DNA of 54,817 nt from an uncultured Planctomycetaceae bacterium (GTDB lineage: Bacteria; Planctomycetota; Planctomycetia; Planctomycetales; Planctomycetaceae), in the NCBI GenBank assembly GCA_937916515.1, contig CALFSX010000140.1:1-54817 (forward strand), read 5' to 3'. Under the pieces are notes generated by a model. That model was not told where the DNA came from, did not search any database, and saw only the letters and a list, made by a program, of their open reading frames with translations. Each line of letters starts with the position of its first letter. Within the stretch, counting starts at the first letter, position 1. This document shows, piece by piece, positions 1 through 54,817 of this stretch. The position numbers were made by a program, and so were the translations under genes.

Positions 1-34
1 AAATTACAAACCGAAACCGTCATTCACATTTCAA

Positions 35-175
35 CTACTGATGGGACATCTTCAAATCTGTCCCAGACAGGTTCAAAGACGTGACTGCGACGCTGGATGC
101 GGTTGCCGCAGCACCCGTACCTTCCTCGGGTGTTGGACCGGGCCCTTGCGCCAATAGATGTCCGCCCAAACTCAT
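35..175 (-). CDS. possible small secreted protein (46 aa)
   Basis: A short minus-strand frame reads MSLGGHLLAQGPGPTPEEGT and ends with TSLNLSGTDLKMSHQ. Read upstream of this ATG, the same frame gives a hydrophobic stretch (IVRSILFLAFMSLGGHLLAQ) that looks like a signal peptide with an LLAQ-type cleavage site, and it reaches a TGA just before the codons. The overlapping ATG-started frame at 24-221 gives a composition unlike a real protein. So either translation starts at a non-ATG codon or the 5' end carries a one-base frameshift. I do not recognise a family. The low-complexity Pro/Gly/Glu/Ala/Thr middle is typical of small exported planctomycete proteins. The (TACTGG)9 tract lies 66 bp upstream of the ATG. 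Weakly supported. Confidence 0.35.
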   Translation of the reverse strand: MSLGGHLLAQGPGPTPEEGTGAAATASSVAVTSLNLSGTDLKMSHQ

Positions 176-240
176 GAACGCTAAGAACAAGATTGATCTG
201 ACAATGAAACCACTCTTTCATTAAAACAGGTGCACGAAAC

Positions 241-294
241 TACTGGTACTGGTACTGGTACTGGTACTGGTACTGGTACTGGTACTGGTACTGG
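241..294. repeat. (TACTGG)9 hexanucleotide microsatellite
   Basis: Nine perfect tandem copies of TACTGG, with no mismatch, lie in the gene-free stretch between the small ORF at 35-175 and the end of the PVC cytochrome gene at 486. On the minus strand it sits directly upstream of the small ORF, where a change in copy number could alter promoter spacing. The rest of 295-485 shows no gene or clear signal. Confidence 0.97.
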
Positions 295-485
295 TAGGCA
301 CGCTAGCAATTACGCCAACTACTGTCAAATATTTAGGGTGAGAATGCTGCCCAGATGACTTTGACTTGACTAGATAAGTGCTTGAGGTCTTCGTTCTTTA
401 GTTGACTTTCCTGCAAACCAAGGGACCGGTTGCCATTTCCCAACAGTATAAGCAAACACCGCCTCCTGAAGCTTTTTGTGATTGA

Positions 486-3400
486 CTACTCCAACTCAAT
501 CGGAAGCTCGACCTGTTCGTCGGTTGCCAGATATACCAACAGGTCGCGAAAGTCTTTGTCTGACAGATTGCGCAACATGCCTTCCGGCATCATGGATACT
601 TTCGACGTGACAATTTCGTCGACGTCTTTCATGTCCAGCCGCACTTCTGCATCCTGAGTTCGAATTTCCAACCAGCGATCGTCCTGTTTCACAATGAAAC
701 CGCTCAGCAATCTGCCGTCAGCGGTCACCACGGTGGTTAGCTTGTAGGCTTCATCGATTTCAGCACTCGGATCGATCAAATTTCTCAGCACGTAGTCCGT
801 TTTCCTGCGACCGGAACCCGTCAGGTCAGGAGCAATCGTGCCACCTTCGCCGTAAAGCCGGTGACACTTCGAACATGTTCGTTCAAACAACAATCGCCCG
901 GACGCAGCACTGCCTTCGGCCAGATATTCGGACGACATGACGCTCTTCAAACGAGCGATCTCTTCAGCCTTGGCTAGTCCCGTCGCATCGTCGGCCCAAA
1001 TCTGCGATATCTTCTGCTGCAGATCCGGGTTGCCGAATGCTCGCAACTGTTGGAGAGCAAATGCCGATACATCCGTGCGTTCAATGTCACCTTGTTCAAT
1101 CGCTGCCACTAATTGTTCCGCAAACGTAAGCCGAGTCACCAACACGCCAACCGCCGCCTGACGTTCGCGTTGATCCAAATTCGGATAAGCGGCCAGCAGG
1201 ATGCCAACGGTTGAAGGCTCGTTACGAACCGCCAGTGCTTTGAGTGCTTCCGTCCGCAGCGAATCGCCTTGCTGAATCAACTGGTGCAAATCGCTGACTG
1301 ACACTCCATCGGTTAGCTGCAACAACGATTGCAGAGCCGACTTTCGATCACCTTCCGATGCCTGAGTTTCGTGCAGATTCTTTCGAAGCTCGGCAATCGC
1401 CTGCGAGTCACCAAAGATCATGGCCAGCTGCACGGCCACTGATCGCAATTCCGAATTCGACGAACGTTGAACTCGCTGATACAGCTTAGCCCACTGCGGC
1501 GAAACGGTTCGACTGCCCTTGCCCGCCAAACCTTCCAACATGCCTTTCAGATAATCCAGCACGACAGCATCATCGACGGCGACCAATGCTGCGCTAACAA
1601 TCTGATCCGAAAACGGCTGGTTAGTATCCACCAATCGTCGAGCAATGAATTGTCGCACTAATGGAATTTCTGATGCCTGTGCCAGGTTAATCGCCGTGGT
1701 CGGAGCTTGCAACAACGCTGGCTCAAGCCCGTACCAGATCATCAGTGGAATATACGGATCGGTCGCGTCTACCGCGTGAGCAACAAGTCCTTCCGCAAGA
1801 ACCAGTCGATCTGAATGACTCATCCGCTGCAGACAGCACGCAATCTCCAAACGAACCTTCGCCGACGTCTCCGCACCAGCCATCGCCTTCAACAACTCCG
1901 CCGTGCCGCTATCGGCAAATAACGCTTGCCGAGCACCAGAACCCATATCACAAGGCGCTTCATCAAATATCAAACGTATGGCCCAGCGACGAATGTGCTC
2001 GCTGTCGTGAGCCAGCAAAGATTCCAGTTGCGGGCGAGCCAAACCGCCGGTAACAGACAACGTCCACATGGCTTGCAACTTGCTGGTCACCTGATCATTA
2101 TCGTTCAGGACGTTCCAAAGCTGATGCTGAGCGTCCGCCAGATCGGCACCCGCGACGCTGCGTTCGTGAAGAATTCGGCGAGCGTGCCGAACGAACCAAT
2201 CGTTTTTGTGAAGGTGCAAATCCACCAGCTGGGTGTTGGTCATGGTCTGTAGATTAAATGGCTGGCCCGTCGGCTGACCGTACACAACCTTGTACAAACG
2301 ACCGCTGCTGCGATGGCTGCCGTCGCCATCATGACATTCGCCGAAGTCGTGCCAGTCACTCACATAGACGCCTCCATCGGGACCGTACTTGATCGACATG
2401 CCTCGAAACCACGGATCGTTGCCGAACAGCAAGTCATCGGTGTGAATGCCAACATACGTGGAACGCTTCACTTCCAGCTTGTCGCAGTTGACTCGGTTAC
2501 CGTGAAGGTTGTTTGTGAAAAAGGCACCGCGATGTTCGTCGGGCCAGTTGTCACCAAGGTAAATCATGCCGCCGCAGTGAGCATGACCGCCTCCGGCCAC
2601 AGAATGCTGATGATATTTGTCATCATCGTGATCGAGCTCTTCCGCGGCTTGTGGCTGGCCTTTGGAATCCTTGCGGCTGCTGGGATTTCGCGATTCCGCC
2701 CACGCTCCGCCGCCCCAATGCAAGTGGTTGGCGATGGTTTGAATGCGAGCATACGCGAACGGATTGTCTCGTTCAGACGCTCGTCGTTCGCAATACATTC
2801 CGGGCACGATATGCCACAAATGAGCCAGCACGGTGTTGGCAGTAATCAGGTCGCCGAATTCGTTGAAGTCCGCTCCCCAGGGATTCACCATCCCTTCGGC
2901 GATCTTTTCGAACACCTGGCGGACGGGATGATAGCGCCACATTCCGCGAGTAATCTGAGTTCTGTGATCAACGTTGGCACCGGGTTGTCCCACGAGTGAT
3001 TTGGATGACAGTCCGATAGCTCCGTACAACCATCCGTCAGGGCCCCAGTGCAGATTGTTGACAACGTTGTTGGTTGAGATCTGAAACCCATCCAGCATTG
3101 CCTGAGGTTCGGCATCCGGAACGTCATCGTGATTGCGATCCGGAATGAAAGTCAGTTCGGGAGTATTCGCCAGCCAGATTCCACCATGCCCGATTGCGAT
3201 TCCGGTCAGGTATCGCCCTTTGTCCCAGAAGACGGTGCGTTTGTCGAATTCGCCATCGTGGTTGGTATCTTCCAGAATGATGACTCGATCGCTGTTGCCA
3301 TCTTCCTTCCATTTGGGGTGCGAATAATTTTCGACCACCCAAACACGCCCCCGATCATCAAAGTCAAAAGCAATCGGCCGCCGCAAATCCGGCTCACCTG

Positions 3401-3575
3401 CAAACAGCGAGACATGAAACCCATCCGGCACCGAAATTCGAGCCAACGATTCTGCCGGCGTCAAAGACACATCCGCCGGATTCTGAGTATCCACCACCCC
3501 GCGCGGCAGCTCGTCACCAAAACACGCGGCAGCAAACAGGATTAGACTGAGTCTTAGAGATCCAGAAACATTCAT
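486..3575 (-). CDS. PVC-type membrane-bound dehydrogenase / HEAT / cytochrome c protein (1029 aa)
   Basis: This is a large exported protein of the planctomycete PVC type. It has a signal peptide (about residues 1-20). An N-terminal six-bladed propeller (about 45-430) contains repeated VWVVENY- and WGPDGWLYG-like blades, as in the Piru_Ver_Nterm (TIGR02604) sugar-dehydrogenase-like domain. Helical HEAT-like repeats follow (about 450-880). A C-terminal c-type cytochrome domain carries the heme motif CSKCH at residues 901-905, with a distal Met candidate in VSMMPEGM. By family knowledge such proteins are thought to oxidise sugar-like substrates at the cell surface and pass electrons to heme, but substrates are not established. 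It is the last gene of a minus-strand series with a sulfatase and a DUF3472 protein, suggesting a shared role in complex carbohydrate use (inference). The 147-bp gap upstream holds an inverted repeat. Confidence 0.93.
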   Translation of the reverse strand: MNVSGSLRLSLILFAAACFGDELPRGVVDTQNPADVSLTPAESLARISVPDGFHVSLFAGEPDLRRPIAFDFDDRGRVWVVENYSHPKWKEDGNSDRVIILEDTNHDGEFDKRTVFWDKGRYLTGIAIGHGGIWLANTPELTFIPDRNHDDVPDAEPQAMLDGFQISTNNVVNNLHWGPDGWLYGAIGLSSKSLVGQPGANVDHRTQITRGMWRYHPVRQVFEKIAEGMVNPWGADFNEFGDLITANTVLAHLWHIVPGMYCERRASERDNPFAYARIQTIANHLHWGGGAWAESRNPSSRKDSKGQPQAAEELDHDDDKYHQHSVAGGGHAHCGGMIYLGDNWPDEHRGAFFTNNLHGNRVNCDKLEVKRSTYVGIHTDDLLFGNDPWFRGMSIKYGPDGGVYVSDWHDFGECHDGDGSHRSSGRLYKVVYGQPTGQPFNLQTMTNTQLVDLHLHKNDWFVRHARRILHERSVAGADLADAQHQLWNVLNDNDQVTSKLQAMWTLSVTGGLARPQLESLLAHDSEHIRRWAIRLIFDEAPCDMGSGARQALFADSGTAELLKAMAGAETSAKVRLEIACCLQRMSHSDRLVLAEGLVAHAVDATDPYIPLMIWYGLEPALLQAPTTAINLAQASEIPLVRQFIARRLVDTNQPFSDQIVSAALVAVDDAVVLDYLKGMLEGLAGKGSRTVSPQWAKLYQRVQRSSNSELRSVAVQLAMIFGDSQAIAELRKNLHETQASEGDRKSALQSLLQLTDGVSVSDLHQLIQQGDSLRTEALKALAVRNEPSTVGILLAAYPNLDQRERQAAVGVLVTRLTFAEQLVAAIEQGDIERTDVSAFALQQLRAFGNPDLQQKISQIWADDATGLAKAEEIARLKSVMSSEYLAEGSAASGRLLFERTCSKCHRLYGEGGTIAPDLTGSGRRKTDYVLRNLIDPSAEIDEAYKLTTVVTADGRLLSGFIVKQDDRWLEIRTQDAEVRLDMKDVDEIVTSKVSMMPEGMLRNLSDKDFRDLLVYLATDEQVELPIELE

Positions 3576-3623
3576 TGCTGCAACTTTGTATGAGATTTCA
3601 CGGCTGATCGTTGAAGACAGAAA

Positions 3624-3726
3624 GTAGGGTGGGCACTGCCCACCAATTGCTATCTAAGCCCGTAAGCAGAAAACCGGCGGTTCAACAATTGTCCCATTCG
3701 TTCCTGCTGGGCGATGCCCACCCTAC
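3624..3726. repeat. inverted repeat element GTAGGGTGGGCA ... TGCCCACCCTAC
   Basis: The 12-bp arm GTAGGGTGGGCA (3624-3635) is matched exactly by TGCCCACCCTAC (3715-3726) with about 80 bp between them. The right arm overlaps the TAG stop codon of the sulfatase gene (3723-3725). The left arm continues into CTGCCCACC, giving a second, shorter self-complementarity. This looks like a dispersed non-coding element at a gene end. A terminator role is possible, but no U-tract follows. Confidence 0.75.
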
Positions 3727-5255
3727 TGATTATTCGCATGCACATCGACGTCTACGTCCTCGCCCATTTCGCGGTGGAATTCGCCTTTGGAACCGCGCAG
3801 GATGACCCGGTTGTTGGTCCAATTATCTCGGTACCATGTGCAGGGTTTGAACTTGTCGTGAACGGCCAGCATCTTTTCGGCCATCCACTGGCGAAGTCGG
3901 TTCAGGTCGCTGGCAAAGGCGGGATCGTTGACAAGATTTACCGATTGCTGAGGATCGTTTCTGTTGTCGAACAGCAGTTCTTCGCCATCGATCAGGTACC
4001 GAGCATAAGTAAACTGCTGGTCGCGGATCGCTCGCCATTCGAAGCCGTCTTTCCATTGAAAGGTGTGGCCCATTCCCTGAAGAAACGCAAAGTCCGGCTC
4101 GCAACTGCAATCGACTCGTGTGGAATCCGACACGTCTATGCCGTCGATGTTTTCCGGATAGCCGACTCCCACCATCCCGCAGATTGTGGGCATGATGTCG
4201 ACGGACGAAATGCACGCGGTCGATTTTCGTCCCGCCGGAATTTTTCCGGGCCAACGCATCAGCATGGGAACTCTGGCAGACTTGTCGAAGAACGTCATCT
4301 TGAACACGCGAGCATTCGCGCCAAACTGTTCTCCATGATCAGATGTGAAAATCACGATGGTGTTATCAGCAAGCCCCTGATCTTCCAGCGATTGCAACAA
4401 ACGGCCGATCTGTTCGTCCAACGCTGCCGTCATCGCATAGTAGACTCGCATGTACTCCGGCAGGTTGGCCTTCCACTTATTCAACCACTGTTGGGGATCT
4501 GTGTTGCGATCCATGTGTTTGTCGGGAACATCGCTCCATGTAGACGGAAGTTCAAACTTCACATCCTGAAAACGATCGTACCACCACGCGGGAACATTTT
4601 CTTTGGTCCAGGGGTCATGAGGCGGACTGTACGACACGACCATAGCAAACGGGTGCCCTGCTTCTGCATGATGCTTGATTTGATTGATCGCCAGATCCGT
4701 AAAATGTTGTGGCCCCCAACCTTCAATTTCAACGCGTTCTGGTGAGTCTTGAAAGTAGAACGCGTTGAAGTTGCCGTGATTAAAATTGTACGCTGCCCAA
4801 AAGCCATCAAACCCCAGACGATATGGTCCCGGCGGACAATACGCACTTGCCGTCGATTTGTGTTGCCCCGCCTGGTTCGCCCATAAATGCCACTTGCCGA
4901 TGTAGTCGCACGTGTAGCCTTTTGCGGTCAGCAGATGACCCAATGAATCGTGGTTGGGATTCAGCCGCAATTCGTTGACCACCATTCCGTGAGTACTGGC
5001 GTATTTGCCCGTCCACAGAGTTGCTCGAGTGGCCGCGCACACTGGTGTGCTGACGACATAGTTTTCGAAACTCATGCCATCAGCTGCGAGCTGATCTATA
5101 TTGGGCGTGATCGCTTTCTCGTCGCCCGCGTAGCTACATGATTCATAACGCAGCTGATCGGCGATGATCATGATCACGTTCGGTCGCTGAACCTGTGCAG
5201 CCGCCGGAACGATCAGAACCAGCCAGCAAGTTATGGTCCACGATTTGAGCATCAC
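3723..5255 (-). CDS. sulfatase, formylglycine-dependent type I (510 aa)
   Basis: This is a member of the alkaline-phosphatase-superfamily arylsulfatases, which hydrolyse sulfate esters. A signal peptide (LVLIVPAAAQ) is followed by the metal-binding start RPNVIMIIADQ. The sulfatase signature PVCAATRATLWTGKY places the formylglycine-precursor Cys at residue 73 (C-A-A-T-R, the CxAxR variant). Further conserved blocks are GKWHLW, SDHGEQFG and the late metal-site region. The length matches the family. The start is supported by the signal peptide. It lies 73 bp downstream of the DUF3472 gene on the same strand and likely belongs to the same transcriptional series. Periplasmic or secreted action on sulfated polysaccharide fragments is an inference from family and context. 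Activity would need a formylglycine-generating or anaerobic sulfatase-maturating enzyme, neither of which is in this window. Confidence 0.95.
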   Translation of the reverse strand: MMLKSWTITCWLVLIVPAAAQVQRPNVIMIIADQLRYESCSYAGDEKAITPNIDQLAADGMSFENYVVSTPVCAATRATLWTGKYASTHGMVVNELRLNPNHDSLGHLLTAKGYTCDYIGKWHLWANQAGQHKSTASAYCPPGPYRLGFDGFWAAYNFNHGNFNAFYFQDSPERVEIEGWGPQHFTDLAINQIKHHAEAGHPFAMVVSYSPPHDPWTKENVPAWWYDRFQDVKFELPSTWSDVPDKHMDRNTDPQQWLNKWKANLPEYMRVYYAMTAALDEQIGRLLQSLEDQGLADNTIVIFTSDHGEQFGANARVFKMTFFDKSARVPMLMRWPGKIPAGRKSTACISSVDIMPTICGMVGVGYPENIDGIDVSDSTRVDCSCEPDFAFLQGMGHTFQWKDGFEWRAIRDQQFTYARYLIDGEELLFDNRNDPQQSVNLVNDPAFASDLNRLRQWMAEKMLAVHDKFKPCTWYRDNWTNNRVILRGSKGEFHREMGEDVDVDVHANNQ

Positions 5256-5328
5256 GAGTCGTTTCGAAGGAATTCAACATCCGAGTATCGGCCGGATCCA
5301 GTCGACGATCAAGCAGGCTTTTTCCACA

Positions 5329-6588
5329 TCATTTCGCCGCTGGCAGCGGGGGCAGTTTCATGTCGGCCGGTGATTGACCTGACGGTTCTCGAGTAAACGG
5401 CGTGCCATACTTTGTGAAGCCTTCAATGAAGCCGCCGTGAGAAAGGAAGAACTGACCGCCTTCCAGCCCCATGAATCGATCCAGACGATCTTCTTTACCA
5501 GTGACGTCGTGACTGAACTTTGCGGTTGTGATTTCTTTCCACTCGCCGCCAGCCGTGCGAATCCATTGATTACCGTACAACGCTTTACGAACAACATTGC
5601 CATTGCGACCTATGAAGTTCTCACTGAAGCTGTACAGCCCTCGCATGTATTTGCCTTCTTTTGGAGCCTTCCAGCTGCTGATCAACATCCATTCGTTCAG
5701 ATCAGGACGGAAGTAGTAGCCCGTGTACACCGTCTGAGTATCACTGACTGGTTCTGCTGTCACCAGAAACTTTTGCTTCTGTCCCGTCTTCCAAGGAAAC
5801 TTCAGATGGCTGTGCCCGCCGGTGCCTTCATTGCCGAAATCTCCGGAATAGACGCCTTCGCCCTTGTCGACAAGAGTCACTCGATTTTCCGCATCAACCT
5901 TATCGCGGTCGATGCCTTCGCTACCGCTGTCCCACACGCTGAAAATAATGCGGCGTTCAGTCGGGCTGTTTACCTGCATTCCAAAATAACCTCGGTGCCA
6001 CCCACACGCCATGTAGTACGTCCACAGCGGTTCTTCGACGCCCGTCATTTCGCAATAGAACGCTGAAACCTTTGTGTCAGGTTCAACGGGATACGACAGA
6101 TGCACGGATGCGGCGTTCCGCCGGGGCTTCATGTTGAAATGAGCATCAGCAAGTGCGGGGCCATCCAACACTAACGATTCAATATCTCCGAACGGCTTGC
6201 CGGCGTCGTTCAGTGATTCCAGACGAAACGAAGTGTACCCCGCGTTTGCTATCTGGAATTCGCCAAAGTCGGCTGCAACCGCCGTCGCTCCGCTGCCCTT
6301 CACCGTCGCCTTGTGCGCCTGTTCGCCGATTGTCAGCTGCAACGTCGATTCGCGGCCTTCCGGCAAAGACACCATCACCGATGCTTTCAGCGTGCCGGGA
6401 TGTTTCAGTTCGCCGTACCACAACACGCTGGTGTTTTTGTCCGTCCAACGAACAACGCCCTGCTTTTCCGAAACGCGAGCACCCTCGCCATCGGGCTCAA
6501 GGTAAGCCGTGGCGGCGGGAACGGTAATCTCCGCGGCCGAAGCCAAGGATGAAAGCGTGAGAATCGATAGTGCAAAGAACGTTTTCAT
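5329..6588 (-). CDS. secreted DUF5077/DUF3472 protein (419 aa)
   Basis: The signal peptide MKTFFALSILTLSSLASA precedes an N-terminal beta-sandwich-like region (about 20-140, DUF5077-like: VRWTDKNTSVLWYGEL). A DUF3472 region follows (about 150-410), with its typical block GYFGMQVNSPTERRIIFSVW, a glycine-rich GTGGHSHLKF segment and WMLISSWKAP. Biochemical function of this family is not established. It is common next to sulfatases and glycan-active genes in planctomycetes, which suggests carbohydrate binding or processing outside the cytoplasm. It sits between the TVP38-type membrane gene (82 bp upstream) and the sulfatase (73 bp downstream), all on the minus strand. Confidence 0.85.
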   Translation of the reverse strand: MKTFFALSILTLSSLASAAEITVPAATAYLEPDGEGARVSEKQGVVRWTDKNTSVLWYGELKHPGTLKASVMVSLPEGRESTLQLTIGEQAHKATVKGSGATAVAADFGEFQIANAGYTSFRLESLNDAGKPFGDIESLVLDGPALADAHFNMKPRRNAASVHLSYPVEPDTKVSAFYCEMTGVEEPLWTYYMACGWHRGYFGMQVNSPTERRIIFSVWDSGSEGIDRDKVDAENRVTLVDKGEGVYSGDFGNEGTGGHSHLKFPWKTGQKQKFLVTAEPVSDTQTVYTGYYFRPDLNEWMLISSWKAPKEGKYMRGLYSFSENFIGRNGNVVRKALYGNQWIRTAGGEWKEITTAKFSHDVTGKEDRLDRFMGLEGGQFFLSHGGFIEGFTKYGTPFTREPSGQSPADMKLPPLPAAK

Positions 6589-6670
6589 GAGGTCAAGTCG
6601 TGAGAGAAGTGGTGCGCGGCGGGAATCGTTAAGAAGTGCTGCTGCATGTTAGCAAGGCCATGATGAAGCT

Positions 6671-7357
6671 TCACGCAGACGTCGTCACAATCTTGCGGAC
6701 AACAACGAGAACAGCCACCAGGTACACCAGACAAGCCAGCGCAAGTGGATAAATCAAACCCGGAAACGCCGTGATCAGGTTTTCCGCCAGCCACGCCTGA
6801 GCAAAACAAAGCGGCGCCATGCCGCAACCGGTCGCCAGCATGACTTTCCAAACGGGCATCCGAGTAAACCCGGCGGCATAGGACACGATGTCCGACGACG
6901 TCAGCGGATTCAGCCTCAGCAGGAAGACCAACAGGGATCCTCGAGATTCAATTTCCGATTGTGCGCGTTCCAGCTTGTCCGCCGCAAAGAACCGACTTAG
7001 CCAGCTGTTGCCCAGCGTCCGAGTGACCGAACACGCGATTCCTGCGCCGATGATGTTGCCCACCAACGACAGACTTCCGCCGTACAAGGGTCCAAAAACG
7101 ATGCCACCGGGAGCGTAAAGCATCAGACCTGGAATCGGCGCGATAACAACTTCCACAATCACAAACAGAACGTAGACCACTGGGGCGACCGAGCCGAAGC
7201 TTTCGAAATACTGCTTTAAGCGTTCAATTCGATCAATCGCTGTCGCTTCTCCGCCAAACAGCTCGTACACAATCCCGCGCGATGTCCACGACCACAGCAA
7301 TGATGCCAATAGCACAAGCAGAATCAGCAACGGAAGTAGTTTGCGAACTGAGTTCAT
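6671..7357 (-). CDS. TVP38/TMEM64 (DedA-superfamily) membrane protein (228 aa)
   Basis: This is an integral membrane protein of the VTT/SNARE-associated family. The N-terminal helix (LLPLLILLVLLASLLW) is followed by the re-entrant core APIPGLMLYAPGGIVFGP, a GNIIGAGIACSVTR helix, the conserved LRLNPLTSSDIVSYAAG block and two C-terminal helices. Related DedA/VTT proteins are implicated in phospholipid or undecaprenyl-phosphate flipping, but the substrate here is unknown. The start ATG at 7357 lies only about 100 bp from the divergent metalloprotein start, so the two share a short promoter region. Confidence 0.88.
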   Translation of the reverse strand: MNSVRKLLPLLILLVLLASLLWSWTSRGIVYELFGGEATAIDRIERLKQYFESFGSVAPVVYVLFVIVEVVIAPIPGLMLYAPGGIVFGPLYGGSLSLVGNIIGAGIACSVTRTLGNSWLSRFFAADKLERAQSEIESRGSLLVFLLRLNPLTSSDIVSYAAGFTRMPVWKVMLATGCGMAPLCFAQAWLAENLITAFPGLIYPLALACLVYLVAVLVVVRKIVTTSA

Positions 7358-7458
7358 TCGTGGATAATCTGAAGCTGACAGGGCTTTTGAAAACTGGTCC
7401 TGCGAGCGTCAAAAAAATGTTTTTGAAAGTCATTCGTGAAGCAATGCTGGATCCACAA

Positions 7459-8328
7459 ATGAAAATGGTCTTGGTCAAATTCTGCCTTATTGCAACCACA
7501 CTTACGTCGACGGTTTTCGGTCAAGTGACGGCTCCTCCAGCGGAACTGAAACTTGATCCGTTTTACAGCAAGTACATTTCCGCCAACGGTTATCCGATTG
7601 TGGCGTCTGAAAAGGTGGACGACTACGCTATGAAGGAAGCCGCCTATCTGGTCAACCTGCTGTTGGCCAATCGTCCGGATGTGCGTGACGCCATGATCAA
7701 AAGTGGTTCGCGGATGATCGTGATGTCTTATCAGGAATTCACAACCGAGATACCAGAACATTCTCATTTGCGTCCAAAAGATTTCTGGGATGCAAGAGCT
7801 CGTGGCCTGGGCGGATCACGCACTGATCCCGTGTGTTCGTGTGGCGAAGAGAACCTGTTGTGCTTTGCTGGCGATCCGTATTCGACGGAAAATATTCTGA
7901 TTCACGAATTCGCTCACAACATTCATCTGCGAGGCCTGATCAACGTCGATCCCACGTTCGATGATCGCCTGAAAGCGGCCTACGAGTCCGCCATCGCCGC
8001 TGGTCTTTGGAAAACAAAGTATGCGTCGACAAACAAGAACGAATATTGGGCGGAAGGCGTTCAAAGCTGGTTCGACAACAACCGCCAGCCGGATCATGAT
8101 CACAACCACGTTGATACTCGCAAAGAACTTCGGGAATATGATTCGGGCCTTGCTGAATTGTGCGAAGAAGTCTTCGGCGATACGGAACTTGTGTACTCAA
8201 AGCCGACAACGCGTCTGGTCGATCACATGCAGGGATACGCCCCCTCAAAGGCTCCGCGATTTGTCTGGCCTGATCACCTGCAGGAAACCAAGCGAAAGAT
8301 CCGTGAAGAAGCAGAAAACCGTAAGTAG
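7459..8328 (+). CDS. secreted putative zinc metalloprotease, HExxHxxH (289 aa)
   Basis: The signal peptide MKMVLVKFCLIATTLTSTVFG supports the start at 7459. The open frame runs back to 7282, but that part overlaps the divergent membrane gene and has no signal-peptide character. The key motif is HEFAHNIH at residues 149-156, which gives an HExxH zinc site with a third His spaced as in HExxHxxH. Downstream, NEYWAEGVQSWF (E195/E199) resembles the ExxAE glutamate-ligand motif of anthrax-lethal-factor-like (ATLF) metallopeptidases. A paired-Cys segment, CSCGEENLLC, precedes the zinc site. I infer a secreted zinc peptidase. The substrate is unknown, and a non-catalytic role cannot be excluded. Confidence 0.78.
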   Translation: MKMVLVKFCLIATTLTSTVFGQVTAPPAELKLDPFYSKYISANGYPIVASEKVDDYAMKEAAYLVNLLLANRPDVRDAMIKSGSRMIVMSYQEFTTEIPEHSHLRPKDFWDARARGLGGSRTDPVCSCGEENLLCFAGDPYSTENILIHEFAHNIHLRGLINVDPTFDDRLKAAYESAIAAGLWKTKYASTNKNEYWAEGVQSWFDNNRQPDHDHNHVDTRKELREYDSGLAELCEEVFGDTELVYSKPTTRLVDHMQGYAPSKAPRFVWPDHLQETKRKIREEAENRK

Positions 8329-8500
8329 CCCGCGAATCTCCAGCCACCACTGATCACCAATTCACCACGATTGCGCCAACAGGCACGATGCGTTATGGTA
8401 TAGCTGCCAGCACTTCCCGCCCTGAACCCGTTTCTCTTTACGTTTGCTCCATCGATACTCACCTTACACTTCATCCACGTCCCACCAGATCGACACGCAT

Positions 8501-10546
8501 ATGCGAAATATTGTTAGTGCCACCTTGTTGCTATTCCTGTCCACGTTCGCACTTGCCGATGGCGAACGAGACAATAATGCTCAAACCGTCAGACGGGTTC
8601 CAGCAGAAGGCATCAACGTGCCGGAAGATCGCGAGACCGCACTTCGCAACGGCCTAAGCACGCTGCAGCACAGCATCGGCGAATTGCAGAAGTCGAAAGA
8701 CGCAACAACTCGAAAACTGCTGCCCGACGTGATGATTTTTGAACGAGCGGTCCGGTGTGCTCTGGATTACAACGAATTCTTCGCTCCCAAAGATATCAAC
8801 AAAGCAGACGAACTGCTGCAGGAAGGAATCAATCGAGCCACCCAATTGGCCGCCGGCGAACCAAAATGGATCACTCAACGAGGCCTTGTTGTCCGCGGCT
8901 TCGTCAGCCAGATCGACAACACGGTTCAACCGTATGGACTTGTCGTGCCGGATTCCTACGCCTTAGATCACAGCATTCCAACTCGCTGCGACCTGTGGTT
9001 TCATGGCCGAGGTGAAACGTCCAGCGAAGTAAACTTTATCTGGGAACGCATGAAGAATGCAGGCCAGTATACTCCTGAACATACGATCGTCCTGCATCCC
9101 TATGGCCGCTATTGCAACGCCTTTAAATTCGCGGGCGAAGTGGACGTGCTGGAAGCTCTGGAAGATGTAAAGACAAAGTACCGCATCGATGAAGACCGAG
9201 TCAGCGTGCGAGGCTTCAGCATGGGTGGAGCGGGCTGCTGGCAGTTTGCGACTCACTATTCCGACCGTTTCTTCGCCGCCAATCCGGGAGCCGGGTTTTC
9301 TGAAACGCCCGAGTTTCTAAAGTTCTTCCAGAACGAGACACTGAACCCAACACCATGGGAAGTGAAACTGTGGACCATGTACGATTGCGACAAGTACGCC
9401 ATCAACCTGGCTCACTGCCCCACCATTGCCTACAGCGGCGAAATTGATAAGCAAAAACAGGCGGCTGATTTGATGGAAACCGTACTGGAAAACCGCAACA
9501 TTCGGTTGAAACATATCATTGGTGCCGGCATGGCACACAAAATCGACGATGTTTCCAAAGGCATCATCGACGAAGGAATGGCGGCACTGGCCAAACGTGG
9601 ACGCAACTCAACGCCGACTTCACTGAACTTCGAAACACATACGCTGAAATACAACCGTATGCACTGGCTTACCGTGGACGCTATCGGTGAACACTGGCAA
9701 CCGGTTCAAGTGAAAGCTGAAATTCTGAATCGACCAGTTTCGCGATTCACTTTGCAAAACGTGACCGCTTTGACGGTCGATTTCCCGGCGGGTACCTATC
9801 CCGGAAACATCGTTTCATCGGCAATCAAAAATGTGCAGGTGACCGACTTTGCCGAAAGCCAGGTGCAGACTCTGCAAGTGCCCGGCCCTACTTCTGATGG
9901 TGCCTGGAAATTTTCGTTGAAGCAGGTCGCTGACGAAAACGGACGTCAAACATGGACCGTCGTCGATTCACCAACCAGCGACAAGCTTGCAAAACGCCAT
10001 AATCTGCAAGGACCGATCGACGATGCGTTTATGGACTCATTTGTGTTTGTCAGACCAACCGGCACCGCGGCAAACGAAGCGGTTGGCACCTGGTCCGCCG
10101 CGGAACTTGATCGAGCGATCGAACACTGGCGACGACACTTCCGAGGCGACGCGCGAGTCATCAACGACGTCGATGTTACGGACGAACTGGCTCAAACGGC
10201 CAACCTGGTATTGTGGGGAGATCCGTCCTCAAACAGCGTGATGGCAAAGATTGCCGACCAGCTTCCGATTCAATGGACGACCGACAAAATCACTGTCGGT
10301 GAAAAATCGTACGATGCAAAAACGCACGCTCCGATATTGATCTATCCGAACCCAATGAACGCCAACCGCTACGTTGTCTTTAACAGCAGCTTCACCTTTC
10401 GAGACTACGCGTATCTCAACAACGCTCGACAGGTTTCGATGCTGCCCGACTGGGCGATCGTTGATCTGACAACGCCTGCCGGTAACGTTTGGCCCGGAAA
10501 GATCGTCCACGCCGACTTCTTTGATGAAGCGTGGATGCTGAAGTAG
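8501..10546 (+). CDS. secreted alpha/beta hydrolase, esterase/PHB-depolymerase-like (681 aa)
   Basis: The start at 8501 (MRNIVSATLLLFLSTFALAD) gives a clean signal peptide. The frame extends 57 nt further upstream without one. An N-terminal helical segment (about 30-125) precedes an alpha/beta-hydrolase domain (about 135-390). That domain has an HGRGE oxyanion region, the nucleophile elbow GFSMGG with Ser240, an acid candidate in SGEIDK and a His in GAGMAHK. The C-terminal 290 residues form a further beta-rich domain with no catalytic motif that I recognise. By family it would be an esterase or peptidase-like hydrolase acting outside the cytoplasm. A stem-loop 29 nt after the stop probably terminates transcription. 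Confidence 0.85.
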   Translation: MRNIVSATLLLFLSTFALADGERDNNAQTVRRVPAEGINVPEDRETALRNGLSTLQHSIGELQKSKDATTRKLLPDVMIFERAVRCALDYNEFFAPKDINKADELLQEGINRATQLAAGEPKWITQRGLVVRGFVSQIDNTVQPYGLVVPDSYALDHSIPTRCDLWFHGRGETSSEVNFIWERMKNAGQYTPEHTIVLHPYGRYCNAFKFAGEVDVLEALEDVKTKYRIDEDRVSVRGFSMGGAGCWQFATHYSDRFFAANPGAGFSETPEFLKFFQNETLNPTPWEVKLWTMYDCDKYAINLAHCPTIAYSGEIDKQKQAADLMETVLENRNIRLKHIIGAGMAHKIDDVSKGIIDEGMAALAKRGRNSTPTSLNFETHTLKYNRMHWLTVDAIGEHWQPVQVKAEILNRPVSRFTLQNVTALTVDFPAGTYPGNIVSSAIKNVQVTDFAESQVQTLQVPGPTSDGAWKFSLKQVADENGRQTWTVVDSPTSDKLAKRHNLQGPIDDAFMDSFVFVRPTGTAANEAVGTWSAAELDRAIEHWRRHFRGDARVINDVDVTDELAQTANLVLWGDPSSNSVMAKIADQLPIQWTTDKITVGEKSYDAKTHAPILIYPNPMNANRYVVFNSSFTFRDYAYLNNARQVSMLPDWAIVDLTTPAGNVWPGKIVHADFFDEAWMLK

Positions 10547-10574
10547 GTCGCTAAACAGGTGCCCGTTCAAAGCT

Positions 10575-10608
10575 GACTCAGACTTCAAAACGTTTGATTG
10601 TCTGAGTC
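10575..10608 (+). terminator. stem-loop after esterase gene
   Basis: GACTCAGAC pairs perfectly with GTCTGAGTC. A further TCAAA/TTTGA pairing sits inside it around an ACG loop. It begins 29 nt past the stop of the esterase gene. There is no long U-tract, so efficiency is uncertain. It lies between two convergent genes. Confidence 0.65.
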
Positions 10609-10687
10609 TGCGATGCGGTGCGTTTACCAATCGTTCTAACCGGGCGACTGGCCTCAAGCGACACGTTCAACAACTGTCGCACCAGGT

Positions 10688-11086
10688 CTACTCCGTAGCG
10701 GCGGCAACAATTGTTTTGCGGTTCGGAATGCCAGCGTGGCGGTAACTCACGTCGCCAGCCTTGTTCAGGATTACCGTGGTCGGTACGGCTTGAACGTTGA
10801 AACGTTTGCCGATTTCCTGGCCGATTGCGGTAAGCATGTTCAACCGAATCACTTCGGCTTTACCTTCAAGGTCGTTTTCTATCCCATCCACGATGGGCTT
10901 TGCTGCCAGACAAGGCATTCAGCCATTGCTGAAGAATTCCAGCACCAAAGTGCCCTGCCCGACCTTCCTGTCAAAGTCGGAAGTCGAATCCAATTTGGTG
11001 GCCTTGCTGCGCAGAAACAGCCAGGCCGTTATTGCAATGGTAAAAAACAGAATGGCGGGAAGTTTGCTTTGAAGAAAGACCAACAT
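10688..11086 (-). CDS. membrane-anchored thioredoxin-like protein with in-frame TGA at the CxxC nucleophile: candidate selenoprotein (132 aa if TGA is read)
   Basis: Read through a single in-frame TGA (10921-10919), the minus strand encodes MLVFLQSKLP, a membrane helix (AILFFTIAITAWLFL) and a thioredoxin fold. The fold contains LVLEFFSNG-(TGA)-MPCLAAKP, then VIRLNM and the cis-Pro block VQAVPTTVIL, and ends GIPNRKTIVAAATE. Aligned by eye with E. coli thioredoxin, the TGA falls exactly on the attacking Cys of WCGPC, giving U-M-P-C. No other stop or frameshift is present, and both halves keep conserved features. A hairpin suited to a SECIS lies just downstream. The start at 11086 has an AGGA element upstream; longer in-frame starts add an unlikely extension. 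It is probably a thiol/selenol oxidoreductase facing the periplasm. The alternatives are a recent nonsense mutation or a sequencing error. Confidence 0.65.
10883..10897 (-). promoter_or_regulatory. candidate SECIS stem-loop
   Basis: In the mRNA sense, CCCAUC-GUG-GAUGGG forms a perfect 6-bp stem with a GUG loop. Its first loop base is G, followed by U, 27 nt after the in-frame UGA. Bacterial SECIS elements lie inside the coding region shortly after UGA and have a G (often GU) at the start of a small apical loop, so spacing and loop agree. A bulged U like that of E. coli fdhF is not seen. Confidence 0.55.
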
Positions 11087-11234
11087 CAGTTCTGTCCTGC
11101 TGATTAAAGAAAGCTGAACCGGATGATCCGGAATCAGTCGTTGAGCGGCACCACTGAATTGTATCCAAATCCCCGAGGCAATGTATGCCTGTGGGTCAAG
11201 TCCCGCTGCAACAGTCAAATCCCATCAACCGCGA

Positions 11235-11906
11235 CTACTCCTGCAGTTGCCATTCTATGACGGGTTGACCGTTCGCTTTCAGAAACTGATTGATTGTGGA
11301 AAACGGTTTGCTGCCGAAGAAACCTCTGCGAGCCGACAGTGGTGATGGATGAGCACTTTCAATCAGCAGATGTCGCTTGTCGATCAGTGTCGACTTGGTC
11401 TGAGCTGGCTTGCCCCACAACACAAATGCAACCGACGCTTGTTTATTGACGCACTCAATCACTTTTGTTGTGAACGTTTCCCAGCCTCGCTTTTTATGAG
11501 AATTCGCTTCGTGGGCTCGCACAGTTAACACGGTATTCAGCAGTAGCACTCCCTGCGTCGCCCATGATTCAAGATGTCCATGACTTGCTGGTGCGATTCC
11601 AAGATCTGTTTCCAGCTCTTTGTAGATGTTCCGCAGCGAAGGCGGCACCTTGATGCCCTTCTGGACAGAAAAACTCAGCCCGTGAGCCTGGCCATCGTCG
11701 TGGTATGGGTCCTGCCCTAAAATCAGCACTCGAACTTCATTTAACGGAGTCAACTTTAGCGCGTTAAAGACATCATCTTCCGCTGGAAACACGCTCGCTT
11801 CCTGCCTTTGCTGATTCACAAACTGTTGTAGTGTTTGAAAATAGTCGGCCGCAAATTCGTCCTGCAAGGCCTCCTGCCAACAAGTTGGCAGCTGGTGAAT
11901 GTTCAT
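11235..11906 (-). CDS. ung: uracil-DNA glycosylase, family 1
   Basis: It removes uracil from DNA to start base-excision repair in the cytoplasm. The water-activating motif GQDPYH is at residues 64-69 (catalytic Asp66). The Phe-containing uracil-pocket segment GLSFSV, the LLLNTVLTVR block and the minor-groove intercalation loop HPSPLSA (residues 186-192) are all present. At 223 aa it is full length for the family. The gene begins 6 bp after the stop of the alkyltransferase-like gene on the same strand, so the two form a small DNA-repair operon. The start fits the family N-terminus. Confidence 0.97.
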   Translation of the reverse strand: MNIHQLPTCWQEALQDEFAADYFQTLQQFVNQQRQEASVFPAEDDVFNALKLTPLNEVRVLILGQDPYHDDGQAHGLSFSVQKGIKVPPSLRNIYKELETDLGIAPASHGHLESWATQGVLLLNTVLTVRAHEANSHKKRGWETFTTKVIECVNKQASVAFVLWGKPAQTKSTLIDKRHLLIESAHPSPLSARRGFFGSKPFSTINQFLKANGQPVIEWQLQE

Positions 11907-11912
11907 CGTTCG

Positions 11913-12230
11913 CTACTTCTTGTGTTTCCATTGATAGACCGACAGATCTATTCTTTCCGAGTCCGAAAAAACCACGCCTTCAAACAGCAGTTCATGACGT
12001 TGCAGACCTTCTGAGGTCCCGCTGCCGCGTTCGCTGATTCGTCCCAAAGAATTAACAACCCGGTGCCACGGCACTCCGCTATCGTCTGGGAGATTTCCAA
12101 GAACCGCACCCACTTGCCGAGCGTTTCCGGGCAATCCGGCCAACGTGGCAATCTGGCCATAGGTTGCCACTTTTCCTGCAGGGATCCGGCGGACGACCGC
12201 TTCAATCTTTGAAATGTTGTCGTTTGCCAT
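11913..12230 (-). CDS. alkyltransferase-like protein (ATL), MGMT-type DNA-binding domain (105 aa)
   Basis: This is a homologue of the O6-alkylguanine-DNA alkyltransferase C-terminal domain. It has the helix-turn-helix GKVATYGQIATLAGLPGNAR and the arginine finger region. The alkyl-acceptor motif PCHR is replaced by PWHR (Trp at residue 55), the hallmark of non-enzymatic ATL proteins such as E. coli YbaZ. These bind O6-alkylguanine and flag it for nucleotide-excision repair. The start MANDNISKIEAVVRRIP (12230) was chosen over an upstream in-frame ATG at 12299 because it matches the domain N-terminus. It is probably co-transcribed with ung, 6 bp downstream. Confidence 0.9.
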   Translation of the reverse strand: MANDNISKIEAVVRRIPAGKVATYGQIATLAGLPGNARQVGAVLGNLPDDSGVPWHRVVNSLGRISERGSGTSEGLQRHELLFEGVVFSDSERIDLSVYQWKHKK

Positions 12231-12426
12231 CCAACCACCAATGTGTCTCCGCAATTCGCGATCGGCACCAGAAAAGCCGAGTCTCCGGATGTAAACCAAA
12301 GTCTAACTGAAAAACAACCTGAGCACACAGTCGCTTCGATGCATCCATCATGAAAGCAGGCAGAGCTGCCAAGATGCAGAAGAGTCAGCTGAATGCTCAG
12401 GCTTGCCAGAAAGCCCTGTTGATCGT

Positions 12427-13290
12427 TCAACGCCCTGATCGAAACAGCTGGTTCTGAGTTGTCGCGGAATCCAGCTGATCCAGATCCAAACCGTCGATTG
12501 GCGACACTTCCCGCTGCGGCTCCGCTGGCGCCGCAACGGTTGGCTCGGGACTAACCGCCGCGACCGGAGTGGAAAGATCTGGCGATACGCCCGCTGTTGC
12601 CAACGGCGGGGCATCGGCCACCAATACTCCGATCTCCGCTCGCTTCAGAATTTGTATGTTGTTTAGTTCGTTGCATTCCAGAAGCTCATCATAGCTGTCC
12701 AACGCAACAACAACGGTGTCGAATTCGGCTTGTTCAGCAGACGTGTTCATGCACATACACGTCAACGGCAGTTGCACTTGAACGTGCAGCTCTTCGCCAG
12801 CTTCCATGCGTTCAATACAAACAGTTGCCGATGGAGAGTGCTGATGAATCTGGCAAAGCACACCCACAACAGAAACGCTGAAATTACCGATAGGAATACA
12901 ACTGTTGTTTCGCATACCGATTTGAAAGACAGGGCCCGCACCAGCATGGCCGTCGCAGACAAGATTGACGCAACACAGTTCCAAGTCGCCAGGCTTCATG
13001 CCAACGCTCATATATGGCAGTTGATATTCACCTGCTCCATCTGCCCCCATTCGCTCTCGAATTTGATTTTTCATCAGCAAATCAATCACGTGACCGCAAT
13101 AAGATATTGGCGATCCCAGCAACTGACTTGTTCGAATATCGTTGGTGTTTGTCGGTTGCATAAACTGCAGTACGCGTGGTACTGCTGTCTCCTGAGTTGT
13201 CGTGGGCTGTTGAGCCATCAGCTGTGAGGCACTGACACCAACAACGATTACCACGGCCATCAACCGGATGGCAGATTTTGAAAAGTACAT
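12427..13290 (-). CDS. secreted CARDB-like protein of unknown function (287 aa)
   Basis: A signal peptide (LMAVVIVVGVSASQLMAQ) precedes a middle beta-sandwich region (about 95-225). That region has the pattern of CARDB/invasin-type domains (FQIGMRNNSCIPIGNFSVSV ... ALDSYDELLECNELNN, where ECNELNN is the usual end block). It carries many cysteines (CCVNLVC, CMCM), which is unusual for this fold. The C-terminal 70 residues are Pro/Ala/Val-rich linker with no motif. I infer an exported adhesion- or assembly-type protein; the function is unknown. Upstream 13291-13334 holds only its 5' leader. Confidence 0.72.
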   Translation of the reverse strand: MYFSKSAIRLMAVVIVVGVSASQLMAQQPTTTQETAVPRVLQFMQPTNTNDIRTSQLLGSPISYCGHVIDLLMKNQIRERMGADGAGEYQLPYMSVGMKPGDLELCCVNLVCDGHAGAGPVFQIGMRNNSCIPIGNFSVSVVGVLCQIHQHSPSATVCIERMEAGEELHVQVQLPLTCMCMNTSAEQAEFDTVVVALDSYDELLECNELNNIQILKRAEIGVLVADAPPLATAGVSPDLSTPVAAVSPEPTVAAPAEPQREVSPIDGLDLDQLDSATTQNQLFRSGR

Positions 13291-13334
13291 CGTTCGCTCC
13301 TTAAGTAGAATTTGATTTCGAAATTTGCGTCAAC

Positions 13335-13380
13335 AAAAAAGCCCGGCTGCTGCAGTGCAGACGGCCGGGCCATTTTCAGT
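13335..13380 (-). terminator. rho-independent terminator, copy 1
   Basis: GCCCGGC (13341-13347) pairs with GCCGGGC (13374-13380). On the minus strand the hairpin is followed by TTTTTTG, a good U-tract. It terminates the Cys/Tyr-rich small protein gene copy 1. A counterpart terminator stands at the same place after copy 2. Confidence 0.85.
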
Positions 13381-13443
13381 TGGCAGTCAGTGACTAGACT
13401 CCCTATTGATCGCGACTAGTTCACACGGTGCACGTTTATTTCT

Positions 13444-13530
13444 CGCGACGACAACGGAGCGGCTCGGCGATTCGAACGCTCCACGTCTTGCCGCACACCA
13501 CGCCACCGGGTCAAGGGCGGAGCCCTTGTT
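13444..13530 (+). repeat. dispersed 88-bp element, unit 1
   Basis: The unit starts with CGACAACGGAGCGGCTCGGC and ends in AAGGGCGGAGCCCTTGTT. Inner complementarities are GGAGCG/CGCTCC and AAGGGC/GCCCTT. Its end touches the stop codon of the small protein gene (13529-13531), so it lies in that gene's 3' untranslated region, before the terminator. Six further units are scattered through the window. Confidence 0.9.
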
Positions 13531-13939
13531 AGTAGCAGCCCCAGTAGTAGTTATACACTGGAGCGGCCACACTATGGTAAACGGGACGGCAGTAGTTGAA
13601 CGTGTGGTAGCTGTACAGCGGACGGCAGTAACTGTGACAGTGGTTGTAACAGCTGTTGTAGCAGTGGTTGTAACAGCTGTTCGCATAACCGTAGCCATAG
13701 CTGCGGTGACCATAACCACAGCGACGGAAGCAAGCTTCGATCGCGTCAACCTCACCTTCTGCAGCATCTTCACCGGCTGAGGCACTTAACGCATCGACGT
13801 CAATCGACAAATCGAGATCAACTTCTTCCACACTCGCAAATACAATGGTGGACGCATCAATCGTCAGGTCGTCGTCCGCCTTTACGCTGGAAGCCAAAAG
13901 AGTCAAAGGCAACATCGCGAAAATCAGTTTCTTAAGCAT
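13529..13939 (-). CDS. small secreted Cys/Tyr/His-rich protein, copy 1 (136 aa)
   Basis: The signal peptide MLKKLIFAMLPLTLLASSVKA is followed by an acidic stretch (about 22-68: TIDASTIVFASVEEVDLDLS and similar). The C-terminal half (69-136) is rich in Cys, Tyr and His, with repeated YNHCYNSCYNHCHSYC-type units. I do not recognise a family. The Cys/His pattern could bind metal or cross-link through disulfides or tyrosines, which would suit a wall or matrix component (inference). It differs from copy 2 at a single residue (YHSVAAP here, YHCVAAP there). The leader (13940-14137) is also shared with copy 2, so both should be regulated alike. Confidence 0.8.
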   Translation of the reverse strand: MLKKLIFAMLPLTLLASSVKADDDLTIDASTIVFASVEEVDLDLSIDVDALSASAGEDAAEGEVDAIEACFRRCGYGHRSYGYGYANSCYNHCYNSCYNHCHSYCRPLYSYHTFNYCRPVYHSVAAPVYNYYWGCY

Positions 13940-14200
13940 TGGTCTGTCTCCAGTTAACGGCCGGCAAAGGTGATGAAGAAAGAAACACTTGAGGGCCGGC
14001 TGAATTGTGCTTCCTTCGGGATATACAACTCAGCGGAATACAAACAAACTTGTTACAGAATTTCCTTAAACAAAGCTTAGAGCACGGTTTGAAATTGCCG
14101 TGTGGGCCGACAAGACGACGGCAAATCTCCTGGCCCGCCACGTAAAACGACACAACTGTCAGCGACCGAAAACTTCGCTTAGACGCGTTTCACAGCGCCC

Positions 14201-14228
14201 GCTGTGTCCAGAAGGCTGTGTCCAGAAG
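14201..14228. repeat. 14-bp tandem duplication
   Basis: GCTGTGTCCAGAAG occurs twice in direct succession in the gap between the kinase stop (14266) and the shared leader of the small protein gene. Apart from the leader and this repeat, 13940-14265 contains no gene. Confidence 0.9.
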
Positions 14229-14265
14229 AATGTGAGGCACGACCCCTTCCGCTATCCGTTGCGGT

Positions 14266-16536
14266 TTACCAGGATGCGTCGGACTCGTTGGTCTCGGAAA
14301 CGATGCGATACGCTTCCTGCAATGCCTCGCTATCGCGTTGAAGTGACTTTGCCAGACTTAGCACCACTGCAAAGCCGACCACACCCAGCACACAAAGAAC
14401 TCTGAGTGTGAAGGCCGTTAGTGGATCCGTCGCATCCTGAGCCGACAGCAGAATGAGAATTCCAACGGTCGGTACTCCACCAGCCAGATACAACGATGTA
14501 CTGGATTGAGCCGACAATTGACGCAAGCGCCGGACATCACCGGATGTCAACCAGTCGCGCCGCAGCAACGCGGGTAAGTAAGCACGTATCGTCAAAGTTG
14601 CCGTCATAAAAAACGGATAAGCGGCCGCGACCAGGCCGCACAACAGCAGCGACCCAACAAATCGAATGTACCATTTGCCCTCAACTTCACCGGTGATGAG
14701 TCGCAGGATCACGGGATACGCTATTCCTGCGATGAGCCATTCCACGATCCCCAGAATTGTCACAAATCGACTTAACTGAAAGCTTCTGGTCTTCGCCAGG
14801 CTTAATACATCAGCAGCCGTTTCGCCACGATTAAGAGCCTTCACCACCGGCTGCACATAGCCGATGCAGAATGCAAACCCGATAGCAAACGCGAGTGCAT
14901 TAATCACGATCACCATTCGAAAGAACAGCTCCTGAACGGCCGGCCATTGAGCCTTAATCGCCTGATCGTTATAGAAGTGATTAAACACGGCTGCCACGGC
15001 ATGCGGCGAAATCGCAGCGATCAGAAACGCGATCAGGGGCCAGCCAAGAGCTACTTTCCGCCAGCCCGTCTGACTTTCATGCACCAACTGGGCGACTCGA
15101 GGTTGCAGGCATAAACCCAGATCGCGAGCCAATTCGTTGGCATTGGCATAGCGATCATCCGGATTCGGCTTCAGGCACCGGCGCATAATTGCCAACAACC
15201 CTTTTTCCGCTGCCGTCCGAGCAACGCATGGCGTTGGGGAAGTGTTCGTCGCACGCAGTTCTGCCATGCCCGCGAGCGTTTCCGTCCAGTTGCCGACAAC
15301 CGTTTCATCGGCAAAGGGGCGTGTTCCATACATCAGCTCCCAAAGCACTACGCCCAGCGAAAAGATGTCGCTGCGAGCATCCAGTTCAGCCGGTTTGGTT
15401 GCTCGTTGCGGATTGCACGCATCCAGCTGTTCGGGCGACATGTACGCCAGGCTGCCTCCGAACGAAGCTTCGGCGCTATCGCCCTGAACCTCGGAACTGA
15501 AGCTGATATTAAAGTCCGCCAGTTTGGCCGTTCCATTCGCATCCAGCAACACATTGGCGGGCTTTACATCGCGATGCAGAATGTTCTGGCCATGCGCGTA
15601 GTGCAATGCCTGAGCCAATTCCATTCCCAGCTGACACGTAACTTCAGCCCATGACTTATTTGACAACCCGTTCTTCAGCGGGATGTTCTGAGCCGATAGA
15701 ATGCCCGTTTGAGACATCGCATCAGCAATGCAGTGTTTAACAATTTGCCCCGTCTTGTGCTGAACCGCCTGAGAAGCTTTCACGACGGACTGCAACGTTC
15801 CTCCGGCCGCAAACTGCATGTACAGCAAACGCAGGTCCTGTTCCGGCAAACGCGTTTGATCGTACACTCGCACGATATTTGGATGGTCCAGTTGAGCCAG
15901 GGTTTGAGCTTCTGTGCCTTTGTCTCGCGAAACCTTTAACGCCACCGTGCGTTGCATGGATTCCTGGCGAGCCAGAAAAACGCTGCCGAAGGCCCCTGTT
16001 CCCAATGCCGACATCAAATAGAAATCATCGATGTGGTCGCCGGGCTTGTAGGTTTCGGCCAAAGACGCACCGGTGCGAGAAGTGTCTGTTTGTTCCAACT
16101 GAAACACGCGAGCAATTTCTTCGGCCTTGTCTGGAAATCGAGCGATGCATTGCTGCACGTCGATTGTTTCACCGGATGAGTTACTGCGGATGTGGTACTC
16201 TTCGTGAATCAGTTCCACGGGCATGCCGTCGGGGACGCCCAGTTCCGGGTACTCCGCCAGATAGTCTTCCAACACCAACGCTGGACCACCTGAGCCGTGG
16301 CGATATTCCAGATCCGCTTTGATCAGTTCAATCAACACAAATCGCCGCTGACGTGCATCGCTTTGGGGCAAATGGTCGGCAATGTGAGGGCCGTAGCCAA
16401 GAGCGTCCCATTGAGCCAGAAATTCTTCCAGATGTTGCGCCAGAATTTCCCAGTCAGCATCCGTCGTTTCGCTGTTAAACGACGATTGTTGCAGAGTGTC
16501 GTCAGAATTTAGCGGAATCTTCTTGGGATTTGACAT
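14266..16536 (-). CDS. Ser/Thr protein kinase with C-terminal multi-pass membrane domain (756 aa)
   Basis: This is a planctomycete-type Hanks kinase. An N-terminal helical region (about 25-160) precedes the kinase domain (about 170-480). That domain has the glycine loop GTGAFGSVF, VALK lysine, HRDVKPANVL catalytic loop, ADFN (Asn in place of the usual DFG Gly) and SPEQ. About six transmembrane helices follow (520-725, for example WPLIAFLIAAISPHAVAAVF and LFFRMVIVINALAFAIGFAF), with a short cytoplasmic tail. The ATG at 16536 is preferred over 16545; both are possible. It is divergent from the ECF sigma factor gene 166 bp away. Kinase/ECF pairs are recurrent in planctomycetes, so the kinase may control the sigma factor (inference). 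What the membrane part senses is unknown. Confidence 0.92.
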   Translation of the reverse strand: MSNPKKIPLNSDDTLQQSSFNSETTDADWEILAQHLEEFLAQWDALGYGPHIADHLPQSDARQRRFVLIELIKADLEYRHGSGGPALVLEDYLAEYPELGVPDGMPVELIHEEYHIRSNSSGETIDVQQCIARFPDKAEEIARVFQLEQTDTSRTGASLAETYKPGDHIDDFYLMSALGTGAFGSVFLARQESMQRTVALKVSRDKGTEAQTLAQLDHPNIVRVYDQTRLPEQDLRLLYMQFAAGGTLQSVVKASQAVQHKTGQIVKHCIADAMSQTGILSAQNIPLKNGLSNKSWAEVTCQLGMELAQALHYAHGQNILHRDVKPANVLLDANGTAKLADFNISFSSEVQGDSAEASFGGSLAYMSPEQLDACNPQRATKPAELDARSDIFSLGVVLWELMYGTRPFADETVVGNWTETLAGMAELRATNTSPTPCVARTAAEKGLLAIMRRCLKPNPDDRYANANELARDLGLCLQPRVAQLVHESQTGWRKVALGWPLIAFLIAAISPHAVAAVFNHFYNDQAIKAQWPAVQELFFRMVIVINALAFAIGFAFCIGYVQPVVKALNRGETAADVLSLAKTRSFQLSRFVTILGIVEWLIAGIAYPVILRLITGEVEGKWYIRFVGSLLLCGLVAAAYPFFMTATLTIRAYLPALLRRDWLTSGDVRRLRQLSAQSSTSLYLAGGVPTVGILILLSAQDATDPLTAFTLRVLCVLGVVGFAVVLSLAKSLQRDSEALQEAYRIVSETNESDASW

Positions 16537-16702
16537 GCGGCGCACATATGTTCACGTGTGTTAATTCAACCCGGAATCGCCTTCCCGTGATCAGCGTTTG
16601 TGAACATAGTACCATACTAAAGTCGCTGGGTGATCTAAAACGATGGCGATGCAGCCGCCAGCGGAAGTATTTTGGTAAGTCGCAACCACAAAGGGCTACG
16701 GA

Positions 16703-17314
16703 ATGAGCGAATACGAAGATGACCCACTGCTTTTAAGCGGCATCAGCAACGGCGAAGTCGAATCACTGGCTCGCTTCATCGATGTGAACAAAAAACAGCT
16801 GATGGCTTTCATCAGCCGACGTCTGGGCGAAGGTCTTCGCAGAAAAGTGGAAGTGGAAGACATTTTTCAGGATGTCAGCGCAGAAGCGATTCGATCGATC
16901 AGCCCGGAATTTCCTGGTGAGCGAGAACCTTTTTCCTGGCTGTGCCACATTTCTGAACGAAAGATCGTGGATGCTCATCGCCACCATTTCGACGCTCAAA
17001 AACGTGATGCTGGCAAAGAACGAGCTCTGGATGCAAAGTCGTCCGGTGGCGGCGAAATCGGGTTGATTAACATGCTGGTTAAAAGCATGACCACACCCAG
17101 TGCCGCGTTTTCCAGAAACGCTCGAGAAGTTCGATTGTACGAAGCAATCGCTCAGCTGAATCCAGAACAACAAACAGCCGTGCGAATGAAGTACATCGAA
17201 AACAAACCGTCCAAAGAGATTGCCGACGAGCTTGGCAAATCGGACGCTGCCGTGCGAGTCATGCTGACTCGCACGATGAAGCAACTTCACGAAATCATGT
17301 CTGACGTTGAGTAG
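16703..17314 (+). CDS. ECF-type RNA polymerase sigma factor (203 aa)
   Basis: A sigma-70 family alternative sigma factor. Region 2 comprises about residues 25-95 (LARFIDVNKKQLMAFISRRL ... VEVEDIFQDV ... FSWLCHISERKIVDAHR) and the basic RHHFDAQKRDAGKE segment typical of planctomycete ECF factors. Region 4 comprises about 140-200 (LYEAIAQLNPEQQTAVRMKY ... SKEIADELGKSDAAVRVMLT, the -35-recognition helix-turn-helix). It should direct RNA polymerase to a specific promoter set, possibly including its own. The divergent kinase gene is its likely regulatory partner. It ends shortly before a bidirectional terminator. Confidence 0.93.
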   Translation: MSEYEDDPLLLSGISNGEVESLARFIDVNKKQLMAFISRRLGEGLRRKVEVEDIFQDVSAEAIRSISPEFPGEREPFSWLCHISERKIVDAHRHHFDAQKRDAGKERALDAKSSGGGEIGLINMLVKSMTTPSAAFSRNAREVRLYEAIAQLNPEQQTAVRMKYIENKPSKEIADELGKSDAAVRVMLTRTMKQLHEIMSDVE

Positions 17315-17372
17315 CGTGATCATTCCCGTGTTAATGTTGCGCTTGCCAGACACCACACGCGGCAAACGGCCA

Positions 17373-17418
17373 TCAAAAAACCCGGCTACTGCTTTCGCAG
17401 GCCGGGCTATTTTTTTCC
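17373..17418. terminator. bidirectional rho-independent terminator, copy 2
   Basis: CCCGGC (17381-17386) pairs with GCCGGG (17401-17406). A T-run (ATTTTTTTCC) follows on the plus strand and an A-run (CAAAAAA) precedes it, so it works in both directions: for the sigma factor gene and, on the minus strand, for small protein gene copy 2. Confidence 0.88.
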
Positions 17419-17483
17419 TTGGCAATCAATGACTAGACTTCCTATTGATCGCGACTAGTTCACACGGTGCACGCTTCTTTCTC

Positions 17484-17657
17484 GCAGCGACAACCGAGCG
17501 GCTCGGCGATTCGAACCCTCCATGTCTTGCCGCACACCACGCCACCGCGTCAAAGGCGAAGCCCTTGTTTCGCAGCGACAACGGAGCGGTTCGGCGATTC
17601 GAACGCTCCACGTCTTGCCGCACACCACGCCACCGGGTAAAGGGCGGAGCCCTTGTT
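17484..17657 (+). repeat. dispersed 88-bp element, units 2 and 3 in tandem
   Basis: Two units with an exact 88-bp period (CGCAGCGACA at 17483 and 17571). The inner unit is closest to that of copy 1 and touches the stop codon of the small protein gene. The outer unit has diverged, with CGAGCG for GGAGCG and CCCTCC for CGCTCC, losing part of the hairpin. Confidence 0.9.
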
Positions 17658-18066
17658 AGTAGCAGCCCCAGTAGTAGTTGTACACCGGAGCGGCCACACA
17701 ATGGTAAACAGGACGGCAGTAGTTGAACGTGTGGTAGCTGTACAGCGGACGGCAGTAACTGTGACAGTGGTTGTAACAGCTGTTGTAGCAGTGGTTGTAA
17801 CAGCTGTTCGCATAACCGTAGCCATAGCTGCGGTGACCATAACCACAGCGACGGAAGCAAGCTTCGATCGCGTCAACCTCACCTTCTGCAGCATCTTCAC
17901 CGGCTGAGGCACTTAACGCATCGACGTCAATCGACAAATCGAGATCAACTTCTTCCACACTCGCAAATACAATGGTGGACGCATCAATCGTCAGGTCGTC
18001 GTCCGCCTTTACGCTGGAAGCCAAAAGAGTCAAAGGCAACATCGCGAAAATCAGTTTCTTAAGCAT
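17656..18066 (-). CDS. small secreted Cys/Tyr/His-rich protein, copy 2 (136 aa)
   Basis: A duplicate of the gene at 13529-13939, with the same signal peptide, acidic middle and Cys/Tyr/His-rich tail. It has one residue change, in which a Ser becomes a further Cys near the C-terminus. Upstream sequence is identical to that of copy 1 up to 18264, so promoter and translation signals are shared. Recent duplication or gene conversion is implied. Function unknown, as for copy 1. Confidence 0.8.
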   Translation of the reverse strand: MLKKLIFAMLPLTLLASSVKADDDLTIDASTIVFASVEEVDLDLSIDVDALSASAGEDAAEGEVDAIEACFRRCGYGHRSYGYGYANSCYNHCYNSCYNHCHSYCRPLYSYHTFNYCRPVYHCVAAPVYNYYWGCY

Positions 18067-18272
18067 TGGTCTGTCTCCAGTTAACGGCCGGCAAAGGTGA
18101 TGAAGAAAGAAACACTTGAGGGCCGGCTGAATTGTGCTTCCTTCGGGATATACAACTCAGCGGAATACAAACAAACTTGTTACAGAATTTCCTTAAACAA
18201 AGCTTAGAGCACGGTTTGAAATTGCCGTGTGGGCCGACAAGACGACGGCAAATCTCCTGGCCCGATCTGCCG

Positions 18273-19142
18273 TTATTGCTGCAGCAGAGATTGCAGTTGT
18301 CGCAGGGGAACATCGTTGTGACCTGCACCGGGTAATTCAACAAACTCCGCGTTTTGATTGGCTGCTGCAAGCGCTCTGGCTTCGGCCACTGGAACCATTT
18401 CGTCGTCTGCCCCGTGCAGAATAGTAATCGGACTCGCGACTTCTGAAATACGATCAATCGAAGACCAGCGATCGAACACAAGATACTGAAACGGAAACCA
18501 CGGATAGTTCCACTGTACCGTTCGAGGCATCGATGCAAACGTCGAACTAAGTATCACTGCTTTCGGATGCGGCGAAATGGCATGGTCGTTTGATAATCCG
18601 TTGTCGGACCATAGCGACACGGCAACAGCGCCACCCAGCGATTCCCCGAAGACCACAACCTCAGCTTCCCGCCACCCCAGTTCGCCGGTCGCATATCGCC
18701 AAATCAATTTTGCATCGGCTGAAAGTCTGGTTTCCGTTGGAGAGCCTGTGCTGTCTCCGAAACCGCGATAATCAAAAATCAACACGTCATAACCGAACGA
18801 CGCCACTTCGCGCAAATCAGAAACGCGTTCCAGCCGATTCATCGAATTGCCTGGAAAGTAGATTAAAAGTCGTTTCGTGGCTTCATCGGCGTTCGCAGAC
18901 TTCAGCAACCAGCCATTCAAGACATCACCATCGGGAGTCTTAATCTGCACGTCCGAAGTACGTTCCGAATCCAGGTTCAACGCCGTAACGCAAAGAGAGT
19001 CGGCCACCGAAGGCCGGTACATCAACCTTCGCTGAGTCAACGTAAAAATGGCCGTTACAGACAGATACGGCAACACAGCATAAACCGCGACACCACGAAG
19101 AATCTTTCTTCGCCAGGATCTTTTCCGCCGTGCGTTATGCAT
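18273..19142 (-). CDS. membrane-anchored alpha/beta hydrolase (289 aa)
   Basis: A basic N-terminus and one hydrophobic helix (ILRGVAVYAVLPYLSVTAIF) suggest a membrane anchor with the hydrolase domain outside. That domain has LIYFPGNSMNRL, DYRGFGDSTG, the nucleophile elbow FGESLGGAVA, ILHGADDEMV (acid) and GAGHNDV (His). This matches the serine aminopeptidase S33/Bem46 type. The substrate is unknown. The start at 19142 (MHNARRKRSWRR) is preferred to the ATG at 19169. The 5' leader contains a strong hairpin at 19184-19210. The repeat copy 2 boundary falls 8 bp beyond its stop codon, so the duplication did not enter the coding sequence. Confidence 0.87.
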   Translation of the reverse strand: MHNARRKRSWRRKILRGVAVYAVLPYLSVTAIFTLTQRRLMYRPSVADSLCVTALNLDSERTSDVQIKTPDGDVLNGWLLKSANADEATKRLLIYFPGNSMNRLERVSDLREVASFGYDVLIFDYRGFGDSTGSPTETRLSADAKLIWRYATGELGWREAEVVVFGESLGGAVAVSLWSDNGLSNDHAISPHPKAVILSSTFASMPRTVQWNYPWFPFQYLVFDRWSSIDRISEVASPITILHGADDEMVPVAEARALAAANQNAEFVELPGAGHNDVPLRQLQSLLQQ

Positions 19143-19183
19143 CGAAACACTTGAATGACTGGGAAACAATTACCACACAAGAA

Positions 19184-19210
19184 GATGCCTTCCTGGCGTG
19201 GGAAGGCATC
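19184..19210. other. perfect 10-bp hairpin upstream of hydrolase gene
   Basis: GATGCCTTCC and GGAAGGCATC form a perfect 10-bp stem with a 7-nt loop, 42 nt upstream of the hydrolase start. There is no U-tract on either side. It could be a leader structure, an operator or an orphan terminator. Confidence 0.6.
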
Positions 19211-19621
19211 AATCAAGCGCCAGCGGCCTTAGTGTTGAGACGATAAAACACCCCAAAACAATCCGCCGAAAGCTTGCGAACGAGACCACAAAAATCGTGG
19301 CGTTCTGTCCAACAGACCGACTCACTTCCAGTATTTGTCTGACAATTCGGCCACCGTTTCCGCGAGCGTCGGAATCAGCGGGGTTTCAGCTCACATTAAA
19401 TTCCAGCAAGACACCACGCGAAGCGGCGCGTTCTGTCAAATAAAGATCCAAGTCTGGAGATCGCTGGAATTACTAACACAGCATCAATATGCAACTGGCA
19501 GTGAATTTAGTTGCGGTTATTGAGAAATTGTGCTGTAACAAACCAGCTACGATTTCGCTTTGGTGAGTGGAACGACGAATCATTCGTTTTGAACACTCAA
19601 TGCCAATCAACAGGTGCAGCC
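19211..19621. other. non-coding stretch
   Basis: About 410 bp between divergent genes. Short open frames exist but lack codon bias, signal peptide or recognisable domains. It presumably holds the promoter of the gene at 19622. I see no other element in it. Confidence 0.6.
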
Positions 19622-20506
19622 ATGTTTAAGTCTTTTGCAGCCATTACTGCGGCGGTTCTTGTTTCAGCGAACTCAATCAGTTTCGCTGACGAAAATGACC
19701 TGTTTTCGCAGTTTTCATCCAGTTCTGTCTTCAAAGAAACCACAAACAGCTCCGTCGAGAGCCGAAGTTCGGAACGCATCACCAGTGCGGAAGACCTGCG
19801 GGAACGACTGAAAACCGCTGGATTTGATGCCAAAGTAGCTGGCAGCCGCATCGCGTCGTGTGAAAAAAAACTGGAACCGTGGACCTTTCCGGTGCTGGCC
19901 ATTCTGTCTGAAGATGAAGCCAACGTGACCATTGTGCTGGGGCTTTCGACCAGCGCTGACGCCAGCGAAGAACTGCCCGCCGAAAAGCTGCTGAATATGA
20001 TGGCGGCCAGCCAAAAACATGCTCCGGCGTTGTTTGCGTTTCATGCGGAACGCGCTCGAACGGAGCTGTCTGTGACTCTGCCAAACGTGGATCTAACGGG
20101 TTCAAAAGTTCGAGACGAGATTAACAGAATGTCGGTCCTGGCAAAAAGCACGGCTGAAATCTGGGCAACTGTCCAGCAGAAACAGGACGCAACCACCACC
20201 AGCCAACCTGAATCCACGCAGTCGCTGGCCAACGCCGAAGTTGAGCTCAACGGTCAGTGGTCTGCCGCCAAAACAGACAAAGAAGCATTTGCGATCGAAT
20301 TTAAGACGGGCGGCACTTTCAATCTGGTGTACATCAACAACGGCCAGCAAACCAAATCCAGCGGACAGTTTGCTGCCACTCAGAATTCGCTGACTCTGAC
20401 GGGCAGCGATGGCCTGAAACTGGAAGGTAAATTCACGCTGACTTCTGCAACCGAATTTCAGCTGGAACTGCAGAATTCAACCGTTTTGACGTTCAAAAAG
20501 AGTTAA
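19622..20506 (+). CDS. secreted protein of unknown function (294 aa)
   Basis: The start at 19622 gives the signal peptide MFKSFAAITAAVLVSANSISFA; the frame runs 111 nt further upstream without one. The middle (about 55-190) is helical with Asp/Glu/Ser/Ala-rich segments. The C-terminal 75 residues form a predicted small beta-barrel: LNGQWSAAKTDKEAFAIEF, GGTFNLVY, NSLTLTGSDGLKLEGKFTL, VLTFKKS. This resembles lipocalin-like domains found at the C-terminus of many planctomycete proteins. I cannot assign a function. A strong terminator follows. Confidence 0.72.
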   Translation: MFKSFAAITAAVLVSANSISFADENDLFSQFSSSSVFKETTNSSVESRSSERITSAEDLRERLKTAGFDAKVAGSRIASCEKKLEPWTFPVLAILSEDEANVTIVLGLSTSADASEELPAEKLLNMMAASQKHAPALFAFHAERARTELSVTLPNVDLTGSKVRDEINRMSVLAKSTAEIWATVQQKQDATTTSQPESTQSLANAEVELNGQWSAAKTDKEAFAIEFKTGGTFNLVYINNGQQTKSSGQFAATQNSLTLTGSDGLKLEGKFTLTSATEFQLELQNSTVLTFKKS

Positions 20507-20546
20507 TCGTCGGCCAATCAATCCATAGGCTGGGTGCCTGTTTCGG

Positions 20547-20590
20547 AGGCCCGTTGTGTCAGCTTTGTGGCTGAAGCAACGGGCCTTTTT
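20547..20590 (+). terminator. rho-independent terminator
   Basis: AGGCCCGTTG pairs with CAACGGGCCT over 10 bp, followed by TTTTT. An inner TCAGC/GCTGA pairing extends the hairpin. It terminates the gene ending at 20506. The remainder of the gap to 20816 shows no gene. Confidence 0.92.
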
Positions 20591-20816
20591 ATGTTCAACC
20601 GTTCATGGCGGCGAAACTCCGGGGTTTCCTTCGCAAGCTCAGTCCAACCTCGGCCACCCGCTGATTTATTCGTAGCGACTGTGTGCCGTTGGCGATTCGA
20701 CTGTCTGCGATAAATCCTGACTGAAATGTTGTAACAAGTCCGCTAAGTTTTCGCTGAGTTTTCTGAGGGATGACAAAACCCGCTTCTTCAGTAACTCAAT
20801 TGGAAATGGTGATCTC

Positions 20817-21998
20817 ATGAAACTTCTTATCAACAGCCTGTTTGTTCCATGTGCCGTTGTTGCGGCTGCCATCTTTAGTAGTGGTGCCGTCGCCAAAGCG
20901 GATGTTGGCGTTTACAACCAAACGCTGCAGTCAACCGCTTGGGTGTTGGCGAAATCTGAAGGCCTGACATCCAGCGGAAGTGGCGTTCTGGTGGATTCTG
21001 AAAAGAAGCTGCTGATCACCAACTTCCATGTGGTGGGCAACGCCCGCACAGCGGTGATTTTCTTTCCTGAAATCAAAGGTGGAAAGCCGGTTGTCGAACG
21101 CGATACGTATTTGAAGACGGTCAACAAAATTGGCGTCAAAGGAAGAGTTCTGGCGGTTGATCGAAAGCGAGACCTGGCTCTGATTGAGCTGGATAATATT
21201 CCCAGAGGTATTGCCGCCGTTAAACTGGCGGAGACCAGCTGTGGTCCCGGCGAAACCGTGCATTCGATTGGCAACCCGCAGTCTACGGAAGCCTTGTGGG
21301 TCTATACGTCCGGAACAGTTCGCAGTGTTTATCAACGGCAGTTCCGTTCTGGTGCCGGTGATCACGACTTTATGTCGCTGGAAACTCAGTCGCCAATCAA
21401 TCAGGGTGACAGCGGTGGTCCGGTTGTGAATGCTGCCGGCGAACTGGTTGGTATCAGTCAATCACTTTCAGCGAAAGCTCGATTGGTTACCACATGCGTG
21501 GACATTTCTGAGGTGAAATACTTTCTGGAAAGCGATTGGAAGCTGGCCCCTTTGCCAATCACTGAGATCCTGGAAAAAGCCGAACTGGAATTTACAAAGG
21601 TGGATGGCGACGCACTGGAAGTGTCTTTTGAACAAACGGACAAGACAAAACAGTCTGTGTTCGTCACCGCAGAAGTCGAGTACTTCGAGCAGGCTGATGT
21701 CCGAAAAGTCTGGGCTCTGGCAGCAACACTTAAAGAAGCTCCCAGCGTAGAAACAACGATGAAGCTTCTGCAACAGAGTGCTCAGACAAAACTGGGTGCC
21801 TGGTCAATTGAACGAACCAGGCAAGGTGACTTCCTTGTCATCTACGTCTGCAAGATCGACGCCACCGCGACACCTCGCACCTTGAAGAGCACGATGGAAT
21901 ACGTCGCCAAGCTGACCAACCTCACCAGGAAAGACCTGACACCTGCAGAAACCAATACCGACCCTGCCACTGTACTGAACGCCTGGCTTAGCAATTAG
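20817..21998 (+). CDS. secreted trypsin-like serine protease, S1C/DegP-like without PDZ (393 aa)
   Basis: A signal peptide is followed by a chymotrypsin-fold protease domain (about 35-235) with a full catalytic triad: His71 in TNFHVVG, Asp119 in RKRDLALIEL and Ser199 in GDSGGPV. No PDZ domain follows. Instead there is a 150-residue alpha/beta region (about 245-393) of unknown fold. DegP-like proteases act in extracytoplasmic protein quality control, but loss of PDZ suggests a different, perhaps self-contained role. The start is supported by the signal peptide. A hairpin lies after the gene. Confidence 0.9.
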   Translation: MKLLINSLFVPCAVVAAAIFSSGAVAKADVGVYNQTLQSTAWVLAKSEGLTSSGSGVLVDSEKKLLITNFHVVGNARTAVIFFPEIKGGKPVVERDTYLKTVNKIGVKGRVLAVDRKRDLALIELDNIPRGIAAVKLAETSCGPGETVHSIGNPQSTEALWVYTSGTVRSVYQRQFRSGAGDHDFMSLETQSPINQGDSGGPVVNAAGELVGISQSLSAKARLVTTCVDISEVKYFLESDWKLAPLPITEILEKAELEFTKVDGDALEVSFEQTDKTKQSVFVTAEVEYFEQADVRKVWALAATLKEAPSVETTMKLLQQSAQTKLGAWSIERTRQGDFLVIYVCKIDATATPRTLKSTMEYVAKLTNLTRKDLTPAETNTDPATVLNAWLSN

Positions 21999-22101
21999 TC
22001 AAATTCACCAGCTGTTGGCAAGTAACAGGAGCCTGGAACATCAGCAGACATCAACGTCGCTGTGAACAATGCCGACAAATCAACAACTGAACAAGACCTG
22101 A

Positions 22102-22127
22102 CACCCGCTTTTGCAACAAAGCGGGTG
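22102..22127 (+). terminator. stem-loop after protease gene
   Basis: CACCCGCTTT pairs with AAAGCGGGTG around a 6-nt loop, a perfect 10-bp stem. A weak T-rich stretch (ACTTTGGTT) follows. It lies between convergent genes and could serve both. Confidence 0.75.
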
Positions 22128-22197
22128 ACTTTGGTTCTGCAAAGATTGCCATCGAACTTATCACTAAACGTTACCAGCGCTATTTGGCGTGGCTCAG

Positions 22198-25100
22198 TCA
22201 GACATCCAGCATTGTTCTGACTTTGGATACAAGCCCGCCAGGGGTAAACGGTTTCTGTAGAAACGAGTCACCAGCTTCTGTCAGTCCCAGATCGAAAACG
22301 GTTTCGTCTGTGTGACCGCTCATGAAGATAATTTTGAGATCGGGACGTTGTCTGCGAAGTTGCTGAGCCAACTCGCGTCCGCCCATTCCTGGCATAACCA
22401 CATCGGTCAGCAGCAAATGGATCGTTCCGTCGTATTCGCGAACGATGTCCAATGCTGCGGCTCCACTGGCCGACGTAAGAACGTGGTAGCCGTGGTTTTC
22501 CAATACTCTTTGAGCGATGCAGCGTACGCCTTCTTCGTCCTCTACGATCAATAGTGTTTCTGTTCCACCAGCTGATTTGGGGCTGCGCTGCGACTTCGTT
22601 TTGTCAGTGACGCTTTCGGTGACGGGAAACAACAATTGAAATGTTGTGCCCTGATCAACGTCACTAAACACGTTCACGTGCCCGCCACATTGAGTCATAA
22701 CTCCGTGTACGACCGCCAGCCCCAGTCCGGTTCCTTTGCCAACTTCCTTGGTTGTATAAAAAGGCTCAAAAATTTTGCTTAAGATTTCTTCCGACATCCC
22801 GCAGCCGGTATCGGAAATCTCAAGGGCCACATATTGCCCCGGTGGCATGTCCGGGGTGCCGACAGCATCATCCATGTTGATTGATAGATTACTTGTGGTA
22901 ATTGTCAGAAGGCCCCCATCGTGCATCGCGTCTCTGGCGTTGACGACAAGATTAACAATGGCCTGTTCAATCTGACCGGAATCTGCCTTGATCGGCTGAA
23001 GCTTTTCGCCCCCGAAGAAATTGAAAATAATGTCTTCTCGGATCAAGCGAGACAACAACCGTTTGGCCGAAATAACGACGGCGTTAAGGTCGATCACCTG
23101 GGGCTCAACAAACGTCTTGCGACTAAATGCCAGAAGCTGTGCGGTCAGTTCCGCTGCGCGACTTCCGGCGTCATAGATGGCCTGAAGTGGATCTCTGCGA
23201 TTGTCCTTTTTGGGAGTCAGGGCCAACAGAAGTTCGGCATGGCCATTGATGACAGTCAACATGTTGTTGAAATCATGAGCGACTCCTCCTGCCAACCGTC
23301 CGACCGCATCCATTTTCTGTGATTGACGCAGATGCTGCTCCATCAACGTGCGTTCGGATATATCGCGAACGTTGGCGACGATGTATTGGCGATCAAGATG
23401 AATCAGGTTCGCGTTGACCTCCACGGGAAAAGTGGACCCGTCTTTTCGCAAATGTCGGCCTTCAAGCGACAGACTTCCTTTGCTGCTAATCTCCCTCACT
23501 AGCTCATTATGAAATCGCGTGCGAGTAATCTGCGAATCCAGATCGCAAATCGTCAGTTGCAGAAATTCGTCTCGCGTATAACCATGAGCTTCACAGGCGC
23601 GTTGGTTAACATCAAGTATGCGACCTGTTTCGGGATCAACCACTTCGATAAAGTCGGTCGCATGGTCGATTAAAGTTCTGAACAGCCGCAGTCTGCCTTC
23701 TGCTTGTTTTTGTTCAATAAACTTCCCTATTTGTATCCCCAGACTTTCCAGCATTCGCAGCAGACCGGCATCCGGTTCTCGTGGCTGGCGACTAAAGAAC
23801 GATGCCACAGCCAGCACTTCCGTTCCCAATACTATTGGAAATGCGAACACACTGTTCAATCCAACGTTTTTTGCCAATTGAGATCTGTAAACGTCCTTCG
23901 TCACACAAATGTCCGCGATCCACGCTGATTGTGCAGTGGCCCAGACCCGACCGCCCAGACCTTCATCCAATCGGTACGTGGAAGTACGAGAAACCTGGCT
24001 GAATTCTGTACTGACTAGTTCCGCGACAACCCAATGTTCTAAGCAACGTAGCCTTTCTCCGGTCTGATCAAGAACCCATAGTTCGCCAACATCCCATTCT
24101 GCTGTTTCGCAGATGGCCTTCAGCAGCAGCGGGGCCGCGCTGCGCAGATCTTCGGCGCTGGCCAGAATTTCAATAACCGCGTGATGAGTGGCGACTCGTT
24201 TCTCTGCTCGTTTTCTGTTGGTTATATCTCTAGCAAATGCGCACACAATCCCCTGGTCTTCGTAGCGCAGATAGTTTCCTCGCACTTCGACGTCCATCAC
24301 GGTCCCGTCTTTTCTGACATGCTGAGTTTCCATGTGAAAGACGTGTCCCCGCTTCAGGCGTTCCAGTTCGTGCAGCCCTGCCGTTTCTTCATAGTTCGGG
24401 TCAATATCTGCCGCAGTCTTTCCAATCAGTTCTTCGCGTGTGTATCCAAGATTGCGACAGGCACCGTCGTTGACACTAATGAATTTTCCAAACTCGCCGA
24501 TCCAGAAGATGGAATCCGACGCGTTGTCGATGCCAAACTGCGTCAGCCTAAGAGCGCGTTCGGCGGCTTTTCGTTGAGTAATATCGTGAGAAATCCCCAA
24601 TACGCCTGCAACCTCCCCCTTCTCACCGTAGTAGGGAGCCTTCGTCGAAAGATAAGTTCGTTCGACACCGTTTGACGTGAGTGTTTCCTCAACGGTCTGC
24701 AGTGTCTTCAGCTCCATAATTTGCTGATCGCGATTCCTGATCCTCTGCGCGCTCTGCACGTCAAACAATTCGTCAGCGGTCTTACCAAGAACTTCTTCTG
24801 CCGGAAGGCTAACGTGTTTGGATGCTGTCTTATTGCAAAATATGTATCTTCCGTCCTGATCCTTCACGTATACGACATCTGAAATACCGTCGGCAACAGC
24901 CTGAAGCAGAGTCGACGTTCTTCGAAGCTCTTCTTCGGCTCGTTTTCTTTCCGTCACGTCGATGGAAATTCCGCTTAGTCTTTGCGGCCTGCCGTCTGGC
25001 CCACGCACCAGATTTCCCCACTCTTCCATCCAGGCGACCGTGCCATCCGCTCTTGATATTCGATAAAGACTTTTGTACTCCGTACCAGACTTCAGGCAGG

Positions 25101-28100
25101 TGGCAACGTTTTCCTCAAACAATTCGAGGTCGTCAGCATGCACCCTGGCCTTCACATCCTCCACTGATTCAGGACATTCTATGTTCTGCGGAAGCGTGGG
25201 TTCTGTACTGTAATACCGTTTGACGGTGTCGGTTTCTATATCCCAGACAAACGCTATCGCGCTGGCGGCTTGCAGTGCAATACGCAGACGTTCTTCGCTT
25301 TCTCGCAACGCAACTTCAGCAAGATTCCGCTTCGTGACGTCACGCGTCACCGCCAGCATGACTCGTTCCGACCCGATATCCATCGGAACGGCCTGACTTT
25401 CCATTGAACACCGCTGGCCACTCAATCTTGTAATATCAAACTCATGCGTCCCGTATTCGCCATTGCACACTTGATTATGGAAATGAATATACGCCTCCCT
25501 GTGTTCGGGAACGACCAGGTCAAACACGCTGCTTCCGGCGACAAGGTCAAAGCTGTCTGCTCCGATCATGGCTAATCCCGTCGCATTCATTTCAATCAAA
25601 TCGCCATTTCGTTTGACCAGTTTAATGCACTCGGGAGTGGCTTGTATGATTGCTTGTGAATAGTTCTGGCTTTCCGTCAGTTGTTGCTCAACACGTTTTC
25701 TTTCCGTGATGTCCTGATCTGTACCTTCGATCAGCACCGTTTGGCCGGATGCATCAATTGTTGACTTGGCGCGGCTGTGAATCCAAACGACTTTGCCGTC
25801 CGGGCGTACAATCCGCAAATCGGTGGCTACCTCCGGTATTCCGGCTCGAATAGAAATGGAACGACTGATCGCCTTCGAACGATCTTCCGGGTGCACCAGA
25901 TCAAAGAATGCTTCTGCGCTGGGCTGCTGCACTGTCGCGTCAAGGCCAAAGATTTCAAACAACGCTTCTGACCACCAGACTTCACCTGTGAGCGGATCCG
26001 AAGTCCAGCTGCCCAGCCGGGCGATATGCTGAGATTCTGCCAATCGTCGCTCGCTTTCTTTCAGCAGATCCTGAGCGATCTTTCCGGCAGTAAAGTCGGA
26101 GAAAGAACAGACCACCTGATACGGCAGCGATTCCCCGTGCTGCCGCAATGGTTCCGAATTGAATCGAAGCCAGGCAATTTCGCCATTCGGAAGGTGGGCA
26201 CCCATGACCATGTCAGTCACCCTGTTTCCTGTTTGCAACGTGACCGCTGCAGGATGTTCTTCCACGGGAAACGGTGTGCCATCTTCTCGAACAAAACGCC
26301 AAATTTTATCTGAATACTTCGTGCCACAGATCGTGTAGGAATCCAGCCCCAATATTCTTTCCGCGCTTTCGTTGCACGTGACGATATTACCGTTGGCTGT
26401 TATCAGCAGCACGCCTTCGGCAATCGATTCAACCAACGATCGATAGCGTTCTTCGCTGGCCTGAATGATCGCTTCTGCTCTCATTCTTTCCGTGACATCG
26501 TGTACCGAAACGACCAGATGTGTACACACACTATTGTCGTTAAACACAGGAGACGCGCTGGCATTTCCAACAACAATACCTGTCGCAAACGTGGCAGACT
26601 GATCCCAACGGACAATCTGCTGAGTTGATTCGGCCTGCTGATATTTTTCCAGCATCGTGGCCACAGTCGCCGCCGGCCAGATCTGTTCCACTTGCCGACC
26701 AATCACTTCTTCGGAAGTGAATCCTGTCACTCGGCTGAACGCTTTGTTCACAGATGCGAACGTGTAGCAACCACCCGGTTCCACTGACAGCAGAAAGATT
26801 ATGTCTCCTACAGTTTCGTAGATGGACGTCAGTTGTTGATGAGAACTTTGTAGTTTGCTTTCTGCTTCTTTCTGGTCAGTAATGTCACGTACGGTACCAA
26901 TAAAAAAATGGCGACCATCCGATTCGAAGTTCACCAGCCGGATATCAACAGGCACCAAAGTACCATCTTTGTGTTGATGCACCGATTCAAAAGACGATTG
27001 GCTGCCACTGTTCCGTTCCGCCAGGAGCGGCCATGTTTGCTGAGGATCTGTCGCTTTGTCGAAGAAATCCGGCGTCCCGCCAATCAGTTCTTTTCGCGAA
27101 TATCCAAGGTATTCGCATGCGCGATAGCTGCAATCCACGATGATGCCGGTTTCATCCAACATGAAGAACGCATCGGTGGTGTTGTCAACAAAAGATCGAA
27201 ACCTCGCTTCACTGGTTCTTAAGTCCTGATCAACACGATTGCTTTCGATAGCGATCGACGCCAGGTGCTTAATACGATCAACCAGCTCACTGATTCGTGC
27301 ATCGACTTTTGTTGGTTCTTTAAAATAGACAGCGACGGTGCCCAATACACTGGGAGTGTCTCGGCACCCCGACATTATCGGCAGCGTAAAACAAGCTCGC
27401 AGACCACTGTCCAATGCCAGTTTTTTAAACACCGGCCATTTGTCCAGACGCGCGATATCCTCCACCGCCAATGACTGGCCTGTGACTGCAACCGTAGGAC
27501 AGGGACCAATCTCCGGGTCAAGGATGATGCCATCCACGATTTCGTTATATTCCCCGGGCAGCGCACCAGATGCACCAACCCGAAGATGTCTGGCGTCACG
27601 ATCAACCAACAATATCCCACAAACCGACGATGGGATTTCAGATTCAATCAACGCCGCCATTTGCTCCAGAACGTCTCGCAATGGTACTCCCAATGCGATC
27701 TGTTGCAGTATCTGGTTTTGCTGCTGCAAGGCTGACTCTGCGTTTCGTTGAGAAGTGACTTCACGCACGACACCACAAACCCCTGCGACGGCTCCCGTGT
27801 GATCTCGATAGGCCGATTTCGTCACCGCAAAGACTCGCCTGACGCCGTCGATCATCATCACTCGATCAGCGGTCTCCGACTGTCCAGTCTCCATGACCCG
27901 ACAATCCTGCTCTCGAAACCGCTCTCTGTCGTCCTCACCCAAAACCGCCTGAAACGTATTGCCAACGATGTCCTGTTCAGATTTTCCTGACAGGCGACAG
28001 GCGGCTTCATTGCAGTAAAGGTATTTACCTTCCTGGTCCTTCAGAAACACGGCATCGGTTATGCTGTCCAATGCGATATGAGAAAAATCGACGCTATCAC

Positions 28101-28146
28101 GGCTTGTTTGTGGCCGGTGAATTCTATAGATCGTGTCTTTTTGCAT
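22198..28146 (-). CDS. soluble multi-PAS/GAF hybrid sensor histidine kinase (1982 aa)
   Basis: There is no signal peptide or membrane helix, so it is a cytoplasmic sensor. Domain order (approximate residues): PAS 20-140; GAF 145-300; PAS 310-430, 435-560, 565-690, 695-815, 820-945, 950-1075, 1078-1200 and 1200-1322; GAF 1325-1480; PAS 1485-1605; HisKA 1612-1680 with GGVAHDFNNML (phospho-His); HATPase 1720-1840 with N- and G-boxes (GKGTGLGLAVV); C-terminal receiver 1860-1980 with LLTDVVMPG (phospho-Asp) and a conserved Lys in LQKPF. Most PAS units end with the D-I-T-E-R-K-type PAC signature. It is probably a phosphorelay hub integrating several small-molecule or redox inputs. The output partner is not encoded nearby. 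Binding ligands of the PAS units cannot be told from sequence. Confidence 0.95.
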   Translation of the reverse strand: MQKDTIYRIHRPQTSRDSVDFSHIALDSITDAVFLKDQEGKYLYCNEAACRLSGKSEQDIVGNTFQAVLGEDDRERFREQDCRVMETGQSETADRVMMIDGVRRVFAVTKSAYRDHTGAVAGVCGVVREVTSQRNAESALQQQNQILQQIALGVPLRDVLEQMAALIESEIPSSVCGILLVDRDARHLRVGASGALPGEYNEIVDGIILDPEIGPCPTVAVTGQSLAVEDIARLDKWPVFKKLALDSGLRACFTLPIMSGCRDTPSVLGTVAVYFKEPTKVDARISELVDRIKHLASIAIESNRVDQDLRTSEARFRSFVDNTTDAFFMLDETGIIVDCSYRACEYLGYSRKELIGGTPDFFDKATDPQQTWPLLAERNSGSQSSFESVHQHKDGTLVPVDIRLVNFESDGRHFFIGTVRDITDQKEAESKLQSSHQQLTSIYETVGDIIFLLSVEPGGCYTFASVNKAFSRVTGFTSEEVIGRQVEQIWPAATVATMLEKYQQAESTQQIVRWDQSATFATGIVVGNASASPVFNDNSVCTHLVVSVHDVTERMRAEAIIQASEERYRSLVESIAEGVLLITANGNIVTCNESAERILGLDSYTICGTKYSDKIWRFVREDGTPFPVEEHPAAVTLQTGNRVTDMVMGAHLPNGEIAWLRFNSEPLRQHGESLPYQVVCSFSDFTAGKIAQDLLKESERRLAESQHIARLGSWTSDPLTGEVWWSEALFEIFGLDATVQQPSAEAFFDLVHPEDRSKAISRSISIRAGIPEVATDLRIVRPDGKVVWIHSRAKSTIDASGQTVLIEGTDQDITERKRVEQQLTESQNYSQAIIQATPECIKLVKRNGDLIEMNATGLAMIGADSFDLVAGSSVFDLVVPEHREAYIHFHNQVCNGEYGTHEFDITRLSGQRCSMESQAVPMDIGSERVMLAVTRDVTKRNLAEVALRESEERLRIALQAASAIAFVWDIETDTVKRYYSTEPTLPQNIECPESVEDVKARVHADDLELFEENVATCLKSGTEYKSLYRISRADGTVAWMEEWGNLVRGPDGRPQRLSGISIDVTERKRAEEELRRTSTLLQAVADGISDVVYVKDQDGRYIFCNKTASKHVSLPAEEVLGKTADELFDVQSAQRIRNRDQQIMELKTLQTVEETLTSNGVERTYLSTKAPYYGEKGEVAGVLGISHDITQRKAAERALRLTQFGIDNASDSIFWIGEFGKFISVNDGACRNLGYTREELIGKTAADIDPNYEETAGLHELERLKRGHVFHMETQHVRKDGTVMDVEVRGNYLRYEDQGIVCAFARDITNRKRAEKRVATHHAVIEILASAEDLRSAAPLLLKAICETAEWDVGELWVLDQTGERLRCLEHWVVAELVSTEFSQVSRTSTYRLDEGLGGRVWATAQSAWIADICVTKDVYRSQLAKNVGLNSVFAFPIVLGTEVLAVASFFSRQPREPDAGLLRMLESLGIQIGKFIEQKQAEGRLRLFRTLIDHATDFIEVVDPETGRILDVNQRACEAHGYTRDEFLQLTICDLDSQITRTRFHNELVREISSKGSLSLEGRHLRKDGSTFPVEVNANLIHLDRQYIVANVRDISERTLMEQHLRQSQKMDAVGRLAGGVAHDFNNMLTVINGHAELLLALTPKKDNRRDPLQAIYDAGSRAAELTAQLLAFSRKTFVEPQVIDLNAVVISAKRLLSRLIREDIIFNFFGGEKLQPIKADSGQIEQAIVNLVVNARDAMHDGGLLTITTSNLSINMDDAVGTPDMPPGQYVALEISDTGCGMSEEILSKIFEPFYTTKEVGKGTGLGLAVVHGVMTQCGGHVNVFSDVDQGTTFQLLFPVTESVTDKTKSQRSPKSAGGTETLLIVEDEEGVRCIAQRVLENHGYHVLTSASGAAALDIVREYDGTIHLLLTDVVMPGMGGRELAQQLRRQRPDLKIIFMSGHTDETVFDLGLTEAGDSFLQKPFTPGGLVSKVRTMLDV

Positions 28147-28693
28147 TGGCCACTTTCCAACAAGGTCGATCGTGGTTTTAAGACGAATCCCACCGATTCA
28201 TGCTGACACTACTGGCGATTCGCGGAGCAAGCCTGACCACTACAAACCGAAAATGATCATGCCTTCCGACATCCTTGAACCTTGCAAACAAGTATACAAC
28301 TTCTTAATGATTGCATAGTCAACGAAACCGCTTCCCCACTAGCAACTAAGGGTTTAACCCACAGCAGGGTGATTTTATGTATACACCCTAGACATCGAGT
28401 TTTCGGTGATCGCCCCGCTGCCTGGAAAGCCCTGATCACTCCCCGAAACGCCAGATTCCCAATGACCGCAGACCGACACCGGTGAGTCTTCGGATAAACG
28501 TTTCCTGACTTCACACTCTTCCGTTTCACCGCTTTTACCATCCAGAACTGAGATCAGCTTTGGTCATCGTCGGTCGCCGGATGTATGCGTTTTGCAACCG
28601 GATGAGTTCACTGGCTTTTGGGCGAGCCTTTCGCGAAAGTTCGTGTCCGAATGGCATTCCGCCGACCCCGCTGTGACTTTTTGAACGACCGCT
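28147..28693. other. non-coding stretch between divergent genes
   Basis: This 547-bp region separates the histidine kinase from the MFS gene. It is locally AT-richer around 28280-28390. Short frames on both strands lack ribosome sites and plausible protein composition. It must hold the promoters of both genes, but I could not assign -35/-10 boxes with confidence. Confidence 0.6.
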
Positions 28694-29950
28694 ATGAATG
28701 CCGGTTTACACACTGTTCGCGATACGATTCGCCCCTACTTGAACCTGCCGAACGCCGTTCATGTGTTGTGTTTTGGCTCGTTTATTAATCGAGCCGGGTC
28801 GTTTGTGATGGTCTTCATGACCATCTATGTCAGTGAACAACTTGGCTTTGGAATTACCTTTGCCGCCAATTGTTTTGGAGTATTCGGACTGGGCTCTGTT
28901 GTGTCGTCGCTGGTCGGCGGATTGCTGGCAGATCGCTTCGGCCGCAAGCCCATCATGCTGTTGGCTTTGTTTGGTGGAGCCATCGCGTTGGCATTGCTGG
29001 GCATGGTGCGCGAACAATGGTCGTTTCTAACTTTGGTGCTGGCGTTTTCGCTGGCGGTTGAAATGTATCGCCCTGCCGCGTCGGCCATGATGGGAGATCT
29101 TGTTAATCAGATTCAGCGACCTCTGGCCTTCGGGCTGATGTACATCGCCTTTAACCTGGGATTCGCATTTGCAGCTCCCATCGGCGGCTTTCTGGCTCAG
29201 CATTCGTTCCAGTGGCTCTTCTGGGGCGACGCGATTACGACAGCGGCTTACGGAATAATCATTCTACTGTTCATCAAAGAAACTCTGCCAAAGCAAACGG
29301 CGTTGGAAATCGAAACCGTCGGTCGAGAATCAACCGTGACATGGTCGGAAGCTGTGACCCACATGCTGCACGATCGCACATTCGTGTTGTTTTCACTGGC
29401 GACGCTGCTGACAAGCCTGGTCTTCATGCAGGCGTTTTCCACTCTGCCCATCTATATGAGCCAACTGGGATTCACCAAGGAAAAAGTGGGTTGGTTGCTG
29501 GCAACGAATGGTGCACTGATTGTGGTTTGCCAGATTCCGTTTACACATTGGCTGAATCGCTATCACCGAATACTGGTGATTCTGGCTGGCGAAATTCTGC
29601 TGGCGATTGGCTTCGGCTTAACGACATTTGCTGAAACTGCTCCCATGTTCTTCCTGACGATCGTCATCTGGACACTGGGAGAAGTGGTGCAGGCCGCGTT
29701 CAAACAATCTCTGGTTGCCGACCTTGCTCCCACAAACATGCGAGGCCGCTATATGGGAGTGTTCTCGTTATGCCACGCCATCGGCTTCACCGTGGGAGCT
29801 CCCGCTGGAGGGCAGATACTGGAACGCTGGGGACCGCAGGTTTTGTGGCCCACCTGTTTCGTCATCGTGCTGCTGGCCGCGGGCGTGTATGGACTTGTAT
29901 ACCTGCGTTTGGAACGCATTCGCCTGCAACTCGAACACGCATCGGCGTAG
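28694..29950 (+). CDS. MFS transporter (418 aa)
   Basis: A twelve-helix major facilitator superfamily protein. Between helices 2 and 3 it has the signature loop GGLLADRFGRKPIM (motif A). The halves are joined by a cytoplasmic loop at about 190-220. The PAASAMMGDLV and GAPAGGQILERWGP blocks resemble the drug-efflux MdtH/TetA-like subgroup. It is a proton-coupled exporter by family; the substrate is unknown. The length is normal. It stands alone between a divergent kinase and a convergent membrane protein gene. Confidence 0.9.
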   Translation: MNAGLHTVRDTIRPYLNLPNAVHVLCFGSFINRAGSFVMVFMTIYVSEQLGFGITFAANCFGVFGLGSVVSSLVGGLLADRFGRKPIMLLALFGGAIALALLGMVREQWSFLTLVLAFSLAVEMYRPAASAMMGDLVNQIQRPLAFGLMYIAFNLGFAFAAPIGGFLAQHSFQWLFWGDAITTAAYGIIILLFIKETLPKQTALEIETVGRESTVTWSEAVTHMLHDRTFVLFSLATLLTSLVFMQAFSTLPIYMSQLGFTKEKVGWLLATNGALIVVCQIPFTHWLNRYHRILVILAGEILLAIGFGLTTFAETAPMFFLTIVIWTLGEVVQAAFKQSLVADLAPTNMRGRYMGVFSLCHAIGFTVGAPAGGQILERWGPQVLWPTCFVIVLLAAGVYGLVYLRLERIRLQLEHASA

Positions 29951-30018
29951 ACGTCCCGCCAGTGCATGAATGTCGCCGAACTTTGGCTTCGTGCGCAAAA
30001 TGCGCTGCGTGGAAATTC

Positions 30019-30708
30019 TTAGTTGTGGTGGCTATTCAGCATGATCGATGCCAGCAATTCCTGCCGCAATCCGGCCAGCCGAAACACGCCTTTGTCATGA
30101 TAGATGGCCATCACTGAAAATTCTCTCGGCCTATGTCGCACGTAGAACACGACCCCAAGCACCAACCCAAGTATGGCAGTGATGATGATCACCCACACCC
30201 AAACCTTGTCAAAGCTTAGATACGCGATCGCCGCTGCGATCAGAAACATCAGGATGTAAGCCAACAACCAGCGGGAAAATCTTTTGGCTGCCAAGGCCTT
30301 CGATTTGGCCAGATGCGACTGACCAACCACAACCTTCACTTTAATGCCGAACCAGCTCTGCAGTACAAAGTTGGCGATCATCATGGGGTAGACCAATCTA
30401 ACAACAAACCGAAAGTCCAAGCCCAATGCGTTTAGCGTCAGGTATGTCCCAAAACATCCGAAAAGCATCAATGAAAACGTGGTATTTAACCAACGCGGTG
30501 ATGCCTTAACGGTTTTCTTAACGGTACCAACAAGACCTTCCGTTTCACCTGTCAGCCAGCAGTACTGATGAAGATCCAGCTCTGACCGGCAATACACCAA
30601 CGTGTCGATCACTCGATAAGGTTGATCATCGCTTAACTCCACGTCCGCCGTTTCCGGACCGGACTGCGGAGCTGCGAAGGGATTCTGTTCGGGATCTCCA
30701 TCGCCCAT
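30019..30708 (-). CDS. planctomycete membrane protein with NPFAAP N-terminus (229 aa)
   Basis: The N-terminus NPFAAPQSGPETAD is a proline-rich cytoplasmic lead common in planctomycete membrane proteins. Four hydrophobic helices follow (TFSLMLFGCFGTYLTLNAL, LVYPMMIANFVLQSWFGI, WLLAYILMFLIAAAIAYL, VWVWVIIITAILGLVLGVVF). No catalytic motif is visible. It begins 24 bp after the stop of the TraB-like lipoprotein gene on the same strand, so they probably form an operon. Function unknown. Confidence 0.75.
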   Translation of the reverse strand: MGDGDPEQNPFAAPQSGPETADVELSDDQPYRVIDTLVYCRSELDLHQYCWLTGETEGLVGTVKKTVKASPRWLNTTFSLMLFGCFGTYLTLNALGLDFRFVVRLVYPMMIANFVLQSWFGIKVKVVVGQSHLAKSKALAAKRFSRWLLAYILMFLIAAAIAYLSFDKVWVWVIIITAILGLVLGVVFYVRHRPREFSVMAIYHDKGVFRLAGLRQELLASIMLNSHHN

Positions 30709-30732
30709 AGTTCTGCCAAATTGAGACTGTGC

Positions 30733-31905
30733 TTACTGTGGAATCGACGCCAGCAATTGCTGAGCATACTGTTTGACATCGGCGTTCGATGCCTGATCGT
30801 TAAGTATACCAAACAAGCGTTGGCGAGCATTCCCGGTATCTCCCGCTTTGCTGAGTGCCTGAGCCGCACTGATTCTGGCACCATCCGCCAAACGGTTCTT
30901 CCCATCAAATTTTGAAATTGCGTCGCCGCTTGTGGAAATCACTGTGTCGAAGGCTGCCATCGCTCCTGGGATATCGCCCCTGTGCATCAGGTATTTGCCA
31001 TAGAACAGGTTATAGTCGCCCGCCAGACTGGGCACGCCCTTCACGGCATCCAACACCTTAATTGCATTCGCCAGCTGAACACCACTGACCGACGGCAGAT
31101 TCAGCGGTCTCATGGCTTTCAAATAGTCCAACGGCAACGTGTGCTTAGCGACCTGTTCTAATGTCAGCGGAAAATAGTTATCTGTCGGAATGACTTTGAT
31201 GTCCGTAGCGTTCGCCAGTTGATCAGCAAAGTAGTAAGAGTGAGCAGCGCCAAATACGATGGCAACTTTCTTACCACGATGTTCCGCGCACGCATTTCGG
31301 ATATTGTCTACGACTTTGGCATTCCATGTTTCCCAAGGCGTGTCGGTGCCAGCCAATTGATGCAGTTTAGTATGATAGTCTCGCAACAGCTGGTTGTAAG
31401 CGCTTCCATTAATCGACTCGCAGGACGTCGACATCGCAGCAGATTCCTGCTGGAAGCGGCGTTCAATCAGTTCCAGTTGTTCGCCCTGACCATTGGCCGC
31501 CAATTGTTGTACCATCTGCCGTACTCTTGCCTGATAGCTGGGAAAGTACCATCCCACGGGAATCGTCTTCACGTTGTTATCAGCAGCCCAGGGTAGCGTC
31601 ACATTGGCACATTCGTAAGGCGCAGTGGACGCTCCGCCGCGAACGTTCATGGCTTCTTCTGTCAGCACAACATCCGGCTTGATTTTCGCCAGAAGTGCTC
31701 TGAGATGTCCCGGCGTGTAACCGTGAGGCATATCGGTGATAAAGTGTTCCGTGCCGATAATCACGATCTGCGTCGGTCCATCTGACGACGGGGCGCTGAC
31801 TTCCTGGGAAACGTTTTCAACCGTCTGGCCGGTCGGTGGCTGAGAATCAGAACAACCAACAACACCTGCAAGCACCAGAAAAGCAATGGAATAAGTTCGA
31901 TACAT
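30733..31905 (-). CDS. TraB/GumN-like lipoprotein with C-terminal helical repeats (390 aa)
   Basis: A lipobox (LAGVVGC, Cys18) marks it as a lipoprotein. The core has the two hallmark motifs of the TraB/PrgY/GumN (TIKI-like) superfamily: GTEH near residue 50 and GAAHSYYF near residue 220. An EEA motif with a possible active-site Glu lies between them (VVLTEEAM). TIKI members are metal-dependent proteases; the bacterial ones are largely uncharacterised. The C-terminal 110 residues are TPR-like helical repeats (YLMHRGDIPGAMAAFDTVI). It probably acts in the periplasm and is co-transcribed with the downstream membrane protein. Confidence 0.8.
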   Translation of the reverse strand: MYRTYSIAFLVLAGVVGCSDSQPPTGQTVENVSQEVSAPSSDGPTQIVIIGTEHFITDMPHGYTPGHLRALLAKIKPDVVLTEEAMNVRGGASTAPYECANVTLPWAADNNVKTIPVGWYFPSYQARVRQMVQQLAANGQGEQLELIERRFQQESAAMSTSCESINGSAYNQLLRDYHTKLHQLAGTDTPWETWNAKVVDNIRNACAEHRGKKVAIVFGAAHSYYFADQLANATDIKVIPTDNYFPLTLEQVAKHTLPLDYLKAMRPLNLPSVSGVQLANAIKVLDAVKGVPSLAGDYNLFYGKYLMHRGDIPGAMAAFDTVISTSGDAISKFDGKNRLADGARISAAQALSKAGDTGNARQRLFGILNDQASNADVKQYAQQLLASIPQ

Positions 31906-32096
31906 TGTTCACACTGTCCTTCAACTGAAACTTTGGTCGCTGATCTGCTACGCTTCTGCAATTCCAGGTGTCACTGTCCCGGTTAGCCAAATGGCTTTTA
32001 GCGACAGTCAAAACCTGAGTAACGAAAGCTCGAATCGGCTGCGGATATTCCGCTGCAACCGTTGGCCAACACTTGTTTTTCTGACAGGAGCATATC

Positions 32097-33353
32097 GTGC
32101 GTTCTTACTTGTTCGGTATTGGAAACTTCCTGTGCGCGGCTGCCGCGATTCAATCCATGGCTGTCGGAACGGACTGGTCCGGTTGGCGGGGACCGTTGCA
32201 AAATGGACACAGCACAGAAACCGGCCTGCCCGTCGATTGGTCGGCTGATTCGGTGGTCTGGATGGCTCCTTTGGCCGGAAAGGGGCAGTCTTCGCCCGTG
32301 ATCTTTGGCGAAAAAATCTTTCTGACATCCGCCATTGACAACGGTCGCCAGCGAGTGGTGATGTGCCTTGATAGAAACGACGGCAAATTGCTGTGGAGCG
32401 ATGTCGCGTGGACGGGAGATCCCGAGCCCAGCCATATCATGAACGGTTGGGCTTCGGCAACCTGCGTCACGGACGGCGAACGCGTCTATGCCTTCTTCGG
32501 CAAGGGCGGCGGACTGCTGTGCTACAGCGTTGATGGAAAGCGACTCTGGCAAAAGGATCTTGGCGAATTCGAGGGACCGTGGGGAACAGCCGCGTGCCCG
32601 GTGTTGGTCGGTAATCTAGTCATCCAGAACTGCGATGCTGATACAAACGCATTCATCGCCGCGTTCGACAAAACAACGGGCGACGAAGTCTGGCGAACCG
32701 ATCGCGAAGACGCTCGCGGATGGAGCACTCCCATATTGATCAAAGCGGCTGGCCGCGACGAACTGGTGATGAATGGTCATCACGGCCTGACAGCGTACGA
32801 CCCAACAACCGGCCTGCCGTTGTGGTTCTGCAAAGGCTTCGTCGGCAGAGGAACACCCACGGTGACTCCCGCTCGAGACCTGCTGCACGTTGTGAGCGGC
32901 TTGCGTGGCGACACGTACGCCGTTCGCCCCGGAGGAAACGGCGATGTGACATCAACGCACATGGCATGGCACACGCCTCGCAACTGTTCACGCGATCTGC
33001 CATCACCAATCGTGTTGGGTGATCAAAGCCTGGTGATGGACATGCGACGAGCAACAATCACGGCCTATAACATCAAGACCGGAGAAGAAACCTGGCGCGA
33101 TCGACTTGGCGACGCCGCTGTTCTGGGGCAATTCTGCGCAACACCCGTTGCCTGGAACAACCTGGCTTTCTTTGTTGCGGAATCCGGAACGACTTATGTT
33201 GTTCAAGCGGGTACTGAAATGAAAGTGGTCGCCGTCAACAACATTGATGCTGGCCCCGACGAAATTTTTCGAGCGTCCATCACTCCCAGCCAGGGTCAGA
33301 TCTTTCTGCGTTCAGACAGCAACCTGTATTGCATTGGCAAACGCGTGAAGTAG
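32097..33353 (+). CDS. secreted PQQ-like beta-propeller protein (418 aa)
   Basis: The N-terminus carries a hydrophobic export signal (GNFLCAAAAIQSMA). It then enters a WD/PQQ-like propeller with the usual blades: WSGWRGPLQNGHSTETGLP, CLDRNDGKLLW, FDKTTGDEVWR, YDPTTGLPLWF, YNIKTGEETWRD. No CxxCH or other cofactor motif is present, so it is probably a binding or scaffold protein, not an intact PQQ dehydrogenase. Such proteins are numerous in planctomycetes. The promoter lies in the 190-bp divergent gap to the TraB-like gene. An AGGAG sequence lies 8 nt before the annotated codons and fits a start at 32097. Confidence 0.87.
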   Translation: MRSYLFGIGNFLCAAAAIQSMAVGTDWSGWRGPLQNGHSTETGLPVDWSADSVVWMAPLAGKGQSSPVIFGEKIFLTSAIDNGRQRVVMCLDRNDGKLLWSDVAWTGDPEPSHIMNGWASATCVTDGERVYAFFGKGGGLLCYSVDGKRLWQKDLGEFEGPWGTAACPVLVGNLVIQNCDADTNAFIAAFDKTTGDEVWRTDREDARGWSTPILIKAAGRDELVMNGHHGLTAYDPTTGLPLWFCKGFVGRGTPTVTPARDLLHVVSGLRGDTYAVRPGGNGDVTSTHMAWHTPRNCSRDLPSPIVLGDQSLVMDMRRATITAYNIKTGEETWRDRLGDAAVLGQFCATPVAWNNLAFFVAESGTTYVVQAGTEMKVVAVNNIDAGPDEIFRASITPSQGQIFLRSDSNLYCIGKRVK

Positions 33354-33538
33354 CCCCATAGGACGGTCATGGCTTCCGTCGACGCAAGAGGCGTGTTGAT
33401 TTAGTCAGTTGATTGCATTAGTCCCGAGGGACGACAGTTTACTGCCGGGGACGGAGTCCCTGAATTGCCAGTTTCTTAAATCTTCGAGGCGAGAGAGTGG
33501 CGGCTGTGATCCCGGCCAGGCTGCGTGCTGCTACGTCG
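33354..33538. repeat. convergent gap with palindrome GTCCCGAGGGAC
   Basis: The 12-bp perfect palindrome at 33421-33432 is followed by a related GGGGACGGAGTCCC hairpin at 33457-33470. These lie between the convergent PQQ-propeller and unknown-protein genes and look like REP-type or terminator structures. Confidence 0.55.
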
Positions 33539-34993
33539 TTACTGGTCGTTTTCTGTTTCGGCTTGCGGTTCACCCGCTTCCATCAGCACCGGGTCAAGGA
33601 AATCGGTGTTGGGGTAACGGCACTGTTCTCGCTTGACGGCTATCAACTTTGGGGTGGAGTCTCGAGTTTCCAAAACCAGCACGTCTTCGACGGCTCCGTA
33701 GAAGTGAGCCGGCTGAAAAGTGTCCGATCGTTGTCGATAGCAAATGATCTGTCGTTTCGTTAGTTCAGCATCGGGGGTGATTGTGTCGCCCGTTAATGCA
33801 ATGTCGAACGAGCTGTAAGACTTTGAATATTTATCGGCCAGAGCAACCGTCTTTTCCAATGATGAATCCAGCTGAGTGATCACGGCTTTGGTGTGGTAGG
33901 CTACTCGGTCGCGTTGAAACAGTTGCTTGTAGATGGCTTTGGCCAACTGCGGATCATTGCTGACTTTCTGTGAATAGAGCTTTTCTATCAAAGCATCGAA
34001 CGCTTCCTTCTCCGATTCTTCCACCACCAGCATCACGGCTGCTTTGTCCGCCAGATCGGGGACGGCGTTTCGCATGGCTTCGATGTTCGCACGTAGTTCC
34101 TGCATTCGCTGCTCTTTGGCCAGAACCGCTGCTTCGTAGGTCTTAATCGCTTCGTCATCCAAACGTTCCATCTTCATACTGATGGGCACGATCATCTGCC
34201 GATTGGGTTCTTCCCAAGTGACGATGTAAGATCGCTGGACGGAATCGACTGACTGCCGATCCTTCGAATACTTCACCTGGCCCTTGCCGACAACACTGAC
34301 ACCAGGAGAAAAAACGGTGCCATCCAGCTCAAACACCTCTTCAATGGTCAGCTGACGGTCTGTCTGGCTGGTCACTCTGCTGATCGTCTTTGAGATTGTG
34401 ACAGCATCTGACTTTGCCTCATTGGCTGATGATCGACGAAAAGCAGGGGCAATCTTTTTAATGTGAGGTGCGATCGGAAGCAGTTGCAACTGGTTGGAAT
34501 ATCCTGCCACCAGAGTCACGGGTTCTTCCTTGGTCCATTGGTCTTCCTGACTCAACTGCGGAAACGCAAATCGGCCTACATCAACCGGAAGCCCCATCAC
34601 CCATTGTGGATGCCGAACGTCTGTCGCCTCGCCCGAGGGTTTGATGGTGGTTGGCAAGGGAGACGAAGTGCGCTGCGATCCCAGTCGATAGAAGCCGGTA
34701 TCACCGCCGGAAGAGTAGGAGTGCCAGACCGATTCGCAACGGACTTCGATCTGGTCCGAGTTGTTCTTCTTCAGACGGTAGACAACGGTTGCCGAACTTT
34801 TTTGCTTTCGATCGCCTCCAAAGTCCGATTCAATATCCAGCTTGTAGTACAACGTTGGCTCGCTGACCGCGTACGTTCGAGCCGTTGAGGGTGCCTTAAT
34901 TGTTGTGGTTGCTGGATCGGTCACCTGTGCAACTGCCGAACCTATCCAGCCTGGCAAATACGCGAGTGAAAGTAATAAGAGTGTGTATCTCAT
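33539..34993 (-). CDS. secreted protein of unknown function (484 aa)
   Basis: MRYTLLLLSLAYLPGWIGSAVAQ is a clear signal peptide. GGGAG lies 9 nt upstream of this ATG (34993), while the next in-frame ATG at 34999 would be too close. The open frame continues to 35089 without support. The first 280 residues are beta-rich (YYKLDIESDFGGDRKQKSSA, RSYIVTWEEPNRQMIVP). A long charged helical segment (about 290-400, KEQRMQELRANIEAMRNAVP) probably forms a coiled coil. I do not recognise a family; function unknown. Confidence 0.72.
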   Translation of the reverse strand: MRYTLLLLSLAYLPGWIGSAVAQVTDPATTTIKAPSTARTYAVSEPTLYYKLDIESDFGGDRKQKSSATVVYRLKKNNSDQIEVRCESVWHSYSSGGDTGFYRLGSQRTSSPLPTTIKPSGEATDVRHPQWVMGLPVDVGRFAFPQLSQEDQWTKEEPVTLVAGYSNQLQLLPIAPHIKKIAPAFRRSSANEAKSDAVTISKTISRVTSQTDRQLTIEEVFELDGTVFSPGVSVVGKGQVKYSKDRQSVDSVQRSYIVTWEEPNRQMIVPISMKMERLDDEAIKTYEAAVLAKEQRMQELRANIEAMRNAVPDLADKAAVMLVVEESEKEAFDALIEKLYSQKVSNDPQLAKAIYKQLFQRDRVAYHTKAVITQLDSSLEKTVALADKYSKSYSSFDIALTGDTITPDAELTKRQIICYRQRSDTFQPAHFYGAVEDVLVLETRDSTPKLIAVKREQCRYPNTDFLDPVLMEAGEPQAETENDQ

Positions 34994-35062
34994 TTTCATA
35001 GGCTCCCGGTTGTTTGCCTGTGCTCTAATTATCGCCAGCCAAAGTCGATCGATGCAGCTGGT

Positions 35063-35082
35063 CCACGGGCTCGCGCCCGTGG
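35063..35082. repeat. GC-rich perfect hairpin (REP-like)
   Basis: CCACGGGC-TCGC-GCCCGTGG, an 8-bp perfect stem with a 4-nt loop, lies about 70 bp upstream of the gene starting at 34993. A smaller GTCAC-TTC-GTGAC hairpin follows at 35095-35107. Confidence 0.7.
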
Positions 35083-35182
35083 CTATCACATAGCGTCACT
35101 TCGTGACTTTAACGCTCCCAAACTCCAGTCTGCGAGTCTCGCGTTAACTCATTGGTTTTCAGCTCAAAAATCCTTCACGGCG

Positions 35183-35263
35183 TTGGGCTTCGCCCTTAAC
35201 CCTGTGGCGTGGCACGCCACAAGACGTAGAACGCTCGAATCGCCGAACCGCTCCTTTGTCGCT
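35183..35263 (-). repeat. dispersed 88-bp element, unit 4 (inverted)
   Basis: In reverse complement it begins AGCGACAAAGGAGCGGTTCG and ends near AAGGGCGAAGCCC. It is more diverged than the 13-18 kb copies. It sits between the 5' leader of the unknown secreted protein gene and the 3' end of icd (35308). Confidence 0.85.
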
Positions 35264-35307
35264 CTGAAAACCTGCCTCAACGTGAACAAGTTCTTAGATT
35301 TAAGAAT

Positions 35308-38751
<3,444 letters not shown>

Positions 38752-38905
38752 GTTCTGTTGTCTCTATTCTGAATCGATACTTACGTGAACTCTTCAACTG
38801 TGCCAATTAAAACCGTGGCAATTAATGTTCTTGTCGGCTGATGCCCGAATCTTCCGCAAGCGGCTCGTTTGCTTTATTCGTCGAACACTTTGAAGCCTGA
38901 TGATC

Positions 38906-39673
38906 TCACAATCGGACCGTGACACCTCGTTCGGCCATATAACGTTTGGTTTCTTCTATTGTGAACTCGCCATAGTGAAAAATGCTGGCCGCCAACGCTG
39001 CACTGGCTCCCCCTTGTGTGACCGCTTCGCACAGGTGAGCCGGAGATCCCGCTCCCCCACTGGCAACAACGGGAATCGATACCGCATCCGCGACAGCTCG
39101 GGTGATTTCCAGATCGTAGCCGTCTTTGGTGCCATCTGCATCCATACACGTCAGCACGATTTCGCCAGCCCCCAGACGTTCGACTTCGCGAGCCCACTCG
39201 ACAACTTCCAGGCCGGTGGGAAGGCGACCGCCGTTGATATGCACGTCCCAGAATTCTCGACCGTCCTTCTGCACTCGTTTCGGGTCGATGTTCACCACGA
39301 TGCACTGGCTGCCGAACTTTAACGCCGCTTCGCTGACAAACTCGGGTGTCTTCACCGCCGCCGAATTAATGGACACCTTGTCGCAACCAGCCTTCAACAA
39401 ACGCCGAATGTCGTCGACCGTGCGAATGCCGCCGCCGACAGTCAGCGGCATAAAAACCACCTCTGACGTGCGAGAAACAACATCCAGAATGATGTCGCGT
39501 TCTTCGTGGCTGGCGGTGATATCCAGAAAAACCAGTTCGTCAGCACCCTGCTGCTCGTACTTTTGAGCAATTTCCACCGGATCGCCGGCATCCTGCAGAT
39601 TGACGAAATTCACGCCCTTCACGACACGCCCCGCGTGAACGTCAAGGCAGGGGATGATACGCTTGGCCAGCAT
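38906..39673 (-). CDS. hisF: imidazole glycerol phosphate synthase cyclase subunit
   Basis: It cyclises PRFAR with ammonia from HisH to imidazole glycerol phosphate and AICAR in histidine synthesis. The TIM barrel carries both phosphate-binding halves and the catalytic Asp residues: [20 protein letters not shown] (Asp11), [33 protein letters not shown] (second Asp) and [10 protein letters not shown]. With the start at 39673 the product is 255 aa, as usual; the frame's longer upstream extension to 39913 has no homology. HisH is not adjacent. It is divergent from aroB with a 156-bp gap. Confidence 0.97.
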
Positions 39674-39829
39674 AAATCGTGCTTTTTCGTTTTCGATATA
39701 GATACCATGACGACGGCTGAATCGTATCAACCGCTTGTTGTGAACGATCTTATCACACCGTTGCCCCCAAGTCCGGTCAACCGATAACACTGTTTTCCCG
39801 CTTTTTCCCGTTGTAGACGCACTGTTGCT

Positions 39830-40942
39830 ATGAATGATTCCGGCCAGATTGTTTCTGTTGAGCTCGGCTCCCGCTCGTATTCGATTTCCATTGATACGGG
39901 CAACGTTGCCCAAACCGGCGTTTTACTAAGAACGTGGCTGAATCTGGCCGCTGATCGCCCTCTGAAGTGCTTCGTTGTTACGGACACCAACGTGCTGCAT
40001 CCGCACGCAAATGCCGTAAAAAAAGCTCTGACAGCCACCGGAGCGGAAGTTCGAGTCGTGTGCGTCAAGGCGGGTGAAGACTCGAAATCGCTGAAAGAAT
40101 TGTCGGACTTGTACGACGAACTGGTTGATTTCAAGGCCGACCGAAAAACCGTCGTCATCGCTATTGGAGGCGGCGTGATCGGCGATTTGGCCGGATTTCT
40201 GGCCGCCACGTACGCTCGAGGCCTCTCGTTTGTACAGATTCCCACCACTCTGCTGGCCATGGTTGATAGTTCCGTCGGCGGAAAAACGGGCATCAACCAC
40301 CCGAAAGGCAAAAACCTGATTGGCGCGTTCCATCAGCCAGTTGGCGTGCTGATCGACATCGACATGATCGCCACCCTGCCCGACCGCGAATACTGTTCTG
40401 GTCTGGCGGAAGTCATCAAGTACGGCGTCATTATGGATGCCGAGTTCTTCAGCTATCTGGAAAACAACATTGTCGGCCTGAACAATCGCGATCCCGATGT
40501 TGTCGCTCACATAGTGGCTCGCAGCTGCCAGCTGAAAGCCGAGGTCGTCCAGGAAGACGAATTCGAAACAACCGGCCTGCGAGCCATCCTGAATTACGGC
40601 CACACCTATGCTCACGCGTTTGAAGCTTTGGGCGGATATGGCGCGCTGCTGCACGGCGAAGCTGTGTCGATCGGCATGGTCTGTGCCAGCCGACTGGCCA
40701 GAAAACTGGGCCGGATTACCGACGAAGATGTGAAGCGCCAAATCGAATTGTTACGTGCCGTCCAACTGCCGGTTGACGTTCCGGAAACACTGCAAAACAG
40801 ACCAGACGATATTCTGAACTGTATGCTGCTGGATAAGAAAACCGTTTCCGGAGACCTGAAGTTTATTCTGCCCGATCGCATCGGCCATGTCGAAACCATC
40901 GGCGGCATCGACTCACAAAGCGTCGTCGCCTGCCTTTCGTAA
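39830..40942 (+). CDS. aroB: 3-dehydroquinate synthase (370 aa)
   Basis: Second step of the shikimate pathway, converting DAHP to 3-dehydroquinate with NAD and a divalent metal. NAD-binding [11 protein letters not shown] and the [19 protein letters not shown] block are intact. The three metal ligands are found in GLAEVIKYG (Glu), NYGHTYAHA (His) and [11 protein letters not shown] (His). Length is normal for the family. The folA gene follows 111 bp downstream on the same strand and could be co-transcribed. Confidence 0.97.
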
Positions 40943-41053
40943 GTGCAGTGTCCAACATTGATGATGCGGTGACCCACAGCGTTTTACGTTTAGACAACCG
41001 CCGGCCGAATATCTTCGATGTTGAAACTGAATCACCAACAATGTGAAGATAGT

Positions 41054-41533
41054 ATGCTGACATTTTTGAACAACGATATCGTCGTCATTGGTGCCATGTC
41101 TGAAAGTGGAGCCATCGGCAACGGAGACGGCATGCCATGGAACGTGCCCGAAGAGTATCAACACTTCGTTGATTCGGTGCGTGACAAGACCGTGATTATG
41201 GGCCGACGTTCTTACGATATTTTTGGGGCTGACTTCGATGCTGACACGTTTGTGCTTTCACATACCGCTGAGATAGCGGGTGCCACGGTTTGTCGTAGCT
41301 TTGACGACGCGATCTCACAAGCAAAACAACTTCACAAGACAATCTTTATCGCAGGCGGAGCAAGCATTTATGAACTGGGCATTCCCGCCGCAACTCGCCT
41401 GCTGCTAAGCACCATCAAAGGCGACTATCACGGCGATGTAAGTTTCCCAAACTTCAACAGGAATGAATGGGAAGTTGTGTGGCAAGAAGATCGCCCCAAC
41501 TACATTCTTCGCGATTGGCGCCGGAACAGCTGA
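41054..41533 (+). CDS. folA: dihydrofolate reductase (159 aa)
   Basis: It reduces dihydrofolate to tetrahydrofolate with NADPH. Conserved features are IGAMSESGAIGNGDGMPWNV with the substrate-binding Trp29 and acidic Glu33 region, VIMGRRSYD, the FIAGGASIYE nucleotide loop and a C-terminal Trp block. The start at 41054 follows GAAG with good spacing and fits the family; an in-frame ATG at 41018 would add 12 residues with no family support. A small hairpin overlaps its stop codon. No thyA is nearby. Confidence 0.93.
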   Translation: MLTFLNNDIVVIGAMSESGAIGNGDGMPWNVPEEYQHFVDSVRDKTVIMGRRSYDIFGADFDADTFVLSHTAEIAGATVCRSFDDAISQAKQLHKTIFIAGGASIYELGIPAATRLLLSTIKGDYHGDVSFPNFNRNEWEVVWQEDRPNYILRDWRRNS

Positions 41534-41545
41534 CGCTGTTTTCTT
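41525..41545 (+). terminator. hairpin overlapping folA stop
   Basis: AACAGC-TGAC-GCTGTT is followed by TTCTTCG. The TGA stop lies in the loop. It is short but could act as a weak terminator. Confidence 0.5.
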
Positions 41546-41714
41546 CGTATTCTGGACGAAGTGGGCCGCCCTTCTCTGCGATCTTGTGGATCGATGAAGT
41601 GCGATGACTTGTCATCGTTTTCCCTTGAATGCCGCCCTTCAAAACGTGGGGAACGTGGCAATTGTCAACCTGTTTTTTTCCTATGCGACTGAAGTCCCGA
41701 GCCTGACACTTCAG

Positions 41715-41762
41715 GTGGCGCTGGGCCGCAGGTTTTTAGCTGGACAGCGCCACTTTTGCTTT
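41715..41762 (+). terminator. rho-independent terminator in folA downstream region
   Basis: GTGGCGCTG (41715-41723) pairs perfectly with CAGCGCCAC (41745-41753), followed by TTTTGCTTT. It probably ends the aroB-folA transcript. The stretch 41534-42033 has no gene; it holds only this terminator and the hairpins listed next. Confidence 0.75.
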
Positions 41763-41812
41763 ACGAAGTTCAGTAAGGTATTCATGCCCCATCTAACCAT
41801 GGTCCAGTTCAG

Positions 41813-41905
41813 CCACCAGTTTTAACTGGTGGTAAGGCGATTGCCGAGTTGTTCGCAGCCGGCTTTAGCCGGACTTCAGTCACGGCTTCAGCCGCTCCGT
41901 GGTCG
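41813..41905. repeat. cluster of REP-like palindromes
   Basis: CCACCAGTT-TT-AACTGGTGG (41813-41832) is a perfect 9-bp inverted repeat. It is followed by GCCGGCTTTAGCCGG and an ACGGCTTCAGCCG-type palindrome up to about 41905. The even sizes, GC-rich arms and intergenic position are typical of REP elements. Confidence 0.65.
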
Positions 41906-41956
41906 CTACAACCGAGATGCCAGGGCTGTGCTTTTCTCCCGCTGCAAAACGCGAAA

Positions 41957-41991
41957 ACCTCTGGTTGAAATGATGGCTTTCAACCAGAGGT
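41957..41991 (-). terminator. strong terminator after small secreted protein gene
   Basis: ACCTCTGGTTGAAA and TTTCAACCAGAGGT form a perfect 14-bp stem with a 7-nt loop. On the minus strand the hairpin is followed by TTTTCG. It lies 42 bp beyond the stop of the gene at 42034. Confidence 0.8.
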
Positions 41992-42033
41992 CTCGTACTT
42001 GTTCGACTGCGATCGTCGCTGTGTGACTTGATG

Positions 42034-42480
42034 CTATTCCTCGTCGTCCGCCTTCTTTGCACTACTCGTCTTGGTGCTGCTCTTTTTGGTGGAGGACTTT
42101 GGTTCGGCGTCTGCTGTCTTTGCTTTCGTGCTGGTGCCAGCTTTCAGCTTGTTCAGTTCTGTCACCTGTGTTCGAGTTAAGACACCTTTGATTTTGTCGT
42201 CCTGTTCGGCTTTCAGGTCTGCCAACTGCTTCGCTAGATCCTCTATTTTTGGGCCGAAGTCGTCTTTGATGTCGTAAATTTCCTGGACCTGTTCATCCTT
42301 CAGTTCCAGCTTACCAAAATAGGTCGGCAGCCGATGGTACTTCGAAGTCTTTTCCTTCTCTGACGACTCCGTCTTAGCCTTCGAAGAACTCGACTTCTGC
42401 TGAGCCACCGCAGACAAAGTGCCAACCGTCACAAACAACGCCAATACAGGAGCCATGGCCTTAACTGACATGCTTCTCAT
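42034..42480 (-). CDS. small secreted Lys/Ser-rich protein, LTxxQ-like (148 aa)
   Basis: The signal peptide SVKAMAPVLALFVTVGTLSAVAQ supports the start at 42480. The core YHRLPTYFGKLELKDEQVQE is followed by a helical heptad region, IYDIKDDFGPKIEDLAKQLA, and VLTRTQVTELNKL, close to the pattern of Spy/CpxP-like LTxxQ proteins common in planctomycetes. Both flanks are low-complexity Lys/Ser/Thr/Ala-rich stretches. Possibly an exported chaperone-like or metal-stress protein (inference); function is not established. Confidence 0.75.
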   Translation of the reverse strand: MRSMSVKAMAPVLALFVTVGTLSAVAQQKSSSSKAKTESSEKEKTSKYHRLPTYFGKLELKDEQVQEIYDIKDDFGPKIEDLAKQLADLKAEQDDKIKGVLTRTQVTELNKLKAGTSTKAKTADAEPKSSTKKSSTKTSSAKKADDEE

Positions 42481-42682
42481 CTTTACTACTCCAATAAAAA
42501 CTCTGGCCCGCATGTAAGGTACTAATAGTGCGGCACCCCGGGCCACTATTCAAGTGCCAGGTTGGCGTTTTCTCAGTTTTTTTCCCTTGATCCGTCAAAA
42601 GGTTGATAGTCCTGTTTCTTGCCGTAGCTGGTGTGGGCTTTCTGTTTGTTGCGTTTTTTTGTTGAACTCGCCAGCGGTCACA

Positions 42683-43826
42683 CTATCCAAGCGCGTCGAT
42701 CCAGGCTCGGTATTCTTTGTCGTTCATCACGTCATCGACTGCTATCACTGTCTCTGCCGATCCGGTCATTAACGCTGGCGCAAAAGACTGGTCGTCGCTG
42801 AACATTTCGATCCGATCGGGCGTGGCTGGCCATATAGGAACAGGCGGCGTGGTTTGGACCGACTTCGAGATCACCAGCTGTTGAGTGCCAGCTCCGTTGT
42901 CAGTCGAGCGATGAGTGAACTGACCAAGTTGCTGAAATCGCATACGAATTTCTGCCGCTGAAAGTGGACTGGCTCCCTTGGACAGTTCAATCTGGCTGTC
43001 AGCTGCTGACAACTGCAAAAGATGAATCAGAAAAGAATCGTTCGCGTCGAAGTCTCCATCGCCATCGACGTCTGCCATGTCACCCATCGCTTCGATTCGC
43101 GTTCGGATCTGCTGCACCGTACTGCGGCTGGCCCCTTTAGTCTGTTCAATCTGTGCGTCGCTGCCAGACAACATGACCAGCTGAGTCAGGAAGGAATCAT
43201 TGGCGTCAAAATCGGTATCTCGATCAACATTACCCGCCAGTGCATCAAAGCTTCCCGACACATCAAGCCGATACAACTCGCCGCCAAAACCAAGCCGACT
43301 CGCAATGAAGTACAATGAAGTGCCATCCACTTTCTTCACCTGAGCGTTCCAGTTTCCTAACACTGACTCTACTCCCTCCGCAACATCGGCTACCGTGTTC
43401 ACTGTCTGTGTGTCGCTTAACGTGTCGATCCATCGAAGTTCCTGTCCGATAATTCCATCCTCGGCAAAGAAATACTGTCGAGAGCCGATCAGCGTTAAGT
43501 CACTTGGTGAAGCGTCTCCGAAGGGATTGATCTCAAGTTCGTGCACCTGTGGCGAATCGTCTGTGAAATCTATCCAGCGAAGCGTGTTCTCTGATAAATC
43601 GGTCCAACCCGTGAAATAGCATTTTGTCCCAACGAACTGCAATTCTGTAAGGGATCCGTAATTGGGCCCCGGAACCATGTCGTAGGTGATTACTTGCTGA
43701 CTGTTGATGTCAAGGTAGCGGAGCTCAACACCGTGCAAAGAGTCATATGCCATGAACATCAAGCCGTTATCATTGGCAGATGAATTCTTACTATTCCATG
43801 ATCGTATGGAACTCGTGGCTGTCCTG
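42683..43826 (-). pseudogene. 5'-truncated ELWxxDGT-repeat/dockerin-like secreted protein gene
   Basis: The conserved part starts near 43770 with LMFMAYDSLHGVELRYLD. It continues with ELWxxDGT-like blades (YFFAEDGIIGQELRWID) and two dockerin-like EF-hand segments (NVDRDTDFDANDSFLTQL, DVDGDGDFDANDSFLIHL), then a linker and a C-terminal tail. The open frame runs up to 43987, but there it reads IS4 transposase DNA in the wrong frame, with no signal peptide. A normal member would have an export signal and further blades. I conclude that the IS insertion removed the 5' part. No matching fragment is seen on the far side of the element, so sequence was lost there. Confidence 0.75.
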
Positions 43827-45404
43827 AATGGTACTGTCGTGCTGTAAAGCATTTCATGTGCAGTGTTTGCTGAGTTCGGCTCGAAGTACGTTTCTTGTTT
43901 TTTGCATGAGTGGATAGCCGTGCCGCCTTCGCTTGATGACTCGCGGTTCCAGTCGTCCGGGCCTGTTGGCAACTTCGCAGCTGGCAATCTGCGTGAGCAA
44001 CATCATACAGTGGTTCCGCATGTCGGCGATGCTGCCGCTGGATGTCATCATCCACGAAGCTAAGACGTACTGGCAAGCACTTGTGAAACTGATCTGTCGA
44101 GGTTGCCTGTCATGAAGAACGGCTGCTCCGGCAATCGTGGCTCGAATCAGGTTGTAATGGCCCACGCTTCGCGATGCACCATCTCCGGCGACTTGCACCG
44201 AACATGTCTCAGATTCATCGACGCTTTAATGCCGCAAATATCCAATTCGGAATTCCATCGAAATCCATACAGCTCAGCGATGTCTTCTTCGCTGAATTCA
44301 TCGGCATCGATCAGTGTTGTAACGATTGTTAATTGCTTCGTGCGACGACCTTTCTCGACCACGTTGTAGCGGATTTCACGCAGTTCCAGGGTTTCAGGAA
44401 TTTGATGATACATGCCCTCATCCATCCACGTGGGCCGCTGCGGTCGAGTCCACTGCAGCGTGTAATCGTACTTTCCCAGGCGACGTCCGCGACGAAAATC
44501 GGTGTGGCGAATCTGGTGCATTCGCGTGCAGACGTGCGTTCCCCGATGAAACATCAGCGCGATCATCATCAACGAACAGTAGTAGCGATCCAGAACCGCG
44601 ACGTCGTCGGGGGAAAGCGCTTTCGAAATGGTCCGCTACAAAGCCGTTTCGCCGGTTTCCTTTCCCGCATAGGGAGCAATGGCCACGTCCATAATCGCGG
44701 CCGTTGCCAGCGACAGAATGCCGACCGTTCGAGCAATCGGCTGGCCAACTCCAGGCTTTTGAGCTTTCTGCTGCGGGTACCGTGACTGATTGCGCGGCGT
44801 GTCGGGCATGGTGAACGTAAAACCGTCGATGAGTTTTGCATGCCGTCCCTTCCACAGCCAGGCGTCGGGGGCATGGGCTTCCATTTCTTCGGCCACTTCG
44901 CGCGTGAGTTCTCGCTGCGCGGGCTCCGAAAGTTTAGCTCGAGCTCGGCAATAGTCACCCGTGTCAGAAGTGGGTGGCACGTCTCCAACCAGAAGGCAAT
45001 AGCTGATTCTTTAACATCACGCAACACCTGGCCCAGAAACGACCACAACATGACCGCTGTGTTGTACACGCCGTGCATTCCAAACAGAGCGTCGTGCTTT
45101 GCAAAGATTCGTTCGATGCGTTCGGCAGAAAGCAGACTGGCGAACGGCAGTCCGGGTTGAGCAAGAAACGCATCCACCACAGCTGAAAACCGGTGCTGCG
45201 TGGAGGCCGTCGATCTGGTATGAACGAGTCCATGAAAAAACCTCCCTGGCAATTTCTGAGCAAGAGAACCAGGAAGGGTTTCAGAATCATTGCCAGGAAG
45301 AGGCAAACAACACAACCTCAATCACGGCGAACGAGAATTTAACAAATTCCCGCAACCACCTATAGACCAACTACGCGCCCCGAATGGCACGACAGTGCCA
45401 TTCG
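43827..45404 (-). mobile_element. decayed IS4-family insertion sequence (about 1.6 kb)
   Basis: The right end is the perfect hairpin CGAATGGCAC-GACA-GTGCCATTCG (45381-45404), followed by GACCTGACCCC. A degenerate match, GAATGGTACTGTCGTGCT, lies at about 43828-43845 on the other side of the transposase. Between them lies a broken transposase gene. Exact ends and target duplication could not be fixed. The right end almost touches the stop codon of the AAA ATPase gene (45419). Confidence 0.7.
43854..45233 (-). pseudogene. IS4-family transposase pseudogene
   Basis: Pieces of one transposase occur in order over three frames. They are: N-terminus MDSFIPDRRPPRST; QHRFSAVVDAFLAQPGLPFA ... YNTAVMLWSFLGQVLRD; TSDTGDYCRARAKL ... 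KLIDGFTFTMPDTP; DVAVLDRYYCS ... LGKYDYTLQWTRPQRPTWMD ... ELYGFRWNSELDI; and NLIRATIAGAAVLHD ... NRPGRLEPRVIKRR. Breaks are frameshifts near 45190, 45000 and 44160, plus an in-frame TAG at 44638-44636 where Leu is expected. The DDE-type catalytic blocks (IDGFTF, LDRYYCS and the YGFRW-E region) are still readable. It cannot be active. Confidence 0.85.
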
Positions 45405-45418
45405 GACCTGACCCCTTT

Positions 45419-46825
45419 TTAAAGTGCGTAGGACACGATGCCGTGTTTTTGGGCTCGGCTAATGCGGTCGGTCGCGTGGAGGCCGGCGAGGATGAATTCT
45501 ACGCAGGATGCTCGAACTGCTGGATCGCCGGACGCGTTTACTTCAAACGCTTTGTCCCAAATCGGCGGTACTCGTTTTAACAACGTTTCATAGTGATCGC
45601 TGGGCAACATGTCGCCGACTTCGATTTTGACTCCCTTGGCGAAGATCTGGCTGATCTCTTCCAGACCGTGAAGTTCTACGTATTCGCCGAAGACCGTCTT
45701 GATAGCTTCAGCCGTCACTGAATCCAGAACCTGGCGTTCTGACATTTGATGACTGCTCATCAAATCCACTTCCAGCTTGCCCAACGATGATGAATACAAA
45801 TGACCGAGGTCACTGATTCTTGGCACTGCGGGACGTTCCTTCAAAACGGCTCCTCGCCGTCTGGCGCTGGCGATCATGGTTTCGTAGTTAGCAATGCTGA
45901 TTCGAGCACTAACGCCGGACTGCTGGTCGATGTAGCGACTGTGTCGAGCGGCTCTGCTGATTTCTTCGATGATCTGCTTCATGAAGAAGGGCACGACCAC
46001 CGGATATTCGCCTTCCAACGGTACACCGCACTCCTGTTCCATGATTTGAATGCCCAAATCACGTTCTTCAGGGTAATGCGTGTGAATGACGCTGCCGATG
46101 CGGTCCTTCAACTGAGGAATCACTTTGCCGCTGCGGTTGTAAGTCGATGGATTTGCTGAAAACAGGATCATCACGTCGATGTCAAACTGAACAGGAAAGC
46201 CGCGAATCTGAACGTCTCGTTCTTCCAGAATATTGAACAACCCGACCTGCACTAGTTCGTCCAGTTCCGGCAATTCGTTCATGGCAAAGATCCCTCGATG
46301 CATTCGAGGGATCAGTCCAAAATGCAGTGCGTCTTCTGCTGACATGCTGGTTCCCGCTGCCAGCTTGGCGGGATCGATTTCTCCGATGATGTCAGCAAAC
46401 TTGGTGCCCGGTGCCAGACGTTCGGAATAGCGATCGCTGCGAGCCCACCATTTGATGGCCACCTGATCTTCCGGCGTGGTTGCCAGATGTTGCTTCGCCT
46501 GGCTGGTGATGGGCTTCAGCGGATCTTCGTGCACCGGACAGCCTGGCAGGTCCAGATAAGGGATGAAATCGTCCAAAAACCTTGACATTTGCCGCATTAA
46601 GCGGCTTTTGCCCTGCCCTTTTTCGCCCAGAAACAGCATGTCGTGCCCGGCCAGCATGGCAAGGCTGATTTCGGGGACAACCGTGTTTTCATAGCCCAGA
46701 ACGCCTGGAAACAGCTGATCGCCATTGGCCAGGGCAAGCTGAAAGTTGGCCATGATTTCTTCTTTGACGGTTCGAGATCTCCAACCGCCGGCCTTCAATT
46801 CTGCCAAAGTGCTCGGCATATTCAT
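45419..46825 (-). CDS. AAA ATPase, MoxR / magnesium-chelatase I-like (468 aa)
   Basis: A chaperone-type AAA+ ATPase. Walker A GEKGQGKS is at residues 67-74, with Walker B-like [11 protein letters not shown], sensor 1 [11 protein letters not shown] and an arginine-bearing [11 protein letters not shown]. The C-terminal half (about 290-468) is a helical lid with no VWA domain. Such proteins remodel partner complexes, usually with a VWA protein; none is encoded in this window. The start at 46825 is preferred because the longer frame to 46846 begins inside a copy of the dispersed repeat. The IS4 element ends 15 bp beyond its stop codon. Confidence 0.85.
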
Positions 46826-46836
46826 CGTCTGTCTTT

Positions 46837-46920
46837 CCAAGGGCATCGCCCTTGACCCGGTGGCGTGGCTAGCGACTGAACATAGGATAGTTCTAATCGC
46901 CGAGCCGCTCCGTTGTCGCT
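46837..46920 (-). repeat. dispersed 88-bp element, unit 5 (inverted)
   Basis: In reverse complement it begins AGCGACAACGGAGCGGCTCG and ends AAGGGCGATGCCCTTG. The central part is diverged. It fills the gap between the stop of lpxK (46938) and the start of the AAA ATPase gene. Confidence 0.88.
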
Positions 46921-46937
46921 ATGTCTGTATGTTGCGG

Positions 46938-47999
46938 CTATGTCTGTTGCATCTTAGTCACTCGCCGCAATTCGTCACTTAGAAATCCGGCGTCGGCCGA
47001 TGATTCGATCGTTGCCGCGATCTGGACGGCACAAATGGTGGAATACTTCGGCGGAATCTTTACCAGATCTTTCAGCGTGGTCAAAATCATGGCGTTACCA
47101 GCGGCTTCTGTCTGTTGAACAACGTAGGCCAATTCTTCCGGAGAATAGTGATGGTGGTCCGCAAAGAAACATTCGGTCGCCACGTTTGCACCAATTTGTT
47201 CGCACGTCTTCACAAACGCTGTCGGGTTGCCGATGGCCGTCAGCACTGTCACCGGCTGATTTTTTACCGTCGATATTGATTTGACTACGCCATCTGAACT
47301 TATCAACCCCGTTGGCAAAAATGACACGTGAGCTATCTTCAAGTCTGATGTCGTATTTGCTGCGTGAATAGCGGCACGGATATCGTCCAAAACCGATTCG
47401 TTGACCTGATCTGCTCGAGTAATCAGCGTCAGGTCAGCTCGATTGACGCTGCTGACCGGTTCTCGCAGCAGGCCGCGAGGCAACAAGTGATTGTGGCCGA
47501 ACGGGTTGGTGGCGTCGATCAGCAATATGTTCAAGTCTCTGTGAATGCGGCGATGTTGGAACGCGTCGTCCAGCACGATCACTGACACTTGGTGTTCTTT
47601 GATCAGCTGTTTTGCCGCCAATATTCTATCTGGATTCTGAACGTGAGGCACACCGGGACATAGTCTGTCCAGCACTCGCTTTTCGTCGTTTGTGCCCGTG
47701 TTGTCGGCTCCATAGCCGCGGCTGATAATTCCTGGGCGGTGGCCCTGTTCCGCTAGTATCCGGACGATTTCTGCTACGATCGGCGTTTTTCCGGTGCCGC
47801 CCGTGGTTTGATTGCCAATTGCCACTACCGGCACGTCGACTCGATGTATGGTCTTCCAGCCATGATCAAACGCCAGATTTCTGACCCACATCAGCACGCC
47901 GTATGGCTTTGACATCAACCATAAAAGTCCGCGAGCCATTGTCGCCAGCAAGCCTTGTTGTTGACCGCTTATCAGTCTTTTATAGGCTTGTTCGGACAT
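46938..47999 (-). CDS. lpxK: tetraacyldisaccharide 4'-kinase (353 aa)
   Basis: It phosphorylates the 4' position of the lipid A disaccharide at the inner membrane. An N-terminal amphipathic membrane segment (LLWLMSKPYGVLMWVRNLAF) is followed by the P-loop GNQTTGGTGKTP. Then come the GIISRGYG block, the VLDDAFQHRRIHRDLNI catalytic segment and the LLPRGLLREP motif. At 353 aa it is normal for the family. It points to a lipid-A-type outer membrane in this planctomycete. Other lpx genes are not in the window. Confidence 0.95.
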   Translation of the reverse strand: MSEQAYKRLISGQQQGLLATMARGLLWLMSKPYGVLMWVRNLAFDHGWKTIHRVDVPVVAIGNQTTGGTGKTPIVAEIVRILAEQGHRPGIISRGYGADNTGTNDEKRVLDRLCPGVPHVQNPDRILAAKQLIKEHQVSVIVLDDAFQHRRIHRDLNILLIDATNPFGHNHLLPRGLLREPVSSVNRADLTLITRADQVNESVLDDIRAAIHAANTTSDLKIAHVSFLPTGLISSDGVVKSISTVKNQPVTVLTAIGNPTAFVKTCEQIGANVATECFFADHHHYSPEELAYVVQQTEAAGNAMILTTLKDLVKIPPKYSTICAVQIAATIESSADAGFLSDELRRVTKMQQT

Positions 48000-48153
48000 A
48001 AAACTCTTCTGTTACGTGGTCTTCGTCTGTTTCGCGACAGCTTCGCGGCCTTAACGGTTGTTGTTTTGTGCTTTACTGTAACACTTTAGCCTGCTTTTCC
48101 ACGTCCACTTCGTGCCTGTGCCACGCCTCCTTCCAACATCCTGAGATGTCGTC

Positions 48154-49266
48154 ATGTCCAAAGCTCTGCTTATTCCGTTGTTTTTTTGCCTGATCGCTGG
48201 TTGTACAAAGTCTGATACCAAACCGGCTTCTTCTGCGACTTCGCCTGCCGAACCCGTCAAGGAAAGCTTTGCTGCCGACAATCCTGAAGCCGTGGCCGCG
48301 TTGACCGAACTCGGTGCCGTATTTCAAAAGAATGCTGCTGGAAATATCGTCGAAGTTAATCTTCGAAACACTACTGCCGCTGATGAAGACTTGAAACAAG
48401 TAGCCGTGCTACAGCATGTGACCTCTATTCTGCTGAACGACTTGCCTGTGTCTGATGCCGGTCTGGCCAATCTGGCGACGACCAGCTCTCCCGTTGCCAA
48501 TCTTGATCTTCGAGGCTGTCCGGTCAGCAACGACGGACTTGCTCATTTGAAGGACATGACTTCGCTGAAAGCACTTCGATTCAACGGTGTCAGCGGAAAA
48601 ACCACGGTTGATGATGGCGGTATGGTTCATCTGGCCAAGCTTACCAACCTTAAAGTGCTGGCTCTGGACGGATTATGGGTGAGCGAAGTTGGCTTTGAAT
48701 CGCTGGATCAACTGCTGAACATCGAAGAACTTTATATGAAATCCACCACGATCAGTGACGATGGACTGCAACTGCTGGCACGTTATCCGAAGCTTAAAAA
48801 GCTGCGACTTGCCTTTAATCAGATTTCAAACGATGGCCTGGCTCATCTGTCTGCCATTCAAACGCTGGAAGAACTGGACCTCAGCGAAAACTCGCAAATC
48901 TCTGACGCTGGTTTGACTCATCTGGCAAACCTGACCGCCATGAAAAAGTTGAATCTGTGGCGTCTGGCGATCACCGACGATGGTGTGTCCAATCTGGCAA
49001 AGCTGGTCAACCTGGAATGGCTGAATCTGGACAACACTCAATTATCAGATGCTGGTTTGCCGTCGCTAAAGAACATGACACAGCTCACCTTTTTGCATCT
49101 GGGATCTACCACCGTTTCTGACGTCGGTCTGCCGTCTTTGGAAGGGTTGACCGCTTTGAAAGATCTTAAAGTCACTCGCACGGCTGTCACCGAAAAAGGT
49201 GTCGCCTTATTACAGCCCAAATTACCTAATACAAAAATTCAACTGCTGTACATTGAGGGCGAGTAA
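48154..49266 (+). CDS. leucine-rich-repeat lipoprotein (370 aa)
   Basis: A lipobox (FFCLIAGC) makes it a surface or periplasmic lipoprotein. After a short low-complexity linker it contains about ten RNI-type leucine-rich repeats of about 24 residues (L-x-x-L-x-L-x-x-T-x-V-S-D-x-G-L), for example NLEWLNLDNTQLSDAGLPSL. These form a solenoid for protein binding. The partner is unknown. It is the last plus-strand gene before the composition switch, and its third codon positions are rich in T and C. Confidence 0.88.
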   Translation: MSKALLIPLFFCLIAGCTKSDTKPASSATSPAEPVKESFAADNPEAVAALTELGAVFQKNAAGNIVEVNLRNTTAADEDLKQVAVLQHVTSILLNDLPVSDAGLANLATTSSPVANLDLRGCPVSNDGLAHLKDMTSLKALRFNGVSGKTTVDDGGMVHLAKLTNLKVLALDGLWVSEVGFESLDQLLNIEELYMKSTTISDDGLQLLARYPKLKKLRLAFNQISNDGLAHLSAIQTLEELDLSENSQISDAGLTHLANLTAMKKLNLWRLAITDDGVSNLAKLVNLEWLNLDNTQLSDAGLPSLKNMTQLTFLHLGSTTVSDVGLPSLEGLTALKDLKVTRTAVTEKGVALLQPKLPNTKIQLLYIEGE

Positions 49267-49321
49267 GACGATCTTCGAGTCTCCTGGTGATTATGAGGCG
49301 TTGGTCCGCCTGAATATTACC

Positions 49322-49495
49322 AGCGACAACGGAGCGGCTCGGCGATTGAAGCGTTCCAAGTCTTGTTGCCATCTACGCCGTTGGCGTCTACGGCGAACCC
49401 TTGTTGCCCGTAGCGACAACGGAGCGGTTCGGCGATTACAGCGTTCCACGTCTTGTTGCAAACCACGCCACTGGGTCAACGGCGAAGCCCTTGTG
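49322..49495 (+). repeat. dispersed 88-bp element, units 6 and 7 in tandem
   Basis: Two units (AGCGACAACGGAGCGG at 49322 and again at 49412, period 90 bp) follow the LRR gene. The second ends AAGCCCTTGT just before the first DnaA-box-like site. They are diverged from each other and from the 13-18 kb copies. Confidence 0.9.
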
Positions 49496-49830
49496 AGGTT
49501 ATCAACAGATTTGTTGATAACTTGTTGATCACCTTATCAGCGAGGCTGGGTTTCAGCGGTGTCTGTCCACCTGCTCTTTTTCCCTTGCCGATGGCTGTTG
49601 ATATCAGTTGCTTTTTAACAACAGCCTTTGGGCTCTGTTTACCGCTGCTTTCAAACAGTTATTCACTCGACTTGTCGTTACTTAAATTGTTACTGCGTAA
49701 ATCTTTACGTCTTGTTATCTGTAAGTTATCAACAAATCGTCGGGCCTATATTAATACTAATACTTTATTAATTTTTGTTCTTAGAAAACCAACGCTTCTG
49801 ATCGATCTATCGATTTAGCCTACCGTTCTT
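49496..49830. other. candidate replication origin (oriC-like region)
   Basis: A gene-free AT-rich segment. Exact TTATCAACA sites (one mismatch from the DnaA box TTATCCACA) lie at 49499-49507 (+), 49512-49520 (-) and 49726-49734 (+). The first two form an inverted pair. One-off variants lie at 49523-49531, 49596-49604 and 49659-49667 (TTATTCACT). An A/T tract with repeated TAATAC (49747-49788) could be the unwinding element. The strand-composition switch of neighbouring genes falls exactly within this gap. No dnaA, dnaN or gidA is adjacent, so confirmation by cumulative skew is required. Confidence 0.6.
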
Positions 49831-49845
49831 TGATCGATTCAGACG

Positions 49846-49879
49846 CCACGGCTGCTGTTTGAAAAAGCAACAGCCGTGG
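49846..49879 (-). terminator. terminator after Gfo/Idh gene
   Basis: CCACGGCTG pairs with CAGCCGTGG over 9 bp, with further pairing inside. It lies 22 bp beyond the stop codon at 49901 on the minus strand. A U-tract is absent outside the stem. Confidence 0.7.
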
Positions 49880-49900
49880 GTTTCTGAATGCTATGACAGA

Positions 49901-51211
49901 TCAGACCTCCCAGCCTGCTCTGTACGTCTTTGTAATGTAGGCATCGGCTTCTGGGCAGTTTGTCGCCTTCAAGGCGGCAGCGTCCCATTCAAGGGCCTTG
50001 CCGGTCCGATAAGCGACGTTACCGAGCAACACGGTTTCTGTGAGTGCTCCCGAATAATCAAAGTTGCAGGTGGTTGGCGAACCGTCCTTGCAGGCTTTAA
50101 TCCATTCCTGATGATGCCCTATGGAAGCCGGGATGGTCTGTTCTGGTGGCTTAAAAGAGGCAAACTTTTCCGATGGGAACAGTCGGTAACGGCTATAGTC
50201 GGAATAAAGCTTTCCTTCGGTACCAACAAACATCACACCGTTGGCAGGAACGCGTTCGCCGGCGACTTCCTTAGGAATCATATCGCCGTCGTACCATGTC
50301 AGATTGCAGGCAGAAAGTTTGCCCCTGGCAGGGAATTTGTACTTCACCGTCAGACCGGTCGGAGCCATCTCTTCATGAACGGCGGCACCGAACGCTTCGC
50401 AATGAGTCGGATGTCGCAGTTTCAGAGCCCAAAATGGCAGGTCCATATAGTGGCAAGCCATGTCGCCAAGAGTGCCCTGACCGAATTGCCAGAATCGACG
50501 CCATTGAGCTGGATGATATCGGCCAGCAACATATGGTCGCACTTCAGCAGGGCCGAGCCACAGGTCCCAGTTCAGGTATTCCGGCGGAGCCTCTTCGACG
50601 CCCGTCAATTCAGTGATGCCCCAGCCTTTGCCGACCCACACGTGAACGTCAGTGACGTCACCGATGGCACCGCTTTCGATGATTTCGACGACTCGTCGAT
50701 AGTTATCGCCAGCGTGAATCTGAGTACCAAGCTGAGTTGCCACGCCCGCTTTGGCAGCGGCTTCAGCGATGATACGAGCTTCTCGAACGGTGTGCGTGAG
50801 TGGTTTTTCGCAATACACATGCTTACCAGCATTGATTGCTCTAATTGTCGCTGGAGCATGATGATGGTCAGTAGTTGCGACAGTGACGGCGTCAATCTTG
50901 TCGCCTTCAGCGTCCAGCATTTCTCGATAGTCAGCGTAGGTGCGAGGTTCCAACGACTTCTTTTCGATTAACATCGCTTTAGAGCGTTCAAGGTAGCGAG
51001 AGTCGATATCGCAGATGGCGACGATGTTTTCAGACATGACACCATCGACGTCGGCTGCCGCTCTATTGGCAGTACCGATACATGCGATGTTGAGCTTTTC
51101 GAGAGGGTTATTGCTGGCAGCGGAAGCTGTACCGTTGGCATGTAAACCAGCAGCAAAAGCAGCGGTGGCGGCGGTCGTCTGGATGAAATCACGACGAGTT
51201 TGTTGAGTCAT
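49901..51211 (-). CDS. Gfo/Idh/MocA-family oxidoreductase, Tat-exported (436 aa)
   Basis: The N-terminus MTQQTRRDFIQTTAATAAFA is a twin-arginine signal, so the folded, cofactor-loaded enzyme is exported. The Rossmann NAD(P) site (NIACIGTANRA) is followed by VAICDIDSRYLER, DHHHAPATIRAINAGKHVYC and the family's catalytic EKPL motif. The C-terminal half is the family's beta-sheet domain. It probably acts on a sugar or cyclitol outside the cytoplasm; the substrate is unknown. Third codon positions are T/C-rich, unlike minus-strand genes to the left of 49.3 kb. Confidence 0.93.
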   Translation of the reverse strand: MTQQTRRDFIQTTAATAAFAAGLHANGTASAASNNPLEKLNIACIGTANRAAADVDGVMSENIVAICDIDSRYLERSKAMLIEKKSLEPRTYADYREMLDAEGDKIDAVTVATTDHHHAPATIRAINAGKHVYCEKPLTHTVREARIIAEAAAKAGVATQLGTQIHAGDNYRRVVEIIESGAIGDVTDVHVWVGKGWGITELTGVEEAPPEYLNWDLWLGPAEVRPYVAGRYHPAQWRRFWQFGQGTLGDMACHYMDLPFWALKLRHPTHCEAFGAAVHEEMAPTGLTVKYKFPARGKLSACNLTWYDGDMIPKEVAGERVPANGVMFVGTEGKLYSDYSRYRLFPSEKFASFKPPEQTIPASIGHHQEWIKACKDGSPTTCNFDYSGALTETVLLGNVAYRTGKALEWDAAALKATNCPEADAYITKTYRAGWEV

Positions 51212-51348
51212 GGAGGGCTCCTTGAGGCAGGAAAGAAGTTAAGCGAAGTGTCGAGCATACGTAAACAAGGCAGTAGTTCGCAAGAAAAGGGTTAAGAAAG
51301 GGCGGCGTCGGCAACAAGGAAAGAGCAAATGCTGGTAATCTCAAGGCC

Positions 51349-52953
51349 ATGTCACAGCACTACCAAAATATGATCATCGGTCAGGGATTAGCGGGATCCG
51401 CAATCGCCTGGAGACTTCACTGGTCGGGCGAAAGTGTGCTGTTGATAGACGCCGACGAGCCTGACACAGCATCGCGTGTCGCCGCTGGACTGATAACACC
51501 AGTGACCGGAAAAAGACTGGTGAGGTCGCCAGATTTTGAACAGTATTGGAAGGAAGCGACTTCGTTTTATAGGCGAGTCGAACAGACGACGGGCACAGCG
51601 TTCTTTGAAGAAACGCCAATGATCCGATTGCTGGATCCCGAAACAGCGGAAGCTTTGAGCAGCTTAAAAGATGGCGCAGAGCCATGGGAAGGCAGACTAC
51701 AGTCAGGCGGTCAAGTAAAGACAGGCGTGAAATTGACACAGGCCGGGCGATTGAACGTTTTAAGGTATCTGGACGCGACAAGAGCATATTTTGACGCTGC
51801 AGACAGTTACAGAACAGCGAAAGTGGTCGTGGAAAAAGACATCGATATAGGAGCAAAGATTTGTTGGAAAGCGTTAAACGTTACGGCAGATCGATTGATC
51901 CTATGTCAGGGATCAGAGCAAAGCGGACTGTTTCCAGACGTGCCGAATAATCGAAGTCATGGAGACATATTGAAGGTAAGAATAAAAGATTACCAACGGA
52001 CCGAAGTCGTCCATAAAAGCATATGGATCGCAGCAGAGAAGAACGGCGATCAGACGGTAGGCAGTACTTACGACTGGACGAATCTAACAGGTGGCATCAG
52101 CACGGCAGGGAAAAAGGAAGTGTTGAACAAGCTGAGCGGATTGGTAGACGGCGATGTGGAAGTAGTGGATCACAAGTCGGGTGTGAGACCGACGATGAAG
52201 GATTATGAACCAGTATTGGGATGTCATCCGAACAGCACCAACGTGTTCATATTCAACGGACTTGGATCGAAGGGAAGTTTAAAGGCCCCAAAGTTGGCCT
52301 CTGATTTGGAACAGTTCATGTCTGGTCAGTCACCCGTTGATCAATCGATAAACTATCAACGTTTGGTGAAGAAAGAATTGGGCAGACGACCGCTGACAAA
52401 GTTGGCTCAGGAAGCAGTAGCATCTGTAGTTTGTAATGGCGACACAGCGATCGACGGAACAGTCGGTAACGGATTTGACACCTGTTTTCTGGCAGAAAAG
52501 GTCGGCGATACCGGGCAAGTGATCGGTTTCGACGTTCAGAAAAAGGCCATAGAATCAACGCTGGAGCGTTTAAAAGCGACCGGCTTCAATAACGTTCAGC
52601 TACTGCTTGAAAGTCATGAAAAGATAGCTTCGATTGTCGCAAAGAACACTGTAAAGGCAGTGATGTTCAATCTTGGCTACCTTCCAGGAGGCGACCATTC
52701 GTTGATCACAGAACCCCGATCATCGACCAAGGGGATAGCAGCTGCGATCGAAACATTGACGAACGATGGTATACTGACGGTGCTGGCGTACAGAGGTCAT
52801 AGTGGTGGCGAAGAAGAGTTTACAGCAGTCGAACGGTTGTTACAGCAATATTCAGACAAGCATGCAGTGGAACGAATAGACAGCACACCACCCAAGCCCA
52901 CTTCACCAGTATTGTTCGTGCTAAAGCTAAAGAAGCAGGGCAGAAGGAAATAG
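51349..52953 (+). CDS. fusion of FAD-dependent oxidoreductase (MnmC1-like) and SAM methyltransferase (YtqB/MnmM-like), 534 aa
   Basis: Residues 1-335 are a DAO-type FAD domain with the dinucleotide motif IIGQGLAGSAIAWRL, AAGLITPVTGKR, the GVRPTMKDYEPVLG block and the LGSKGSLKAPKLASD tail. The last two resemble the end of E. coli MnmC's oxidase half. Residues 350-534 are a class I methyltransferase: motif I AIDGTVGNGFDT (367-378), acidic GFDVQKKA (Asp395), NLGYLPGGD and YRGHSGGEEE. This is the pattern of the YtqB/rRNA_methylase family, now known as MnmM. Together they could convert cmnm5U34 to nm5U34 and then mnm5U34 in tRNA. The domain order is the reverse of MnmC, and the methyltransferase is of another family. 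The combined role is inferred. Confidence 0.8.
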   Translation: MSQHYQNMIIGQGLAGSAIAWRLHWSGESVLLIDADEPDTASRVAAGLITPVTGKRLVRSPDFEQYWKEATSFYRRVEQTTGTAFFEETPMIRLLDPETAEALSSLKDGAEPWEGRLQSGGQVKTGVKLTQAGRLNVLRYLDATRAYFDAADSYRTAKVVVEKDIDIGAKICWKALNVTADRLILCQGSEQSGLFPDVPNNRSHGDILKVRIKDYQRTEVVHKSIWIAAEKNGDQTVGSTYDWTNLTGGISTAGKKEVLNKLSGLVDGDVEVVDHKSGVRPTMKDYEPVLGCHPNSTNVFIFNGLGSKGSLKAPKLASDLEQFMSGQSPVDQSINYQRLVKKELGRRPLTKLAQEAVASVVCNGDTAIDGTVGNGFDTCFLAEKVGDTGQVIGFDVQKKAIESTLERLKATGFNNVQLLLESHEKIASIVAKNTVKAVMFNLGYLPGGDHSLITEPRSSTKGIAAAIETLTNDGILTVLAYRGHSGGEEEFTAVERLLQQYSDKHAVERIDSTPPKPTSPVLFVLKLKKQGRRK

Positions 52954-53005
52954 CACAAGCGATAGAGCGGTAAAGTTAGTGACCAGAAGCAGAGTGAAGG
53001 AAACG

Positions 53006-54778
53006 ATGAAGAAAAGCGTGTTGATATTGATGGCGTTTGCGGCGGCGTTTGGACGCATGGCCATCGGTGCCGATCGCCCCAATGTATTGGTCATATTGAC
53101 AGATGACCAGGGCTGGGGTGATTTGTCAATGAACGGCAACACCAACTTAAGCACACCGAATATCGATCAGTTGGGCAAAGAAGGAGCAGTCTTCGACCGC
53201 TTCTATGTCTGTCCGGTATGCTCACCAACACGAGCAGAATTTTTGACAGGCAGATATCATCCCAGAGGCCGCGTTTACAGCACATCGGCGGGCGGCGAAC
53301 GACTTGATCTTGATGAAGTGACGATAGCAGAAACGTTTAAAGCCAGCGGATACCGAACAGCGGCCTTCGGAAAATGGCACAACGGTATGCAGTATCCGTA
53401 CCATCCCAACGGTCGAGGCTTCGACGAATTCTATGGCTTCTGTTCAGGTCATTGGGGCAACTACTGGAAGCCGATGCTGGAACACAATGGCGAAATCGTA
53501 GCAGGTGAAGGCTTCATTGTTGATGACCTGACAGATCACGCGATTAAGGTGATCGAACAGAAAAGCGATCAGCCTTTCTTCGTTTATGTGCCCTACAACA
53601 CACCGCATTCGCCGATGCAGGTACCGGATCGATGGTGGAACAAGTTTAAAGACGCTGAACTAAAACTTCACAACGTGAACAACGAGGGAAAAGAAGACAT
53701 AGATCACATCAAAGCAGCGTTGGCGATGTGTGAAAACATCGATTGGAACGTTGGTCGATTGATGGAGTCGTTGAAAACAAGCGGTAAGACTGATAACACG
53801 ATAGTGGTCTATTTCAGCGACAACGGACCAAACGGAACCCGTTGGAACGGCGGCATGAAAGGCCGCAAAGGATCGACAGATGAAGGTGGTGTAAGATCAC
53901 CGTGCATCGTCCGGTGGCCATCAGTCGTTAAACCAGGACAACGCATCACCATTAATGCCGCAGCGATCGATCTTCACCCAACATTGGCGGCGATGGCAAA
54001 TATTAGTGCTGTCAATAAACAACCTTTTGATGGTCAGGATCTGGCACCGTTGATCATGAATGACGGTATTTTTAACGGCAACGCCTGGCCAATAGAAGAA
54101 CGCATGATCGTGTCACACTGGAACGGGAAAGTGAGCATAAAAAAAGGTCGCTTAAGGCTGGGCAACGACGGGAAGTTGTATGACGTCGAAGCTGATCCCG
54201 GGCAACAGCACGATGTCTCACAAAAACATGCGGTGGACTATAAAAGAATGAATACCGTTCTTGGTTACTACAAAGAACAAGTGCTGCCAGGTTATGACGA
54301 CAACCGACGACCGTTTGTGATCGCTCATCCCGATAGCCAGAATACTCAGATACCAGCCAGAGACGGAAAAGAGCACGGCGGAATCAAACGCTCCAATCGC
54401 TTTCCGAACAGTTCGTACTTTACCAACTGGACTTCCATAGAAGACAGCATCACGTGGAACGCTGAAATACTAACCAGCGGTACCTATGAAGTTGAATTGT
54501 TCTATACTTGTCCACAGGGTGATGAAGGATCGACCGTACAGCTATCATTCAACAACGACCAGCTATCAGGAACCGTCAACGCTGCGGCACCGGCAGTGAT
54601 CATAGGAGCCGCGGAAGACAGAGTTAAACGGTCGGAATCTTATGAGCAGAACTGGTCACGACAAATACTTGGTGACATAAAACTAACGGCAGGCTCAGGA
54701 ACATTAACACTGGCAGCGACGAAGATACCGGGAAGCTCAGTGATGGATTTTCGTTTGATGATGCTGCGTAGAAAATAA
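53006..54778 (+). CDS. arylsulfatase with C-terminal beta-sandwich domain (590 aa)
   Basis: The start at 53006 has GAAGG at ideal distance, and MKKSVLILMAFAAAFGRMAI forms the signal peptide. The sulfatase core (about 22-430) begins RPNVLVILTDDQGWGD and has the formylglycine motif VCSPTRAEF (Cys72; CxPxR). It continues with GKWHNG, PYNTPHSPM, SDNGPNG and the late metal-binding KGRKGSTDEGGVRSP region. After the core, residues 440-590 form an extra beta-sandwich (WTSIEDSITWNAEIL ... YEVELFYTCPQGDEGSTVQL), resembling carbohydrate-binding domains. It likely acts on sulfated glycans outside the cell. It lies 52 bp after the fusion gene on the same strand. Confidence 0.94.
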   Translation: MKKSVLILMAFAAAFGRMAIGADRPNVLVILTDDQGWGDLSMNGNTNLSTPNIDQLGKEGAVFDRFYVCPVCSPTRAEFLTGRYHPRGRVYSTSAGGERLDLDEVTIAETFKASGYRTAAFGKWHNGMQYPYHPNGRGFDEFYGFCSGHWGNYWKPMLEHNGEIVAGEGFIVDDLTDHAIKVIEQKSDQPFFVYVPYNTPHSPMQVPDRWWNKFKDAELKLHNVNNEGKEDIDHIKAALAMCENIDWNVGRLMESLKTSGKTDNTIVVYFSDNGPNGTRWNGGMKGRKGSTDEGGVRSPCIVRWPSVVKPGQRITINAAAIDLHPTLAAMANISAVNKQPFDGQDLAPLIMNDGIFNGNAWPIEERMIVSHWNGKVSIKKGRLRLGNDGKLYDVEADPGQQHDVSQKHAVDYKRMNTVLGYYKEQVLPGYDDNRRPFVIAHPDSQNTQIPARDGKEHGGIKRSNRFPNSSYFTNWTSIEDSITWNAEILTSGTYEVELFYTCPQGDEGSTVQLSFNNDQLSGTVNAAAPAVIIGAAEDRVKRSESYEQNWSRQILGDIKLTAGSGTLTLAATKIPGSSVMDFRLMMLRRK

Positions 54779-54817
54779 TGTTTGCCGGAATGAAACAGGG
54801 CAAGGCGAATAACAACC

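Follow-up and report, generated by a model that had tools for sequence, protein, structure and literature searches.

A probable selenocysteine-containing thioredoxin with a predicted membrane anchor in a planctomycete genome

Comparative analysis of a 54,817-nucleotide stretch of DNA from an uncultured Planctomycetaceae bacterium (the window) indicated that a gene on its minus strand, at positions 10688–11086, very probably encodes a thioredoxin-fold oxidoreductase that is probably tethered to the membrane, with the active site Sec-Met-Pro-Cys and a UGA codon read as selenocysteine (Sec). An initial annotation had put the gene forward as a candidate selenoprotein, and this reading is supported by a TGA conserved at the same codon in a second genome, by constraint on the codons that follow it, and by the presence of selA, selB, selC, and selD in the host genome. 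On this comparative evidence, we regard it as a real selenoprotein gene. In the proposed mechanism, SelA would convert tRNA-Sec using selenophosphate supplied by SelD, and SelB, attached to a hairpin in the mRNA immediately past the UGA, would deliver tRNA-Sec, so that ribosomes would read the UGA at 10921–10919 as selenocysteine. The selenolate of Sec56 would then act as the nucleophile and attack the substrate disulfide, and Cys59 would resolve the mixed selenide-sulfide. In ordinary thioredoxins, a Cys/Cys pair performs the same attack and resolution.

Thioredoxin frame and position of the TGA

The window corresponds to contig C140 in a genome assembly (G000) of 8.33 Mb and 343 contigs, which is 99.34% complete and 1.83% contaminated. 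The minus-strand frame runs from an ATG at 11086–11084 to a TAG at 10690–10688, stop codon included, exactly as initially delimited, and contains a single internal stop, the TGA at 10921–10919. When this TGA is counted as a residue, the product comprises 132 residues, with the TGA at residue 56 in the context EFFSNG-U-MPCLA (motif UMPC). The second, putatively resolving Cys (residue 59, codon TGT, 10910–10912) and the cis-Pro of the AVPTT block (residue 102, codon CCG, 10781–10783) are both present, in agreement with the initial annotation, and both positions are occupied by the same residue in all 49 aligned homologues. With the TGA entered as Cys, the protein scored 35.2 bits against the Pfam Thioredoxin family (PF00085), above the gathering cut-off of 23.5. 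A profile search of the PDB with the window protein and its orthologue retrieved 84 distinct solved sequences at E ≤0.001, the best being a thioredoxin. In the two PDB profile alignments listed, the TGA falls on the first active-site Cys of the solved thioredoxins, so that the frame and these alignments bear out the initial placement of the TGA at the first Cys of CxxC. As a control, no internal stop was seen in any of the 13 matches to PF00085 that a search of the genome listed at E ≤0.001; the window gene was itself not listed by that search.

Comparison with ordinary bacterial thioredoxins (TIGR01068) revealed the same catalytic columns. TIGR01068 was the top NCBIfam match for the window protein and its orthologue, yet the scores of 45.6 and 37.9 bits lie below the cut-off of 96.8. 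The window gene differs from ordinary thioredoxins in having a TGA for Cys and a Gly in place of the Trp that precedes their active site, and the two proteins share the motif NG-U-[ML]PC, as against the usual W-C-GPC. The chance of about 1 in 130 that was first given for a stop falling on this codon is fair arithmetic for a single random stop; we consider the recurrence of the TGA at the same codon of an orthologue with about 48% identity, described below, to be the stronger argument.

Conservation of the TGA and constraint on the codons past it

A second genome of the same genus (G015) carries an orthologue at L022:1498–1896, with a TGA at L022:1663–1665, which is the same codon. The two proteins are about 48% identical (62 of 124 residues in another alignment), and their pairwise alignment requires two single-residue gaps, both ahead of the TGA. 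Downstream of the TGA, the two proteins agree at 38 of 76 residues, and there are 25, 20, and 46 differences at codon positions 1, 2, and 3, an excess at third positions with a chi-square p value of 0.002. Upstream, 25 of 54 residues are identical, with 20, 15, and 37 differences at the three codon positions. The dN and dS values were 0.41 and 1.48 (NG86) or 0.49 and 0.91 (YN00) past the TGA, and 0.48 and 3.10 (NG86) or 0.57 and 1.95 (YN00) ahead of it; these are pairwise values with silent sites near saturation, and their direction alone is to be taken. The identity and third-position bias past the TGA indicate that the downstream part appears to be translated, and its codons appear to be under protein-level constraint like that on the codons before the TGA. 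Other than the TGA, no damage was seen in the window copy, as initially described, nor in the G015 copy. The codon right after the TGA is ATG (10918) in the window and CTG in G015, and the G015 gene is itself terminated by a TGA.

To characterize the column occupied by the TGA, we aligned homologues from protein and alignment searches and from a contig scan, the window gene's own two loci being excluded. Of the 59 loci tried (L022–L051 and L054–L082), tblastn at E 0.01 aligned 49 and gave no hit for the other 10. Among the 49 aligned homologues, 48 have Cys at the column, which provides the UGA/Cys pairing that the initial annotation had suggested looking for, and the remaining one is the TGA of G015. 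The Cys homologues are only ~24–37% identical, and the 49 include no close Cys form of this lineage. Close relatives with TGT or TGC at this codon, combined with decay of the window copy, would have spoken for an inactivated gene; no such pattern was found, and the sole close relative found has TGA.

In a search of the family, 48 of 170 genomes gave a match with an E value no higher than 1e-6, of which only that in G015 was close. Four listed matches contained an internal stop: those in G000 and G015, one in G006 (one TGA), and one in G111 (one TAA). The G006 match (G006:C34:185405–185746, L036), a distant one, was considered as a further Sec member and rejected, since its active site is CGPC and its TGA lies elsewhere. 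In the order, 5 of 170 genomes had a match, with a TGA only in G000 and G015. In a phylum sample of 392 genomes, 37 had a match, with stops only in G000 (TGA) and G468 (TAA); G015 was not among these matches and was presumably not drawn. The contig scan yielded one distant relative, with Cys at the column, and a plasmid search yielded eight records, each below 60% identity, the five listed being annotated as thioredoxins.

Selenocysteine machinery and a candidate SECIS hairpin

Absence of selA, selB, selC, and selD had been named at the outset as evidence against a selenoprotein; all four were found in the genome, each above its curated cut-off. G000 contains one match each for tRNA-Sec (77.6 bits, cut-off 47), selB (310.8 versus 242.25), selA (500 versus 267.9), and selD (257.3 versus 125), and ARAGORN identified a tRNA-SeC with the anticodon TCA. 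All of these genes lie on one contig, C72 (locus L052), where selD, selA, and selB are minus-strand neighbours; tRNA-Sec shares their strand, and a 405-residue frame on the opposite strand lies between it and selD. A frame that by eye resembles a recombinase adjoins tRNA-Sec on the opposite strand and points at it (L052:923–2230 and 2291–2383), a layout suggestive of an element integrated at selC. In a 746-residue frame (L052:3955–6195), selD makes up the second half, and the first half resembles, by eye, an NADH-dehydrogenase-type flavoprotein.

The selB gene scored above the cut-off in all 8 genus genomes and in 63 of the 170 family genomes; with selB so distributed, gene calling that stops at UGA may hide more genes of this kind. 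For G015, the Sec machinery was covered by the selB search only, and the 8.8 kb contig that carries its selB contains no tRNA. A second selenoprotein in G000 was sought through the formate dehydrogenase alpha subunit, for which the sole match was partial, below the cut-off, and without a stop. Across the 8 genus genomes, 16 such matches were obtained, none with an internal stop and none above the cut-off, suggesting that formate dehydrogenase may not be a selenoprotein in this genus, although selB is present in all 8.

A candidate SECIS apical hairpin, CCCAUC-GUG-GAUGGG, is located at 10883–10897 (minus strand), with its loop 27 nt after the UGA and G first in the loop. Its G015 counterpart, CCCAU-CGUGA-AUGGG, has a spacing of 26 and the 5-nt loop CGUGA. 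The published bacterial SECIS model specifies a loop of 3–9 nt with a G in its first two positions, a stem of 4–16 bp, a spacing of 16–37 nt from the UGA, and a minimum free energy of at most −7.5 kcal/mol (PMC13188914). Hairpins of this geometry occur at the same place in both genes. The hairpin-bearing stretches fold at −14.1 kcal/mol in the window and −11.3 kcal/mol in G015, and the bare hairpins at −6.8 and −4.3 kcal/mol, which would miss the −7.5 limit should it apply to the bare hairpin. The bare-hairpin energies were reached by 86 of 5000 synonymous recodings for the window and 172 of 5000 for G015.

The SECIS search suggested by the initial annotation thus had a divided outcome: the geometry fits in both genes, but it also fits ~9–15% of the synonymous recodings (261–461 of 3000 for the window and 289–455 of 3000 for G015, the ranges reflecting folded lengths of 42, 48, or 54 nt). 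Among these qualifying recodings, 133–230 for the window and 163–303 for G015, of 3000 each, placed the loop at the same spacing. In five window genes, the codon positions that fit the model ranged from 155 of 2077 to 296 of 2057. The shuffle z-scores were −1.90 for the window and −0.36 for G015, with 8 of 200 and 70 of 200 shuffles folding at least as well. The hairpin codons, CCC ATC GTG.AT GGG, have third positions common to both genes; this run of five third positions was equalled in 6511 of 20,000 shuffles and was not counted as proof of a SECIS. An Rfam search over 10820–10960 at E ≤10 returned 5 matches, all to snoRNA families far below their gathering scores, and nothing above chance. 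Taken on sequence, the hairpin is a likely but unproven SECIS, with weak support from these statistics.

These data also bear on other explanations of the TGA. One of these is a pseudogene, an ordinary Cys thioredoxin hit by a nonsense mutation or a sequencing error; in its favour, the TGA truncates the frame, and the gene is dispensable, as implied by the 6 of 8 genus genomes in which no close homologue was found. A sequencing error is very unlikely because the same TGA occurs in a second genome assembly. The shared codon in an orthologue as divergent as that of G015, the constraint that runs on for 76 codons, the lack of other damage in either copy, and the full selABCD set all speak against inactivation, and constraint on both sides of the TGA is not expected of a pseudogene, so that we consider this explanation very improbable.

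Still smaller weight is given to two cistrons, in which a short membrane peptide would end at the TGA and translation would restart at the adjoining ATG (TGA-ATG) to give a fragment that starts inside the active site. The ATG at 10918 does open a 76-residue frame in the window; however, the CTG in G015 shows that this start is not conserved, and a split within the active-site motif would leave no whole thioredoxin domain in either half, making this arrangement extremely unlikely. We regard as equally remote a read-through of the UGA as another amino acid, e.g., Cys or Trp, without selenium. The statistical weakness of the SECIS hairpin would be compatible with it, but tRNA-Sec (anticodon TCA), selA, selB, and selD are present above their cut-offs, the TGA terminator of the G015 gene indicates that TGA is not read through everywhere, and Sec occupies this site in known UxxC thioredoxins. 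Insertion of selenocysteine remains by far the preferred reading of the TGA.

Membrane anchor, relatives, and locus

The window protein has a predicted N-terminal membrane helix at about residues 8–27 (11006–11065, minus strand), recognized by eye as a hydrophobic stretch, and a similar stretch is seen by eye at the N-terminus of the G015 protein. A single-sequence structure model placed a helix at residues 8–31 with low confidence (pLDDT 54.7, pTM 0.34). The thioredoxin is probably membrane-tethered, and several Arg/Lys residues after the hydrophobic stretch in both proteins suggest, by eye, an anchor that leaves the thioredoxin domain facing the cytoplasm.

Among selenoprotein thioredoxins, UxxC is already a known arrangement. 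Two reviews place thioredoxin (PF00085) with UxxC in the group ahead of predicted selenoproteins (PMC9312934, PMC13188914), a table of Sargasso Sea sequences contains eleven UxxC selenoprotein thioredoxins (PMC1088965), and the family is listed in Geobacter, Treponema denticola, and others (PMC1794560) and recorded also in Anaeromyxobacter and Carboxydothermus (PMC1088965, PMC1794560, PMC9312934, PMC13188914). In these sources, the known proteins belong to the same family as the window protein and likewise have Sec for the first Cys of CxxC. As judged by description only, the window protein differs from them in its N-terminal hydrophobic stretch, the predicted anchor, in the motif NG-U-[ML]PC, and in its planctomycete host lineage, and no close Cys form was found here. 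The marine planctomycetes P1 and P2, which are algal isolates, resemble the window genome in having the complete set of Sec insertion genes, and selenoproteins have been predicted in them; those named include fdhA and fmdB, as against the thioredoxin here (PMC4807772). In searches of the open-access literature, none of the titles and abstract openings listed describes a membrane-anchored planctomycete Sec-thioredoxin. Since UxxC thioredoxins as such form a known family (PMC9312934, PMC13188914, PMC1088965), only the anchored planctomycete form, which the initial annotation had also singled out, looks undescribed within these searches. The gene would add this apparently undescribed, anchored form to the selenoprotein thioredoxins, and a Sec residue at a catalytic site that is well understood, in a genome that also encodes the cofactor pathway, is open to direct testing.

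Directly upstream of the thioredoxin gene lies a gene that by eye encodes a uracil-DNA glycosylase (11235–11906, minus strand), which marks a locus common to G015. In both genomes, the same-strand order is a methylguanine-methyltransferase-like gene, the uracil-DNA glycosylase gene, and the thioredoxin gene (names by eye), and inspection by eye showed no redox partner gene immediately adjacent to the thioredoxin. All 8 genus genomes have the glycosylase gene; the thioredoxin gene was detected in 2 of them. In the six others, the 1.5 kb after the glycosylase gene contained no thioredoxin-like [CU]xPC motif, tblastn over 1.5 kb on either side of it gave nothing better than E 0.029, and whole-genome searches returned no close homologue, the one match being a 25% identical Cys thioredoxin in G018. 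In the glycosylase tree, 3 of 5 inner branches are unresolved, so that loss and gain of the thioredoxin gene are indistinguishable. We consider it somewhat probable that these proteins represent a membrane-tethered lineage that exists solely in the Sec form, without a close Cys version, at a fixed locus after the glycosylase gene in some genus members, others having lost it or never acquired it, and that its SECIS hairpin is formed by exactly the PIV[DN]G codons. Elsewhere in the window, an Acido-Lenti-1 RNA was matched by Rfam at 35063–35108 on the plus strand (46.9 bits; gathering score, 37).
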